Positions 1 through 64,000 of a stretch of DNA of 64,000 nucleotides are shown piece after piece. Source of the DNA: Halobacteroides halobius DSM 5150. Lineage in GTDB: Bacteria > Bacillota > Halanaerobiia > Halobacteroidales > Halobacteroidaceae. The notes below the pieces were generated by a model that was not told where the DNA came from, searched no databases, and saw only the letters and a program-made list of their open reading frames with translations. Made by a program: the position numbers and the translations under genes. Within the stretch, counting starts at the first letter, position 1. Every line of letters begins with the position of its first letter. Location: positions 2,480,001 to 2,544,000 of the forward strand of contig NC_019978.1 of the NCBI RefSeq assembly GCF_000328625.1, given 5' to 3'.

Positions 1-291
1 AGCTTGGATAATTGCATTTTGCTCAGCATGTAATCCGCGACAAAGCTCATGCCTTTGGCCAGAAGGAATATTTTCTTCTTCTCTAATGCACCCTACTTCA
101 CTACAGTGCGGTAAATCAGTTGGTGCCCCATTATACCCTGTAGCCAGTACTCTTTTATCTTTAACAACTAAAGCTCCTACTTTACGACGTAAACAAGTAG
201 ATCTTTTAGCCACTACTTCAGTCAGCTCCATAAAATAATCATCCCACGAAGGGCGACTTTTATTTTGTTCCAAACAATCTGTCACCTGCAT
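1..291 (-). CDS. comEB: dCMP deaminase (ComEB-type), 5' part only, runs off the window
   Basis: Hydrolytic deamination of dCMP to dUMP, a source of dTTP. I translated 97 residues from an ATG at 291 to the left edge. The family core is visible: an early [10 protein letters not shown] segment, then [22 protein letters not shown], and the zinc/catalytic HAE motif (residues 89-91, in [10 protein letters not shown]). The downstream PCxxC zinc ligands lie outside the window, so the gene is truncated by the edge, not broken. The start overlaps the end of upp by 32 bases; a GTG two codons later is an alternative. It is the last visible gene of the glyA-upp group, so pyrimidine salvage and deoxynucleotide supply appear co-transcribed. 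Family assignment is firm; the exact start is less so. Confidence 0.88.
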
Positions 292-889
292 CACCTAATC
301 CTGGTACAATATAAGCATGATCATTTAACTTTTCATCAACTGCTGCCGTATAAATATCAACATCCGGATGAGCTGCTTGTAATTCCTCTATTCCTTCAGG
401 AGCTGCAACTAAACACATAAATTTAATATTCTTTGCTCCTCTATTTTTAACAAATTCTAAAGCAGCTACAGCTGTTCCTCCTGTTGCTAACATTGGATCA
501 ACCATAATTAATTCTCTAGATCCAATATCTGTTGGCATTTTACAATAATACTCTACTGGTTCTAAAGTTTCTGGATCTCGATATAAACCAACATGTCCTA
601 CTTTAGCTGCTGGAACTAAATCAACTACTCCATCTACCATTCCTAAACCAGCTCTTAGAATAGGAACAACTGCTAACTTTTTCCCAGAAATAACTTCAGA
701 TTGAGTCTTGGCAATTGGCGTTTCAATCTCAATATTTTGTGTAGATAAATCTCTGGTTACTTCATAGGCCATCAAGGAAGCTATCTCGTCAGTTAACTCC
801 CTAAATTCTTTAGTTCCTGTCTCCTTCTTTCTTAAGTATGTCAATTTGTGTTGAATTAATGGATGATCAAGTGTATGTACTTTACTCAT
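260..889 (-). CDS. upp: Uracil phosphoribosyltransferase
   Basis: Cytosolic salvage enzyme converting uracil and PRPP to UMP. At 209 residues it matches the usual family length. It shows the N-terminal [12 protein letters not shown] segment, the [13 protein letters not shown] region, the PRPP-binding loop [11 protein letters not shown] (about 130-140), and the C-terminal uracil-binding region ending [17 protein letters not shown]. The ATG start at 889 follows a GGAGG-like site. It lies 22 bases downstream of glyA and overlaps comEB, consistent with one transcript. The glyA-upp neighbourhood is standard in Bacillus and relatives. Confidence 0.97.
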
Positions 890-911
890 TAATTAGCCTC
901 CTTATGTTCTA

Positions 912-2144
912 TTAATCAAACAAGGGAAAATCTGCTACTAGATTTGCTACTTCTTCTGTTACCTCATCTTTAACATCTTGACTATCAATATTTAATAGTA
1001 CTTTAATTATTAAATTACCTATTTTCTTCATCTCTACTTCTTTCATTCCACGTGTAGTTAAAGCAGGTGTTCCTAAACGAATTCCACTCGTTACAAAAGG
1101 ACTCTTTGTTTCAAAAGGAATTGTATTTTTATTAACTGTAATTCCTACCTCATCTAAAACTTCTTCAGCTTTTTTCCCCGTTAAATCATGATCAGTTAAA
1201 TCAACTAATAATAAATGGTTATCTGTTCCTTCTGCAACCAATCTAAACTCCTGTTCTAATGTTTCGGCTAAAGTTCGGGCATTTTTCATAATTTGCTCTT
1301 GATATTCATTAAATTCTTCGGTTAGTGCTTCCTTAAAGCAAACTGCTTTAGCAGCAATGATATGCATTAAGGGCCCACCTTGAATCCCAGGAAAAATAGC
1401 CTTATCAATATCTTTAGCTAATTGTTCTTGGCACAAAATCATTCCTCCCCGGGGTCCTCGTAAAGTTTTGTGAGTAGTTGTGGTTACTACATGAGCATAC
1501 TGAACTGGATTTTGATGCAAATCAGCTGCTACTAAACCTGCAATATGAGCCATATCAACCATCAAATAAGCTCCAACTTGATCTGCAATCTCTCTAAAAC
1601 GTTTAAAGTTTATTTCACGTGGATATGCACTAGCTCCAGCTACAATTAATTTAGGTTCTTCTTCTTTAGCTATCTGCTCCACTCGATCATAATCTATCCT
1701 CTCTGTCTCACGATCAACACCATAAGAAATGAAATTATAGTAGTCTCCAGAAAAGTTAACTGGGCTCCCATGACTTAAATGTCCTCCATGAGTCAAGTTC
1801 ATTCCTAATACCTTATCTCCTGGTTTTAAAAGCGTAAAATATACAGCCATATTAGCTTGTGATCCAGAATGAGGTTGCACATTAACATGATCTGCTTTAA
1901 ATAATTCCTTAGCCCGTTCAATAGCTAATTTTTCTGCTTCATCAACCCACTGACAGCCACCATAATATCTTTGGTCTGGATATCCTTCAGCATACTTATT
2001 AGTTAATACACTCCCCATTGCCTCTAATACAGCATCACTAACAAAGTTTTCAGAAGCAATTAACTCTAGATTGTTTAGTTGCCTATTCTTTTCTTTTTTT
2101 ATAGCTTCTGTTAACTTAGGATCTAATGAACCTAATTTACTCAT
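912..2144 (-). CDS. glyA: Serine hydroxymethyltransferase
   Basis: PLP enzyme interconverting serine and glycine while charging tetrahydrofolate with a one-carbon unit. Its 410 residues are typical for bacterial GlyA. Landmarks are LIASENFVS near the N terminus, [15 protein letters not shown], the HSGSQAN substrate/cofactor segment, and the Schiff-base lysine in [16 protein letters not shown] (about 225-240). It begins only 4 bases after the rpiB stop, indicating tight coupling, and is followed by upp. Nothing unusual was seen. Confidence 0.98.
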
Positions 2145-2148
2145 AGTC

Positions 2149-2586
2149 TCACTCCTTTAATTGACTAATCTTATCTATTCTACGTTGATGCCTACCACCT
2201 TCAAATTCAGCTTCTAACCAAGCCTTAACAACCTCTAATGCTGATTCTGTTCCAATAACCCGTTCACCTAAAGTAAGTACATTTGAATTATTATGCCACC
2301 TTGTAGCTTTAGCAGAAAAAACATCATGGCATAAAGCAGCTCTAATACCTTTAACTTTATTAGCAGTAATCGACATACCAATGCCTGTACCACAAACTAA
2401 AATTCCTCTTTCAAAATCATCATTTGCTACAGCTTTAGCTACCTGTTTAGCAAAATCAGGATAATCAACTGATTCAGTAGAATTTGTTCCAAAATCTTTA
2501 TAACCTATCCCTCTTTCATCAAGTAATTCTTTTATTTTTTGCTTTAAATTATACCCACCATGGTCACTACCAATTGCTATTTCCAT
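2149..2586 (-). CDS. rpiB: Ribose-5-phosphate isomerase B
   Basis: RpiB/LacAB-family isomerase interconverting ribose-5-phosphate and ribulose-5-phosphate in the pentose phosphate pathway. It has 145 residues. The N-terminal [11 protein letters not shown] motif, the active-site cysteine segment [17 protein letters not shown] (about 62-78) and [17 protein letters not shown] are characteristic. It lies between the phosphatase-like gene and glyA, as in the Bacillus ywlE-ywlF-glyA order. RpiB rather than galactose-6-phosphate isomerase is favoured by this context. Confidence 0.95.
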
Positions 2587-2648
2587 TATTCTCCCTCCGT
2601 TCTATTTTCTTAATAAAGACTTCTTTAACTAAAGTAATAATCCTTCCT

Positions 2649-3335
2649 TTAATCTAGTTTTTCAACAATTTTTCTTATTTCTTCTTCAATTTGATTGGCA
2701 CATTTTTGGTATACTTCAATAGGCTGACCAAATGGGTCAGAAATATCCAAATTTTCTTCTGTTGCTTGTAACTTAGCCAACTCTCTTCTCTCAGTTCTTA
2801 ACTTATGGGCCAACTTATTCTCTAGTTTAACAATCTGGTTCTCTACCTCTTTTAGTTGAGAAGTTAATTCTTTTCGTTGTTTTTCTAATTCTTCCAACTT
2901 AGGTTGGTGGTCCTTTAAAAACTTCTCTCTCTTTTTCTCTATCTGATTACGTAACTTTGCTATCTTTTCTTTTTCTGCTTTAGTTTTCTCTAATTGAGAT
3001 GCATATTCTTTAAGTGTGTATATTTTTTCTTTAACTTGTGGATAGCTATCTAAAAGACTTAATTTATGTCGCCTAGTCATAGTCAAGATTAAATCTACTT
3101 TTGTAACTAACTCCTTAGTTACAGGAGTCGTTTCATGGTCAGTTAGATCAATCCCTGCTTGGCTTAATACTTCAACTGCTTGTCTAGCTGCAGTACCTCC
3201 TCTCCTAGCTGAAATTCCAGCTGATAATACTTCATAATCATTCTTACCCTTTTTTTCTAAAAGGTTATTACATAAAGCCTCCGCCATACTACTTCTACAA
3301 GTATTACCAGTACATACAAATAAAATCTTAGTCAT
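2649..3335 (-). CDS. Low-molecular-weight protein tyrosine/arginine phosphatase with coiled-coil insertion
   Basis: The N terminus ILFVCTGNTCRSSMAEAL carries the CX5RS catalytic loop of LMW-PTP enzymes (YwlE class; YwlE of Bacillus is a protein-arginine phosphatase). An SDPFGQP segment near residue 198 is in the position of the general-acid aspartate loop. It is 228 residues, against about 150 for the family. The excess is a strongly charged, heptad-like Lys/Glu/Leu block at about 110-192, inserted between core and acid loop. The ywlE position (mntP before it, rpiB after it) is conserved. The insertion is predicted to be a long helical hairpin, perhaps for oligomerisation or partner binding; that is inference. 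Substrate specificity cannot be read from sequence. Confidence 0.85.
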   Translation of the reverse strand: MTKILFVCTGNTCRSSMAEALCNNLLEKKGKNDYEVLSAGISARRGGTAARQAVEVLSQAGIDLTDHETTPVTKELVTKVDLILTMTRRHKLSLLDSYPQVKEKIYTLKEYASQLEKTKAEKEKIAKLRNQIEKKREKFLKDHQPKLEELEKQRKELTSQLKEVENQIVKLENKLAHKLRTERRELAKLQATEENLDISDPFGQPIEVYQKCANQIEEEIRKIVEKLD

Positions 3336-3347
3336 TTTTCCACCCCA

Positions 3348-3881
3348 TTAAAAAATTAAAAGTTTAACTCCTAACCCAATTAAAATTACTCCACCAACCA
3401 AATCAAATTTAGAACTTATTGCCCCTAAAACATTGCCTAAAGTCAAACCAAGAATAGTCATTAAAAAAGCTACTGCACCAAAAAAGGTAGCTGCTTCTAA
3501 CACACTCATCCCCAAAGTTCCTAATCCAAAGCCAATTGTTAAGGCATCTAAGCTAACACTTAAAGGGATTAAAAGCAATTCTGTCCCAATCAGTTTAAAT
3601 TCTATTTTAGTCTCTTTATGATTTTCTCTAATCATATTAATTCCTAATAAAATTAAAACACCAGCTCCAAAATAAGTAGCAAATTGGCCTAAATAACCAC
3701 TTAATTGAGTACCTAAATAAAGACCTACTAATGGTAATAAAAAGTGTAATACTCCTGTGATAAGGCTGAATTTAAAGATTTTATTACTATCATCTATTCC
3801 TGTAACCCCTATTCCTACAGATACTGAAAAAGAATCCATGCCTATAGCTAAAGCTACTAGAATTAGTTCATAAATACCCAT
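3348..3881 (-). CDS. MntP-family membrane protein (putative Mn2+ efflux pump), copy 1
   Basis: Integral membrane protein of 177 residues with about six hydrophobic segments. The MntP/YtaF internal repeat is visible as two membrane-embedded Asp motifs, ALAIGMDSFSVSVGIG near the N terminus and PLSVSLDALTIGFGLG near residue 108. Family members with these acidic residues export manganese. It lies 12 bases downstream of a second paralog and 12 bases before the phosphatase-like gene. I saw no yybP-ykoY-like manganese riboswitch in the short upstream region. Substrate is by homology only. Confidence 0.85.
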   Translation of the reverse strand: MGIYELILVALAIGMDSFSVSVGIGVTGIDDSNKIFKFSLITGVLHFLLPLVGLYLGTQLSGYLGQFATYFGAGVLILLGINMIRENHKETKIEFKLIGTELLLIPLSVSLDALTIGFGLGTLGMSVLEAATFFGAVAFLMTILGLTLGNVLGAISSKFDLVGGVILIGLGVKLLIF

Positions 3882-3893
3882 TAATTCAACTCC

Positions 3894-4463
3894 TTAACCA
3901 ATCGTTAAGATAAAATGAATACCTAACAAAATTAGAGTTATACCACCTAAAACTTCTGCTTTTTCAACTAAATTACCCAACTTAGTTCCTAATAATAAAC
4001 CAATCACTACCATTAAGGCAGCAATCACCCCCAAAATAAGACAACTGACTAATAAACCAGTATCCAACATCCCCAAGCTAAAACCTACTGATAAAGCATC
4101 AATACTAACACTAAATGCTAAAATAATTATTGAAAATCCATAGAGATTAAATTGTGAAACCTCTTGCTCTTCAGTCATACTATCATAAATCATTATCATT
4201 CCTAAAATCAGCAGTAGCCCAGCCCCAATAGCTGTAGTCAGCTGGTCAATAGTTTCTTGAAAGTAATAATAACTAAAAAATTTTTGTAAAAAGTAACCTA
4301 ACTGAATCCCAATCAAAGGCATTAAAATATGGAATGCACCTATAACTAGACTTAATTTTAAAATTAATAGCCAATCTAATTGTTTAGTTCCGATTGCTAC
4401 TGAAACAGAAAAAGCATCTGTTCCTAAAGCTATTCCTAAAAATAATACTTCAGCAACCCCCAC
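3894..4463 (-). CDS. MntP-family membrane protein (putative Mn2+ efflux pump), copy 2
   Basis: Membrane protein of 189 residues, paralogous to the adjacent gene. Both half-repeat motifs are present: LGIALGTDAFSVSVAIG at the N terminus and AFSVSIDALSVGFSLGM near residue 120. It has a longer loop between the repeats (SMTEEQEVSQFN) than its neighbour. The ATG at 4463 follows GGAGGGG. The pair could act as a heterodimer or as two pumps with different specificity; the sequence does not decide. In Bacillus only one mntP lies at this position. Confidence 0.83.
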   Translation of the reverse strand: MGVAEVLFLGIALGTDAFSVSVAIGTKQLDWLLILKLSLVIGAFHILMPLIGIQLGYFLQKFFSYYYFQETIDQLTTAIGAGLLLILGMIMIYDSMTEEQEVSQFNLYGFSIIILAFSVSIDALSVGFSLGMLDTGLLVSCLILGVIAALMVVIGLLLGTKLGNLVEKAEVLGGITLILLGIHFILTIG

Positions 4464-4551
4464 TTTACCCCTCCTAATCTAGCTTGTGTCTAAAGTATAT
4501 ATATTTTAGAAGGGGTTTATTTATTATAGATATTCAACTTTAGATCAATAC

Positions 4552-5592
4552 TTACACCTTAATAATATTATACCCTGCTGCCTTTCTTAGTCTATTCATA
4601 ATAGCTAGTCCTAAACCAGATTGGGATAAGCCTTCAATAAATATCTTATCTACACCTAATTGATCAAATTCTCTTAACAGTTTAAAGATACTCATACTAA
4701 TTTGCTTTAAATTATTTCTACTGCCCATCTCCTTAACGATTGCATTTTGATACTGATGACTAGACTCTGTAGTAGCCATCACACCTATTTTACCCTCTTC
4801 TCCTCTAATTAATTCTTTAATTTTAGCTACAATTTCAGTCTGTGCTCCTTCAATCAATACTACTTTTGCTTCGGGAGCATAGTGTTTATATTTCATTCCG
4901 GGGGATAAAGCTTGCTGAGCTTCGTTATCTATTTTAGCTTCTACAGCTGGGTCAATTATGACTCTTTTTAATGTCTCTTTTAATTGTTCATAAGTAACCC
5001 CACCAGGCCGTAATAAAGTTGGAACACCCTGGGATAGATCAAGCACTGTAGATTCAACTCCTATTCCTGTCTGGCCTCCATCTACTACTCCACTAATTCG
5101 ACCCGCTAAATCAGTCATTACATGCTGAGCAATAGTAGGACTAGGGCGACCTGATAAATTAGCACTAGGAGCAGCAAGGGGCACTTGGGCTTCTTCTATT
5201 AATTGTTGAGCTAAAGGGTGTTTAGGCATTCTAACTGCTACTGTCTCTAATCCTCCTGTAGTTATCTTAGGCACCTTGCTGGCCTTAGGTAAGACCAGTG
5301 TCAATGGCCCCGGCCAAAACTCATCTATTAATTTCTGAGCTTGCTTAGATAACTCACTCGATATTAATTCCTCTAATTTATTCTGGTTAGCAATATGTAC
5401 AATTAGTGGGTTATCAGCAGGTCGTCCCTTAGCAGCAAAAATTTTCTCTACTGCTTGAGGATCTAGAGCATTGGCCCCTAGACCGTAAACTGTTTCAGTT
5501 GGAAATGCTACTAGTCTACCTTCCTGTAATAATTTAGCAGCTTCTTGAACTTCAGATTGACTAAACACTTTAGTTTCTTTGATTTCTTTCAT
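4552..5592 (-). CDS. Threonylcarbamoyl-AMP synthase (Sua5 type)
   Basis: First enzyme of t6A tRNA modification: condenses threonine, bicarbonate and ATP to threonylcarbamoyl-AMP. It has 346 residues with the two-domain Sua5 layout. The YrdC domain occupies about 12-200 (AFPTETVYGLGANA, KGRPADNPLIVHI, SANLSGRPSPT). Then come the linker motif SPGMKYKHYAPEA (about 228-240) and the C-terminal Sua5 domain to the end. Equivalent to Bacillus ywlC, in the same place downstream of prfA-prmC. The ATG lies 39 bases after prmC. Confidence 0.95.
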   Translation of the reverse strand: MKEIKETKVFSQSEVQEAAKLLQEGRLVAFPTETVYGLGANALDPQAVEKIFAAKGRPADNPLIVHIANQNKLEELISSELSKQAQKLIDEFWPGPLTLVLPKASKVPKITTGGLETVAVRMPKHPLAQQLIEEAQVPLAAPSANLSGRPSPTIAQHVMTDLAGRISGVVDGGQTGIGVESTVLDLSQGVPTLLRPGGVTYEQLKETLKRVIIDPAVEAKIDNEAQQALSPGMKYKHYAPEAKVVLIEGAQTEIVAKIKELIRGEEGKIGVMATTESSHQYQNAIVKEMGSRNNLKQISMSIFKLLREFDQLGVDKIFIEGLSQSGLGLAIMNRLRKAAGYNIIKV

Positions 5593-5631
5593 CAGACTAC
5601 TCCTTTCATTAGATAAAGCAAGAGGTAGGCT

Positions 5632-6486
5632 CTAAAGCCTACCTAATACAACTCGCTTAATTTCAGCATAGTCCTCTATAATCTCTATCTCTTTAAAACC
5701 CGTTTGCTTTAATAAATCAGCTACATCCTCTGCTTGCTTAATTCCTACTTCAAAAGCAATCAATCCTGCTTCGGTTAGCTTTTTAGCGGCTTGCTTAATT
5801 ATTTGCCGATAAAACTTTAAACCATCAGCTCCACCATCAAGGGCCAAGCTAGGCTCTTGCTTAACTTCTTCTTGCAAATCTTCTAAATCATTAGTAGGTA
5901 TATAAGGCGGATTAGAAACAATCATATCAACTGGTTCATCTAAAGGTTGTACTAAATTCCCCTCTTTAAACTCTATCTTACCAGCTACTTCGTGATGTAG
6001 AGCATTCTTGTAGGCTAACTCTAAAGCTGTATTAGAGATATCAATTCCTACTCCCTGGACTTTTTTATCAGCTAGCTTGATTAAGCTAATAATAATTGCT
6101 CCACTTCCAGTTCCAATATCAGCAACTCTAATTTTTTCCTCATCATTTTGGTCTATTTTCTCTAATATAGTCTCTACTAAATGTTCTGTTTCCGGACGCG
6201 GAATCAAAACATTAGAGTTAACCTCAAAATCTAAAGACATAAACTCTTGTTCTCCTAACAAATAAGCTACTGGTTGGCCCTGGCTACGAGCTACTATCAG
6301 TTCTCGATACCGATCAATTTCTTCTTTAGTTAAAGGACGATTAAAATTTACATATAATTTAATCCGCTGCATTTCTAATATATCAGCTAATAATACTTCA
6401 GCATCTAAGCGAGGATTAGTAAGCTGATGTTCTTTGAAAAAACCAACTGCTTTATCTAAAATTTCTTTAACAGTCAACCGTGCCAT
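5632..6486 (-). CDS. prmC: Peptide chain release factor N5-glutamine methyltransferase
   Basis: SAM-dependent enzyme that methylates the GGQ glutamine of release factors. It is 284 residues: an N-terminal helical substrate-binding domain (about 1-85) and a Rossmann methyltransferase domain with VADIGTGSGAIIISL (SAM loop) and the catalytic NPPY in VSNPPYIPT (about 190-198). It starts one base after the stop of prfA, its substrate, the usual coupling of this pair. Confidence 0.97.
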   Translation of the reverse strand: MARLTVKEILDKAVGFFKEHQLTNPRLDAEVLLADILEMQRIKLYVNFNRPLTKEEIDRYRELIVARSQGQPVAYLLGEQEFMSLDFEVNSNVLIPRPETEHLVETILEKIDQNDEEKIRVADIGTGSGAIIISLIKLADKKVQGVGIDISNTALELAYKNALHHEVAGKIEFKEGNLVQPLDEPVDMIVSNPPYIPTNDLEDLQEEVKQEPSLALDGGADGLKFYRQIIKQAAKKLTEAGLIAFEVGIKQAEDVADLLKQTGFKEIEIIEDYAEIKRVVLGRL

Positions 6487-6487
6487 T

Positions 6488-7582
6488 TTATTCTACCTGC
6501 TTTAACTTTTCAATTTGGTCAGCAGTGATTAAAGATTCAATCATCTCATCTAACTCCCCATCTAATACAGCTTCAATTTGATGAGTTGTTAAATTAATTC
6601 TATGGTCTGTAATCCGTCCCTGGGGGAAGTTATAAGTTCTAATTCTTTCACTTCTACCACCACTACCAATCTGATTCTTTCTTTGTTCAGCTACTTCTTC
6701 TTGTCTCTCTTCTTCTATCTTTTCCTGTACTCTAGCTCTTAATACACGCATTGCCTTTTCTCTATTTTTGTGTTGTGACTTCTCATCCTGACAAGAAACT
6801 ACCAATCCGGTTGGCTGATGAGTAATTCTGACTGCAGAATCAGTTGTGTTAACACTTTGGCCCCCTGGACCACTAGCACGGTAAGTATCAATCTTTAAAT
6901 CATTAGGATTAATATCAATATCAACATCTTCTACCTCTGGTAACACAGCTACAGTAGAAGTTGAAGTATGAATTCGACCTCCAGATTCTGTACTAGGAAT
7001 TCTTTGTACTCGATGAACTCCACTTTCATACTTTAGATAACTATAAGCTCCCTTACCTTCAATTACAAATACAATTTCTTTATATCCACCCATATCAGAA
7101 GGAGTAGAAGATAAAATATCTACATCCCAACCCTTACTTTCTGCATAGCGAGTATACATTCTATATAAATCACCAGCAAAGATATTAGCTTCATCTCCAC
7201 CAGCACTGCCACGAATCTCAACTACAACATTTTTATCATCGTTAGGATCTTTAGGAATTAACATCAATGGTAATTTATTAGCTAATTCTTTTAATCTTGG
7301 TTCTGACTCTGCTAATTGCATCTTAGCTAATTCAATCATTTCTTCATCATCAGCTATCTCTAAAACTTCTTCTGCTTCTTCTACATTAGCCCTTAACTCT
7401 TTATATTCATCATATTTTTTTACAACCTTTTTTAATTCAGCGTACTCTTTTGATAATTTTTGAAATCTTTCTTGATCATTAATAACTTCTGGGTCACTTA
7501 ATAGACCTTCAATTTCTTTATAACGATCTACTACTCCATCTAGCTTATCAAGCCATTTTTCAATATCAAAATCTAACTCCAT
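6488..7582 (-). CDS. prfA: Peptide chain release factor 1
   Basis: Class-I release factor reading UAA and UAG. It has 364 residues. The codon-recognition tripeptide region appears as RIPSTES, so the PxT of RF1 is present as PST. The peptidyl-hydrolysis GGQ is in [12 protein letters not shown] (about 235-246). The N-terminal helical domain is rich in Glu and Lys. It opens the prfA-prmC pair; the methyltransferase follows with a one-base gap. ATG at 7582 has an AGGAGG site. Confidence 0.97.
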
Positions 7583-7661
7583 ATTAATCCTCCTTAAATT
7601 TGAATCTCCACTTTATAATTAAATTACTAAATGTACTGTGGGGCTTTAGGACTGCTTTATA

Positions 7662-8534
7662 TCAATTATTACTATCTTCTTCCTCTAATACTGCCTCTAA
7701 AGACTTCATTGCTACTTCAATTTGCTGATCGGAAGGTTCAGCTGTAGTTAGTTTCTGTAGATATAAACCTGGAATAGCAATTAACTTAACCACTTGGGGT
7801 GCCTCTTGTTTACCTGCTAACTTAATTAGTTCATAAGAAACCCCAGCTACTACTGGTAATAAAGCAATATGAATTAAAACTCGATTAATCAAGGAAGGAC
7901 GCCCAAAAAAAGAAAATAATAATATACTTACAATCATCACCAGTAATAAAAAATTGGTTCCACATCTAGGGTGTGAAGTAGAAAATTGACGAGCATTTTT
8001 AATACTTAATGGCAAATCTGATTCATAATTATGAATTACTTTATGCTCTGCTCCGTGATATTGAAAGACTCTTTCAATATCATCCAGTTGTGAGATAACT
8101 ACAATGTATGTTATTAATACACTAACTTTAATTATTCCCTCTATTAAATTTAAAATTAAATTAGATGATATATAAGACTCTATTAAATGTATTATTCCGG
8201 CGGGTAAAACAACAAATAATAAAATAGCTAACCCAAAAGCTGTACCCATACTAGTAATTAATTCAAACCAAGATAATTCCTCTTCTTCTTCACTAAATTG
8301 ATTAGCTGAAAATGTTAGTGCTTGTAATCCTAATATTAACGATTGAAATAGAGCAATTACTCCACGTAATAATGGCATACCCAATACTTTAAATTTATTT
8401 GTTATTGATTTAAAAGGCTGTTCATCTAGTACTATTTGACCATTTTCTTTACGAACTGCTACTGCTATTCGCTTTTTCCCACGCATCATAACCCCTTCAA
8501 TTACTGCCTGACCACCATACTGTTGTTGTGACAT
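7662..8534 (-). CDS. DUF1385 (YqhQ-like) membrane protein
   Basis: Conserved Firmicute membrane protein of unknown function. It is 290 residues and opens with the family signature YGGQAVIEGVMMRGKK. About four or five hydrophobic segments follow (roughly 55-75, 95-120, 125-150, 195-215, 220-240), with the conserved HGAEHKVIHNYE and HPRCGTNFLL motifs between them. Placement between rpmE and prfA is common in anaerobic Firmicutes. The His/Glu/Cys motifs could suggest a catalytic or metal site, but nothing specific can be claimed. A terminator upstream separates it from rpmE. Confidence 0.88.
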   Translation of the reverse strand: MSQQQYGGQAVIEGVMMRGKKRIAVAVRKENGQIVLDEQPFKSITNKFKVLGMPLLRGVIALFQSLILGLQALTFSANQFSEEEEELSWFELITSMGTAFGLAILLFVVLPAGIIHLIESYISSNLILNLIEGIIKVSVLITYIVVISQLDDIERVFQYHGAEHKVIHNYESDLPLSIKNARQFSTSHPRCGTNFLLLVMIVSILLFSFFGRPSLINRVLIHIALLPVVAGVSYELIKLAGKQEAPQVVKLIAIPGLYLQKLTTAEPSDQQIEVAMKSLEAVLEEEDSNN

Positions 8535-8571
8535 GGCTTCTCCCCCTTTAAGTACTAGCTCTTATAATATC

Positions 8572-8598
8572 AAAAAACAGCAGAGCCAAAAGCTCTGC
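8572..8598 (-). terminator. Intrinsic terminator after rpmE
   Basis: Perfect 7-bp stem GCAGAGC/GCTCTGC with a 5-base loop. On the minus strand it is followed by TGTTTTTTG. It lies 10 bases past the rpmE stop and ahead of the DUF1385 gene. Confidence 0.8.
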
Positions 8599-8608
8599 CA
8601 TTAAAATA

Positions 8609-8812
8609 TTAATCTTCAATACCATATTTTTCTTTAAATCTTTCCACTCGTCCACCACGAGCTGCTTTACTTTTCTTACCAGTATAAAAAGGATGACAGT
8701 TAGAGCAAATCTCTACACGCAAATCACCCTTAGTAGTTTTAGTTTCAAAAACATTACCACATGCGCAAGTAATTGTAGCTTCGTTGTATTCTGGATGAAT
8801 TTCTTCCTTCAT
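8609..8812 (-). CDS. rpmE: Ribosomal protein bL31, zinc-binding form
   Basis: Large-subunit protein bL31. The zinc form is shown by the CxC and CxxC cysteines in TCACGNVF and EICSNCHPFYTGK, and the C terminus GRVERFKEKYGIED is typical. I chose ATG at 8812 (67 residues) over GTG at 8821 because AGAGGTGAT sits at correct spacing before the ATG and overlaps the GTG. Bacteria with zinc-dependent L31 often have a zinc-free paralog elsewhere; none is in this window. It has its own promoter at 8854-8882. Confidence 0.96.
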   Translation of the reverse strand: MKEEIHPEYNEATITCACGNVFETKTTKGDLRVEICSNCHPFYTGKKSKAARGGRVERFKEKYGIED

Positions 8813-8853
8813 CTTAATCACCTCTCTTTATTCCGTGATCTTCTGACTGCCAC

Positions 8854-8882
8854 ATTATAACATAGTACCAGTCAAATTGCAA
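8854..8882 (-). promoter_or_regulatory. Sigma-A-type promoter of rpmE
   Basis: On the minus strand TTGCAA (8877-8882), a 17-bp spacer, then TATAAT (8854-8859). It lies between rho and rpmE, so rpmE can be transcribed independently of rho. Confidence 0.7.
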
Positions 8883-8900
8883 CTTGTTCCTAATGGATAA

Positions 8901-10151
8901 TTAATCGATTATTTCTTGTAATGAAGCTAACATTTCTTTGTTATTTGAACTAGCTTTAATTTGTTTAATAAAAGATCTAATGATTTGACTAGACCGTGAG
9001 TTATTCATTTCCCTTCTTAGATCCCACATAGTATCTAATTCATCATCTGATAATAATAAATCTTCTTTTCTAGTCCCCGATTTTTTAACATCAATAGCAG
9101 GGAATAATCTCTTTTCAGCTAACTGACGACTTAAATGTAACTCCATATTCCCGGTACCTTTAAATTCTTCATAAATCATATCATCCATTCTGCTTCCAGT
9201 CTCCACTAAAGCAGTAGCTAAAACAGTTAAACTCCCGCCCTCTTCTATATTTCTAGCTGCTCCAAAGAAGCGTTTAGGCTTATGTAAAGCTGTAGGATCT
9301 AGCCCCCCCGAAAGTGTACGACCACTAGAAGGAATATTAACATTATAAGCCCTTGCTAATCTAGTAATACTATCTAATAAAATTACAACATCCTGCTTTT
9401 GTTCTACCAACCTTTTAGCCTCTTTTAATACTAACTCTGCTACATTTATATGGTTTTCAGGCGGTTCATCAAAAGTGGAACTAATCACTTCTGCATCGAC
9501 TGATCTGCTCATGTCGGTTACTTCCTCAGGTCGTTCGTCAATCAATAGAATCATTAATTTAGCTTCTGGAAAATTAGCTGAAATGCTATTTGCTATCTTC
9601 TTTAGTAAAACTGTCTTTCCTGCTTTAGGTGGGGCCACAATTAATCCCCTTTGGCCCTTACCAATTGGAGCTACTAAATCAACTAATCGACTAGAAATTT
9701 CATTTGAATTATGCTCTAGAGTTATTCTTTCTTGGGGATAAAGTGGGGTTAAGTCCTCAAAATGTGGTCTTTCTTGGGCCAACTCTGGATCCTGATAATT
9801 AACTGCTTCAATTCTTAATAAAGCAAAATATCGTTCATTATCTTTAGGTTGGCGAACTTGGCCCGATACTACATCTCCCTCCCTTAAGTCAAATCTCTTA
9901 ATCTGGGACGCAGAGATATAAATATCATCTGTACTAGGTACATATTCTGAAGGACGCAAAAAGCCATATCCATCAGGGAGGATCTCTAAAACACCCTCTG
10001 CAAAGATCAATCCACCTTTTTCAGTCTCAGCTTTTAAAATTTCAAAAATCAAATCTCGCTTCTTTAGATTACTATAACCTGTAATCCCTAAATCTTTAGC
10101 CACTTGGTATAATTCATTAATCGTTTTATCTTCTAATTCACTAATATTCAT
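8901..10151 (-). CDS. rho: Transcription termination factor Rho
   Basis: Hexameric RNA-dependent ATPase/translocase ending factor-dependent transcripts. It is 416 residues: Rho N-terminal helical domain (about 1-45), cold-shock-like RNA-binding domain (about 50-120, with GYGFLRP), and an ATPase domain with the Walker A loop in [13 protein letters not shown] (about 172-184), [15 protein letters not shown] and the Q-loop region. It has no long acidic or basic N-terminal insertion. Neighbours fba, glpX and rpmE match the Bacillus order. Confidence 0.97.
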
Positions 10152-10172
10152 TTACTAAAATTCCTCCCTAAA

Positions 10173-11198
10173 CTAGATTCCTAGCCTAAACATTACATAA
10201 GCCCCAAATAAGTAAATGGTAGCAATGGAAATAGTATCCCAACCAATAGTTAAGAAAGTCTTTTCAGACCGGTAAAAGAGACCTATAACAGCAATTCCAC
10301 TTAAAATCAAACCTAAAACAGCTGTAAACGCATGAGATAGGGAAGCAGCTGCTAATACTGGACCACCTCTATAAAATAACTCTGCTGCTAGAATAATTAC
10401 CATATTAAAAATATTACTGCCAAACACATTTCCTACTGCTATATCATAAGCATTAATTCTAATTGCAGAAATAGTAGCTACTAGTTCTGGTAAAGAAGTT
10501 GCAGCTGCCACTAAAATTGTACCCATAAAGCTCGCTTTTAAACCAGTTAAAGTAGCCAATTTATCTGCAGAAGAAGATAATTTGATCCCTGCAATAACAA
10601 TTATAACCGCTGAAATAGCAAACCCGATAATAGCCTTATTTAATGACATCTTTAAATCTAATAATTCTTCTTCTTCATCTTCTATTTGATTCTTACTTTC
10701 GTAGCGAAAGATCAATCGAGCTCCAATCAAATAAGTAATAAAAATAATAATAGGTCCAATTCCAATCCCAAATAAACCAACTTGTAAATCACTTAAATAA
10801 TGAACTAAAATAAATAAAGTAGCAAAAGCCGATAATAAAATTCCCAATAAAGCAGATAATATATGTTTAGAATGGACTCTTAACATAAAAGGTCCAGTTC
10901 CATGAATTAAATCAGCTATAGCCAAAATAGCTAAATTAAATGTATTACTCCCAAAAACATTCCCTACTGCTATATTAGGTGCTCCAATGGCTGAAGCTGT
11001 CCCACTAGTTACTACTTCAGGTAATGAAGTAGCCCCTGCTACTAGAATACTTCCTACTAATGCTTGACCAAGACCTGTTTTAGTAGCAATTATATCTCCA
11101 TAATCAGATAATTTAGTTCCTGCTAAAATAATTGCTAAGGCCGATAGAAAAAATACTAACCATAATGAAGACAATTCTGTTTCCTCCTTATTTACCAT
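10173..11198 (-). CDS. Sodium/calcium exchanger family (CaCA) membrane protein
   Basis: Integral membrane cation antiporter of the YrbG-like CaCA group. The two inverted alpha repeats are clear: GATSLPEVVTSGTASA with NIAVGNVFGSNTFN in the first half, and AATSLPELVATISAIR with DIAVGNVFGSNIFN in the second. They are separated by an acidic cytosolic loop (QIEDEEEEL, about 165-175). About ten membrane segments; 341 residues from the ATG at 11198, preferred over the ATG two codons upstream because of spacing to AAGGA. Ca2+/Na+ exchange is the family expectation; the ion is not proven. Confidence 0.87.
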   Translation of the reverse strand: MVNKEETELSSLWLVFFLSALAIILAGTKLSDYGDIIATKTGLGQALVGSILVAGATSLPEVVTSGTASAIGAPNIAVGNVFGSNTFNLAILAIADLIHGTGPFMLRVHSKHILSALLGILLSAFATLFILVHYLSDLQVGLFGIGIGPIIIFITYLIGARLIFRYESKNQIEDEEEELLDLKMSLNKAIIGFAISAVIIVIAGIKLSSSADKLATLTGLKASFMGTILVAAATSLPELVATISAIRINAYDIAVGNVFGSNIFNMVIILAAELFYRGGPVLAAASLSHAFTAVLGLILSGIAVIGLFYRSEKTFLTIGWDTISIATIYLFGAYVMFRLGI

Positions 11199-11261
11199 AT
11201 GCATTTCCTTTATTATTTATTATATACCCCACTGATTTTGAAGTCAATTGTCTAACAACAA

Positions 11262-12239
11262 TTATTTGTTAGGAAATGGTTTCTGGTCTAACCTGTGGAT
11301 TGCTTCTACAAATCTTATAGTTCCTGTTTTAGATCTCATAACTAACGAATGTGTCTCAGCCTGATTACCTCTAAAACGGACTCCTTCTAACATTTCTCCA
11401 TCAGTTACACCTGTAGCAGAAAAGATAACTCGATCTCCTTTAGCTAAATCCTCCATCCCTAAAGCTGCTTCTACTTCATTAATTCCCATCTCTTTGGCCC
11501 GTTGAACTTCCTCTTTACTTTGAGGAACTAATCGCGCCTGCATATCTCCATCTAAACATTTTAAGCCAGCTGCAGCCAACACACCTTCTGGAGCACCACC
11601 AATCCCCATTAATAGATCAACTCCAGTACCAGATAAACCTGTAGCTAATGCAGCAGCTACATCACCATCATCAATTAATTTGATCTTGGCCCCTGCTTCT
11701 CTAACTTGATCTATTAATTTTCCTTTTTTTCTGTGGCGTGGCTTATCCAAAATAACTACAGTTACATCTTCAACCGGTTTATTCAATGCAGTAGCTACTG
11801 CATTGATATTTTCCTCTACTGAAGAATTAATATCAATGCTGCCTTTAGCTTCTGGGCCAACAGCTATTTTATCCATATACATATCCGGTGCATGTAAGAA
11901 ACAACCCCTTTGTGCTACAGCTAAAACAGATAAAGCATTAGCCCGCCCCTCAGCAATGATTGTAGTCCCTTCCAGAGGGTCAACTGCAATATCAACTTCC
12001 GGAACTCCTCCTTCTCTTGTTCCAATCTTCTCTCCAATATATAACATAGGAGCCTCATCAATCTCTCCTTCTCCAATTACCACTTCTCCATCAATATCGA
12101 CTGTATCAAACATACCTCGCATTGCATCAACTGCTGCTTGATCAGCTGCTTCTTTATCACCTTTTCCCATCCATCTTGCTGAAGCAATAGCCGCTACTTC
12201 TGTTACTCTTACAAATTCAATTGCTAGTTCTCGTTGCAT
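11262..12239 (-). CDS. glpX: Class II fructose-1,6-bisphosphatase
   Basis: Gluconeogenic Mg/Mn-dependent phosphatase producing fructose-6-phosphate. It has 325 residues. Diagnostic segments are [36 protein letters not shown], and the metal/phosphate motif [12 protein letters not shown] (about 85-98). It lies between fba and rho, as in Bacillus where ywjI (glpX) occupies the same position. The FBPase and the aldolase next door act on the same metabolite, giving a glycolysis/gluconeogenesis node. Confidence 0.96.
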
Positions 12240-12331
12240 TATTATCTCTCCTTTAAATTAATTATAAAATGATTGATTTAAATACTATTTTATGCGTTAG
12301 ACGTTTAACCTTCCCCTCTAAAAACAGAAAA

Positions 12332-12360
12332 AAGGAGCAGATTTAAATCTGCACCTTTTT
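12332..12360 (-). terminator. Intrinsic terminator after fba
   Basis: Stem centred on GCAGATTTAAATCTGC, extended by AAGG/CCTT pairs, with an A tract on the left that gives a U tract on the minus-strand transcript. It lies 24 bases after the fba stop and ends the aldolase transcript ahead of glpX. Confidence 0.75.
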
Positions 12361-12383
12361 GAACTAGACTATTAGATTTATAG

Positions 12384-13238
12384 TTATGCTTTATTGGCAC
12401 TACCGAAAATTTCAATCTTTCTCTTAGCAGCTTCAATAATTCCTTTTTTACCTGGGCCAATAATTTTTCGAGGATCATATACTTCTTTATCCTCTTTAAG
12501 TAACTCTCGTACAACTTTTGTCCAAGCTTGTTGGAAGTCAGTATTAACATTAATCTTAGAAGTTCCTCGATCAATTGCTTTTTTAATATCTTCTGTTGGA
12601 ATACCAGTTCCACCATGTAATACTAAAGGTAAACCAGCAGTCTCTTTAATCTCTAACATTTCTTCAAATCCTAAGTCAGGCTCTCCTTGGTAAGGCCCAT
12701 GAACAGAACCTAAAGCCGGTGCTAAAGCATCAATACCAGTCTTTTCAACTAACTTTTTACACTCTTCTGGATCAGCATACTTAACTTCACCTTCAACACC
12801 ATCTTCTTGTCCACCTACAATCCCTAATTCAGCTTCTACAGATACTCCATTTGCATGAGCATAGTCAACTACTTCTTTAGTAACTTCAACATTTTCTTCA
12901 AATGGATGATGAGAAGCATCAATCATAACTGAAGTATATCCAGCATCAATTGCTTCTTTACAGCTTTCAATACTTGACCCATGATCTAAATGGATTGCAA
13001 CTGGAATAGTAATCTCCATATCTTCTAATAAACCTTCTACAATATTAACTACTGTCTTAAATCCTCCCATATAACTAGTAGCACCTTCAGATACACCTAA
13101 AATTACAGGGGAATTCTCCTCTTGACAAGCCTCTAAAATTGCTTGTGTCCATTCTAGATTATTAATATTAAATTGTCCTACTGCATACTGTTCTTCCTTT
13201 GCCTTGTTCAACATTTCTGTCATTGATACTAATGCCAT
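12384..13238 (-). CDS. fba: Class II fructose-bisphosphate aldolase
   Basis: Zinc-dependent aldolase cleaving fructose-1,6-bisphosphate to two trioses. It is 284 residues. Zinc/catalytic motifs are IHLDHGSS (about 81-88), [21 protein letters not shown] and LVLHGGTGI (about 205-213). It is a paralog of the iolJ gene at 37222. Placed next to glpX as in Bacillus (fbaA). ATG at 13238 follows AAGGAGG. A short terminator follows the gene. Confidence 0.96.
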
Positions 13239-13320
13239 TTTTGTACAACCTCCTTGAGTATTTCCACTAGTTATTATACTATACTTAAAATAAAAGTCCT
13301 TTATTTATCTTAAATTTTTA

Positions 13321-13959
13321 TTAAACATTTGTTTTCTCTAAAGCACTAACCACCCCTTCTAAAATCTTAACTTTCTTTAGCTTTCTTAAAGATTTTAGAT
13401 CTTCTTCATTACTAGCTTTCACCTTAGTTATCCCCTTACAGTCCTCACAAATTAACTCTATTTCATCAGGTAACATCTCAATATCTATATCTTTACTCCC
13501 ACATTGACAAACTAATCCACTTTCTTGAGCTATATCATGCAACTCACTTAAAATAGATAGCATGATATCAGGATTATTGAAATAATCCTCAAAATCTAAT
13601 TTATCCATCATTTGTTCTAAATATTCTTCTTCTTGATCAATTAATTCTTTAACTTCACTCTCTTTTCCAAAGTAGCCTAGTTCCGTATTATTCACTGAAC
13701 AATCTATTCCTTTAACTTTATTTGACCAAAACTCATCTTGATCATAAAACTTTCTATGTTTATTGTCACAGAATATACAAGGATACTCTAACCAAAATCT
13801 CTGGCCTGTTTTACCTATAATTAATTTAATAAAACCACAATTACACTCTAGCTCTAATTTATTAGAACCAGCAAACTCAAATATACTTATTGACTCTAAT
13901 TCTAATTTTCCACACTTAGGACATCTCCATGCTAGAGCAGTTTGGTAATCAATTATCAT
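13321..13959 (-). CDS. Cys-rich zinc-ribbon-like protein of unknown function
   Basis: I do not recognise a named family. The 212-residue protein has five Cys pairs: CPKCG at residues 13-17, CNCG near 39, CIFC near 62, CQCG near 150 and CEDC near 168. These look like two zinc-ribbon units flanking an acidic helical middle (EEEYLEQMMDKLDFEDYF). The ATG at 13959 has AAAGGAGGT 9 bases upstream. It stands alone between fba and a secreted protein. Two ribbons could bind nucleic acid or protein; that is inference. No membrane segment or signal peptide. Confidence 0.7.
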   Translation of the reverse strand: MIIDYQTALAWRCPKCGKLELESISIFEFAGSNKLELECNCGFIKLIIGKTGQRFWLEYPCIFCDNKHRKFYDQDEFWSNKVKGIDCSVNNTELGYFGKESEVKELIDQEEEYLEQMMDKLDFEDYFNNPDIMLSILSELHDIAQESGLVCQCGSKDIDIEMLPDEIELICEDCKGITKVKASNEEDLKSLRKLKKVKILEGVVSALEKTNV

Positions 13960-14035
13960 TCGGCTGTACCTCCTTTAACCATTTAATTTATTCTCTATCT
14001 ACATTCAAACTCCTTTAATTTATTGTAAAATCAAT

Positions 14036-14773
14036 TTATATTTTTCGCATTATTGCCAGTTTAACCTGTTTCTTACCTTCTATTTTAATCCAGCTATTAA
14101 CTACTAATTGTTTAAACTTAATTAACCTTTTGCCCCGCTTTAATTTGCTTCTTTTTGTAATACTAAATGACTTAAGCTGAGGCTTTAGTCTAGTCCCCAC
14201 ATTTACAGTTATTTCTTTCTTTTGGTAGTTAATATCAGTTATTATGCCACTGGTTTGATAATGTTGAACTACTAGTTTTTTCAATTGATTATTAATACCT
14301 AAGATGGCTATTCCCTGGTCACCAACTCTAATATTAGACTGGTCAGTTAAAAAATTATTCCGGATTAGTTTAAAATCTTTATTTAAATTAAAGACCCTTT
14401 TAATTTTAGTATTTAAATTTTTAACTATTATTAAATTAACACGTATCCTTTCAACAATAATTGGAATCACTTGATAAAATGAATTTATGACTTCTATTTT
14501 GCCTTGTTGATTTAATTTAATTTTAGCCTCTTGAAAACTAGTAGAATTTATCGGTTTGAGCGCAGATAGATTCACATCTTTACCATTTAATTTAATTATA
14601 GCATTCAAAGCCAAATTATATTCTTGAATCTGCTTATTATTTTTTAATAAAATTGTTCCTTGACTAACATTAACAGCTACTATATCTCCTCTTCTGACTG
14701 ATTTAGCTCTAACTGAACTAACAGATATTAATAATATCAATCCTATCATAACCAATGTTATAGTTTTCTTCAT
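14036..14773 (-). CDS. Exported protein of unknown function
   Basis: Begins MKKTITLVMIGLILLISVSS followed by VRAKS, a clear Sec signal peptide, giving a mature protein of about 220 residues rich in Lys, Ile, Asn and Val with alternating beta-type pattern. I saw no cysteine lipobox. Short valine/isoleucine strands separated by KNN, LNGK and NQQ turns suggest an all-beta fold, perhaps OB- or SH3-like repeats. The start at 14773 is preferred over one nine codons upstream because a G-rich Shine-Dalgarno site lies just before it. Function unknown. Confidence 0.65.
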   Translation of the reverse strand: MKKTITLVMIGLILLISVSSVRAKSVRRGDIVAVNVSQGTILLKNNKQIQEYNLALNAIIKLNGKDVNLSALKPINSTSFQEAKIKLNQQGKIEVINSFYQVIPIIVERIRVNLIIVKNLNTKIKRVFNLNKDFKLIRNNFLTDQSNIRVGDQGIAILGINNQLKKLVVQHYQTSGIITDINYQKKEITVNVGTRLKPQLKSFSITKRSKLKRGKRLIKFKQLVVNSWIKIEGKKQVKLAIMRKI

Positions 14774-14845
14774 AGTTATCCCCCCATAATCAATTATCAA
14801 TAATATTATTGACAGATTATGGAATTAATATACCAAAAAAATAAA

Positions 14846-14868
14846 AAGCAGAGGATTTATCCTCTACT
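14846..14868 (-). terminator. Intrinsic terminator after ridA
   Basis: Stem AGCAGAGGA/TCCTCTACT with a short AT loop, followed on the minus strand by CTTTTTATTTTTTT. It lies 6 bases past the ridA stop. Confidence 0.82.
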
Positions 14869-14873
14869 TAGTA

Positions 14874-15269
14874 CTAATCAATACTAGCTATAATTTCTAT
14901 TTCAATACCTACACCTTTAGGTAGTCTAGCTACTTCAACACAAGCCCGAGCTGGCTTATGATGAGTAAAATATTCGCTATAAACACCATTTATCTGCTCA
15001 AAGTCTTCCATATTACTAATAAATAAAGTAGTCTTTACTACATCAGTTAACTCTAAATCAGCTTCCCGTAAAATAGCTTTTATATTCTCTAATACCTGCT
15101 TGGTTTGAACTTCGATTCCGCCCTTTATTAAATCATCATCTCTTTTAGGATCAGGATCTAAAGGAATTTGCCCAGATACAAATAGTAGATTCCCACATTT
15201 AACCCCTTGAGAATACGGGCCAATTGCTGCTGGTGCCTCTGTAGTACTAACTGTTTCTAAATCTGCCAT
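14874..15269 (-). CDS. ridA: RidA-family enamine/imine deaminase
   Basis: Small trimeric RidA/YjgF protein (131 residues) that hydrolyses reactive 2-aminoacrylate/enamine intermediates released by PLP dehydratases. Visible motifs are APAAIGPYSQGVKCGNLLFVSGQIP and the substrate-binding arginine in KPARACVEVARLPKG (about 103-117), ending IEIEIIASID. It sits 46 bases downstream of threonine deaminase, the enzyme whose products it detoxifies, so the pairing is functionally sensible. Confidence 0.95.
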   Translation of the reverse strand: MADLETVSTTEAPAAIGPYSQGVKCGNLLFVSGQIPLDPDPKRDDDLIKGGIEVQTKQVLENIKAILREADLELTDVVKTTLFISNMEDFEQINGVYSEYFTHHKPARACVEVARLPKGVGIEIEIIASID

Positions 15270-15315
15270 GTTTTCGCCCCCTTTAATTATTTATTGAACT
15301 TACGCCCACTGCTGA

Positions 15316-16527
15316 TTAAATATTAGTCAACAACTGATATCCTTTATCCTCTAAAGATTGATAAATTTTTTGCGCATGTTTTTGATTTCTAGTTTCTAAC
15401 TCTAATTCTACTTCTGCTCTATCAATTGGAATACCTACTTGATGGTGATTATGAGTCACTGAAATTACATTAGCTTTTAATTTAGCAATTTGATTTAAAA
15501 GTTGCTGTAAATTACCCGGCTGATCTTTTAAAACCGTCTTAAACCTTACTTTTCGGCCTGCCCTTGTTAAACCTCGTTCAATAATTCTAGAGATCATATT
15601 CATATCTATATTACCACCACTTAATACAGTTGCTATTTTTTTATCTTTAACTCCCAGCTTATTATTTAATACTGCTGCTAGAGTAGTAGCCCCTGCACCT
15701 TCAACTGTTAACTTGGCCCGTTCTAATAACATTAAAATGGCATTAGAAATCTCTTCATCACTAACAGTTACAAACCTATCAACATATTCTTGGCAAACTT
15801 GATAAGTTAGATTACCAGGTTTCTTAACAGCAATTCCATCAGCAATAGTATTAGCTTTTTCCAAACTTTTTATTTCCCCTTGCTCTAGAGAATACTTCAT
15901 AGAAGCAGCATGATCAGATTCTACACCAATTACTTGAAGACTAGGTTTAAGTGTCTTAGCAGCAATTGCAATTCCAGAAATCAATCCTCCACCCCCAACA
16001 GGGGCCAAGATGATATCTACATCTTTTAACTCGGAAATTATTTCTAAACCAATCGTTCCTTGACCAGCGATTACATCTGGATCATTAAATGGATGTAAAA
16101 AAGTCATTCCTCTTTCTACTTTTAATTCCATAGCTTTATCATAAGCATCATCAAAGACATTACCATGTAGTATAACCTCTGCTCCGTAATTCTCAGTTGC
16201 TGTTACTTTAGCAATTGGAGCATTTTCAGGCATTACAATAGTTGCTTGGATTCCTTCTTTTCTAGCTCCTAGGGCAACACCTTGAGCATGATTTCCAGCT
16301 GAAGAAGCAATTACACCTTTTTCTTGCTCCTCTTTAGTTAAGTTAGTTATTTTATTGTAAGCTCCACGAATTTTAAATGATCCTGTCTTTTGTAAATTCT
16401 CTGTTTTGAGATAAATCTGATTATTACTTAACTTGCTAAAAGTCTTACTATAAGTTAAATCAGTTTTATGTATAACTCCCTCTAAATCTTGAGCTGCTTC
16501 TTTTATTTTTGCTAAATCAACTAACAT
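15316..16527 (-). CDS. ilvA: Threonine ammonia-lyase with C-terminal ACT domain
   Basis: PLP enzyme deaminating threonine to 2-oxobutanoate. It is 403 residues from ATG at 16527, chosen because GGGAGGGA lies 5 bases upstream; a start 12 codons earlier lacks this. The PLP lysine is in TGSFKIRGAYNK (about 48-59), the phosphate loop is PVGGGGLISG, and a single ACT-like domain fills about 325-403. The short one-ACT form is shared by catabolic TdcB-like and biosynthetic IlvA-like enzymes. No branched-chain genes are adjacent, so its role could be either. ridA follows. Confidence 0.9.
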   Translation of the reverse strand: MLVDLAKIKEAAQDLEGVIHKTDLTYSKTFSKLSNNQIYLKTENLQKTGSFKIRGAYNKITNLTKEEQEKGVIASSAGNHAQGVALGARKEGIQATIVMPENAPIAKVTATENYGAEVILHGNVFDDAYDKAMELKVERGMTFLHPFNDPDVIAGQGTIGLEIISELKDVDIILAPVGGGGLISGIAIAAKTLKPSLQVIGVESDHAASMKYSLEQGEIKSLEKANTIADGIAVKKPGNLTYQVCQEYVDRFVTVSDEEISNAILMLLERAKLTVEGAGATTLAAVLNNKLGVKDKKIATVLSGGNIDMNMISRIIERGLTRAGRKVRFKTVLKDQPGNLQQLLNQIAKLKANVISVTHNHHQVGIPIDRAEVELELETRNQKHAQKIYQSLEDKGYQLLTNI

Positions 16528-16586
16528 CAAATCCCTCCCTAAGCAAAAATCCCCTTCTATCACAAAGAGAATTTCTGCTTTTTAGC

Positions 16587-18227
<1,641 letters not shown>

Positions 18228-18240
18228 TTACTCTCGCTAT

Positions 18241-18281
18241 AGAAAAAACTAGAAAATTTAGGCCTCCCTAAACTTTCTAGT
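18241..18281 (-). terminator. Strong intrinsic terminator between the XapX gene and pyrG
   Basis: A 15-bp stem with one mismatch (18248-18262 with 18267-18281), loop CTCC on the plus strand. On the minus strand the stem is followed by TTTTTTCT. It ends transcripts of the XapX gene, or attenuates transcription into pyrG, whose own promoter I could not place. Confidence 0.82.
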
Positions 18282-18290
18282 CTAATAATC

Positions 18291-18446
18291 TTAAATTAAA
18301 GTATTGACTAACCAAAAACCTAAATAAATACCTATAATTCCCATAACACCTGCTAATGTAGGTGGAGCCGGAATAGGTAACTTTAAAAAGGAAAATAAAG
18401 CACCAACAATTAACCCCGATATAGCAGATAATAAAACTTGGTTCAC
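18291..18446 (-). CDS. XapX-domain small membrane protein
   Basis: A 51-residue hydrophobic protein with two membrane spans and the XapX signature: GLIVGALFSFLKLPIPAPPT, then LAGVMGIIGIYLGFWLV. The GTG at 18446 is the start because AAGGAGG lies seven bases upstream and the residues before it are low-complexity and unlike the family; an upstream ATG would add 40 implausible residues. XapX proteins are about 50 residues and of unknown function. It stands between argS and pyrG. Confidence 0.85.
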   Translation of the reverse strand: MNQVLLSAISGLIVGALFSFLKLPIPAPPTLAGVMGIIGIYLGFWLVNTLI

Positions 18447-18721
18447 TTCAATTCCTCCTTGATTAATAATACCCTCTCCCACCCACCCAAAACTTGGGCC
18501 AACGAAAAAAACAAATTGACAATTGAAAATGTACAATTTACAATTAATAATACTAATAAAAATCAAACATTAGTTTAAGATTAAGCTTGAGTAAAGACAC
18601 AAACAATGATATATAGTGAGATCTTATTAGTAGATTTTTGATTAATTAAACATCTACATATTACTTGAATTAATTGATCTTGATTTTTCATTAGGTTTAA
18701 TTGTCAATTGTTAATTAAATG
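18447..18721. other. Non-coding stretch between XapX gene and argS
   Basis: A 275-base A+T-rich stretch with no supportable gene. It contains short copies of an AATTGACAATT-type word near 18510 and, inverted, near 18700 (TTAATTGTCAATTG), which could pair over a long distance or be a degraded repeat. I could not place a convincing promoter. Confidence 0.35.
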
Positions 18722-20386
18722 TTACATACTTTCTGGAGCAGAAACGCCTAATAGATTAAGTACATTAACTAGTACTTGCTTAGTAGCTAAAACTAAAGAT
18801 AATCTAGCTGCTACTAACTCTTGATCATCAACTAATACTCGACATTTGTTATAAAACTTATGGAACTCTGCCGCTAAATCATAAGCAAACCGTGCTATAT
18901 GATGTGGTTCTCTACTTTTAGCACTTTTCGCTATTTCAACTGGATAATCAGCTAGTTTTTTGATTAAATTTAACTCTGCTTCAGCATCTAACTTAGAAAA
19001 ATCAATCTGCTTAAATTCTGGTCTTGCTATTTGTTCTTCTTCTATCTGCTCTAAAATACTACAAATCCGAGCATGAGCATACTGAATATAATAAACTGGA
19101 TTGTCTGTAGACTCTTTTTTAGCTAAATCAAGATCAAAATCAAGATGACTATCTGTACTACGCATTACATAAAAATAACGGGCAGCATCTTTACCTACCT
19201 CTTCCACTACATCTTTAAGAGTTACAAAATTGCCAGAGCGTTTAGACATCTGAAGTTGCTTTCCATCACGTAATAGACTAACCATCTGTACTAAAATAAT
19301 CTGTAGTGCTTCTGTACCATAACCTAGTGCTTCTACCACTGACTTCATTCTTTTAACATAACCATGATGATCAGCACCCCAAATATTAATTACTTCTTTA
19401 AAACCTCGTTGATACTTATTTTGATGATAAGCAATATCAGCAGCCAAATAAGTAGGCGTCCCATCATCTTTGATTACTACTCTATCCTTATCATCACCGA
19501 ATTCAGTCGCTTTAAACCATAAAGCCCCTTCTTCTTCATAAATTAAATCTTTCTCTTTTAATTTAGCTGTTACTTCTTCAATAGAATCAGGATGTAAAGT
19601 CCGTTCACTAAACCAGTTATCAAATTCTACACCAAAACTCTTTAAATCTTCCTCAATATTAGCTATTAATTGTTCATAAGCATACTCTCTAAAGTAATCT
19701 ATTTCTTCTTCTTGAGCTGCTGGTAAATAAGCCTTACCTTCTTGCTCAACAATCTCTTGAGCTATTTCTTTAATATATGCTCCATGATAAGCATCTTCTG
19801 GTAAAGTAATATCCTCTCCCAGCAACTGACAGTATCTAATAGCTACTGATTTACCTAATAGGTCCATCTGATTACCAGCGTTATTAATATAGTATTCTTT
19901 ACTAACATCAAAATTAGCCAGTTTTAAGATATTAGCTAATACATCACCAACAGCTGCACCACGACTATGTCCTACATGTAATGGCCCAGTGGGATTAGCA
20001 CTTACAAACTCAATTTGAACTGGCTTGTTAGCGCCAACATCTATTTGACCATAATTACTACCCTGTTTATTTATCTCTAATAAGACATCATATAACCATT
20101 CATTATTAAAATAAAAATTAATAAATCCCGGACCAGCTATCTCCATTTGAGCTAAAAAATCAAGTTCCGCTAGATTATTAACTATCTTTTCTGCAATCTT
20201 TCGGGGCGGCATCCCTGCTTGTCCAGATAATACCATAGCTAGATTAGTAGCATAATCTCCATGCTCTTCTTCTCTAGGCTCTTCAAGCTTAATATCTGGT
20301 ATAACCTCGACCTCTAAGTCTGTCATTTTAACTGCTTCTTTAAGCTTGGCCCGTAGTTTATCCTGCAAATCCTGAACCAGTGCCAT
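18722..20386 (-). CDS. argS: Arginyl-tRNA synthetase
   Basis: Class I synthetase charging tRNA-Arg. It is 554 residues with N-terminal Add-1 domain (about 1-110), the HIGH-equivalent GPLHVGHSRGAAVGD (about 133-147), a KMSKS-equivalent QMSKRSGNFV, and C-terminal DALR anticodon-binding domain ending LNLLGVSAPESM. It follows the DUF1934 gene with a one-base gap, the same ywiB-argS pairing as in Bacillus. Confidence 0.97.
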   Translation of the reverse strand: MALVQDLQDKLRAKLKEAVKMTDLEVEVIPDIKLEEPREEEHGDYATNLAMVLSGQAGMPPRKIAEKIVNNLAELDFLAQMEIAGPGFINFYFNNEWLYDVLLEINKQGSNYGQIDVGANKPVQIEFVSANPTGPLHVGHSRGAAVGDVLANILKLANFDVSKEYYINNAGNQMDLLGKSVAIRYCQLLGEDITLPEDAYHGAYIKEIAQEIVEQEGKAYLPAAQEEEIDYFREYAYEQLIANIEEDLKSFGVEFDNWFSERTLHPDSIEEVTAKLKEKDLIYEEEGALWFKATEFGDDKDRVVIKDDGTPTYLAADIAYHQNKYQRGFKEVINIWGADHHGYVKRMKSVVEALGYGTEALQIILVQMVSLLRDGKQLQMSKRSGNFVTLKDVVEEVGKDAARYFYVMRSTDSHLDFDLDLAKKESTDNPVYYIQYAHARICSILEQIEEEQIARPEFKQIDFSKLDAEAELNLIKKLADYPVEIAKSAKSREPHHIARFAYDLAAEFHKFYNKCRVLVDDQELVAARLSLVLATKQVLVNVLNLLGVSAPESM

Positions 20387-20387
20387 A

Positions 20388-20804
20388 CTATTCCTCCTTA
20401 TAAACTATATTCAACCAATTAGTACCAATTAATCCTTGTTTATCATATAATTGATACTTTAAATTAATTTCACCTGCTCTAGAACCAATATTGACATTTA
20501 ATATCTCAACCTCAATCTCTAACTCTAATCTTCCGTAAGGAGTTTTATAATCAAATTTAGTCTTAGTCTGGGGCATAAACTCTTGGATGGTTCTGACCTT
20601 CCCCTGCCTAATTAAAGTAACCTGATTATCTTCAATTTTAAGTGTAGTATTAACTCCTTTTAATCCTTTAGCTTCTTCTTGATATCTTAAGTAATATGTT
20701 CCTTGCTTATTATAAAATTTACCTTTAGTATGATTGTTAATCTCAGTTTCTTCTGTCCCATTTTTTTGTTTACCTGTAATCTTTATTGATACTTCTTTAG
20801 TCAA
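20388..20804 (-). CDS. DUF1934 family beta-barrel protein (YwiB-like)
   Basis: A protein of about 138 residues with the DUF1934 pattern: SIKITGKQKNGTEE, KGKFYNKQGTYYLRYQE, KIEDNQVTLIRQG, and a C-terminal stretch of alternating charged and hydrophobic residues typical of a small calycin-like barrel. Function unknown. I chose TTG at 20804 since GAGGTTGAT precedes it; GTG at 20819 adds five residues and has no ribosome site. It is joined to argS as in Bacillus and has a clear promoter upstream. Confidence 0.85.
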   Translation of the reverse strand: MTKEVSIKITGKQKNGTEETEINNHTKGKFYNKQGTYYLRYQEEAKGLKGVNTTLKIEDNQVTLIRQGKVRTIQEFMPQTKTKFDYKTPYGRLELEIEVEILNVNIGSRAGEINLKYQLYDKQGLIGTNWLNIVYKEE

Positions 20805-20850
20805 AAGTATCAACCTCACTTTTTATCTGTATTTAATACAACAATATATA

Positions 20851-20879
20851 ATTATATAACCTAAATTTATCTTTTGCAA
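20851..20879 (-). promoter_or_regulatory. Sigma-A-type promoter of the DUF1934-argS unit
   Basis: Minus strand TTGCAA (20874-20879), 17-bp spacer, TATAAT (20851-20856). The -10 lies about 45 bases before the TTG start. Confidence 0.72.
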
Positions 20880-20891
20880 GACTAAGTTAGT

Positions 20892-21299
20892 TTAAACTTC
20901 TAACTTTAAGGCATAATCCTTAGCTGTATCATAATCACTAAATACACGAAAGTCTTTAACAAAACATCCTTGGGCCTCTAATTTCCCCATTACTTTTTTA
21001 ACTGCTTTCCCCGCTCCTAATAACTTTGAACTAACAAAAGCTATCGTATGCTGTCCAGAAGTCCTCTTACAATCACTTAAGAAGCTATCTAACTCATTAT
21101 CTATTTGACCACCAAAGAATCCCAAAGTCGGACTTCCTACTAATACTAAATCATATTTATTAAAACTTAGTGGTCTAGTACGATAACCAACTTCTTCTAA
21201 ATCAACCTTTACCCCTTGATTTTCAAAACCTGATTGTAAGCCCTTAACTACTTCATTTAACTCTTCTACTGCTGAATGAATTATTAATATCTTTTTAAT
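20892..21299 (-). CDS. Flavodoxin-like protein with probable ATT start
   Basis: The translated frame runs KKILIIHSAVEELN, then YDLVLVGSPTLGFFGGQID (about 58-76) and GAGKAVKKVMGKLEAQG, the strands and loops of a flavodoxin fold; about 135 residues. No ATG, GTG or TTG is available upstream of a TTG at 21125, which would delete the first half of the domain. A TAG at 21312-21314 closes the frame. A perfect GGAGGG (21306-21311) stands six bases before ATT at 21299, the likely start (ATT at 21302 is the alternative). The usual S/T-rich FMN phosphate loop is replaced by HSAVEELNEV, so FMN binding is doubtful. Confidence 0.7.
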   Translation of the reverse strand: MKKILIIHSAVEELNEVVKGLQSGFENQGVKVDLEEVGYRTRPLSFNKYDLVLVGSPTLGFFGGQIDNELDSFLSDCKRTSGQHTIAFVSSKLLGAGKAVKKVMGKLEAQGCFVKDFRVFSDYDTAKDYALKLEV

Positions 21300-21360
21300 A
21301 ATTATCCCTCCCTAATTTAGCCTATACATTAATAGTTAGCTTTTAGGACAATTATTCCTG

Positions 21361-21813
21361 TTAAGAAAAGAAAGAAAATAATTTATATAAAACAGCAGTA
21401 ATCCCACTAGCAATCAAAGGCCCACTGGGTAATCCATTAAAAAATGTGACTCCAAAGATAACACCTAGCACTAAATTTACTGTTATTGCAGGATCACTTT
21501 CTAATAAGCTAATGCCCTCTCGGGTAAATTGAGTTACTGCAATCCCCATCACTATTGCTAGGATAGACAATGGATCTAATAAACCTTGGGTTAGCCTATC
21601 TAATTTCATTTCTCCAGTTGCTAATGGTGCTAATACACCTAACATAATTAGAATAATACCTACTTTTACACTATAATTATCAATTAAATCCATAATTCCT
21701 TCTAACTTTAAATTCCTAACTGTTAATAAGACTATTCCGGAAATAATCAACGAATCATTTTTTACAATTAAGCCCAGAATAGTGATTACAATCAATATTA
21801 GATTAACCTGCAT
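21361..21813 (-). CDS. DUF441 (YtwI-like) membrane protein
   Basis: A 150-residue integral membrane protein with four hydrophobic segments and the DUF441 hallmarks: an NYSVKVGIILIMLGVLAPLA centre, a LSILAIVMGIAVTQF segment, and the VNLVLGVIFGVTFFNGLPSGPLIASG end. Function unknown in all relatives. It lies between iadA and the flavodoxin-like gene with gaps too long for obvious coupling. ATG at 21813. Confidence 0.88.
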   Translation of the reverse strand: MQVNLILIVITILGLIVKNDSLIISGIVLLTVRNLKLEGIMDLIDNYSVKVGIILIMLGVLAPLATGEMKLDRLTQGLLDPLSILAIVMGIAVTQFTREGISLLESDPAITVNLVLGVIFGVTFFNGLPSGPLIASGITAVLYKLFSFFS

Positions 21814-21892
21814 ATCTTCCCCACCTTTATTTAAGAACTACATTCATTATAACAAGTAACTTTAATTTCTTGAAGAAATTTTATAAATAATA

Positions 21893-21926
21893 AAAAATAG
21901 CATAAGCCACAAGGCTGACTTATGCC
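21893..21926 (-). terminator. Intrinsic terminator after iadA
   Basis: On the minus strand GCATA, a bulge, AGCC-TTGT-GGCT and TATGC form a bulged stem, followed by TATTTTTTATTA. It lies seven bases past the iadA stop. Confidence 0.78.
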
Positions 21927-21932
21927 TTTATT

Positions 21933-23105
21933 CTAATCTTCAAACGTTCCTTTGACTATCGGTTCTCCATTATTTACCATTAATTGGCCCCGGGCCAAGA
22001 CTGAATCAACATTTAACTGTTCATCTAAAATTGTTAAATCGGCCATACAGCCTTCTTTTATTTGGCCCTTATCTTCTAGCTTTAGAATATCAGCAACATT
22101 TATTGTTACAAACCTTAAAGCTTTTTCTAAAGCAATCCCCTCATCTAATACTGCCTTTTGCATCTCTTTTAATAAAGATTTAACTGACCCAATATCCAAA
22201 CCAATAAAGTTTCCTGCATCATCAAATTGAGGTAAACTACCCATCCCATCAGAACTAAAAGTAATCATATCTGCACTAGCACCTTGGTCTAGTAAAGTCC
22301 TAGCTGCTTTACTAGCGGGAACCTGTTTATCCTCAGGATTATTAGTTGAACTAGTAGTTAGATCTACCATCCCACCTTGTTCAATAAACTCATTAGCTGC
22401 ATCTAATAAATCTGGGTTTCTATTAATATGGGTTGGTAAAAATTGAACTATAGGGATTTGGGTATTCTTAGCTATCTCCAACAAATAACCTAGACCATCT
22501 TTCCCATTTCCTACATGAACATGCACAATTCCAGCTGAATTAGAAAGAATCCCCCCCGTTCTAGATAATGCAGTAATCCGTTTAAACTGCTCTATTGTCG
22601 GCTGAGAAGAACGATGGTCTGCTAGAGCTATTTCTCCTATTCCAATAACTTTATCAATTAAGATAATATCATCCCGGCAGTTACCTGTTATTGTCTGTAA
22701 AGGAAATTGATAAGATCCAGTATAAATATAGCTAGTAATTCCTTCCTCTTCTAAGCCACGAGCTTTAGCCAACAAAGAGGTCATATGCCTACTTGTTCCA
22801 TCTGTTCCTAGACATCCGACAGCAGTAGTAATTCCAGCGGTAGTTAAATCAGTCAACCTTATCTCAGGGGTTCTACTCTTAAAACCATCTTCTCCACCAC
22901 CACCAATTAAATGTACATGGGGATCAATTAACCCGGGTACAACTTTAAGACCTTTGACATTCATTACTTCAATTTCACAAAATTCTTGTTGAGGAACAGG
23001 AATATTATCTGCTACCCTAACGATTCTATCTCCCGTAATCAATACATCTTTAGTACCTAAAGGTTCAGGATTATAAACTTCTCCATTTTTAATTAGTTTA
23101 AGCAT
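21933..23105 (-). CDS. iadA: Beta-aspartyl (isoaspartyl) dipeptidase
   Basis: Amidohydrolase-superfamily, zinc-dependent peptidase that splits beta-aspartyl dipeptides from damaged proteins. It is 390 residues: N-terminal beta sandwich (1-60), metal-binding PGLIDPHVHLIGGGGEDG (about 60-77), the substrate segment TAVGCLGTDGTSRHM, IGEIALADHRSSQP, and the catalytic aspartate in TFSSDGMGSLPQ (about 283-294). Its release of aspartate and other amino acids fits the neighbouring glutamine synthetase, but no direct link is shown. Confidence 0.94.
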   Translation of the reverse strand: MLKLIKNGEVYNPEPLGTKDVLITGDRIVRVADNIPVPQQEFCEIEVMNVKGLKVVPGLIDPHVHLIGGGGEDGFKSRTPEIRLTDLTTAGITTAVGCLGTDGTSRHMTSLLAKARGLEEEGITSYIYTGSYQFPLQTITGNCRDDIILIDKVIGIGEIALADHRSSQPTIEQFKRITALSRTGGILSNSAGIVHVHVGNGKDGLGYLLEIAKNTQIPIVQFLPTHINRNPDLLDAANEFIEQGGMVDLTTSSTNNPEDKQVPASKAARTLLDQGASADMITFSSDGMGSLPQFDDAGNFIGLDIGSVKSLLKEMQKAVLDEGIALEKALRFVTINVADILKLEDKGQIKEGCMADLTILDEQLNVDSVLARGQLMVNNGEPIVKGTFED

Positions 23106-23178
23106 AATACACTCCTTAATTTAAACAGTTAGTTACTTGTATTATTTAACAGATATAGCTTTTTATACCCTGATACTT

Positions 23179-23212
23179 AAAAACAGCAGGACCAGTTGGC
23201 CCTGCTGTTTTG
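23179..23212 (-). terminator. Intrinsic terminator after glnA
   Basis: A 10-bp stem AAACAGCAGG/CCTGCTGTTT (23181-23190 with 23201-23210) with a GC-containing loop, A tract on the left giving GTTTTTAAG on the minus strand. It starts 10 bases beyond the glnA stop. Confidence 0.82.
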
Positions 23213-23222
23213 TCTATCTTTA

Positions 23223-24554
23223 TTAAAATGTTTTTAAATATTGGTCTAATTCCCATTGATGTACTTGTGTTCTATATACATCCCATTCTAATCTCTTAGC
23301 TTCTACAAAATGCTTTAAAACATGATCTCCTAAAGCATCCTGAATAAGCTCATCTTTTAATAACTCATCAACTGCATCATTAATATTACCTGGTAAACTA
23401 TCAATACCTAATTCTGCTTTTCTTCCTTTATCCATAGCAAAGATATTCTCTACAACTTCAGCTGGTGGTTCAATTTCATTCTTAATTCCGTCTAAACCAG
23501 CTTTTAGCATAACAGCAGTTGCTAAGTATGGATTAGCTGCTGGATCAGGATTTCTCATCTCTACTCTTGTTCCTGCTCCACGAGAAGCTGGTATTCTAAT
23601 TAAAGCACTACGATTAGAAGCAGACCAAGCCTTATAAACTGGTGCTTCATAGCCTGGTACTAATCTTTTATAAGAATTAACTGTTGGATTAGTAATTGCT
23701 GCAATAGCATCAGCATGCTTTAATAATCCACCAATGTAATAATAAGCTGTTTGGCTTAAACCTAATTCATCAGCCTCGTCATAGAATGCATTCTCTCCAT
23801 CTTTAAATAAGGACTGATTCATATGCATTCCAGAACCATTTTCACCAAAAATAGGCTTAGGCATAAATGTAGCGTGTAAATTATGCTCGTTTGCAATAGC
23901 CTTTACTACAAATTTAAAAGTAGCAATATTATCAGCTGTTCTTAAAGCATCATCATATTTAAAGTCAATCTCGTGCTGACCTGGTGCAACTTCATGGTGC
24001 GAAGCCTCCATTTCAAAGCCCATCTGTTCTAATGCTAATACAATATCCCTTCTTGTATCTTGGCCTTCATCAATTGGCCCTAAATCAAAGTAGCCACCTT
24101 TATCATGAGTAATAGTAGTTGGCTCTCCTTCTTCACCTTTTTCGAATAAGAAAAATTCTGGCTCTGGGCCAAGATACATCTCATATCCCATCTCTTGTGC
24201 TTCTTCTAAAACATTTTGTAATACATTTCGCGGTCCACCTTCAAAAGGTTCACCATTAGGCATATAAACATCACAGATCAATCTAGCTACTCTTCCACCT
24301 TTTTCAGGGCGCCAAGGAAAAACAGTAAATGTATCAAAATCTGGCTTTAACTTCATATCTGACTCTTGAATTCTAGTAAACCCGTCAATTGAAGAACCGT
24401 CAAACATGATTTCACCATCTAATGCATCCTCTAATTGGTCAATAGTAATTGCTACGTTCTTAATTACACCTAAAATATCTGTAAACTGTAGTCTAATAAA
24501 CTTAACATTTAACTCATCAGCCTTATTCAAAATATCCTCTTTTGTTAAACTCAT
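23223..24554 (-). CDS. glnA: Glutamine synthetase, type I
   Basis: ATP-dependent synthesis of glutamine from glutamate and ammonia. It has 443 residues, the length of the non-adenylylated GSI-alpha group. Motifs seen are the beta-grasp domain with [13 protein letters not shown], the catalytic [12 protein letters not shown], the [20 protein letters not shown] segment (about 240-256), and [21 protein letters not shown]. The Tyr-adenylylation segment of GSI-beta is absent. It has its own promoter at 24619-24647; I did not find a convincing GlnR box. Confidence 0.97.
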
Positions 24555-24618
24555 ACTACTTCCTCCTCAATACTTTATTTTAAAGTTTATTTTTATAATC
24601 TTTCTTTAACTTAATTTT

Positions 24619-24647
24619 ATCTTAACAAATCCCTAGCTTTATGTCAA
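24619..24647 (-). promoter_or_regulatory. Sigma-A-type promoter of glnA
   Basis: Minus strand TTGACA (24642-24647), 17-bp spacer, TAAGAT (24619-24624). The -35 is a perfect consensus. The -10 is about 65 bases from the ATG. Confidence 0.75.
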
Positions 24648-24939
24648 GTATATGTTAGGTTTTATTTGAAGTATTTCTAATTAGTAATAATTATATAATC
24701 GTTCTTTCTTAATATCAACAATAAACCATATTTAATACAATCTAATTAAATTATTATAATTAACTAGGTTTTAACTCATACTATTATAGAATTCAATGAA
24801 TAGAGGAGCTATGAAACAACTTCTTAACTAATATTATTTAAAGTTTCGAAAGAACCATAAATCAAATCCTAGTGGGTAATCAGCCCCACTAAGTAATTAT
24901 AATGATATTTATTTAATTTTAAATAAGGAGGTAATAAAA
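24648..24939 (+). other. Non-coding leader region of the amino-acid permease gene
   Basis: About 290 A+T-rich bases. I see possible promoter words but no single convincing pair. A GC-richer hairpin, TAGTGGG-TAATCAG-CCCCACTA, lies at about 24873-24895 and has no U tract. A six-codon ORF at about 24811 (ATG AAA CAA CTT CTT AAC TAA) follows GAGGAG by only two bases, so it is a doubtful leader peptide. No known riboswitch consensus was recognised. Confidence 0.4.
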
Positions 24940-26430
24940 ATGTCTACAAAAGAAGAAGGACTATCAGCCTGGCATCTTACGATGTTGGCCCTAGGAACAG
25001 TAGTAGGGGGATCTTTCTTTTTAGGATCTGCAGTCTCTATTAAGGCTGCTGGGCCAGGTATACTCATTTCTTATCTATTAGCAGGTACACTAGTATATAT
25101 TGTTTTAACTGCTTTATCTGAAATGACTATTGCTGAGCAAGCTCCTGGTTCTTTTAGAACATACGCTGAACAAATGTATGGCCCTCTAGTTGGTTTTGTT
25201 TTAGGGTGGGTCTACTGGACTGGATTAATTCTTGCTATGTCCAGTGAAGCAACAGCTGCAGCTATGTTCATCCAAAAGTGGCTTCCTGGCATCTCTCTAC
25301 CTTTTATGGCAGCACTTATCATTGTTGCTGTTACACTAGTTAACTTATTAGGGGCCAAGTTACTGGCTACCTTAGAAAGTGGACTAGCCTTAATAAAAGT
25401 ATCTGCAGTTATAGCATTTATCGGATTAGCTATTGCTTTAATAATAGGTATAATGCCTGGAATAGAACCTATAGGATTAGGTGCTTTAAAAGCTGAACCT
25501 CTATTTCCTAGAGGAATATCAGGGCTAGCAGGTGCAATGTTAATTGTAATATTCACTTACGCAGGCTTTGAAATTATTGGACTATCAGCCTCAGAAGCTA
25601 GCGAACCTACAACTACAATCCCACGTGCAATCAAATTCACAGTATTTGGATTAGTAGGACTTTATGTTCTTTCTTTAATTACGCTACTTCCTCTAATTCC
25701 AACAGCTGCATTAAGAGAGCATGTTAGTCCGTTTGTAGCAGCTCTTAGTGCAGCAGGATTAGATTGGGTAGCTACTCCCATGAATGCAATTTTAATCTTA
25801 GCTATTGTATCAACTATGTTAGCTGCTATGTTTGGGCTAGGTAGAATGGTTCGTTCATTAGCTGATAAAGGATATGCTCCTTCATGGCTTAAGTCAGAAG
25901 GTGAAGTACCTAGACGTGGTATTTTATTTTCAGGAGCTGGAATGCTAGTAGGAATTGGTATGGCCTATTTATTACCAAATCAAATCTATCTTTTTCTCGT
26001 TAGTTCAGGAGGATTTGCCTTTTTATTTTCCTATGCTATGATTATGGCTACTCATTATAAATACAGAAAAGAAACTGGTTGCCCACCAGATGGTAATTGC
26101 CAGCTTATGTGGTATCCCTACACAACTATATTTGCTTTTGTTGCTTTAGTAGCTGCTATATTCAGTATGCCTTTGATTCCTGGGCAAGGGTCAGGGTTAT
26201 TTGCTGGATTAATATTAGTAGCCTTCTATACTATTGTTTATATGGTACGTAAAGCTTACCTACTAAAAGCAACTAATGAAGATATTTCCTTTAAAAAGCT
26301 AATTGGATTAAATACGAAAGGAGTAGAAAGATTGACTCCTCAAACTAGTATGGAAGCAAGCGACGAATTGACGCCCAAAGATTCCTGTCAAAAAAAGAAT
26401 AATGATAATAATAAAAAGAATAATGAGTAA
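24940..26430 (+). CDS. APC-superfamily amino-acid permease
   Basis: Membrane transporter of 496 residues with about 12 or 13 hydrophobic segments. The first carries the APC substrate-binding unwound helix, LGTVVGGSFFLGSAVSIKAAGPG (given here only as the segment at residues 17-39), and helix 6 has FTYAGFEIIGLSASEASEP. The C-terminal tail (about 455-496) is hydrophilic and ends in a Lys/Asn/Asp run. It is one of two plus-strand genes, divergent from glnA, with a perfect AAGGAGG site. Substrate unknown; proximity to glnA hints at glutamate, glutamine or another amino acid, but this is inference. Confidence 0.9.
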   Translation: MSTKEEGLSAWHLTMLALGTVVGGSFFLGSAVSIKAAGPGILISYLLAGTLVYIVLTALSEMTIAEQAPGSFRTYAEQMYGPLVGFVLGWVYWTGLILAMSSEATAAAMFIQKWLPGISLPFMAALIIVAVTLVNLLGAKLLATLESGLALIKVSAVIAFIGLAIALIIGIMPGIEPIGLGALKAEPLFPRGISGLAGAMLIVIFTYAGFEIIGLSASEASEPTTTIPRAIKFTVFGLVGLYVLSLITLLPLIPTAALREHVSPFVAALSAAGLDWVATPMNAILILAIVSTMLAAMFGLGRMVRSLADKGYAPSWLKSEGEVPRRGILFSGAGMLVGIGMAYLLPNQIYLFLVSSGGFAFLFSYAMIMATHYKYRKETGCPPDGNCQLMWYPYTTIFAFVALVAAIFSMPLIPGQGSGLFAGLILVAFYTIVYMVRKAYLLKATNEDISFKKLIGLNTKGVERLTPQTSMEASDELTPKDSCQKKNNDNNKKNNE

Positions 26431-26436
26431 AGCAAA

Positions 26437-26464
26437 AAGGTTAAGTGGATATCCACTTAACCTT
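26437..26464. terminator. Bidirectional terminator between convergent genes
   Basis: Perfect 28-bp palindrome with arms AAGGTTAAGTGGAT and ATCCACTTAACCTT, between the permease (+) and the DUF4363 gene (-). A tract on the left and weaker T-rich DNA on the right; it can serve both strands. Confidence 0.8.
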
Positions 26465-26471
26465 ACTTAAT

Positions 26472-26855
26472 TTAAAATATATTTTTAATATCAATTTCTT
26501 CTGTATTGGGGACATTTCGAATTAATCTCTTACTAACTGCTATTTCAATTAAAGCTTCTGCTTCTTCTTCTATTGCTACTGCTTTTTTAATTCTAGTTAA
26601 CGAGTTTTCTAAGTCATCAACTCGATTATGATGTAGTACTAGAGTCCATAAATTTTGCGTTCTTTCCCAATTTTTTTGTAGAGCTTTACTAGTTAGACTG
26701 GCCTGTTGCCAATTATTATTTTCAATATTCTTCTCTAATGTATTTAGTTTATTTAGTAAGGGGTTAGCTGAATGAACTACCTCTTTATACCCATAAAAAG
26801 TTAATCCAACCATTAGTATCAAAAATAAAGTATTTCCAATTAATACTTTTTTCAT
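26472..26855 (-). CDS. DUF4363 protein, single-pass membrane anchored
   Basis: A 127-residue protein with an N-terminal membrane segment (KVLIGNTLFLILMVGLTFYGY, residues 3-23) and a helical extracytoplasmic part with the DUF4363 pattern NNNWQQASLTSKALQKNW and LVLHHNRVDDLE. Function unknown. Family members are usually encoded beside a DUF421 protein, as here: the two genes are two bases apart, so they are translationally coupled. Probably a complex of two membrane proteins. Confidence 0.86.
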   Translation of the reverse strand: MKKVLIGNTLFLILMVGLTFYGYKEVVHSANPLLNKLNTLEKNIENNNWQQASLTSKALQKNWERTQNLWTLVLHHNRVDDLENSLTRIKKAVAIEEEAEALIEIAVSKRLIRNVPNTEEIDIKNIF

Positions 26856-26857
26856 TA

Positions 26858-27553
26858 TTATCCCCTTTCCTTAGATTTATAAGACTCACTTAATTGATAA
26901 AATAAATTACCTGTAGAATCAATATTAGCAAATAATACATTAGATAGATCTTTAACACCAAACTCAGATAATTCTTCTTTTAACCATTGGGGGGATAAAT
27001 CAATCTCATCTAAATTATCCTTATATACTCTACCATCAACTATCAAAGGAAAGGGAACTCCTTCATAATCAGTTTCTATTTGTAGGTCTTGAGGATTAAT
27101 AGGTCTTTTTTGCGATTTAGGAATCACGCTTATCTTTCCGTTTGTCTCAATAAAGGCAAATTCTATATCAGCCAGATTATGATATCCTTTTACCCTTAAT
27201 TCTTCTATCAACTCATGAATATTAATCCTGTTTTTCCTTAATTTATCTTCATTCAACTCTCCATTTTTAATTAACATATCTGGCTCACCACAAATTAGCT
27301 TACGAGCTGTAATGCTTTTAGTATTAATCACAGAAGTATAAACCTGTAAAATCAAAATCAACAAAATAGGAAGCAACGTATTAATTAATGGGATATCTGT
27401 ATTTTGCATTGGCATTGCTGCTAATTCTGAAACTATAATTGTAACTGCTAAATCAACTGGTTGTAACTCTCCGATTTGTCTTTTCCCCAGCAATCTTAAT
27501 ACTACTAATACAGTTATATATAAAATGATTGTTCGGATAATTACTATTAGCAT
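26858..27553 (-). CDS. DUF421 (YetF-like) membrane protein
   Basis: A 231-residue protein with three N-terminal membrane helices (about 1-80) and a cytosolic two-part DUF421 domain. The family signature is visible as VVLRLLGKRQIGELQPVDLAV near residue 20, and GEPDMLIKNGELNEDKLRKNRI and ELRVKGYHNLADIEFAF further on. YetF-like proteins are membrane proteins of unknown function linked with sporulation or the cell envelope. It precedes DUF4363 on the same transcript. Confidence 0.9.
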   Translation of the reverse strand: MLIVIIRTIILYITVLVVLRLLGKRQIGELQPVDLAVTIIVSELAAMPMQNTDIPLINTLLPILLILILQVYTSVINTKSITARKLICGEPDMLIKNGELNEDKLRKNRINIHELIEELRVKGYHNLADIEFAFIETNGKISVIPKSQKRPINPQDLQIETDYEGVPFPLIVDGRVYKDNLDEIDLSPQWLKEELSEFGVKDLSNVLFANIDSTGNLFYQLSESYKSKERG

Positions 27554-27631
27554 TTACATCATCCTTTTGATTATAAGTTTCTAGTATAGTATTGAACAAA
27601 TCTATTTATAATATGTAATTACTAATTAAAA

Positions 27632-27660
27632 TAAAAAGAGCAACTAATAAAAGTTGCTCT
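27632..27660 (-). terminator. Intrinsic terminator after the AEC transporter gene
   Basis: Stem AGAGCAACT/AGTTGCTCT (27637-27645 with 27652-27660), followed on the minus strand by CTCTTTTTATTTT. It ends the lacI-transporter transcript, about 115 bases past the transporter stop. Confidence 0.8.
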
Positions 27661-27776
27661 AAGCACTTTAAAATAGATTACTATCATTGCCTAATTTATA
27701 ATAGGTCAACTCCAAATTATTAAATAATCATACTAATCACAAAGTTAATCTGTTCAAGTTTGAAAGTGATTCTTTA

Positions 27777-28712
27777 TTAATACACAAAAACTATCACAAT
27801 AAAGCTCAATAAAGAAATAATAATCCCTAGTGAAATTGTATTATCAACATAAATTTGACTTTTTTTATCATCTTTTCTTACTAGTAAAGACATTGAAAAT
27901 GGTGGTGGCAAAATAAACATTACTAATAAAGCAATTCCAAAAATATCTTTCAAATATAACAACTTTTGAAATATAAACTTATCAATCACTAAAGCCAAAC
28001 AAACAAAAATTGTTAATCTCAATCCTAAAGTTTTTAAAGGTAAATAAAATCCTTCAAACTTAAACTTAATTTTATAACCTATTGTGATTAAAATTAATGG
28101 TAAGGTAACTTGACCAACTAGATCAATTGTATTTAATATTCCTATCAAAAAATTATTATTAAACTCATTATATCCAAGTAAATTCAAGACAAGTCCTAAT
28201 AGAATTGAAATTATAATTGGTGATTCTAAAAAAGATAATACTCTATCTTTTAAACTATTAACAAACCCTTTTAAGTTTGATAAAATTGGAAATAATATAA
28301 ACCATACATAAAATTCTTGTCCTAACTGAACCATTCCAAAGAAATCAACATTTTTAGCTCCATAAGCTACGCTAAATAAAGGTATACCCATTACTCCCGC
28401 TGCAAAACCTGTAAATAATAACGCAAAATAGGGATTCTCAATTTTTAAAACTTTCTTAAAAAACTTACCAATTCCTAACATTAATAAATTAGCCAAAAAA
28501 ACGGTTAATATTATAAAAATATATTTAATTTCAAGATTTATTTCTAAAAAAGACTGAAATAATAATGCTGGTAATGAAACATTTAGTACAAAATTTTTAA
28601 ACTCATTTATTGTATCAGCTGAAGTGAATTTCAATTTGTTTAGTATATATCCTAATATTATTAAACATAATATTGGAATAATATTAGGAAGTACTCTAAT
28701 AATACTGTCCAT
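27777..28712 (-). CDS. AEC (auxin efflux carrier)-family transporter
   Basis: A 311-residue membrane protein with about ten hydrophobic segments in two five-helix halves, starting PNIIPILCLIILGYILNK, with the conserved NFVLNVSLPALLFQSF region and LVGQVTLPLILITIGYKI. The family includes malate and other organic-acid carriers. It starts 27 bases after the lacI stop and shares its terminator, so it is likely co-regulated with lacI and the neighbouring inositol operon. Substrate is unknown; export or uptake of a fermentation or inositol product is a guess. Confidence 0.82.
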   Translation of the reverse strand: MDSIIRVLPNIIPILCLIILGYILNKLKFTSADTINEFKNFVLNVSLPALLFQSFLEINLEIKYIFIILTVFLANLLMLGIGKFFKKVLKIENPYFALLFTGFAAGVMGIPLFSVAYGAKNVDFFGMVQLGQEFYVWFILFPILSNLKGFVNSLKDRVLSFLESPIIISILLGLVLNLLGYNEFNNNFLIGILNTIDLVGQVTLPLILITIGYKIKFKFEGFYLPLKTLGLRLTIFVCLALVIDKFIFQKLLYLKDIFGIALLVMFILPPPFSMSLLVRKDDKKSQIYVDNTISLGIIISLLSFIVIVFVY

Positions 28713-28739
28713 ATCCTAACCCACCTTTTCAATAAAATT

Positions 28740-29823
<1,084 letters not shown>

Positions 29824-29837
29824 CTGTAGAGATTAAT

Positions 29838-29877
29838 TAAAAAAGTAGTAAGCTGTTTGAAAAAACAACTTACTACT
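29838..29877 (-). terminator. Terminator of the inositol operon
   Basis: Stem AGTAGTAAG/CTTACTACT (29844-29852 with 29869-29877), further paired through TGTTT/AAACA, followed on the minus strand by CTTTTTTAATT. It lies 33 bases past the iolA stop. Confidence 0.85.
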
Positions 29878-29909
29878 CTATTATATATAATTAACTACTT
29901 CTATCTTAA

Positions 29910-31364
29910 TTACAAATATCTCTCAATCACTATTTTCTTTTCTGTATAAAAATCAATTACATCTCTGCCCTGAGCATGTAAGTCTCCAAAGAATGAATCT
30001 TTCATACCACTAAATGGGAAATGAGGTACAGGCGCAGGTACACCAATATTAATTCCAATGTTACCACCTTCTACTTCATAAGCAAACTTTCTAGCCCACT
30101 TTCCACTTTGAGTATAAATATTAGCAGCATTACCATAATTGTTGCTATTAATTAAATCTCTAGCTTCTTCAAAAGTATCAACTTTAATTAAATTCATTAC
30201 TGGGCCAAATATCTCTTCATGTACAATATCCAAATCATGAATATCACCTGTTAGAACTACTGGACCTATAAAATGTCCATCTTCATATCCTTCTACCTCT
30301 ATATCTCTACCATCAACTAAGACTTTTGCTCCTTGATCTATTGCTTCATCAATTCGGCTTAAGATACTTTCTTTAGCTTTAGCTGTAATTAATGGCCCCA
30401 TCTCAACACCTTCATCTAAACCATAACCCACTTTAATATTTGGAACCTGTTCTACAACCATTTCCTTTAGTTGATCATAAGTTTCATCTCCAACTGCCAC
30501 TAAATTCTGACCTGCTAAGCATCTTTGTCCTGCACAGGCAAAGAAAGAACTAAAGATATTTGATTTTGCTGCTTCTAGATTAGCATCTGGCATTACAGTA
30601 ATAAAATTGCATGCTCCACCTTGACATTGGGCTCTCTTGCCTTCCATAGCTGCTTTAGTATATACTTTCTTAGCAACAGGTGTTGAACCAACAAAAGAGA
30701 CTCCTTCAATATCATCACTTTCTAATAAAGTAGTAGATACCTCTTTACCACCATGAACTAAATTAACTACTCCTTCTGGAATACCAGCTTCTTCTATTAA
30801 TTCCATCAAGATTTGAGCAGTATAGGGAACCTTTTCCGATGGCTTAATAATATAAGTATTTCCAGTCGCAATAGCATACGGTACAAACCAGAAAGGAATC
30901 ATTGCTGGGAAATTAAAAGGAACAATACAAGTAAATACACCCATTGGTTGCTTAATAGCCTTTTCATCAATTCCACGTGCAATATCTTCAGAATTATATC
31001 CTTGCACTAAAGATGGAATTCCTGCTGCTACTTCTACATTTTCTAAAGCCCTTTGCACCTCAGCTCGAGCCGATTTAATATTTTTACCATTTTCTTCAAC
31101 AACTGCTTCAGATAATCTATCATAATTTTCTTCTATTAAATTCTGTAACTTAAATAAATATCTAGCTCTTTCTACAGGTGGTGTACTTCGCCATTCCCAA
31201 AAGGATTCTTTGGCTGTTTGAATAGCCTCTTCAACTTCCTTTGTTGTAGACATAGGTGTTTTCCCAATCATTTTTGTTGTAGCTGGATTAATAACGTCAA
31301 CATATTGGTCTGTGCTAGAACTAACCCATTCCCCATTAATGTGGTTTTTTAATTCTTCTACCAT
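29910..31364 (-). CDS. iolA: Methylmalonate-semialdehyde dehydrogenase, CoA-acylating
   Basis: Last step of inositol breakdown: malonate semialdehyde and CoA to acetyl-CoA and CO2. It has 484 residues. The catalytic cysteine is in FFACAGQRCLAGQ (about 275-287), and FNFPAMIPFWFVPYAIATGN plus FIGPVVLTGDI are typical of the MMSDH family. It is the last gene of the iol operon with its own AGGAGG site, preceding a strong terminator. The 82-base gap to iolG shows no promoter or terminator. Confidence 0.94.
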   Translation of the reverse strand: MVEELKNHINGEWVSSSTDQYVDVINPATTKMIGKTPMSTTKEVEEAIQTAKESFWEWRSTPPVERARYLFKLQNLIEENYDRLSEAVVEENGKNIKSARAEVQRALENVEVAAGIPSLVQGYNSEDIARGIDEKAIKQPMGVFTCIVPFNFPAMIPFWFVPYAIATGNTYIIKPSEKVPYTAQILMELIEEAGIPEGVVNLVHGGKEVSTTLLESDDIEGVSFVGSTPVAKKVYTKAAMEGKRAQCQGGACNFITVMPDANLEAAKSNIFSSFFACAGQRCLAGQNLVAVGDETYDQLKEMVVEQVPNIKVGYGLDEGVEMGPLITAKAKESILSRIDEAIDQGAKVLVDGRDIEVEGYEDGHFIGPVVLTGDIHDLDIVHEEIFGPVMNLIKVDTFEEARDLINSNNYGNAANIYTQSGKWARKFAYEVEGGNIGINIGVPAPVPHFPFSGMKDSFFGDLHAQGRDVIDFYTEKKIVIERYL

Positions 31365-31446
31365 ATTAATACCTCCAGTTTATTATTATAATCATGAATT
31401 TCTCAAACAACATTAAAACAAAGTTAACACTCTTGAACTTAGATCT

Positions 31447-32463
31447 TTAGTTTTTAGCTATTTGACTTGGTTTAACTGGCCGTCCTTTTTCTAAAGACTT
31501 TTGAGCAGCTAAACCTATTAATATAGGTTTCAATCCATCAGTTCCATCAACAGGAACTTCTGTATCATTAGCTACTGCATTAACAAACTGCTTAATTTCA
31601 TCAGCAAAAGATTCCATATATCTTTCTAAGAAGAAATATAAAGGTTTTTCTTTAGTTACCCCTTTTTCTGTACTGACTACAGCAGTTGATTCTCTATCAT
31701 TAGTTACTTTCACTGAACCTTTGGACCCAAATACTTCTGCTCTCTGATCATAGCCATAAGCTGCTTCTCTACTATTATCAATCACAGCAATAGCTCCATT
31801 CTTTAATTTTAATGTAATTACTGCTGTATCAACATCTCCTGCTTCACCAATCTCAGGATCAACTAATACTTCACCTGCTGCATATACTTCTTCTACTTCA
31901 CTTCCTGATAAATAACGCACCATATCAAAATCATGGATAGTCATATCTAAAAATATTCCGCCTGATAATTTTACATAATCTATTGGAGGAGCTTCAGGAT
32001 CTCTTGATGTTATTTTAATAATATGTGGCTCTCCCACTTTTCCAGCCTCTACAGCTTCCTTAACCGCCTTGAAATTATGATCGAATCTACGATTAAAACC
32101 AACCTGGAATTTTACTCCTTCTTCTTCTACTACATTCAGCACTTCATGAATCTTATCCAGATCATGATCTATGGGCTTTTCACAAAAGATATGTTTACCA
32201 GCTTTAGCTGCTTCAATAGATATTTGAGAATGTGTATCTGTTGAAGAGCAAACTAATACTGCCTCAATTTCAGAATCAGTTAAAATCTCCTTGTAATCTT
32301 TATAAACATTAGGAATTCCCATAGAGTTGGCCCATTCCTCAGTTTCATCATCTATATATGGATCTGCAATTCCTTTTATTTCAGCATTAGGTACATAATT
32401 TGTTATACTTTCTGCATGAACCTTTCCAATTCTTCCTGCCCCAATAATTCCTACTTTAATCAT
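31447..32463 (-). CDS. iolG: myo-Inositol 2-dehydrogenase
   Basis: NAD-dependent Gfo/Idh/MocA enzyme, first step of myo-inositol catabolism. It is 338 residues from ATG at 32463, chosen for GGGAGGAG upstream; a longer start would overlap iolE and lacks a site. Rossmann motif KVGIIGAGRIGKVHAE, the catalytic Lys in CEKPIDHD (about 94-101), and the DMTIHDFDMVRYLSG region (Asp and His) are present. It lies between iolE and iolA. A second Gfo/Idh gene at 35366 may act on another isomer. Confidence 0.9.
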   Translation of the reverse strand: MIKVGIIGAGRIGKVHAESITNYVPNAEIKGIADPYIDDETEEWANSMGIPNVYKDYKEILTDSEIEAVLVCSSTDTHSQISIEAAKAGKHIFCEKPIDHDLDKIHEVLNVVEEEGVKFQVGFNRRFDHNFKAVKEAVEAGKVGEPHIIKITSRDPEAPPIDYVKLSGGIFLDMTIHDFDMVRYLSGSEVEEVYAAGEVLVDPEIGEAGDVDTAVITLKLKNGAIAVIDNSREAAYGYDQRAEVFGSKGSVKVTNDRESTAVVSTEKGVTKEKPLYFFLERYMESFADEIKQFVNAVANDTEVPVDGTDGLKPILIGLAAQKSLEKGRPVKPSQIAKN

Positions 32464-32485
32464 TTTAACTCCTCCCTTTTTACCT

Positions 32486-33388
32486 TTATAAACCAGTTTT
32501 TTCTTCAATAAATCCTCTAGTTTGCACTGCATACTCAAATGGATTAGCTTTAGCTGGATCTTGCTCAGCTTCTACAACCATCCATCCTTCATAATCAGCT
32601 TCTTCTAAAATCTTAAAAATAGGATCAAAATCAATTGCTCCATCTCCTGGAATTGTAAATACTCCCATCTTTACTCCTTCTAAAAAACTTAATTTATCTT
32701 CTTTTACTTCTGCTACTACTTCTTCTCTAACATCTTTTAGATGCACATGAGCAATCTGGTCTACACATTTAGTTAATAACTTTTCTACTGATTCTTGAGT
32801 TCCTTCTGAGTAATACATATGTCCAGAATCAAATAATAAATATACATCATCATTTGTCATCTCCATAAATTTATCTGTCTCTTCAGGAGTTTGAATCCCA
32901 GTTCCCATATGATGGTGTAAAGAAACCTTCATTCCTTTTTCCGCTGCTAACTCAGCTAATTTATTGTATCCTGCTGCTACCTTGGCCCACTCTTCTTCTG
33001 TAAACTCTGGCTTTTCATCAAAAATTGGCTTATCTAAACCTTGAATGCTATAACTTTGTTCTGAACAACCAATTACTTTAGCTCCCATTTCATGAAGAAA
33101 ATCTCTATGTTTAATAAATTCTTCAATAGTTTCTTCTTGTGGTCTAGTAGCAAAAAAGGTACTAAACCAAGCATTACAGATTTGAATTCCTCTAATATCT
33201 AACTTTGGTTTTAGTACTTCAGGATCATTTGGATACTTATTACCTACTTCACTTCCTGTAAACCCTGCTAAAGCCATTTCACTAACACATTGTTCAAAAG
33301 TATTTTCCTTTCCTAGCTCTGGTAGATCATCATTTGTCCAAGCAATTGGTGCTATTCCTAACTTTACCTTCTCTGGATTCATTGTCAT
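32486..33388 (-). CDS. iolE: scyllo-Inosose dehydratase
   Basis: Second step of the pathway, converting 2-keto-myo-inositol to the diketone. It has 300 residues and the AP-endonuclease-like TIM barrel with [16 protein letters not shown] at the start, [36 protein letters not shown] and [11 protein letters not shown], which carry the metal-binding residues. It starts 11 bases after iolD and is followed 22 bases later by iolG. Confidence 0.95.
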
Positions 33389-33399
33389 TTAAAGCCCCC

Positions 33400-35334
33400 T
33401 TAATATTTCCTCGCCTTTTCTATTTCACCTTTTAACTCTTGATGCGCCTGTTGCACACTTTCCTTTTCCGATACTTCTGGTACACCTACTCGCCACCAAG
33501 ATTCATAACCATGAGTCATAGTTTTTGGTAATACTTTAATATCAATTAAAGTAGATACTTTTGATTTTTTAGCATCCTTAATTGCCTCTTTTAGCTCTTT
33601 TACATTAGTAACTCTATAAGTCTTAACTCCATAACCAGCTGCACTAGCAGCAAAATCAATTGGTACTAATTCACCATCTAACTTGCCAGTTTCTTCATTT
33701 CTAAATCTAAACTCAGTTCCAAAGCTACCCATTCCTTGAGACATCTGTAGATTATTAATACAACCAAAGGCCATATTATCAAATAAAACTACATTTATTT
33801 TCTTCTGTTCTTGAATGCTGGTTACTAATTCAGAATGGAGCATCATATAACTTCCATCGCCAACCATGGCATATACTTCTTTATCTGGTTCTGCTAGCTT
33901 AGCACCTAAAGCACCACATACTTCATAACCCATACATGAATAACCATATTCCATATGATAAGTATTAGTTTTTTTAGGGCGCCAAACTCTTTGTAAACAT
34001 CCTGGTAAACTACCTGAAGAACCTACTATAATTGCATCATCAGCTAATAATTTATCTAATTCACCTAAAACTCTTGTTTGAGTTAACATGCTTTCTGTAT
34101 CTTCATTAAACTCTGATAAAACTTCATCTAAATGACCAGCTACTTCTGGTGTAAAGTCTTCTCCTGTATACTCTAAGTTAAATAATCTATCTACTTCTTG
34201 TTTCCACTCTTCTTTAATAGTCTCAATTTCATCTGTATATGAAGATTGGTAGCTTTCCTCTTTTAGAGCTTTAGTTAAAGCCTTCAATCCTGCTTTAGCA
34301 TCAGCTACTAAAGGTAAGGCATCTAATTTATAAGCATCAAATTCACAAATATTAATTCCGATAAATTCCACATCCGGATTTTGAAATAATTGCTTAGAAG
34401 CAGTTGTAAAATCCATAAATCTAGTTCCTACTCCAATTACCACATCAGCTTCTTTAGCAATTTTATTAGCTGCTAGATTACCCGTAACTCCAATTCCACC
34501 TAGGTTTAATTCATGATCCCATACAATAGCACTCTTTCCAGCTTGCGTTTCACAAAATGGAATATTAAATTTTTCTGCAAACTCTTTAAACTCATCTGCT
34601 GCTTCTGAATATCTAACTCCTCCACCACAAATAAGTAGTGGCTTTTCTTTCTTAGTAATCAATTCTACTGCCTCTTCTAATAAAGGTTTAGTTAATGGTC
34701 GCCTATCTAAGCGATGAACTCTTTTCTTAAAGAATTCTTCTGGATAATCATACGCTTCCGCCTGTACATCCTGTGGTAAGCAAATTGTAACTGTTCCTGT
34801 CTTAGCTGGGTCTGTTAATACCCGCATAGCATTAATTGCTGCTGTCATTAGTTGTTCTGGCCTATTTACTCTATCCCAGTATTTACTGACTGCTCTAAAA
34901 GCATCGTTAGTAGTTGTTGTAAAATTAGTTGGATGTTCAACCTGCTGTAACACTGGATCAGGCTGTCTACAAGCAAAAGTATCTCCTGGTAATAGTAATA
35001 ATGGAATTCTATTGGCTGTAGCTGTACCTGCTGCTGTTACCATATTAGCAGCTCCTGGGCCAACTGAAGAAGTACAAGCATAGATCTTTTGTCTCTTATT
35101 TTGCTTAGCAAAAGCAGTAGCAGCATGAGCCATTCCTTGCTCATTACGACCTTGATGGACTACTAAATCACCTGGATCTTGTTCTAAGGCTTGCCCTAAA
35201 CCGACTACATTTCCGTGGCCAAAAATAGTGAAAACACCTTCAACAAATTTATTTTCTACTCCATCAACCTCTAAATATTGATTATCAAGGAATTTGACTA
35301 ATGCTTGAGCTACTGTTAATCTAATTGTTCCCAT
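33400..35334 (-). CDS. iolD: 3D-(3,5/4)-trihydroxycyclohexane-1,2-dione hydrolase
   Basis: Thiamine-diphosphate enzyme opening the inositol ring to 5-deoxy-glucuronate. It is 644 residues with the acetohydroxyacid-synthase fold: N-terminal pyrimidine-binding part with [15 protein letters not shown], the middle domain, and the C-terminal ThDP site [15 protein letters not shown] with [13 protein letters not shown] (about 515-540). Ring-opening by IolD commits the sugar to catabolism. Confidence 0.96.
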
Positions 35335-35365
35335 AATTACACCTCCTATTTGCTCACTAATTTAA

Positions 35366-36382
35366 TTATTCAATATCAATAAGTTTATTTTCTTGGAAGG
35401 ATCCTGTTAAATCATAAGCTATTTTTGTATTTTTAGTTCCATCATAAACTGTAATATCTGGTTTTCTATCTTCAATAATACAGTCTACAAATTCTTGTAA
35501 CTCATCTACATAAGCTTGATCAAATCTTTCTAAAAAGTCTTGAGAGCACTCTTTTCTAACCCCATCTTGATCTAAAATCTCAACTAAATTCTTTTGTGGC
35601 ACACTACCAATTCTTAAAATGCCTTCTGTTCCTATAATTTCAGTCTCTACATTATAACCATGAGGTGCAGTTCTTCCTGCAAATAAGAAGCCCATAGCAT
35701 CATTTTCAAACTTCATTAAAGCAGATACATTATCACCATCATCATATTCAGCAAACTGGGGATAAGCATAACAGCCTCCAATAGCCCACGCTTGCTTGGG
35801 TTCAGAATCTAACAGCCATCTAGCTGCATCAATATCATGAACTGCCATATCAATAAATTCTCCACCACTATGAGCAAGATATTCTAACGTTCCATCAATA
35901 GCACTCTCAGGATCTTGACTATACCCTCTATATAAGAATGGCTTACCAACCTTACCTTCATCAATCATCTTTTTAGCATAAACATAAGAGGGATCATATC
36001 TTCTCATAAATGCTAACATGAAAACTAGGTCAGGATGTTTTTCAACAGCTTTTTCAGCTACTTTACATTCTTCAACAGTAGTTCCTAATGGCTTTTCAGA
36101 CAGTACATGTAAACCTGCATCTAAAGCTTTTTCAATTTGATCACAGTGTAAAGATGAAGGGGAACAAAGAAATACTGCATCTAATTCTTCATTTTGAATC
36201 ATTTCATCATACTCAGTATATCCATATGGTACTCCCCAATTTTCCTGTACTTCATTTATTTTATCCTCTTCTAAAGCACAAACTGCTGTTAATTCTGCTT
36301 GTGGTACTCTAAAAGCAATATTTTCTGCGTGTTGAATTCCTAGTCTTCCTAAACCAACCATACCCATTTTAATTTTTTTCAT
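35366..36382 (-). CDS. Gfo/Idh/MocA-family dehydrogenase (second, inositol-type)
   Basis: NAD(P)-dependent oxidoreductase of 338 residues: GMVGLGRLGIQHAENIA dinucleotide site, catalytic Lys in SEKPLGTT (about 94-101), then FIDMAVHDIDAARWLL with Asp and His. It is similar in layout to iolG but clearly diverged, and does not copy it. In inositol operons such second dehydrogenases often act on scyllo-inositol or other isomers or on inosose. Position between iolB and iolD supports an inositol-related substrate, not proven. Confidence 0.85.
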   Translation of the reverse strand: MKKIKMGMVGLGRLGIQHAENIAFRVPQAELTAVCALEEDKINEVQENWGVPYGYTEYDEMIQNEELDAVFLCSPSSLHCDQIEKALDAGLHVLSEKPLGTTVEECKVAEKAVEKHPDLVFMLAFMRRYDPSYVYAKKMIDEGKVGKPFLYRGYSQDPESAIDGTLEYLAHSGGEFIDMAVHDIDAARWLLDSEPKQAWAIGGCYAYPQFAEYDDGDNVSALMKFENDAMGFLFAGRTAPHGYNVETEIIGTEGILRIGSVPQKNLVEILDQDGVRKECSQDFLERFDQAYVDELQEFVDCIIEDRKPDITVYDGTKNTKIAYDLTGSFQENKLIDIE

Positions 36383-36417
36383 AAGTAATTCCCCCTATAA
36401 TTTATAAATAATAATTT

Positions 36418-37209
36418 TTAATCCTCCGGCCATATTTTAGCATCTTCATTATATAACCATTCATGATCTGGATCATCAACTCTATCTGTCCAAGGATTAG
36501 CTTCTAAATGTCTAATCATCCAGCAAATATACATAGCATAGCCAGGCGCAGAAGTTTGTGGATGAACTAGACCTCCAGGAATTGTTACTGTATCATTATG
36601 TTCAACCTTTAATACATCATCTCCAACAAGTGAACAACCAAAACCTTGTGGCTTATTAAAGCGATAATAATAAACTTCTGGTTGAGCATGACTATGTGGT
36701 GGATAACTTGACCATCTACCTGGATGAGTTATTGATTCTCCCATTACCATATTAGAATAAGGGGCACTATCATAATCAAAGACTGTTCTTACAGTTCTAG
36801 TAGCTGTGCTATTCATTATACTTTCTCCAAATATATCTACTGTACAATCTTCAGGTGTATAAAATACAGCATCAAACTCTTCTTCATTTCTAGTCTTTTG
36901 GACTAATACTTCCGACTCAGCCTGAGCTGTAATCTTTACTTTAGTTCCTTTCGGTACATGTAAAACCCAAGGCTCTTCATCAAAACAAGAATTTCTTGTA
37001 GCCTGTTCTTTATTCCCTTCCCATTCAAAGGTAACTTCTCCATTAATAAGTAAATAAGCACTTTCTTTTTCTCCCTCTAAAACTTCTTCTACTTGGTCTG
37101 CTTCTAATTTTAAAATTCCAACATCCATTAACATCGTACTATACTTACCATCTAATTCAGTAATGCTATTGTATCCAGCTTTAAATTCTCCATCCTGATT
37201 AATTAACAT
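36418..37209 (-). CDS. iolB: 5-Deoxy-glucuronate isomerase
   Basis: Converts 5-deoxy-D-glucuronate to 2-deoxy-5-keto-gluconate. The 263-residue bicupin has the motifs HPGRWSSYPPHSHAQPEVYYYR and VHPQTSAPGYAMY, with the metal-binding histidines of the cupin fold. It starts 12 bases after iolJ and is followed by the second dehydrogenase gene. Confidence 0.95.
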   Translation of the reverse strand: MLINQDGEFKAGYNSITELDGKYSTMLMDVGILKLEADQVEEVLEGEKESAYLLINGEVTFEWEGNKEQATRNSCFDEEPWVLHVPKGTKVKITAQAESEVLVQKTRNEEEFDAVFYTPEDCTVDIFGESIMNSTATRTVRTVFDYDSAPYSNMVMGESITHPGRWSSYPPHSHAQPEVYYYRFNKPQGFGCSLVGDDVLKVEHNDTVTIPGGLVHPQTSAPGYAMYICWMIRHLEANPWTDRVDDPDHEWLYNEDAKIWPED

Positions 37210-37221
37210 TGTATCCCTCCT

Positions 37222-38052
37222 TTAAAATCCTAAAATTCTTAACTTTTCTTTTGTTGCTTCAGTTACTGCTTCCATTGGCTTCTTAAACCACTTAATCCGA
37301 TCAAATTCTTCAGGATTCTCTTCTACTTCTGCTTTTAAAGTATTACCAAAAGCCATTCGTAAAGCAGTTCCAATATTAACTTTCCCTACTTGAGTAGTAG
37401 CAAGTTTACTTAAATCCTCATCAGTAACTCCTGATGAGCCATGAATTACTAATGGTGTATCAACTAACTTTTCTATTTCTACTAATCTATCATATTGAAT
37501 TTCGGCACCTTGTTTTTTCATTCGGTGTAAAGTTCCTACTGCTACTGCTAAAGCATCAACATTAGTCTTTTCTGCAAAAATTTTAGCTTCTTCTGGATCA
37601 GTATAAATTTCTTCAGCTTCAATTGTTGAGTCATTATATCCTACAGATCCAATCTCTGCTTCTACTGCTACTCCCACCGAATGGGCCAACTTCACAATTT
37701 CTTGCGTATTTTTAATATTTTCTTTTAAAAGTAATTGAGAACCATCATACATTACTGAAGTAAATCCACTTTTAATTGCTCTAACAGCCAAAAAATAATC
37801 TTTAGCATGGTCTAGCTTAACACAAACTGGTACATCTGCTTCTTCAGCTAATGGACAAAAAATATTAGCTAAAATTTCTACTGGCATATGCTCAACTGCA
37901 TCCTTATTAGCCATTAAGATTACAGGAGCATCCATTTCTTCTGCCGCTTTGATTACTGCAGTAGCATCTTCATAGCCATAAACATTAAATCCAGCAACGG
38001 CATAATTGTTCTTAGCTGCCTTATCCACCATATCTCTTAAATTAACTAACAT
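37222..38052 (-). CDS. iolJ: 6-Phospho-5-dehydro-2-deoxy-gluconate aldolase
   Basis: Class II aldolase that splits the phosphorylated product of IolC into dihydroxyacetone phosphate and malonate semialdehyde. It is 276 residues. It resembles the glycolytic fba of this window, with VKLDHAKDYF, EAEIGSVGYNDS, GTLHRMKKQGA and VIHGSSGV as the metal/phosphate motifs. Location immediately after iolC decides the assignment between Fba and IolJ. Confidence 0.9.
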   Translation of the reverse strand: MLVNLRDMVDKAAKNNYAVAGFNVYGYEDATAVIKAAEEMDAPVILMANKDAVEHMPVEILANIFCPLAEEADVPVCVKLDHAKDYFLAVRAIKSGFTSVMYDGSQLLLKENIKNTQEIVKLAHSVGVAVEAEIGSVGYNDSTIEAEEIYTDPEEAKIFAEKTNVDALAVAVGTLHRMKKQGAEIQYDRLVEIEKLVDTPLVIHGSSGVTDEDLSKLATTQVGKVNIGTALRMAFGNTLKAEVEENPEEFDRIKWFKKPMEAVTEATKEKLRILGF

Positions 38053-38085
38053 CTTCTTACCCTCCAGACTAACTTTTCTAATAAT

Positions 38086-39105
38086 CTATGTGCTAGCAAC
38101 CCTTTCCCCATATTCTTCCTTCTTCTCTTTAATAAACACTTCAATTTCTTCGACTGTTGGCATAGCATCTGAACAACTATGGCTAGCAACTAACATAGCT
38201 GCTGAGGCACTTCCAAATTCAAGACACTTATCTATATCCCAATTCTGCATTAAACCATAGATAAAGGCTGAAGCATAAGCATCTCCACCACCAAATGTCT
38301 TTACTACTTCTACTGGGAATGGTTTAATATCATAACTTTCTCCTTCTTTAGTATAAGCTGTAGAGCCTTCCTTACCATGTTTAACTACTACTATCTGAGC
38401 ATTATAATCAAACCAATGCTGAGCAGTAGCCTGATCATTCTCATTCTTTGGCATAGTCAAACTCTCTACTATATTAAATTCTTCTCGAGAACCAATAATC
38501 ACATCACTCTTTTCTGCTGCTAAACTATAATAAATAGCAGTTTCTTCCTCAGATCTCCAAGAATATGGTCGATAATCAATATCAAAGACAACAACGGTAT
38601 CATGTTTTCTTGCATAATCAATAGCTAAAAATACTGCCTCTCGAGAAGGGCTTTTAGATAAAGCAGTTCCAGATACTTGTAACACCTTACTGTTTCTAAT
38701 ATATTCTTCATCAATATCTTGCGGGTCAATCTTTAAATCTGCTACATTATCTCGATACATCAAAATACTACAATCTGTAGGACTCTTAATCTCTGTAAAA
38801 GCTAAACCAGTCATTGCACCTTCCTGATCAATAACTATATTTGAAGTATCTATTCCATCTTGTTCAAAATAATTTAAAATATAGTTACCAAATTGATCCT
38901 CTGAAACTTTACCAATAAATCCTGTATCCATTCCTAACCTTGCCATTCCAATACTAATATTAGCCGGCGAACCACCTACATATTTAGTAAATGTTTCTGT
39001 TTCTTCCATGGGTCTATGAATCTCATTAGCGTTTAAATCTACACCAATTCTACCTATCGCTATAAAATCTCTCTTTTTTTTCTCATTAAAAACTAAGTTA
39101 TTCAT
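38086..39105 (-). CDS. iolC: 5-Dehydro-2-deoxygluconokinase
   Basis: PfkB-family kinase phosphorylating 2-deoxy-5-keto-gluconate at C6. It is 339 residues from ATG at 39105, chosen since AGAGGTGA lies at good spacing; a GTG three codons earlier overlaps that site. Motifs are AIGRIGVDLNANEI, GGSPANISIGMARLG and the PfkB signature with the catalytic base in FGGGDAYASAFIYGL (about 283-297). First catabolic gene after the transporter block, separated from it by a stem-loop at 39198-39228. Confidence 0.94.
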   Translation of the reverse strand: MNNLVFNEKKKRDFIAIGRIGVDLNANEIHRPMEETETFTKYVGGSPANISIGMARLGMDTGFIGKVSEDQFGNYILNYFEQDGIDTSNIVIDQEGAMTGLAFTEIKSPTDCSILMYRDNVADLKIDPQDIDEEYIRNSKVLQVSGTALSKSPSREAVFLAIDYARKHDTVVVFDIDYRPYSWRSEEETAIYYSLAAEKSDVIIGSREEFNIVESLTMPKNENDQATAQHWFDYNAQIVVVKHGKEGSTAYTKEGESYDIKPFPVEVVKTFGGGDAYASAFIYGLMQNWDIDKCLEFGSASAAMLVASHSCSDAMPTVEEIEVFIKEKKEEYGERVAST

Positions 39106-39197
39106 ATTTTTCACCTCTTTTGTTAATCTATTTACCTAAATTACCTGAATTCTCCAAACAATAAATTAGTTGCAGAACTAAAAAGTATTAGATTATA

Positions 39198-39228
39198 CCC
39201 TAGTATTAATCTCTGATTAATACTAGGG
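39198..39228. repeat. Perfect intercistronic stem-loop between transporter and catabolic genes
   Basis: Inverted repeat with 14-bp arms CCCTAGTATTAATC and GATTAATACTAGGG and a 3-base loop. On the minus strand it is followed by TATAATCTAATAC, not a U tract, so it is a weak terminator candidate. It may be an mRNA processing or stability hairpin that gives transporter and enzyme genes different levels, or an operator. Confidence 0.7.
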
Positions 39229-39250
39229 ACCAAAATAGAATTTAAATCAG

Positions 39251-40240
39251 TTATTCGTTATCTCTTTGTCGTAATACATCTACATAAACAGCAGCAATAA
39301 TTACCACTCCAATAACTACTGTCTGAATATCTGCAGAAACTCCCAATAAATTTAATCCATTTCTAATAACCGCTATAATCATAGCACCAATCATAGTACC
39401 CCAGATAGTACCAATTCCACCAAAAAAACTTGCACCTCCAATAATTACAGCAGCAATAGCATTTAGTTCATACTTTAATCCAGCTAAAGGATAAGCAGAA
39501 TTTACTCTTCCCATTAATACCAGTCCCCCCATCGCAGCCATCAAACCTGCAATTGTAAATACAATAGTTCTTACTTTATCAGTATTAATACCAGAAAGTC
39601 TAGCTGCTTCAATATTTCCGCCAACAGCATAAATATGTCGTCCTAAACTAGTTTTATTTAAAAAATAGTAAAAGATTACTGCCATAATTAATACTAAAAT
39701 AACACTAAATGGAACTATCCCAACTTGCCCAACTCCAATAAAGGTAATTACATCTGAAAAACCTGAAACTGGAGAAGAATCAGTAACTATCAAAGCCAAA
39801 CCACGTGCAATATTCATCATTCCCAAAGTTGAAATAAATGGGTGTGGTAAATTTAACTTAGTTAAAAGTAATCCATTAATTGTTCCCACCAAAGCACCCG
39901 TTGCTAGAATAATAAGTATTCCCACTAATGGAGAAACCCCAGCTTTAATAGCAACTCCTCCTACACAAATTGATAAAGCTAATACTGAACCAACAGATAA
40001 ATCAATTCCTGCAATTAAAATTGCTAATAACTCTCCAGAAGCTATAAGTGCATTAATACTTGCTTGTTGAGCCACATTCATTAAATTACTTATACTTAAA
40101 AAATATGGACTAGCTACTGATAATATCCCCATTAATAAAATCAATCCTAATAAAGGACCTAATTTATCAAATAATAACTCCTTCCATTCAATCCCTTCTC
40201 CATTTATATTCTCTTTAACTGTGCTTTTTTCAACTGACAT
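39251..40240 (-). CDS. Ribose-type ABC transporter permease
   Basis: Inner-membrane permease (RbsC/XylH-like), 329 residues with about nine or ten hydrophobic segments. Landmarks are GIDLSVGSVLALSICVGG, LPHPFISTLGMMNIARGLALI, and SLGRHIYAVGGNIEAARLSGI, the last being the ATPase-contacting loop. It overlaps the ATPase stop by 11 bases. Together with the ATPase and binding protein it forms one importer, most likely for inositol. Confidence 0.92.
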   Translation of the reverse strand: MSVEKSTVKENINGEGIEWKELLFDKLGPLLGLILLMGILSVASPYFLSISNLMNVAQQASINALIASGELLAILIAGIDLSVGSVLALSICVGGVAIKAGVSPLVGILIILATGALVGTINGLLLTKLNLPHPFISTLGMMNIARGLALIVTDSSPVSGFSDVITFIGVGQVGIVPFSVILVLIMAVIFYYFLNKTSLGRHIYAVGGNIEAARLSGINTDKVRTIVFTIAGLMAAMGGLVLMGRVNSAYPLAGLKYELNAIAAVIIGGASFFGGIGTIWGTMIGAMIIAVIRNGLNLLGVSADIQTVVIGVVIIAAVYVDVLRQRDNE

Positions 40241-41744
40241 CTTTTATCCCTCCTGTAGCAGCACTCATAATTTTTTCCTTACTTGCCTCATCTGTATTAA
40301 ATCTTCCAGTTATCTTCCCCTCATGAACAACTAATATACGATCACTCATATTTAAAATTTCTGGTAATTCGGAAGAAATCATAATAACTGTATTCCCTTT
40401 TTTTACTAAATCATTAATAATATTAAATACTTCTACTTTAGCTCCAACGTCAATACCTCTCGTTGGTTCATCAAAAATAAAGATATTAGCTTCTGTATTG
40501 AGCCACTTTCCAATTACTACTTTCTGTTGGTTCCCTCCGCTAAGTTGAAGACACTTTGTCTGTACATTAGGAGTCTTAATATTTAGATTATCAACCATTC
40601 GAATAGCATCTTTTCTTTGTTCTTGGAGATTCAAAAATCCATTTTCTCGATATTTTTTTAAATTAGAAGATGCAATATTGAACTTTACAGACTGCTTTAA
40701 AAACAACCCCTGTTCCTTTCGATCTTCAGTTAATAAGGCTATTCCATTCTCTAAAGCAACTTTAGGAGAATCAATCTTTACTTTTTTTCCATGAACATAA
40801 ATATCACCAGAATCTTTAGAATCTGCTCCAACTATAGCTCGTGCTATCTCTGTCCTTCCAGCACCCACTAAACCAGCAATTCCAAGAACTTCTCCCTCAT
40901 AAGCTTTGAATGAAACATTATTAAGCACACCTTTCCGATTCAAATTTTCAACCCTTAATGATTCTTTTCCGGGTTCAACCTTCATTTTAGGAAACTTATT
41001 GTCTACATCTTCTCCTACCATATAACTGATCATCTTATCTTCAGTCAAATTATCTACTCTATCAGTAATAATATACTTTCCATTTCGCAAAACAGTCACT
41101 CTATCTGCCATTTTTTTAACCTCATCTAATTTATGTGAAATAAATATCATTGTTACGCCTTGTTTTTTTAATGTTCCCATTGTATCAAATAACTCTTTCG
41201 TCTCATCTTTACCTAAAGAAGAAGTAGGTTCATCAAGAATAAGTAGTTTAGTCTCTACAGATAAAGCTTTAGAAATCTCTACCATCTGTTGTTTTCCTAC
41301 ACCAAGATCTCTTATTAAATCATTAGGAGATATACTTTCTTGACCTAATCTTGATAATATTTTTTTAGTTTCTTCTTCCATTCGTTCTCTATCTATCCAC
41401 CCTAATATTTCGTTTTTACTTTTTTCACGCCCCATAAATATATTCTCCGTTACATCTAATTGTGGGATTAAATTTAACTCTTGATAAATAGGAGTTATGC
41501 CTAATTGTTCTAATGCCTTTTGGGGATCATTATCCTCTAGTTTCTTTCCTTCAATATAAATTTCGCCTTCAGTTGGAGTGTGAACTCCTGTAAGCACTTT
41601 AATTAAAGTTGATTTCCCAGCCCCATTTTCTCCTAATATGGCATGTACTTCACCACGTTTAATTTCTAGGTCGACTCCATCTAAAGCTCTAACTCCTGGA
41701 AATTCTTTAGTTAAATTTTTTATCTTTAAAAATGGTTCTATCAT
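40230..41744 (-). CDS. Ribose-type ABC transporter, duplicated ATPase subunit
   Basis: Peripheral ATPase of 504 residues with two nucleotide-binding halves: first GENGAGKSTLIKVLTG (about 38-53) with signature DLGVGKQQMVEISKAL and LILDEPTSSLG; second GLVGAGRTEIARAI (about 287-300) with LSGGNQQKVVIGKWL and IFDEPTRGIDVGAK. The weaker second P-loop is normal for RbsA-type proteins. It lies between binding protein and permease in the order typical of the ribose/xylose/inositol class. Confidence 0.94.
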   Translation of the reverse strand: MIEPFLKIKNLTKEFPGVRALDGVDLEIKRGEVHAILGENGAGKSTLIKVLTGVHTPTEGEIYIEGKKLEDNDPQKALEQLGITPIYQELNLIPQLDVTENIFMGREKSKNEILGWIDRERMEEETKKILSRLGQESISPNDLIRDLGVGKQQMVEISKALSVETKLLILDEPTSSLGKDETKELFDTMGTLKKQGVTMIFISHKLDEVKKMADRVTVLRNGKYIITDRVDNLTEDKMISYMVGEDVDNKFPKMKVEPGKESLRVENLNRKGVLNNVSFKAYEGEVLGIAGLVGAGRTEIARAIVGADSKDSGDIYVHGKKVKIDSPKVALENGIALLTEDRKEQGLFLKQSVKFNIASSNLKKYRENGFLNLQEQRKDAIRMVDNLNIKTPNVQTKCLQLSGGNQQKVVIGKWLNTEANIFIFDEPTRGIDVGAKVEVFNIINDLVKKGNTVIMISSELPEILNMSDRILVVHEGKITGRFNTDEASKEKIMSAATGGIKDVS

Positions 41745-41842
41745 TTTGTCACCTCCAAGCTTTTAAAGAGCATTAACAATCCCTCCTCTCATTAACACCT
41801 TTATTTTTCAATGAAAAGAAGGGATTATTAAATAATTATCTA

Positions 41843-42886
41843 TTAATTAAAGACTTTGTTAAATACCTCTTCTCCAAACAAGTTTTTAAGATGATTTTTA
41901 CTAAAAGCCCTAGTTAGTTTTTGCATATTTTTTACTACATTTTCTTTATCAATTACATAAGTTGGTACTCGAATTTGTTTCTTAACCTCTTGCCCTTTTA
42001 AATACTGGACCATTTTCTTTACTCCAGTATATCCTATCCCATACGAATCTTGTTTTGTAGTAGCAGTTAAATCACCATTGTAAATTGACTTAAGAGCACC
42101 AGGAATACCATCAAAGCCCATTATTTTTATATTATCCAAATCAGCACTAGGAGAACTTTTAATAGCCCTTGCAGCTCCTAAAGCCATACTATCGTTTTCT
42201 GCGTAAACTGCATTAATATTTTGAAAAGACTGTAACATATTTTGCATTACCCTAAATGCCTTACCACGAGAACTATCCGCTGGTTGTATAGAAACTACTT
42301 CTATACCAGTTCCTTTTATCCCAGCTAAAAAACCCTTAGTTCGTTGGTCAAAAATATAATCCCCTGCTGCCCCACGAATAATAGCTAATTTTGCTTCGCT
42401 ACCTAATTTTTTAGCCATATATTTACCAGCTTTTTTAGCAGCATAGAAGTTACCAGTACCAGCAAAAAAAGCTTTTCCTTTAAAATCAGCATCTGTATCA
42501 ATCGTACCTACTGCAATTCCTTGATTAACAGCTTTTTTCAAAATTGGTCTAGCAGAAGATGGTCTTAGAGGAGCTACTACCAAAGCATCTACTCTTCTGG
42601 TGATTTGGTCTTGAATCAAATTAATTTGTTGCATTATTTGAGTTTCACTTTCTGGACCTATAACATCCACTTTAACATTATATTTTTTAGCAGCATCTTT
42701 GGCCCCCGCTGCTACACTCTTCCAATAATCACTATTTGTTGCTTTCAATACTACCGCAATTTTATACTTAAAATCTTGCTTATTTTCTTTCTCATCTTCA
42801 CCAAAAATCCACCATGCAGATGTACTAAGAGTTAAGCCTAAAACCAAAGTACAAACCATAAATATCACTACCAATTTTTTCTTCAT
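41843..42886 (-). CDS. Ribose-type substrate-binding protein (putative inositol binding protein)
   Basis: Exported binding protein of 347 residues. The signal peptide (about 1-24, MKKKLVVIFMVCTLVLGL then TLSTSA) is followed by a mature N terminus WWIFGEDEKENKQ and the Peripla_BP_4 domain starting YKIAVVLKATNSDYWKSV, with LDNIKIMGFDGIPGA near the end. No lipobox Cys is present. The WWIFG[DE]DE start recurs in the unrelated Opp-type binding protein at 50474. It is the first gene of the iol operon, with AAAGGAGG before the ATG and a long structured leader upstream. Confidence 0.9.
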   Translation of the reverse strand: MKKKLVVIFMVCTLVLGLTLSTSAWWIFGEDEKENKQDFKYKIAVVLKATNSDYWKSVAAGAKDAAKKYNVKVDVIGPESETQIMQQINLIQDQITRRVDALVVAPLRPSSARPILKKAVNQGIAVGTIDTDADFKGKAFFAGTGNFYAAKKAGKYMAKKLGSEAKLAIIRGAAGDYIFDQRTKGFLAGIKGTGIEVVSIQPADSSRGKAFRVMQNMLQSFQNINAVYAENDSMALGAARAIKSSPSADLDNIKIMGFDGIPGALKSIYNGDLTATTKQDSYGIGYTGVKKMVQYLKGQEVKKQIRVPTYVIDKENVVKNMQKLTRAFSKNHLKNLFGEEVFNKVFN

Positions 42887-42998
42887 TATTTCAATTGCCT
42901 CCTTTTCATTATGTTAATTCAAATCTAAAATAAATCTCTTCTCCAGAAATGAATTGATTATCACTAATAAAGTATTATTTTAAACTCTAACTTTCTTT

Positions 42999-43011
42999 AA
43001 TCACCTCCTTA
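42999..43011 (-). promoter_or_regulatory. Orphan Shine-Dalgarno-like site in the operon leader
   Basis: Minus strand reads TAAGGAGGTGATTAAAG (core 43000-43010), nearly a full complement of the 16S 3' end, but the only following short frame is V/I-K-E-S-stop. It lies about 115 bases upstream of the binding-protein start. It is preceded by arms AATTAAGAG and CTCTTAATT that could form a hairpin. Leader peptide remnant or ribosome standby/regulatory site. Confidence 0.45.
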
Positions 43012-43121
43012 CACAATTAAGAGTTAAACTAAATAGTTCTTATAATCTTATCTCTTAATTTCAATAATTTGATTATTAAAAAAATTCTAAAAATATTAAT
43101 TTTCTATAAAATTATTGAAAA

Positions 43122-43177
43122 GAAAAAAACCTACTAAATCCCAAAATAGAGATTCTAATCTCTCTGGATATAGTAGG
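43122..43177 (-). terminator. Leader terminator, copy 1
   Basis: Stem CCTACTA/TAGTAGG (ends 43130 and 43177) with an inner AGAGATT/AATCTCT helix. On the minus strand it is followed by TTTTTTTCTTTT. It lies about 55 bases after the copy-1 promoter start and before the transporter genes. Confidence 0.8.
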
Positions 43178-43242
43178 TTATTATAAAAAGTTATAAACTT
43201 ATGACTACTTTTCATATTATACTTAATCATCCTCTAGCTGTG

Positions 43243-43271
43243 ATTATGTTAAACGTTTACAAAACAATCAA
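43243..43271 (-). promoter_or_regulatory. Operon promoter P1 with operator in the spacer
   Basis: Minus strand TTGATT (43266-43271), 17-bp spacer holding TTGTAAACGTTTAA, and CATAAT as -10 (43243-43248). Binding of the operator by a LacI-type repressor would block polymerase directly. This is the proximal promoter of the ABC-iol operon. Confidence 0.72.
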
Positions 43272-43455
43272 AAAAATATATTAGTTGTTATTATTCTTTT
43301 TTCTTTGATTATTTAACTTCTCATTATTATATTAGTATATTATCTTCCACTTTTCAAGTTATTTTACTAATTATTTAAATTTTTACGAATCTATATCATT
43401 CCATCTTGACTTCAATGATTTAATTATCCAAATTTTTTATAAAATTATTGAAAAT

Positions 43456-43509
43456 AAAAAACCTACTAAATCCTAAAATAGAGATTCTAGTCTCTGTGGA
43501 TATAGTAGG
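43456..43509 (-). terminator. Leader terminator, copy 2
   Basis: Stem CCTACTA/TAGTAGG (43462-43468 with 43503-43509), inner helix partly paired, followed on the minus strand by TTTTTTATTTT. It stands between promoter P2 and promoter P1, so P2 transcripts should end here unless antiterminated. Confidence 0.78.
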
Positions 43510-43574
43510 TTCTTATAAAAAGTTATAAACTTATGACTACTTTTCATATTATACTTAATCATCTTCTAGCTATG

Positions 43575-43603
43575 ATTATATTAAACGTTTACAAAATAAT
43601 CAA
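43575..43603 (-). promoter_or_regulatory. Distal promoter P2 with operator in the spacer
   Basis: Minus strand TTGATT (43598-43603), 17-bp spacer holding TTGTAAACGTTTAA, and a perfect TATAAT (43575-43580). It is stronger on paper than P1. Its product should be a leader RNA of about 110-120 bases ending at the copy-2 terminator. Confidence 0.74.
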
Positions 43604-43712
43604 AAAATATAACAGTCATTATTATTCTTTTTCTTTTGATTATTTAACTTCTTATTATTATAATAATATATTATTTTCCACTTTTCAAGTACTTTTACTA
43701 ATTATTTAAATT

Positions 43713-43931
43713 TGGGTTGTTTATTCTATTTTACACATCATATTCATAATTAAATCATTTTTTATGTTTATTAATTTTATTAAACTTATATTTTATTATC
43801 TTATAGTTATATTATAAGTTGTTTCTAACACTTTTTACATTGTTCATCAAAAAAAATCTTAAAAAATAATATAAACTTCAAACTTTTAATTACATTTTAT
43901 CATACCATATTAGTACTACCCCTTTTAGATT
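43713..43931. other. Rest of the intergenic region upstream of the inositol operon
   Basis: About 220 bases of very A+T-rich DNA between the leader duplication and the end of the GH36 gene. Several T runs and no gene, promoter or repeat that I can support. Confidence 0.4.
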
Positions 43932-43968
43932 ACAAAGCAGACTATTAAAAATTGGTAGTCTGCTTTGT
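43932..43968 (-). terminator. Stem-loop terminator after the GH36 gene
   Basis: A perfect 13-bp inverted repeat ACAAAGCAGACTA/TAGTCTGCTTTGT with an 11-base loop, five bases past the stop. The following U tract on the minus strand is poor (GTAATC), so it may work as a stabilising or partial terminator. Confidence 0.6.
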
Positions 43969-43973
43969 TCCAA

Positions 43974-46163
43974 CTATTCAATAGCTTTTAACCTCCAAGT
44001 AACACTTTGAAAATCACCACTTGTTAATAGTTCTTGAGGAAGATTAACTCCAGCATACATCAATAAATCTCCTCGATAAATTTTTTCATTACTTAACATT
44101 CGATACTTAAACTTTGGATTTAATCCTTGCAATTTAAGACTCAAACAAGGAACATTTGGTTCAGCTAATACTTTATAATAACCTACATATGCTTCTTTTC
44201 TATCTTCAGAGACTATCATCCATGCGGTATCATTATTTTCTGCAAAAGGAGTTGCTAACCTATAAAAATTTCCTTGTTGGACAAGCTTTCTTACTTCTTT
44301 ATACTCAGATACTTGTTCCTTAATTATTTCTTTCTCTTCTGTTGTTAACTTAGTTAAATCAAGTTCATATCCCAGATTCCCAAATTCAGCTACATTTCCC
44401 CTTGTTTTTAAAGGAGTTATCCGAGCTACCTGATGATTTGGTACTGCTGAAACATGAGCTCCCATTGCACTTAATGGATATACTATACTAGTCCCATACT
44501 GAATCTTTAATCTTTCTACAGCATCAGTATCATCACTAGTCCAAGTCTGAGGCATATAATGTAGCATACCGGGATCAAATCTTCCGCCACCACCAGAGCA
44601 ACTTTCAAATAGTATATTTGGAAATCTAGTAGTTAATTCTTCTAAAACTTTATATAATCCTAACATATATCTATGCACAGTCTCTTGTTGTCTTTGTGAA
44701 GATAGTTTAGCAGAGCCAATTTCAGTCATATTACGATTCATATCCCACTTAACATAAGTAATTGGAGCACTTTCTAAAATATCTGATATCTGCTCTATAA
44801 TATAATCACAGACCTCGGGGCGAGATAAATCTAAAATCAACTGATCTCTGGCCATTGATCGCTCTCGATTAGGCACATGAAGACACCAGTCGGGATGGGC
44901 TCGATATAAATCACTATCAGGAGAAACCATTTCTGGTTCAAACCATAATCCAAACTCTAATCCTAAATCATTTATTTGCTCTCCTAAACTATCTAAACCA
45001 TTAGGTAATTTATTTTCATCTGCAAACCAATCTCCTAGAGATGAGGTATCATCATCTCTCTTACCAAACCAACCATCATCTAAGACAAATAACTCTAGTC
45101 CTAATTCTTGACCTACTTCTGCAATTTCCAAAATCTTATCTTCATTAAAGTCAAAGTAAGTTGCTTCCCAATTATTAATTAAAATTGGTCTTTCTTTATC
45201 TCTAAATTTACCTCGGGCCAAGCGCGTTCGGTATAATTTATGGTAAGTTTGAGACATCTTATTAATCCCTTGGTCTGAATAAACCAGCACTACTTCTGGG
45301 GCTTGAAAACTTTGCTTTGGTTCTAGTAACCAGTTAAAATCAAATGGATTAATCCCCATTGCAACCCTTGTTTGATCGTATTTATTCACTTCAACCTGAG
45401 CCAAAAAGTTTCCACTATAAACAAAACTAAAACCATAAGCTTCTCCTTGACCCTCAGTTGTATCCTCTCTTAATAAAGCAATAAAAGGATTTTGAGAATG
45501 ACTACTAGCTCCTCTTTTACTCTCAACTGCTTGTAAACCAGATACTAAGGAACGCCGTTTAATATGTCGCTCTCTGGTCCAAGCACCTGATAACTGTAAT
45601 AATTCATAATCACTATTTTTAAAATCTATACTAGCACTTAATGCTCTCTTTAGATTTAACTCTTTTGAGCCTTGATTAATAAATTTAACTGACCTTGTAA
45701 TAACAGCAAAATCTTCATAAGTTGTATAAGAAAGAATGACCCTTAAATTAGCTACTTCATCAACTAATGTTACCTCTAAAGTCTCAGCTTCAGAATCATC
45801 TTCTACATAAGTAGCTGGTAAACCATCTAGGCTCTTCTTTCCTCTATAAATCTCATGAGATTTATACTTTAAATTTGATATTCTAGATCCATTCTTTAAC
45901 TGAACTTGATAAGCTGGTTGTCTAAAATCTGAATGACCATAACTGGGATACTCTTTAGAAGCTAAATCCATTGTAAAAGATGCTCTATCTTGACTACCCA
46001 AATATGGATTTAAAGCTGTGCAATCTGTTTTTTCTATTAAATTAAGCTTTTTGCCCCAATAAACATGATATAAATCCTCTGTTTCTGATATCTTGATTAT
46101 ATAACTTGTATTTTTAGCTTGTAAATGAAAGAGCTTTTCTTCTTTCTGATAGGTAATTCCCAT
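43974..46163 (-). CDS. GH36 alpha-galactosidase
   Basis: Retaining alpha-galactosidase of 729 residues: N-terminal beta-supersandwich, central barrel with the nucleophile Asp in YVKWDMNRNMTE (about 470-481), acid/base Asp in QTWTSDDTDAVERLKIQYG, plus LFVLDDGWFGKR and the CSGGGGRFDPG loop. It acts on raffinose, stachyose or melibiose-type substrates. No signal peptide, so it works in the cytoplasm after uptake. ATG at 46163 is preferred; GTG or TTG immediately upstream are alternatives. It is the last gene of the galactoside operon. Confidence 0.92.
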   Translation of the reverse strand: MGITYQKEEKLFHLQAKNTSYIIKISETEDLYHVYWGKKLNLIEKTDCTALNPYLGSQDRASFTMDLASKEYPSYGHSDFRQPAYQVQLKNGSRISNLKYKSHEIYRGKKSLDGLPATYVEDDSEAETLEVTLVDEVANLRVILSYTTYEDFAVITRSVKFINQGSKELNLKRALSASIDFKNSDYELLQLSGAWTRERHIKRRSLVSGLQAVESKRGASSHSQNPFIALLREDTTEGQGEAYGFSFVYSGNFLAQVEVNKYDQTRVAMGINPFDFNWLLEPKQSFQAPEVVLVYSDQGINKMSQTYHKLYRTRLARGKFRDKERPILINNWEATYFDFNEDKILEIAEVGQELGLELFVLDDGWFGKRDDDTSSLGDWFADENKLPNGLDSLGEQINDLGLEFGLWFEPEMVSPDSDLYRAHPDWCLHVPNRERSMARDQLILDLSRPEVCDYIIEQISDILESAPITYVKWDMNRNMTEIGSAKLSSQRQQETVHRYMLGLYKVLEELTTRFPNILFESCSGGGGRFDPGMLHYMPQTWTSDDTDAVERLKIQYGTSIVYPLSAMGAHVSAVPNHQVARITPLKTRGNVAEFGNLGYELDLTKLTTEEKEIIKEQVSEYKEVRKLVQQGNFYRLATPFAENNDTAWMIVSEDRKEAYVGYYKVLAEPNVPCLSLKLQGLNPKFKYRMLSNEKIYRGDLLMYAGVNLPQELLTSGDFQSVTWRLKAIE

Positions 46164-46204
46164 CACCAATCACTCCATTTTATAAATAATATTAGTCTTA
46201 CTTA

Positions 46205-47254
46205 TCATACTGCTCTTGAATCAAATTGTTGCATATCTAATTCTTCTGCAAAGTGGCACGCTGTATAATGACCATCTTCTATTTCTTTTAACTCTGGTGT
46301 TTTTTCTCTACATTCTTTTTCAGCATAAATACATCTAGTATGAAAAGGACATCCTGATGGCGGATCACTTGGAGACGGTATTTCATCAGATAAAGGTATC
46401 CTTTCTTGTTCAATACTTGGGTCAGCAATTGGCACGGCAGATAATAAAGCTTCTGTATAAGGATGACTTACATTTGATACTAATTCACTAGTTTCAGCAA
46501 CTTCTACTAAATTACCTAAATACATAACAGCTACTCGATCTGCAATCCGATCAACTAAAGCTATATCATGTGAAATAAATAAATAGGTTAAGTTTAATTC
46601 GTTCTGTAAATCTTTCATTAAATTGATCGTTTGGCCTTGAATCGAAACATCAAGAGCTGATACAGGTTCATCAGCTACAATTAAATCAGGATTTAAAGTC
46701 AATGCTCGTGCAATAGCAACCCTTTGTCGCTGGCCCCCACTAAATTCATGCGGAAAACGACTTAAATAACTTGGTCTTAAACCTACTTTTTCTAATAGAC
46801 CCTCAATCTCTGATCTTATTTCTACCTTACTTTTGCCTAAATCATGAAACTTATATGGTTCAGTTAAAATTTGTAGTATATTCATCCTTGGATTTAAAGC
46901 AGAATAAGGATCCTGAAAAATAGTCTGGATTTCTCTTCTTAAATTTAATAAATCCTTAGAAGTAACCTCTGTAACATCTATCTTATTATCTCGATTCTTA
47001 GAATAATAGTTGATCTCTCCAGCCGTAGCTTCATGAATTTTTAAAATACAACGCCCTAAAGTGCTTTTGCCACAACCACTTTCCCCAACTAAAGCAACAG
47101 TCTCTCCTCTCCTTATATTTAGACTAACACCATCAACTGCTTTTACATACCCTACAGTTCTTTTAAAAATTCCTTGTTTAATAGGAAAATATTTCTTTAG
47201 ATTTTTCAGTTCAAGAATTACATCTTGCTTGTTAATCAGATTCTGTTCCGTCAT
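46205..47254 (-). CDS. Opp-type ABC transporter ATPase (OppF-like)
   Basis: Cytoplasmic ATPase of 349 residues: Walker A GESGCGKSTLGRCI (about 55-68), signature FSGGQRQRVAIARAL, Walker B DLIVADEPVSALD, and the C-terminal CPFHTRCIYAEKECREKTPE Fe-S-like Cys motif typical of Opp ATPases. I chose ATG at 47254 because GGAGGTGA lies 5 bases upstream; it overlaps the oppD-like gene by 23 bases. Family members import peptides or, in some operons, galactosides. Confidence 0.9.
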   Translation of the reverse strand: MTEQNLINKQDVILELKNLKKYFPIKQGIFKRTVGYVKAVDGVSLNIRRGETVALVGESGCGKSTLGRCILKIHEATAGEINYYSKNRDNKIDVTEVTSKDLLNLRREIQTIFQDPYSALNPRMNILQILTEPYKFHDLGKSKVEIRSEIEGLLEKVGLRPSYLSRFPHEFSGGQRQRVAIARALTLNPDLIVADEPVSALDVSIQGQTINLMKDLQNELNLTYLFISHDIALVDRIADRVAVMYLGNLVEVAETSELVSNVSHPYTEALLSAVPIADPSIEQERIPLSDEIPSPSDPPSGCPFHTRCIYAEKECREKTPELKEIEDGHYTACHFAEELDMQQFDSRAV

Positions 47255-48254
47255 TAGCTTCACCTCCATGTAACCAACACTTAACATAATGGCCTGATTC
47301 TACTTCGATCATCTGAGGTTTTTTACCTGCAATACACTGTTTACATTGTTCTTCACAACGCGTACTAAATCTACATCCAGCTGGGATATTAAAAGGATCA
47401 GGAACCATTCCCTCTATAGTAGTAAATTCTTGCCCACGATTCCTGCCTAAAACTGGTACTGCTTCTAATAACCCTTTAGTATAAGGATGTAATGGAGAAT
47501 GATATATATCTTTAACATCAGCATATTCAACAATCTCCCCTAAATACATAACTGCTACTTTTTCTGCTATCTGAGCTACAACACCTAAGTTATGAGTAAT
47601 TAATAATAAAGAAGTTTTAAATTCAGCCTGTAATTCCTTTATTAAATCAAGTATTCCTGACTGAATAGTAACATCAATTGCTGTAGTTGGTTCATCAGCA
47701 ATTAATAGGGTAGGATTGCAAGCAAGTCCGATAGCAATCATTACTCGTTGTCGCATTCCCCCACTAAATTGATGTGGATATTCATCAAATCTCTGCTCAG
47801 GGTTGGCAATACCTACCTTCCCTAATAATTTTATTCCCCTTTTTCTAGCTTCCTTTTTGCTCAAATCAGTGTGTCTAATAATAATCTCCATAACTTGATT
47901 ACCAATTGTATAAACTGGATTTAAAGCAGTCATTGGATCCTGAAAAATCATAGAGATCTCATTACCACGGATATTAGCATACTCTTCACCATCAGGGTCA
48001 AGTTCTACTAAATTCTTCTCTCTTTCATTTTGATTATATAAAATTTCTCCATTTATCTCTGCAGGTGGTTGAGGCAATAAACCCATAATTGACTTAGCTG
48101 TAACACTTTTACCTGAACCACTTTCTCCTACTAAAGCTATACTAGTATTTTTAGGAATTACAAGATCAACTCCATCAACAGCACGCACTCGACCCTCAGG
48201 AGTATCAAAATGCGTCTTTAAATTCTTTATTTCTAATAATTTTTCTTGTTTCAT
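47232..48254 (-). CDS. Opp-type ABC transporter ATPase (OppD-like)
   Basis: Second ATPase of the importer, 340 residues. Walker [17 protein letters not shown] (about 39-54), signature [15 protein letters not shown], Walker [13 protein letters not shown], and the C-terminal [14 protein letters not shown] region. It follows the oppC-like gene after 30 bases. Partner of the OppF-like subunit; together they power the permease pair. Confidence 0.92.
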
Positions 48255-48284
48255 AAAATAATCACCCCTCTATAAGATACGATT

Positions 48285-49430
48285 TTAATCTGAATAAGGA
48301 TCAACTGCGTCTCTTAATCCATCTCCTAGAAAGTTAAATCCAAGAACTGTAACTAAAATAGCTACTCCTGGAATTATTATCCAAGGGTGCTGACCAATAG
48401 TTTGAATCGTAGTAGCATTACTTAATAATACACCCCAACTAACTAGTGGTGGTTGAATACCTAACCCTAAAAAGCTTAAGGCACTCTCCGCAATAATAAG
48501 TCGAGGAATAGTAATTGTTCCAATTACAATAATATGACTAATTACATTTGGTATAATGTGCTTAAAAATTATATAAGGTGCACTAGCTCCTAATGTTTCA
48601 GCTGCAAGAACAAATTCAGTTTCTCTATATGATAACACTTTACCTCTAACTTCTCTAGCTAAATTGACCCAATTAATAAAAGCAAAGACCACTATAATCC
48701 CAAAGAAAGTAGCCAGTGGGGGCCAAGTAGGTGGAATTGCTACACTTAAAGCCATCCATAAAGCTAAACGAGGAAACATGCGAATAATCTCGATAATTCG
48801 CTGAATTACCATATCAACTTTCCCAGCATAGTAACCAGAAATAGCACCAATCGTTGAACCTACAACCACCGTTATTAAAGCTCCTAACAAAGCTACAGTT
48901 ATAGAAATTCTACTCCCATAAAAAATTCTACTTAACAAATCACGCCCTAATTTGTCCGTTCCTAATAAATGAATTGATGCTTTATCTCCTTGGATTCCAA
49001 ATAAATGTAGGTCTGATTCAAATAATCCTAAGAACTCATACTTCCAACTACGCACTAAAAAATTAATTGGGTATCTTTTAGATTTATCTTCTTTATATAC
49101 TCGTTTCCAAGTATCAGGGTCTAACCCCTCTTTAACTTGATAAACGAAAGGACGCAAATGAAAATCACCGGTTTGATCAATAAAATGAATTTCTTGTGGT
49201 GGTATATATACACTATCTAGATTGTTGCTATTATAATCATACGGACTTAAAAAAGGAGCAAATATACTGATTAATATAATAGCACTAACCATTATTAATC
49301 CTGCCTGGGCCAAGCGATTTTGATTAAATCTGCGCCATAATTTATCCCAATAACTCTCTACTTTAGTTCTTTCCTCTACTACTTCCTGCTGTACTTCAAT
49401 TTCTTGGGGTCTTGTTTTCATTTTACTCAT
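48285..49430 (-). CDS. Opp-type ABC permease (OppC-like)
   Basis: Inner-membrane permease of 381 residues, longer than the usual 300 because of a large extracytoplasmic insertion between the first and second membrane helices (about 65-165). The BPD core shows LLGTDKLGRDLLSRIFYGSR and the ATPase-contact loop EFVLAAETLGASAPYIIFKHIIPN. The first eight bases overlap the end of the oppB-like gene, so it is translationally coupled. Confidence 0.92.
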   Translation of the reverse strand: MSKMKTRPQEIEVQQEVVEERTKVESYWDKLWRRFNQNRLAQAGLIMVSAIILISIFAPFLSPYDYNSNNLDSVYIPPQEIHFIDQTGDFHLRPFVYQVKEGLDPDTWKRVYKEDKSKRYPINFLVRSWKYEFLGLFESDLHLFGIQGDKASIHLLGTDKLGRDLLSRIFYGSRISITVALLGALITVVVGSTIGAISGYYAGKVDMVIQRIIEIIRMFPRLALWMALSVAIPPTWPPLATFFGIIVVFAFINWVNLAREVRGKVLSYRETEFVLAAETLGASAPYIIFKHIIPNVISHIIVIGTITIPRLIIAESALSFLGLGIQPPLVSWGVLLSNATTIQTIGQHPWIIIPGVAILVTVLGFNFLGDGLRDAVDPYSD

Positions 49431-50418
49431 ATGAAACCCTCGGATCTACCCAGGCTAACAAAATATCTGATAATAGATTGCCAATTACTAAAGTAGTAGC
49501 AAGCATCATAAGGAAAGAACAAGCTAAATAAGTATCCTGGCTAACTAAAGCATCATAAAACATTGGTCCAGTAGTTGGTAAGTTTAATACAATACTACTC
49601 ACCATAGCTCCTTGAATTAAAAATGGTAAAGACATTCCTAGATACATAACTATTGGTTGAATTGCATTTCGTAAAGCATGCTTAAAAATAACAAAATTCT
49701 TTCTTAAACCCTTAGCACGAGCCACCATAACATAATGTTCATTTAAAGCATCTAATAAATTAGTTCGCATCACACGCATATTTCTAGCTGTACCAGCAGT
49801 TCCTACTACAATTATAGGAATCCAAATATGCTTTAAAAAGTCTATAAACTTGGCCCAACTCCAAGGAGCCATTACATACTTAGGAGAGAATAAACCTCCC
49901 ACATGGGCCCCTAATTTCACACTAACAAAATACATCAACACTAAAGCAAAAAAGAAATTAGGAATTGAAAGACCTAAAAAGGCTAAAACTGTGAAAATAG
50001 AATCTAAAACTCCATATTTATAGATAGCAGAAAAAATTCCAATTAAAACCCCAATAACTACTGAAAATAAATGAGCCCCTAAAGCAATTAATATCGTCAT
50101 CCCTAACCGACTCCAAATTACCTCTGAAACTGGTTTTTTATAGTTAAATGAATAACCAAAATCACCATCAGTTAAAATTGCCTTAACCCAATTGAAATAG
50201 CGAATTAAAAGAGGTTGGTCAAGACCATATCTTTCTTCCATTTGCTTAATTATTCTTTGTGCTTCATCTCTTGATAATCCAGCTCGAGACATTAATCTAC
50301 TTTTAGCAGTAGTCAAAAAACTCCCTGGCGGAAGAGTAATAATTATAAAAGAAACAAAACTTATTATTAACAATAATGGTATTGCATACATCGTACGTCT
50401 TACAATATAGCTTAGCAA
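49423..50418 (-). CDS. Opp-type ABC permease (OppB-like)
   Basis: Inner-membrane permease of 331 residues with six or seven membrane segments, starting YIVRRTMYAIPLLLIISF. The coupling loop HYVMVARAKGLRKNFVIFKHALRN (given here at about 229-252) and the region ALVSQDTYLACSFLMM are typical. Follows the binding-protein gene after 55 bases. Confidence 0.92.
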   Translation of the reverse strand: MLSYIVRRTMYAIPLLLIISFVSFIIITLPPGSFLTTAKSRLMSRAGLSRDEAQRIIKQMEERYGLDQPLLIRYFNWVKAILTDGDFGYSFNYKKPVSEVIWSRLGMTILIALGAHLFSVVIGVLIGIFSAIYKYGVLDSIFTVLAFLGLSIPNFFFALVLMYFVSVKLGAHVGGLFSPKYVMAPWSWAKFIDFLKHIWIPIIVVGTAGTARNMRVMRTNLLDALNEHYVMVARAKGLRKNFVIFKHALRNAIQPIVMYLGMSLPFLIQGAMVSSIVLNLPTTGPMFYDALVSQDTYLACSFLMMLATTLVIGNLLSDILLAWVDPRVSYE

Positions 50419-50473
50419 TTTTATACCCCCTTATTTTAAATTTAATGGGAGGGGGCTCCCCCCCACCTTTTAT

Positions 50474-52564
50474 TTAATAATCACTAGGTGTAATAATATT
50501 ATCTTCATACAGCTCTTCTTTTTGTTTTTCTTTTGGTGTCCAAATAATCTCTAGAGGGAAGTTGGACATAGTCCAATCATACTGATAAACAGGAGTATCT
50601 GGAGCTATATTCTTAAGTCTACTATTAATTCCTATTCCACGTCTAACTTGAATTAAAGGAATAGTATATAAATTTTTAGTATATAGCTTTTGAATCTCTC
50701 GGTATAAGCTCATCTTTTGCTCTACATCATTAGTTACCTTAGCCTGTGCTAATAATTTTTTCATCTTTGCTTCAAATGGTAATAAATCACGTTTACCACC
50801 ATTTCCAGCCGAATGCCAATATGGTGTGCTTTTAGTTACTAGACCTATATAATCAGGATGAAGAGCTGGAGTAAATCTATAATCTTCTCTACCTACATTT
50901 ATCTCATAATCATTGGCGTTAGTTTTAGAATTAGATAAGGTAGCTTTTAATGGCTTAGGATTGAAGTCAATTCCTACTTTTCTATACATTGGAACTAATG
51001 CTTGTGTTATATCAATAGTTGCACTCTGGTCAGCATCAATTAATGCCTCAATAATTAAATCTTGCCCAGCTAATAAACTATTCTGTGGCCAATTAACAAT
51101 ACCATTATCATCAGTATCTTTAAATCCTAATTCTGCTAATAACTCTTTAGCTTTTGTTACATTATACTTATAAGCAGTGACATCTTCTTTCTTGTAATAG
51201 GCTGACCCTTGAGTATAGGCTCCATACCAGGGCTTAACAAACTTTTGACTTGGAAATAAAGCATTAGCTATTCCGGCTCGATTAGTAGCATAAGATAGTG
51301 CTTTTCTAAACTTCAACTTTCTAAATAAATTACGCAATGCTTTATCTCTCTTAGTAGAATTATTCTTGTATAAAGATAAGTTGAAATTTAGATGATAAGC
51401 TGAATCAAAAGGACCAAAATTAATATCTATATAATCTTTTTGATTAGCTGCTTGTTTAATAGTTGCAAAAGCACTTGGGTTTTCTATATTTGTTCTATCA
51501 CCAGAACCATTAATCAAATTAAGTGTCCGAGTTTTTCCGCTATTGGCTTCTGTAAACCATACTTCATTAAGATAAGGTAGTTGATTACCTTCCTCATCTA
51601 CTTGCCAGAAATAGGGATTTCTTGTTAAAACCAACATTTGACCTGGTTTATACTTTGTTGGCACATAAGGACCCAGAGTTGCTACTGGTAAATCCTGAGG
51701 TGCTTTAGCATTAAGAAACTCTTGATAAGTTATATCCTCATTAAATGCTGGATGCAAAGATTTATAGACATGTTTAGGGGCTATAGCAAATCTGGGTTCA
51801 GCCATCTCAAAGAGAGCCTGTTGAGGTCTAGAAACCCCAAAATGCCACTTAATAGTATAATCATTTACCTTTTCTATCTTAGTAACCTCTCCTCCATAAG
51901 TCCATGTACCTTTACTAGCTAAACTAGGAACTCTTTCATCTAGAATAAAATGTCGGTAAGTAAAAATAATATCATCAGCAGTAAATGGTTGGCCATCTGA
52001 CCATTTAGCACCTTTGATCAAGTTCATTGTTAAAGTTTTTCCATCTGCTGACCACTTCCAATCAGTTGCTACACGAGGAAGTACCTTTGGCTTCTCTAAC
52101 ATCCACATTGGCCCTAAATCTACTAATCCTGTTTGAACTATCTGATTAATTCCAAAATAACCTTGGATCTGACCTGCAGCCCAATTCCAACCTTCAACTG
52201 GTACTGCAAAAGTGTCTCGCCAAACACCTCCATACTCTCCAATACCATTAGCCATCATTGTTCTTTGAACCACACGAGGATTGCTAGGTAGTCTCTTGTC
52301 AACAGAAGGTAATTTACCCGCTTCTACTAATTCTTCAAGTTGTGGAGCTTGATTATAATCTGCTAAAGACTTATAGACCCATATCTCACTTGGAGCAAGT
52401 CTAGAACCAAGTTTTTTAGCTTTCTTAGTAACTACTTTTTCTTTAACTTTCTTCTTTTCTTGTTCTTCATCATCGCCAAAGATCCACCAAGCACCAGCAG
52501 TCATTGATAAAGAGAAGACTAATACTAAAGCTAAAACTGTCACCAAACTTTTTTTCTTAAACAA
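50474..52564 (-). CDS. Opp-type substrate-binding protein
   Basis: A 696-residue exported binding protein of the SBP family 5 (cluster C). The signal peptide (about 1-24, VLALVLVFSLSMTAGA) is followed by WWIFGDDEEQEKKK and a lysine-rich linker (about 25-55), with no lipobox. The SBP5 domain shows WKWSADGKTLTMNLIKGAKW, FTADDIIFTYRHFI and a C-terminal LYREIQKLYTKNLYTIPL. It is long for the family. Context with two alpha-galactosidases favours galactosides over peptides as the ligand. Confidence 0.9.
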   Translation of the reverse strand: MFKKKSLVTVLALVLVFSLSMTAGAWWIFGDDEEQEKKKVKEKVVTKKAKKLGSRLAPSEIWVYKSLADYNQAPQLEELVEAGKLPSVDKRLPSNPRVVQRTMMANGIGEYGGVWRDTFAVPVEGWNWAAGQIQGYFGINQIVQTGLVDLGPMWMLEKPKVLPRVATDWKWSADGKTLTMNLIKGAKWSDGQPFTADDIIFTYRHFILDERVPSLASKGTWTYGGEVTKIEKVNDYTIKWHFGVSRPQQALFEMAEPRFAIAPKHVYKSLHPAFNEDITYQEFLNAKAPQDLPVATLGPYVPTKYKPGQMLVLTRNPYFWQVDEEGNQLPYLNEVWFTEANSGKTRTLNLINGSGDRTNIENPSAFATIKQAANQKDYIDINFGPFDSAYHLNFNLSLYKNNSTKRDKALRNLFRKLKFRKALSYATNRAGIANALFPSQKFVKPWYGAYTQGSAYYKKEDVTAYKYNVTKAKELLAELGFKDTDDNGIVNWPQNSLLAGQDLIIEALIDADQSATIDITQALVPMYRKVGIDFNPKPLKATLSNSKTNANDYEINVGREDYRFTPALHPDYIGLVTKSTPYWHSAGNGGKRDLLPFEAKMKKLLAQAKVTNDVEQKMSLYREIQKLYTKNLYTIPLIQVRRGIGINSRLKNIAPDTPVYQYDWTMSNFPLEIIWTPKEKQKEELYEDNIITPSDY

Positions 52565-52639
52565 TTTAATTCCTCCTTTTTATTTAAATAAGTTAAAGCC
52601 ACTTATAAAATTAATACTTTTTTGAATAATCTAAAACAA

Positions 52640-53935
52640 CTAATTGAATTCTGGTAACCAATCACCATGAGCTACAATTAAATCATCACATAAAGAGATA
52701 ATTTCATCTATTGATAACTCAGCAGAAGTATGAGGATCTAACATAGCAGCCTGATAGATATAATCCTTCTTCTTAGTTAAGGCAGCTTCAATTGTCAAAA
52801 GATCAACATTAATATTAGTTCTATTTAAAGCAGCTAACTGTAGTGGTAATTCTCCTACATGGCAAGGTGTTACACCACTTTTATCAACTAAACATGGCAC
52901 TTCAACCACAGCCTCATTAGGTAAGTTAGTAATTAAATCTGTATTTAATACATTCCCACCAATTTTATAAGGCTCTCCTGTCTCCATTGCTTCTATAATA
53001 TAAGAGGCATATTCGTGACTACGCTGATGTTCTAAGTCCTCATTATTAACTAGTTCATCTCTCATTTCTTCCCACTCTTGAATTTGTTTTTCACAACGAC
53101 GTGGGTATTCATCTAAGGGAATATTAAACTTATCAATTAATTCTGGATACTGACTCTTAATAAAATAAGGTAAATATTCTGCATTATGTTCGCTAGATTC
53201 AGTTACATAATAACCGAAACGTTTCATCATTTCATAACGTACCAAATCATCATGTGAATCCTCTCTACTAAATGCTTTTTCTTTGATTTTTGGATATAAA
53301 TTTTTCCCATCTCTTGTAACTTCTAACAACCAAGACATATGATTAATCCCCGCTACTTTCCATTGTACACCTTCTGGACTCATTCCTAACGGCTCTAACA
53401 GTTCTGATACACACTTTTGAACACTGTGACATAAACCTACCGTCTTTATATTAGTAGCTTTTAACATAGCACCAGTTAACATAGACATTGGATTAGTATA
53501 ATTTAAAAACCAAGCATCTGGACATACTTCTTCCATATCTTTAGCAAAGTCAAGTAAGATAGGAATAGTTCTTAATGCTCTAAAGATACCGCCAATTCCT
53601 AAAGTATCTCCAATTGTCTGACGTAAGCCATACTTGTTAGGAATTTCAAAATCAGTTACTGTGCAAGGTTTATAACCGCCTACCTGAATTGCATTTACTA
53701 CATAATCTGCATCTCTTAAAGCCTCCTTTCGATCATTATAAGCAACAATCTTTGCATCTCCGTCATAATTTTGGTTAAGATTATTAAGCATCATTTCAGA
53801 ATCTTTTAATCTTTGCTGGTCGATATCATATAAAGCAATCTGAGAATCTTTCAGTGCTGGCGTCAATAGACAATCTCCTAGTACATTCTTAGCAAAAACA
53901 GTACTACCTGCTCCCATAAATGTGATTTTTGGCAT
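52640..53935 (-). CDS. melA: GH4 alpha-galactosidase (MelA family)
   Basis: NAD- and Mn-dependent glycosidase working by oxidation/elimination, unlike the GH36 enzyme. It is 431 residues from ATG at 53935, preceded by AAGGAGG; an upstream start would add 24 unlikely residues. Motifs are PKITFMGAGSTVFAKN (NAD site), IGDTLGIGGIFRALRTIP, the FLNYTNPMSM segment, and the metal Cys/His in GLCHSVQKC (about 170-178), the CHSVQ form associated with MelA-type alpha-galactosidases. First gene of the galactoside operon. Confidence 0.9.
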   Translation of the reverse strand: MPKITFMGAGSTVFAKNVLGDCLLTPALKDSQIALYDIDQQRLKDSEMMLNNLNQNYDGDAKIVAYNDRKEALRDADYVVNAIQVGGYKPCTVTDFEIPNKYGLRQTIGDTLGIGGIFRALRTIPILLDFAKDMEEVCPDAWFLNYTNPMSMLTGAMLKATNIKTVGLCHSVQKCVSELLEPLGMSPEGVQWKVAGINHMSWLLEVTRDGKNLYPKIKEKAFSREDSHDDLVRYEMMKRFGYYVTESSEHNAEYLPYFIKSQYPELIDKFNIPLDEYPRRCEKQIQEWEEMRDELVNNEDLEHQRSHEYASYIIEAMETGEPYKIGGNVLNTDLITNLPNEAVVEVPCLVDKSGVTPCHVGELPLQLAALNRTNINVDLLTIEAALTKKKDYIYQAAMLDPHTSAELSIDEIISLCDDLIVAHGDWLPEFN

Positions 53936-53970
53936 TGTAAACCTCCTTATAATCATCACTTCATGACTTT

Positions 53971-54027
53971 TAATAAAAAATACCCACCTCAAACACCTAG
54001 TGATCATAGGTATTAAAAATGGGTATT
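53971..54027 (-). terminator. Leader terminator upstream of melA
   Basis: A two-stage hairpin: outer AATACCCA/TGGGTATT (53979-54027), inner AACACCTA/TAGGTATT, followed on the minus strand by TTTTTTATT. It lies about 44 bases upstream of the melA start with no gene between it and the IS, so it is either a premature terminator in the operon leader or a boundary element against upstream transcription. Confidence 0.75.
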
Positions 54028-54109
54028 ATCAGCTTATAGACTTATCCCAAACTTATTTAATTAATCTTATTAAGTAGTCAAAAAATAATCTAACAGATCA
54101 TGAAGCATT

Positions 54110-54119
54110 TTATTATCTT
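54110..54119. repeat. Left target-site duplication of the IS element
   Basis: TTATTATCTT, identical to 55609-55618 immediately flanking the other end. A 10-bp duplication is in the normal range for IS4-family insertion. Confidence 0.8.
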
Positions 54120-54164
54120 ATAGAGTTTCCCCAAAATTATAATACCAGCAAGCCAACATTGCTA

Positions 54165-55433
54165 TTATAGCAATAGTTTAGACAACATTAATTGTTGTGA
54201 TTGTTGGTATTTGATATTTTTATTAATAAAACTTTGGATACCTGTTCGGGTTTTCTTGAAAATATTATAAATTCCAGTAGCTATTGCATAATAATCAAAT
54301 TCGGGGATATCATAAATTCTTTCAGATAATTTAGTTATCCACATATTTAATTTAGTTTTATTTCGCTTTTCTGACAGCATAGCAATAAAACCAATTAAAA
54401 TACTAAGTAGCAAATCCATAGTTCTAATACTATTTAAAGATCTGACTCTAATATTTTCTAAATTGAATTGTTGTTTTTTAAATCGAAAGTATTCTTCTAC
54501 TTTCCATCTTTTTAAGTATGCTTCAAATATAGTTTTAGTAAGTTTTTTTGATTCAGGAGCTAAATTACTAATTAATATCATAGGGGTTAGCCCAAGCCCT
54601 TTTACTATAACCATAGTTAAATCTTTATCTGGCATAGCAGGAAGTTTTATTTCAGCATAACTATACTTTGCTTTTTGGGGATTATTGTTTTTATCTTTAA
54701 AATTAGCAACATATTTACCTTTGTAAAACTTTGCTACATCTAATATATTCATTGTTTGCCCTTTATAAATAACATTTCTAGTTTTTTTAGCTCTAATAAC
54801 AAAATTACATTCATCATTGTTTTTTGTAAAATATTTATAAAAACGATTATTATCGTACCAACGATCTAAGGCATAAATACCTTGATTCCCAAAGTGTGAT
54901 TTAACAAAATCAAGACCTTTGATAGTCTCTATATTCTGACTTTTGAATCCTTTTTCTTTAGTAGAATAAACCCGAGAATATACAGAAAGCGGCATCTCAT
55001 GTTCTTCTGTTAATGCTGCAATTTCAAAAGTATCATAACCATCGTTAATTTTCCCAGTGCTTCCATCACGAACTTGGTCTAATGCTTCTAATTTTTTGCT
55101 TGCAGGTTTAACTATATCAGATTTATCACAACAAAAAATTGTGTTTTCGTTAATGCATGTTTTAACTGAATTAATATAATTATTCATAACTGTTGATCTT
55201 TGATCAAAATTTTTACAATTGCGAGATAAACGATCAATTACTTTTTTTAATGTTATATCTTCTTTTAAAGCTCTAGAAATTTCACTTAATAATATAGATT
55301 GACTTTCTAATAGACCATATAATATTTGAAAAATGAATTTAGATTTTGGTTTTGATAAATTTTTAGTGATTTTATCTGAAAAAGTTGATAATTTTCGTTT
55401 CAATTGATAGATAAGTTTGGTATAATTAATCAT
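54165..55433 (-). CDS. IS4-family DDE transposase
   Basis: A 422-residue transposase. DDE residues can be placed in IFCCDKSDIVKP, YALDRWYDNNRF, and the YREK box EAYLKRWKVEEYFRFKKQQF (Tyr-x2-Arg-x3-Glu-x6-Lys). No frameshift or stop is present, so it is probably functional. Its start overlaps a hairpin that should block its translation on read-through mRNA. The gene runs toward melA, with a terminator-like leader in between. Confidence 0.94.
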   Translation of the reverse strand: MINYTKLIYQLKRKLSTFSDKITKNLSKPKSKFIFQILYGLLESQSILLSEISRALKEDITLKKVIDRLSRNCKNFDQRSTVMNNYINSVKTCINENTIFCCDKSDIVKPASKKLEALDQVRDGSTGKINDGYDTFEIAALTEEHEMPLSVYSRVYSTKEKGFKSQNIETIKGLDFVKSHFGNQGIYALDRWYDNNRFYKYFTKNNDECNFVIRAKKTRNVIYKGQTMNILDVAKFYKGKYVANFKDKNNNPQKAKYSYAEIKLPAMPDKDLTMVIVKGLGLTPMILISNLAPESKKLTKTIFEAYLKRWKVEEYFRFKKQQFNLENIRVRSLNSIRTMDLLLSILIGFIAMLSEKRNKTKLNMWITKLSERIYDIPEFDYYAIATGIYNIFKKTRTGIQSFINKNIKYQQSQQLMLSKLLL

Positions 55434-55502
55434 GGTGAAATGACCTCCTATTTGGTTTTGGTTGCCAAACTAATTATACCAAATTTAGGAGTTCATTTCA
55501 CC
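55434..55502 (-). promoter_or_regulatory. Transposase promoter and translation-blocking hairpin
   Basis: Arms 55434-55456 and 55478-55502 pair over about 23 bases with one mismatch and a two-base bulge; loop 21 bases. The right arm in the minus-strand RNA contains the AGGAGG of the transposase. A promoter (GTGAAA at 55496-55501, 17-bp spacer, TATAAT at 55473-55478) lies in the other arm, with transcription expected to begin near 55466, in the loop. On the plus strand the hairpin is followed by TTTTTTTATTTT and could terminate. Confidence 0.78.
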
Positions 55503-55608
55503 TTTTTTTATTTTAGAGCAGTTACTATCTGTTTTACCAAAAGTTATCCACAATTTTATTATCAATAAGTTCTAATTTATTATTTTTGAAAAAATGGGGA
55601 AACTCTAC

Positions 55609-55618
55609 TTATTATCTT
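55609..55618. repeat. Right target-site duplication of the IS element
   Basis: TTATTATCTT directly after the right inverted repeat, matching 54110-54119. Confidence 0.8.
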
Positions 55619-55621
55619 GTA

Positions 55622-55650
55622 TTGATATTATACTCTCTTTTTAGTATAAT
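55622..55650 (+). promoter_or_regulatory. Promoter of the AraC-type regulator
   Basis: TTGATA (55622-55627), 17-bp spacer, perfect TATAAT (55645-55650) on the plus strand. It begins four bases from the IS target duplication, so insertion left the core promoter intact but removed its upstream DNA. Confidence 0.75.
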
Positions 55651-55670
55651 GTAAATGCAGTTATGTAGCT

Positions 55671-55717
55671 CAAATATGTTTGAATGTTAAATTCTTTCCG
55701 ACATTTAAACATATTTG
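55671..55717. repeat. Inverted repeat in the AraC-gene leader
   Basis: 17-bp arms CAAATATGTTTGAATGT (55671-55687) and ACATTTAAACATATTTG (55701-55717), one mismatch, 13-base spacer. It is downstream of the promoter and could be an operator for the regulator or an RNA hairpin 30 bases before the start codon. Confidence 0.7.
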
Positions 55718-55748
55718 ATTGTGAAATAAAAAACTAAGGAGGTATTAT

Positions 55749-56591
55749 ATGTCAAGGAAAATGCAATTTCATAATATTAATAATCAATTTAATCATACTG
55801 ATTTAAAAGTCCATCAGTGTGGCTTTGAAGACTGTAATCCTAAGCATTCTTGGGGCCCTGGAGTTAGAGATTACTTTTTAATTCATTATGTTTTCGCAGG
55901 GCAAGGTACCTTTAAAAAAGAAAATAAAGAATACAAAATAAAAGATAAACAAGCATTTTTAATATGTCCTAATGTTGTCTCTTCTTATCAAGCCGATACA
56001 GATAATCCTTGGACTTATGCTTGGGTTGGTTTTAATGGATTAAAAGCAGAAACATACTTAGATTTAGCAAGTTTTAATCAAGAGAATCCTGTTTTACCAA
56101 GAGTGGAAGATGATTCAATTATAGAAATTTTTAATAAATTAAATGATATTGAGAAATTAAACCAAAATAAAGAAATAAAATTATTAGGGCTCCTTTATCT
56201 TCTTATATCTAGATTAATTGAAACAAATGGTAGTCACCTATCCTATCATAACAATCTAAATAACCAAAAAGAAGGATATATAAAAAGAGCTATAAGTTTC
56301 ATAGAAAATAATTATCACAGAAAAATAACTGTTAGTGAACTTGCAAATTACGTGGGTATAGATAGAAGCTATCTGTGGTCCATCTTTAAGAAAAAGGTTA
56401 GTACTTCTCCACAACAATTTATCATTCATTTTAAAATAAATAAAGCTCGTGAACTAATGAAAAAATCTAATATATCTATTAGGGAAGTAGCTCAATCAGT
56501 AGGCTACAAAGACCCTCTGGCTTTTTCTAAAATATTTAAAAAGAAAGAGGGAATCTCTCCAGCAGAATTTAAAAAGCATTTTCAAAAATAA
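55749..56591 (+). CDS. AraC-family transcriptional regulator
   Basis: A 280-residue regulator: N-terminal cupin-type AraC sensor (about 20-150, with GPGVRDYFLIHYVFAGQGTF), C-terminal double HTH (about 180-278, KITVSELANYVGIDRSYLWS and SIREVAQSVGYKDPLAFSKIF). It is divergent from melA-opp and convergent with the sugar-acid operon; MsmR/RafR-like AraC regulators control galactoside operons, so galactoside control is favoured. The plus-strand start has AAGGAGG. Confidence 0.92.
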   Translation: MSRKMQFHNINNQFNHTDLKVHQCGFEDCNPKHSWGPGVRDYFLIHYVFAGQGTFKKENKEYKIKDKQAFLICPNVVSSYQADTDNPWTYAWVGFNGLKAETYLDLASFNQENPVLPRVEDDSIIEIFNKLNDIEKLNQNKEIKLLGLLYLLISRLIETNGSHLSYHNNLNNQKEGYIKRAISFIENNYHRKITVSELANYVGIDRSYLWSIFKKKVSTSPQQFIIHFKINKARELMKKSNISIREVAQSVGYKDPLAFSKIFKKKEGISPAEFKKHFQK

Positions 56592-56592
56592 T

Positions 56593-56614
56593 AGGGCAGG
56601 AATATTCCTGCCCT
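56593..56614. terminator. Bidirectional terminator between araC-type gene and sugar-acid operon
   Basis: Perfect 22-bp palindrome, arms AGGGCAGGAAT and ATTCCTGCCCT, between convergent genes. On the minus strand the stem is followed by ATTATTTTTG. Confidence 0.8.
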
Positions 56615-56642
56615 GAAAAACTATTGCTTGAATTAATTTTTA

Positions 56643-58322
56643 TTAATTACTACGATTGGGGATTACAGCTCCATTAGCTGCAGAAGTAACTAACTGAGAA
56701 TAATTATAGAGATATCCCGTACAATCACAACTTGTATCTGCTTCTAGTTCTTCACACCGCACTATAAAATCTTCTGCTTCAACTTCAATTGTTCCTTGCT
56801 TGATATCAACAGAAATAATATCCCCTTCTTCTACTGCTCCAATTGGCCCTCCTTCAGCTGCTTCAGGAGAAATGTGCCCTACAAAACAACCATTATTAGA
56901 ACCAGAAAAACGGCCATCTGTAACTACACAAACCTGGCTACCTAATCCTTTACCTACTAATAATTTCATTGGCTTATACATCTCTGGCATACCAGGGCCA
57001 CCTATAGGTCCTTCATTTCTAATAACTACTACATCTCCTGGTTTTACCTGCCCAGCTTTTATTCCTGCTAAAGCTTCTTGCTCATTTTCAAATACTACCG
57101 CAGGTCCTTTAAACTGATGAGCTTCTTTAGGAATTGCTGATGGCTTTGTAATAGCTCCATCTGGGGCCAAATTCCCCTTAAGCACTGCTATCCCCCCAGT
57201 TTTATTAGCTACATCTTGAACTTTATTAATTACTTCTTCATCTTTAGTTTCAGATTGAGCAATATTATCTTCTACTTTCTTACCTGTTACTGTCAAAGAA
57301 TCTAACTTAAGTTGAGAACTTAACTCTTTCATCACTGCTGGAACTCCTCCAGCTTCATAAAAATCAAGCAAAGTATAAGAACCACCAGGTATTAAGGGCA
57401 CAAGATGAGGAATTTGACTACTCAATTCCCCAAAATCATCTAAATCTAGATCAATACCTGCCTCATAAGCAATAGCTAGAATGTGTAATACAGTATTCGT
57501 AGATCCCCCAATTGCTGAGTTAACCTTTATTGCATTAGCTAAAGAATTTTTGGTAATAATATCTCTAGCAGTTATCTCTTCTTCTATTAAATCTAATATT
57601 ACTTTACCAGTCTGATAAGCAACTGCCTTCCGCTTGCTATAGACTGCTGGAATAGATGCACTTCCAGGTAAAGACATACCCACCGCTTCCGATAAACAAC
57701 ACATAGTATTAGCCGTTCCTAACATAGCACAAGAACCAACTGTAGGACAAGCATTATCCTCTAGCCATAAGTATTCCTCTTCACTCATCAATCCATCTTG
57801 TAAAGATCCTAATGACTGCTGAATAATTGAATGATCAATATATTCTCCTCCATAAGGGTTATTCTCCTCTAATTTGCCTGGTAAAGTTGGCCCACCATTA
57901 ACTAAAATAGATGGTAGATCAAGACGAGCTGCAGCCATTAGCATACCAGGAACAATCTTATCACACGAACCTAATAAAACCATAGCATCTATTCGATGAG
58001 CTTGCATCATCATTTCTATATCATTAGCAATTAGTTCTCTAGTAGGAAGAATATGATTCATGCCATCATGACCCATAGCCATGCCATCACAAGCTCCAAT
58101 TGTCCCAAATTCAACCGGGGTTCCTCCTGCTGCTCTAATTCCTTCTCTAACCTGCTGGGCCAACTCCTTTAAATTATAATGGCCAGGGCAGATAGTATTA
58201 AAGGAATTAACTACAGCAACAATAGGTTTATCCAATTCTTCATCTGTATATCCATTAGATTTATATAAGGCTCTAACATTAGACCATTCTGGTTGGGAAA
58301 GAATATCTTTACTTCGTCGCAT
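56643..58322 (-). CDS. IlvD/Edd-family dehydratase, copy A
   Basis: Fe-S cluster dehydratase of 559 residues. Cluster ligands are likely in LLGSCDKIVPGM (about 118-129), ACPTVGSCAMLGTANTM (about 189-205), and the metal/substrate segments CDGMAMGHDGMNH and GGPIGAVEEGD. C-terminal DGRFSGSNNGCFVGHISPEA is typical. The family covers dihydroxy-acid dehydratase (IlvD), phosphogluconate dehydratase (Edd) and sugar-acid dehydratases; with dgoD, aldolase and KDG kinase next door a sugar-acid role is more likely than branched-chain synthesis. Last gene of the operon. Confidence 0.85.
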   Translation of the reverse strand: MRRSKDILSQPEWSNVRALYKSNGYTDEELDKPIVAVVNSFNTICPGHYNLKELAQQVREGIRAAGGTPVEFGTIGACDGMAMGHDGMNHILPTRELIANDIEMMMQAHRIDAMVLLGSCDKIVPGMLMAAARLDLPSILVNGGPTLPGKLEENNPYGGEYIDHSIIQQSLGSLQDGLMSEEEYLWLEDNACPTVGSCAMLGTANTMCCLSEAVGMSLPGSASIPAVYSKRKAVAYQTGKVILDLIEEEITARDIITKNSLANAIKVNSAIGGSTNTVLHILAIAYEAGIDLDLDDFGELSSQIPHLVPLIPGGSYTLLDFYEAGGVPAVMKELSSQLKLDSLTVTGKKVEDNIAQSETKDEEVINKVQDVANKTGGIAVLKGNLAPDGAITKPSAIPKEAHQFKGPAVVFENEQEALAGIKAGQVKPGDVVVIRNEGPIGGPGMPEMYKPMKLLVGKGLGSQVCVVTDGRFSGSNNGCFVGHISPEAAEGGPIGAVEEGDIISVDIKQGTIEVEAEDFIVRCEELEADTSCDCTGYLYNYSQLVTSAANGAVIPNRSN

Positions 58323-58338
58323 TTAGACCACCTTTCTT

Positions 58339-60060
58339 TTATTTCATATATCCACCTTTCATTGGAGAAGTAGCTAACTTAGCATATTGGGCCAAGACCC
58401 CGCTTTTAGCTCCTACATCTGGTTTAGTCCACTCTTCTTTTCTAGCTGCTAATATTTCCTCAATCTCATGAGCTTCTTTCTCTTCTCCAGCAACTCCTAC
58501 AATCTCTAGTTTACGCTCTGGAATATTAATTTTAATCAAATCTCGATTCTCTACCAAAGCGATTGGCCCTCCTGCTGCTGCTTCGGGAGAAACATGGCCA
58601 ATAGCTGGACCACGAGTGGCACCTGAGTAACGACCATCTGTAATTAAGGCAGTAGTAGATACTAACTCTGGGTCAGAAGCAATTGCCTCTGTTGTATAAA
58701 ACATTTCAGGCATTCCAGTACCCTTTGGCCCTTCATAACGAATAAATATCACATCACCTGGTTCAATATTCTGATTAATAATTGCGTCTCTTGCCTCTTC
58801 TTCACAGTCAAAAACACGAGCTGAGCCAACGTGTTGGTGCATCTCTTTAGCTACTGCAGAATGTTTAACAACAGCACCTTCTGGAGCTAGATTACCTTTT
58901 AAAATAGCTACAGCCCCTTCATCAGAAATTGGTTCTTCTCTAGAAACTAAAACATCATCTATTTCAACAGAGTAATTATCTGTAAATTTAGCTCTACAGT
59001 CACCAATAAATCCATCTTTCTTTAGTTTCTTTAAATTTTCGCCTAAAGTCTTACCTGTAACTGTCATCTGGTCAAGGTGTAATAAGTCTTTAATCTCTTC
59101 CATTACTGCTGGTACTCCTCCAGCATACCATAAAGCCTCACAAGAATATTCTCCGCTTGGAATTACATTAGCCAAATAAGGAGTGCGTCGATGAATCTCA
59201 TCAAATAAATCTGGCTCAATCTCAATACCAGCTTCATAAGCTATAGCTGGAATATGTAACAAAGCATTTGTAGAACCAGCTACTGCTGCATGAAGAGTAA
59301 TTGCATTCTCGAAAGCCTTCTTAGTCAAAATATAACTTGGGTTAATATCTTCTTTAACTAAATCCAAAATCTGCTCTCCAGCCCGTTGAGCAAAGTCATC
59401 AAGAACTTCATCTTTAGTTGGAGCTAAAGCAGAACCAGGTAGCGCTAAACCTAATGCTTCAGCAATAACCTGCATAGTATTAGCCGTCCCCATAAACTGA
59501 CAGGAACCACAACTTGGACAAGCCTCATTTTGATACTTTGTGAATTCTTCTTCTGTAATCTCTCCTCGCTCTAATTGAGCAGCATAGGTACCTATCTTCT
59601 CTAAAGTTAAACCATCTTTCCCAGGGCTCATAGTTCCACCTGGTACATGAATTACTGGCATATCAACTCTAGCCGCTGCCATTAAATGGGCTGGAATTGC
59701 TTTATCACAAGAAGAGGTCAGTACAACTCCATCATACGGATGACCCAAAGCATGAATCTCAACCATATTAGCAATCATTTCTCGTGAAACAAGAGAATAA
59801 TTCATTCCATCATGGCCTTGGGCTACCCCATCACAGATATCAGTTACTGTAAATTCAGCTGGTTTAGCTCCTACATTACCTACTCCGTTAGCTATCTTAT
59901 CAACAACTCTATCTAAATGAAAACTACCCGGATGGCTTGGCCCGTAAGTACTATCAACCAAAATTTGGGGTTTAGATAAATCATCTCTATCCCAACCTGC
60001 AGCCAAGCGTAAAGGATCAATTTCAACTCCTACTTCTCTTAGTTTCTGACTCTTTAGCAT
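58339..60060 (-). CDS. IlvD/Edd-family dehydratase, copy B
   Basis: Second Fe-S dehydratase, 573 residues, clearly diverged from copy A. Cluster motifs are LTSSCDKAIPAHLM (about 116-129) and ACPSCGSCQFMGTANTM (about 180-196); CDGVAQGHDGMNYS and SDEGAVAILKGNLAPEG are conserved. An extra C-terminal helical segment (HEIEEILAARKEEW) and an N-terminal REVGVEIDPLRLAAGWD stretch are unlike canonical IlvD and fit sugar-acid dehydratases. It lies between copy A (16 bases) and the dgoD gene (23 bases). Substrate unknown. Confidence 0.85.
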   Translation of the reverse strand: MLKSQKLREVGVEIDPLRLAAGWDRDDLSKPQILVDSTYGPSHPGSFHLDRVVDKIANGVGNVGAKPAEFTVTDICDGVAQGHDGMNYSLVSREMIANMVEIHALGHPYDGVVLTSSCDKAIPAHLMAAARVDMPVIHVPGGTMSPGKDGLTLEKIGTYAAQLERGEITEEEFTKYQNEACPSCGSCQFMGTANTMQVIAEALGLALPGSALAPTKDEVLDDFAQRAGEQILDLVKEDINPSYILTKKAFENAITLHAAVAGSTNALLHIPAIAYEAGIEIEPDLFDEIHRRTPYLANVIPSGEYSCEALWYAGGVPAVMEEIKDLLHLDQMTVTGKTLGENLKKLKKDGFIGDCRAKFTDNYSVEIDDVLVSREEPISDEGAVAILKGNLAPEGAVVKHSAVAKEMHQHVGSARVFDCEEEARDAIINQNIEPGDVIFIRYEGPKGTGMPEMFYTTEAIASDPELVSTTALITDGRYSGATRGPAIGHVSPEAAAGGPIALVENRDLIKINIPERKLEIVGVAGEEKEAHEIEEILAARKEEWTKPDVGAKSGVLAQYAKLATSPMKGGYMK

Positions 60061-60083
60061 ATTATCACTCCATTTTTAGTTTA

Positions 60084-61232
60084 TTACCACTCAGCAACTG
60101 TTCCATCCTGGTGACGCCAAACTGGATTCTTCCAATTATGCCCTTCTTGGGCCATCTTTCGTACATGCTCCTCATCAATTTCAATCCCTAAACCAGACCT
60201 CTGAGGAATCTCCACATAACCCCCCTGATAATCAAATACAGATGGGTCAACTAAATATTCTAATATATCACTTCCTTGATTATAGTGAATTCCTAAGCTC
60301 TGTTCTTGGATATAGGCATTATGAGCTGTAGCATCTACCTGTAAACAGGATGCTAAGGCAATTGGCCCTAATGGACAATGAAAAGCTACTGCTACATCAT
60401 AAGCTTCAGCCATAGCAGCAATCTTTTTACATTCGGTAATTCCTCCAGCGTGAGAAAGATCAGGTTGGATAATATCTACATATCCCTTGGCTAGTAAATC
60501 TTTAAAGTCCCAACGAGAGAACATTCTTTCTCCTGTTGCAATTGGAGTTCTAGTTTGCTTCGTAATTTCCTTTAATACTTCATTATTCTCTGGTAGTACT
60601 GGCTCTTCAATAAACATTAAATTATATGGTTCCAACTCCTTAGCTAAAACCTTGGCCATTGGTTTGTGAACCCGACCATGAAAGTCGACTCCAATACCAA
60701 AATCTTCTCCTACCTCTTCTCGCACTGCAGCCACTCTATCTACCACTTCTGCTACTTTCTTATTAGAATCAATATACTGTAATTCCTCAGTTGCATTCAT
60801 CTTAATAGCAGTAAAGCCTACTTCCTTTCTTTTTTTAGCAGCTTTACCTACATCACTTGGTCTATCGCCACCAATCCAGGAATAAACCCTAATTGAATCC
60901 CGACAAGCTCCACCTAATAGTTCATAAATAGGAGCATCATAATACTTTCCTTTAATATCCCAAAGTGCTTGATCAATTCCTGCAATAGCACTCATTAAGA
61001 TTGGCCCGCCACGATAAAAACCACTTCTGTATAAAACTTGCCAGTGATCTTCTATTCTAAGAGGATCTTTTCCAATTAAATACTCACTTAATTCTTCTAC
61101 AGCAGCTTTTACTGTCTTGGCCCTTCCTTCTACTACTGGTTCCCCCCAACCACTAATTCCTTCATCAGTTTCAACTTTTAAAAATAACCATCTCGGAGGA
61201 ACAATAAAGGTTTCTAAGTTAGTGATCTTCAT
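60084..61232 (-). CDS. dgoD: D-galactonate dehydratase (enolase superfamily)
   Basis: Enolase-superfamily dehydratase making 2-keto-3-deoxy-galactonate. It is 382 residues, the same as the E. coli enzyme, and alike through its length from memory: [20 protein letters not shown] at the start, [37 protein letters not shown] (metal Asp), [12 protein letters not shown] (Glu), [10 protein letters not shown] (Glu), [20 protein letters not shown] and HCPLGPIA (His), ending [11 protein letters not shown]. Product goes to KDG kinase and aldolase encoded upstream. Confidence 0.93.
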
Positions 61233-61255
61233 CTTTATTACCCCTTTATACTATA

Positions 61256-61705
61256 TTAATCAACTTTAACCTTTACAATCACTTTTTTGGCTTCTTGACC
61301 ATCAGCTAGACAAATACCAGGCATATGAATATCTTGAGGCATAAAGACTACAAAATTTCCTGGCTCAACTGCAATAAAATCACCATTACCTGCAAAAGTT
61401 AAAAAGTCATTATCTTCATCATATTCATCAAGCTCCATTCTTTCTAAATTAGAATAGCCCATTAATTCAGTTCCTTCTACAAGATACTGAATATCAATAT
61501 ACTCACGATGTCCTTCCCAAACCCCCTCTTCTTGAGATTTAGTTTCATAGGAATCTACTATAGCAAAGATATTATCGCCATCTATTTCATATTTACCCTC
61601 TTCCATCTCTGAGAAATCATTTTCTTCTAAGAATTGAAAGGCCTCTTTTAATCTTCCCCCCAATCCATAATAACAAGACGAATTAGCAAGATTATCAATA
61701 ATCAT
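61256..61705 (-). CDS. YhcH/YjgK/YiaL-family cupin protein
   Basis: A 149-residue beta-sandwich protein. Family signature visible as VWEGHREYIDIQYLVEGTE (about 66-84), with FAIVDSYETKSQEEG before it and GNFVVFMPQDIHMPGICLAD after it, with the metal-type His and Asp/Glu residues. YiaL and YhcH proteins appear in sugar-acid and sialic-acid operons, possibly as anomerases or isomerases; the function is not settled. It lies between aldolase and dgoD in the operon. Confidence 0.88.
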   Translation of the reverse strand: MIIDNLANSSCYYGLGGRLKEAFQFLEENDFSEMEEGKYEIDGDNIFAIVDSYETKSQEEGVWEGHREYIDIQYLVEGTELMGYSNLERMELDEYDEDNDFLTFAGNGDFIAVEPGNFVVFMPQDIHMPGICLADGQEAKKVIVKVKVD

Positions 61706-61742
61706 ATTTAAACTCCCCCTTTAATACTTAAATAACTATCAG

Positions 61743-62399
61743 TTAAGCTAATGACTCTCTAGTCTCTTCTACAATTTGAGTTAACTTTTTAGCCTTTTCA
61801 GTTATCACTTCATAATTCTCATTTGCTATGGCTTCTTTATCCATTAAAGCACTTCCAACTCCAAGTGCTACTACTCCAGCCTCAATAAAGTCTGCAGCAT
61901 TATCTATACCAACACCACCTGTAGGCATCATTGGAATATGGTCTAGTGGTCCTTTGATACTCTTAATATATTTTGGCCCCATAACTCCCGCCGGAAATAC
62001 CTTTACTAAATCTGCTCCAACTTGATAAGCATTAACAATTTCAGTTGGAGTCATAACTCCTGGAACCACTACTTTCCCATAGCGATTACAAACTTTAATC
62101 ACATCTTGATTTAAGTTAGGAGCAAAGATAAATTCAGCTCCAGCTAGGATAGCATCTCGGGCTGTTTCACCATCTAATACTGTTCCAGCTCCTACAATTG
62201 CATCTGTATCCTCTACCCTTTCTGATACTTCTTCAATTAAATTTATAGCACCAGGAGAATTTAAAGTTATTTCTAAAGCTTTTACTTCTCCTTCTAATAG
62301 AGCATCAACAATATTAACTACTTTATCTACTTCCATACCTCTAATAACTGCTACAACTCCACTATCTATAATTGTTTGTAGATTCTCTTGTTTTTCCAC
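61743..62399 (-). CDS. 2-Keto-3-deoxy-6-phospho-aldonate aldolase (KDPG/KDPGal type)
   Basis: Class I aldolase of 218 residues cleaving KDPG or its galacto form to pyruvate and glyceraldehyde-3-phosphate. It shows VAVIRGMEVDKVV, KALEITLNSPGAI, GAGTVLDGETARDAI, the Schiff-base Lys in ADLVKVFPAGVMGP (about 130-143) and MPTGGVGID. KDPG (Eda) and KDPGal (DgoA) aldolases cannot be told apart by sequence here; dgoD next door favours the galacto route. Confidence 0.9.
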   Translation of the reverse strand: MEKQENLQTIIDSGVVAVIRGMEVDKVVNIVDALLEGEVKALEITLNSPGAINLIEEVSERVEDTDAIVGAGTVLDGETARDAILAGAEFIFAPNLNQDVIKVCNRYGKVVVPGVMTPTEIVNAYQVGADLVKVFPAGVMGPKYIKSIKGPLDHIPMMPTGGVGIDNAADFIEAGVVALGVGSALMDKEAIANENYEVITEKAKKLTQIVEETRESLA

Positions 62400-62415
62400 T
62401 TTTATCCCCCCATTA

Positions 62416-63366
62416 CTATCTAGTAATAGCTTCTTTCTCTCCCGTAAATACTTCCACTTCTTCTCTAGTAGGTAGTCCCTCTACGTCACCAATAACTGTA
62501 GTAGCAAAAGCACCTACTGCATTAGCTAATCTAGTAGATTCTACTAAATCTTTTCCTCTTAATTGACCAGAAATAAATCCAGCTGCAAAACCATCTCCTG
62601 CTCCAATTGGATCTACAACTCTCTCTACTGGATAACCTGCTACTTTTTCCTTACTATCTTTGTTAGCTACCAAAGCACCTTTGGCTCCTAATTTAACTAC
62701 CACAATCTCTGCACCTAAATTTAAAATTTCTTCAGCTATCTCTGTTGGATCATCTGTTCCTAACAAAATTTCTCCTTCTTCCATTCCTGGTAATACAACA
62801 TCTACCTTCTTAAATAAATCTAACATAACTTCTCGCATTCTTTCTTTACTCCACAATTTTAAACGCAAGTTAGGGTCTAAAGAAACCTTAACATTATTCT
62901 CTTTAGCTATTTTAATTGCTTTTAAAATTGTATTGTGACAAGATTCACTTAGTGCAGGTGTAATACCTGTTAAATGTAAATACTTAGCTTGGGCAATATA
63001 ATCTTCAGATAGATCTTCTGGCTTCATTTTACTAGCTGCTGACCCATGCCGATAATAATAAACATTACTCTCTCCTAATTCTCTTCTTTCTTTAAAGAAT
63101 AATCCTGTAGGAGCCTGAGAAGTAAACTTAACTTGGGAAGTATCCACTCCCTCTCCTCTAATAAAAGATTTCACATACTCCCCATGTGGATCATCTCCTA
63201 ATTTACTAAACCAACCTACTTGATGATCTAATCTAGCTAAGCCAATAGCAAAATTACTTTCCGCTCCTCCTAATTGCTTTTTATAATCATAAATATACTT
63301 TAGACTCCCTGCTTCTACAGGATTCATCATCACCATAGTCTCTCCAAGAGTAACTACATCTAGCAT
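62416..63366 (-). CDS. 2-Keto-3-deoxy-aldonate kinase (PfkB family)
   Basis: Kinase of 316 residues phosphorylating KDG or 2-keto-3-deoxy-galactonate. PfkB signatures are GGAESNFAIGLARLDHQVGW (about 33-52) and the catalytic PIGAGDGFAAGFISGQL (about 248-264), with FFKERRELGESNVYYYRHGS typical of KdgK. It links dgoD to the aldolase (16 bases downstream), completing the phosphorylated De Ley-Doudoroff-type route. Confidence 0.92.
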   Translation of the reverse strand: MLDVVTLGETMVMMNPVEAGSLKYIYDYKKQLGGAESNFAIGLARLDHQVGWFSKLGDDPHGEYVKSFIRGEGVDTSQVKFTSQAPTGLFFKERRELGESNVYYYRHGSAASKMKPEDLSEDYIAQAKYLHLTGITPALSESCHNTILKAIKIAKENNVKVSLDPNLRLKLWSKERMREVMLDLFKKVDVVLPGMEEGEILLGTDDPTEIAEEILNLGAEIVVVKLGAKGALVANKDSKEKVAGYPVERVVDPIGAGDGFAAGFISGQLRGKDLVESTRLANAVGAFATTVIGDVEGLPTREEVEVFTGEKEAITR

Positions 63367-63384
63367 AATTTACCCTCCCTAAAT

Positions 63385-64000
63385 TTATTTATCTAACACA
63401 TCTTGATTAACTAAGTACTTAGGTTTGTTATCAACTAATACATCTGCAACCCCTTCGGCTGCTCTTGTTTTTAATTCGACTAGTGCATCTTCAGAATACC
63501 AACCCACATGAGGATTAATAATTACATTATCCATCTCTAATAATGGATTATCCTTTTCAATTGGCTCTTGTTCTGTTACATCTAAACCAGCTCCAGCTAA
63601 TTCTTCATTTTCTAATGCTTCAATTAATGCTGCTTCATCTATTACTGCACCTCTAGCTGTATTAACAATAAAAGCTGATTCTTTCATTAACTTAAATTCT
63701 TTAGTGCTAATCATATGTCTTGTCTTCTCATTTAAAGGTGCATGAACTGATATAAAGTCTGCTTTTTCCATTAATTCATCTAACTCAACTAATTCAACTC
63801 CATATTCCTCCTCTACACCTTCATCTACAAAGGGATCATAAACTAATAATTCAAGTCCAAAAGCTGCAGTCTTCTCTGCTAATTTATGGGGAATTTTTCC
63901 AAAACCAACAATTCCTAAACTCCTACCTCGCAATCGATAAATTGGTTTTCCAACATTAAAGTCCCAATTTCCTGCCTTAACATCATTGTTCAGTAAGACA
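63385..64000 (-). CDS. D-2-hydroxyacid dehydrogenase, 3' part, truncated by the window edge
   Basis: The C-terminal 204 or so residues of an NAD-dependent dehydrogenase (SerA/CtBP-like group). The frame continues to base 64000 without a start, so the N terminus is outside; a TTG at 63933 lies inside the cofactor domain. Visible: VKAGNWDFNVGKPIYRL, RSLGIVGFGKIPHKLAEK (dinucleotide loop), NTARGAVIDEAALIEALEN (Arg), and the catalytic His in INPHVGWYSEDA. It is the first visible gene of the sugar-acid operon and could reduce a 2-keto acid, or oxidise a 2-hydroxy acid. Substrate unknown. Confidence 0.87.
   Translation of the reverse strand, partial: VLLNNDVKAGNWDFNVGKPIYRLRGRSLGIVGFGKIPHKLAEKTAAFGLELLVYDPFVDEGVEEEYGVELVELDELMEKADFISVHAPLNEKTRHMISTKEFKLMKESAFIVNTARGAVIDEAALIEALENEELAGAGLDVTEQEPIEKDNPLLEMDNVIINPHVGWYSEDALVELKTRAAEGVADVLVDNKPKYLVNQDVLDK

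Follow-up and report, generated by a model that had tools for sequence, protein, structure and literature searches.

On the minus strand of a 64,000-nucleotide stretch of the Halobacteroides halobius DSM 5150 genome (hereafter the window), ahead of an inositol transporter gene, a unit consisting of promoter, operator, leader and intrinsic terminator occurs twice, head to tail, at an offset of 331-332 nt. We think it probable that this region imposes two layers of control, LacI-type repression and a leader terminator, and that the unit carrying both was duplicated. Judging from the distribution of the operator and from the gene neighborhoods of the regulator's orthologs, a LacI-family regulator would bind the operator in the promoter spacer and block initiation without inositol. 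A strong intrinsic terminator, present in the sequence, would then stop most transcripts after ~112 nt. Only the polymerases that get past it would express the operon, whether a constant proportion does so or a factor assists them. The downstream copy, with promoter P1, would feed the operon. The upstream copy would add a second operator and promoter (P2), whose transcripts would mostly end before P1 and so would neither interfere with P1 nor add much mRNA. The features are listed from the upstream copy to the far end of the iol cluster.

43598..43603, minus: P2 -35 hexamer TTGATT, read directly
43582..43593, minus: P2 LacI-type operator TGTAAACGTTTA in the promoter spacer, from an exact-match genome search
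43575..43580, minus: P2 -10 hexamer TATAAT
43514..43548, minus: copy-2 leader hairpin, 10 AU-rich pairs, no better than shuffles
43456..43513, minus: copy-2 intrinsic terminator with U6, -21.5 kcal/mol, z -5.4
43266..43271, minus: P1 -35 hexamer TTGATT
43250..43261, minus: P1 LacI-type operator TGTAAACGTTTA in the promoter spacer, from the same exact-match search
43243..43248, minus: P1 -10 hexamer CATAAT
43182..43216, minus: copy-1 leader hairpin, 10 AU-rich pairs, no better than shuffles
43123..43179, minus: intrinsic terminator of copy 1 with a U7 tract, downstream of P1 and ahead of the first gene, -21.6 kcal/mol, z -4.4
43000..43010, minus: AAGGAGGTGAT, matching the anti-Shine-Dalgarno complement over 11 nt and lying 124 nt ahead of the first start codon, 0/200 shuffles
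41843..42886, minus: first gene, RbsB-type sugar-binding protein of an inositol ABC transporter, 58-61% identical to Halanaerobium iol-operon homologs
31447..41744, minus: rest of the transporter and catabolism (ATPase, permease, iolC, aldolase, iolB, Gfo/Idh/MocA dehydrogenase, iolD, iolE-like, iolG), gene calls including TIGR04382, TIGR04377 and TIGR04380 above cut-off
29910..31364, minus: iolA-type methylmalonate-semialdehyde dehydrogenase, TIGR01722 above cut-off
29772..29783, plus: third exact operator copy TGTAAACGTTTA, before the regulator gene, presumed autoregulation
28740..29753, minus: LacI-family regulator, presumed repressor at the three operators

The first-pass annotation of this DNA had described a two-copy module, and both copies indeed contain every part it named; what changes is the geometry. 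The copies are 89% identical over 178 nt at offset 332 and 112 nt at offset 331, and a gapped alignment extends the repeat to ~325 nt with indels. Within their best-matching 77 nt, the core, the copies agree at 74 positions, as originally reported. The annotation also held that the flanks of this core are more diverged. This is true downstream of the terminator, where the DNA is diverged and indel-rich, but is unclear upstream, where 12 of 107 positions differ compared with 6 of 109 in the transcribed part (Fisher p=0.15) and where ~110 nt 5' of the promoter are also similar between the copies (89%). Because the upstream flank and the transcribed part differ no more clearly than this, the two copies by themselves are not enough to show that selection acts on the core as RNA, as had been proposed. 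A mobile element was considered and rejected: the only strong matches in the genome are the two copies themselves, and there are none in plasmids or phages. A 15-nt AU-rich inverted repeat (43059-43073 / 43106-43120) follows the copy-1 terminator and is partly retained in copy 2. The gene upstream of the module (43974-46169) is alpha-galactosidase-like and has a separate hairpin of its own (43932-43968).

Both units have a near-consensus candidate promoter with the operator inside its spacer, as had been claimed. P1 reads TTGATT-17-CATAAT (43271-43243) and matches the consensus at 9 of 12 positions, while P2 reads TTGATT-17-TATAAT (43603-43575) and matches at 10 of 12; from sequence, P2 looks at least as good a promoter as P1. 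Promoter-like matches are not rare in DNA this AT-rich (18 found, 11.3 expected); P1 and P2 are in register with the operator. The operator 12-mer TGTAAACGTTTA has exactly three exact copies in the 2.65-Mb genome (2,649,255 bases), at P1, at P2 and at the LacI-family gene, and the chance expectation with at most one mismatch in 64 kb is 0.25. This restriction ties the module to the regulator, which is encoded at the far end of the iol cluster. In a LacI-regulated operon the target promoters and the gene for the regulator share an operator; that arrangement is seen here, and it supports the earlier assignment of control to the cluster's own regulator, which we presume to act through the three predicted operators. 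Consistent with this assignment, a class-wide search gave orthologs of the regulator at 66-74% identity in genomes of family f3 and at 61% in one other genome, and the orthologs located in Halanaerobium iol clusters are 65-74% identical.

In each copy a leader of ~112 nt ends in a strong intrinsic terminator ahead of any gene, again as claimed. Each terminator is a two-part hairpin followed by 6-7 U, and none of 200 shuffles was as stable in either case; for copy 1, none of 100 shuffles of the 376-nt stretch from operator to ATG contained one as strong. A simple terminator scan missed both because of their internal loops. Transcripts from P2 should end at 43456-43461, and a stand-alone P2 RNA spanning ~43568-43456 (~112 nt, its length set by the position of the -10 hexamer) is plausible. 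Without the terminator, the leader is no more stable than its shuffled versions (z of -0.46 and +0.48 for the two copies). The copy-1 terminator lies between P1 and the transporter gene, the layout of a leader attenuator, and operon transcripts from P1 would have to pass it. The same layout is found in three Halanaerobium iol operons.

These operons came from a comparison of iol loci in Halanaerobium kushneri (L144), Halanaerobium saccharolyticum strains (L143, L164) and Halanaerobium salsuginis (L145). A GTDB scan with a single binding protein returned no matches, and one with an alignment of three orthologs returned 23 loci; elsewhere in the order of the window's genome, no iolD scored above cut-off. 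In Halanaerobium salsuginis a sequence that is IS-transposase-like, by sequence only, adjoins the binding-protein gene at a contig edge (L088 1-300), and this leader was left out because such an insertion would part the gene from its leader. In the other three, which were reached through transporters 58% and regulators 65-67% identical to those of the window, the order of parts is promoters and operators, leader, intrinsic terminator ending ~150 nt before the start codon, polypurine element and gene. Each has two TTGACA/TATAAT-type promoters and at least three LacI-type operators (four are readable in Halanaerobium kushneri), with TG(C/T)AAACGTTT(A/G)A occurring three or more times. Near-consensus promoters TTTGACAATT...TATAAT are seen twice in each of these regions, ~115-130 nt apart, upstream of the tandem LacI operators and roughly 660 to 500 nt ahead of the binding-protein gene.

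A terminator lies between the proximal operator and the first gene in 4/4 intact upstream regions, those of the window and of the three Halanaerobium genomes, the latter being close relatives that count as one or two independent cases. The four have energies of -21.6, -25.8, -29.1 and -23.4 kcal/mol, each unmatched in 100 shuffles. Twelve paralogous sugar-binding-protein loci of the same order served as a control, a weaker one since many of these genes do not come first in their operons. In their non-coding DNA up to 400 nt upstream, no terminator exceeded -14 kcal/mol in strength (L057, at -13.7 kcal/mol, is a weak case). Clostridial iol-type loci showed no comparable arrangement of operator and terminator. 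Within Halanaerobium, 40 of 46 columns between the last operator and the terminator are invariant in a three-way alignment (87%), and the outer arms of the terminator show no variation at all. Because the leader and outer arms are near-invariant while the terminator interior (22/55 columns) and the upstream DNA (65/150) are only 40-43% invariant, we conclude that the leader sequence itself is under constraint in this genus, for which a plain spacer would not account; it might serve as a binding site, either in the DNA or in the RNA.

The constrained sequence is not shared with the window. The window and Halanaerobium leaders align no better than shuffles, which leaves a common ancestry of the terminators unestablished. 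A covariance model built from the two window copies (R1) scores well only on those copies, one built from Halanaerobium (R2) finds only iol control regions in its own family and nothing beyond the operators when applied to the window's module, and neither finds the other group. Searches of 59 class genomes, and of the remainder of the same genome, gave no homolog of the window's core. The first-pass annotation had tied its reading to homologs of the core: there are none by sequence in these 59 genomes, but the layout itself does have homologs. With blastn the core gave weak matches in other genomes, which proved on inspection to lie in unrelated coding or random AT-rich contexts. The next R1 match in the same genome (29.8 bits, E 0.025, 1190721-1190808, L119) precedes a UxaA-type-looking gene and was rejected, as it shares only the hairpin shape (AACCACTATATCTAGGG...AAAGTGGTT). 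On these comparisons, the predicted attenuator layout is conserved in class Halanaerobiia and its RNA sequence is not. Since distant relatives keep a promoter-then-stop layout with different sequence, the stop signal probably does gate expression, and the data support the placement of a terminator in a repressor-controlled leader. Repetition of predicted control elements likewise recurs in the iol operon of both lineages: Halanaerobium repeats its promoters and operators but has a single leader terminator per operon, and the terminated repeat copy is particular to the window's genome.

How the upstream copy is to be understood bears on the competing explanations. It is possible, although we do not favor it, that the module is a passive, fairly old tandem copy in which only P1 works, P2 has stayed similar mainly through short time or occasional gene conversion and the P2 RNA has no role. 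Similarity that continues ~110 nt beyond the promoter, a core that is not clearly better conserved than the upstream flank (p=0.15) and the single leader terminator of each Halanaerobium operon would all fit such a history; P2, however, retains the exact operator, a better -10 hexamer than P1 and an equally stable terminator, and the DNA just past the terminator is strongly diverged. A passive second copy is compatible with an attenuator in copy 1, and copy 2 may be of use as a second operator, may supply a small RNA or may be a remnant. Tandem near-identical sRNA genes are common, and each copy here might be a trans-acting small-RNA gene under the inositol regulator, with P2 making the RNA alone and P1 making it as a by-product. 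Each has its promoter, operator and terminator with no gene between, and an sRNA acts on inositol catabolism elsewhere (RssR in Salmonella, PMC6288124). We nevertheless regard this as distinctly unlikely given the lack of core homologs in the 59 genomes and elsewhere in the genome: the RNA sequence is not conserved in the relatives, the leader 5' of the terminator is not unusually structured and the Halanaerobium operons are without a stand-alone upstream copy. There is a slim chance, in DNA of 22% G+C, that the operon starts at an unrecognized promoter downstream of 43122. In that case the duplicated module would serve for regulation or looping from upstream, and its terminators would do no more than insulate the operon. 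The 230 nt between terminator and gene hold weak promoter-like matches at 43099 and 42984, but no conserved sigma-A promoter (-35/-10) is visible between terminator and gene in the three Halanaerobium genomes, and the ribosome-binding-like polypurine at 43000-43010 suggests a transcribed 5' UTR.

The remaining explanations concern how the terminator might be relieved. The earlier proposals of a ligand-sensing leader or of an antiterminator pairing AGUAG with CUACU now appear very unlikely. AGTAG and CTACT are unchanged in both copies, and the Halanaerobium leaders carry an analogous GTGG/CCAC pair, but imposing the proposed pairing loses 13.1 and 14.0 kcal/mol against the terminator fold in the two copies, and an equally long complement arises by chance in 66-79% of shuffles (about 74-79% for the proposed pairing). 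In neither lineage did we find an antiterminator structure that exceeds chance, and no pair changed on both sides in alignment A3; three close Halanaerobium sequences are too few for a real covariation test. A structured or ligand-binding core likewise lacks support, given the absence of an Rfam match, the shuffle-like folding of the leader alone (z -0.46 and +0.48) and the absence of homologs in the 59 class genomes; we found no aptamer conserved across taxa or belonging to a known family. We give hardly any credence to translation-coupled attenuation, in which a ribosome on a short leader ORF running into the terminator would prevent the hairpin. Short open frames do cross the 5' arm of the terminator in both copies and in the Halanaerobium leaders, but their lengths differ greatly among relatives, and a leader peptide was rejected because no Shine-Dalgarno is suitably spaced; copy 1 has a weak AGAGG, which reads AGAAG in copy 2. 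An unlikely but broader idea is that Halanaerobiia iol operons possess a dedicated, undescribed leader switch in which a factor or metabolite relieves the terminator and the RNA of the duplicated P2 copy titrates that factor; such a leader would have evolved fast between families while being strictly conserved within Halanaerobium.

Returning to two-layer control, we found no description of a leader terminator or of attenuation in inositol operons in the literature searched. The closest likeness in layout is to the RAT/BglG-family bgl and sac operons, in which a terminator lies between the promoter and the first sugar-catabolism gene and expression depends on read-through. Unlike these, the window has no PRD/BglG-type antiterminator among the iol-cluster proteins scanned and no antiterminator hairpin beyond chance, and it combines the terminator with a LacI-type operator in the promoter, the whole unit being duplicated. 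Firmicutes LacI-family sugar operons share the palindromic CG-centered operator in the spacer, the apparently autoregulated repressor in the cluster and the RbsB-type ABC transporter, to which the window adds the leader terminator and the duplicated promoter-leader-terminator unit. The nearest RNA-level inositol control that we found is RssR of the Salmonella myo-inositol island, a short RNA encoded with inositol catabolism genes that acts in trans on reiD mRNA and is SsrB-activated and Hfq-dependent (PMC6288124); the window's predicted RNA is by contrast a leader or a stand-alone leader copy, and no sequence relation is claimed. The Halanaerobium iol regions (L143, L144, L164) resemble the window in their repeated LacI operators, terminator before the binding-protein gene and polypurine after it, but differ in having a single terminator, operators that are not duplicated together with it and a leader not alignable to the window's. 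A leader terminator at the same place in two families, together with the near-invariant Halanaerobium leader, points to RNA-level control atop a LacI-type repressor. Duplicating a module together with the terminator inside it would be an uncommon means of gaining another operator and promoter whose transcription does not run into the original ones.

Two further observations concern the first gene and its 5' UTR. The AAGGAGGTGAT at 43000-43010 has no start codon at a usable distance and resembles a STAB-SD element, a class of mRNA-stabilizing elements known from Bacillus. Long anti-Shine-Dalgarno matches, up to AAGGAGGTGAT, occur ~70-130 nt upstream of the inositol-type binding-protein gene at many Firmicutes loci (the window, L143, L145, L146, L150, L151, L155-L157, L159 and L162). 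Finally, AWWIFG(D/E)(D/E)(D/E) is encoded at seven places in the genome, including 42792-42817 (minus), 52467-52492 (minus) and five more (L170-L174), and at the sites inspected it lies just past the signal peptide in binding proteins of different families. Because a search of the other 58 class genomes did not find its DNA pattern, this distribution suggests a lineage-specific N-terminal tag.
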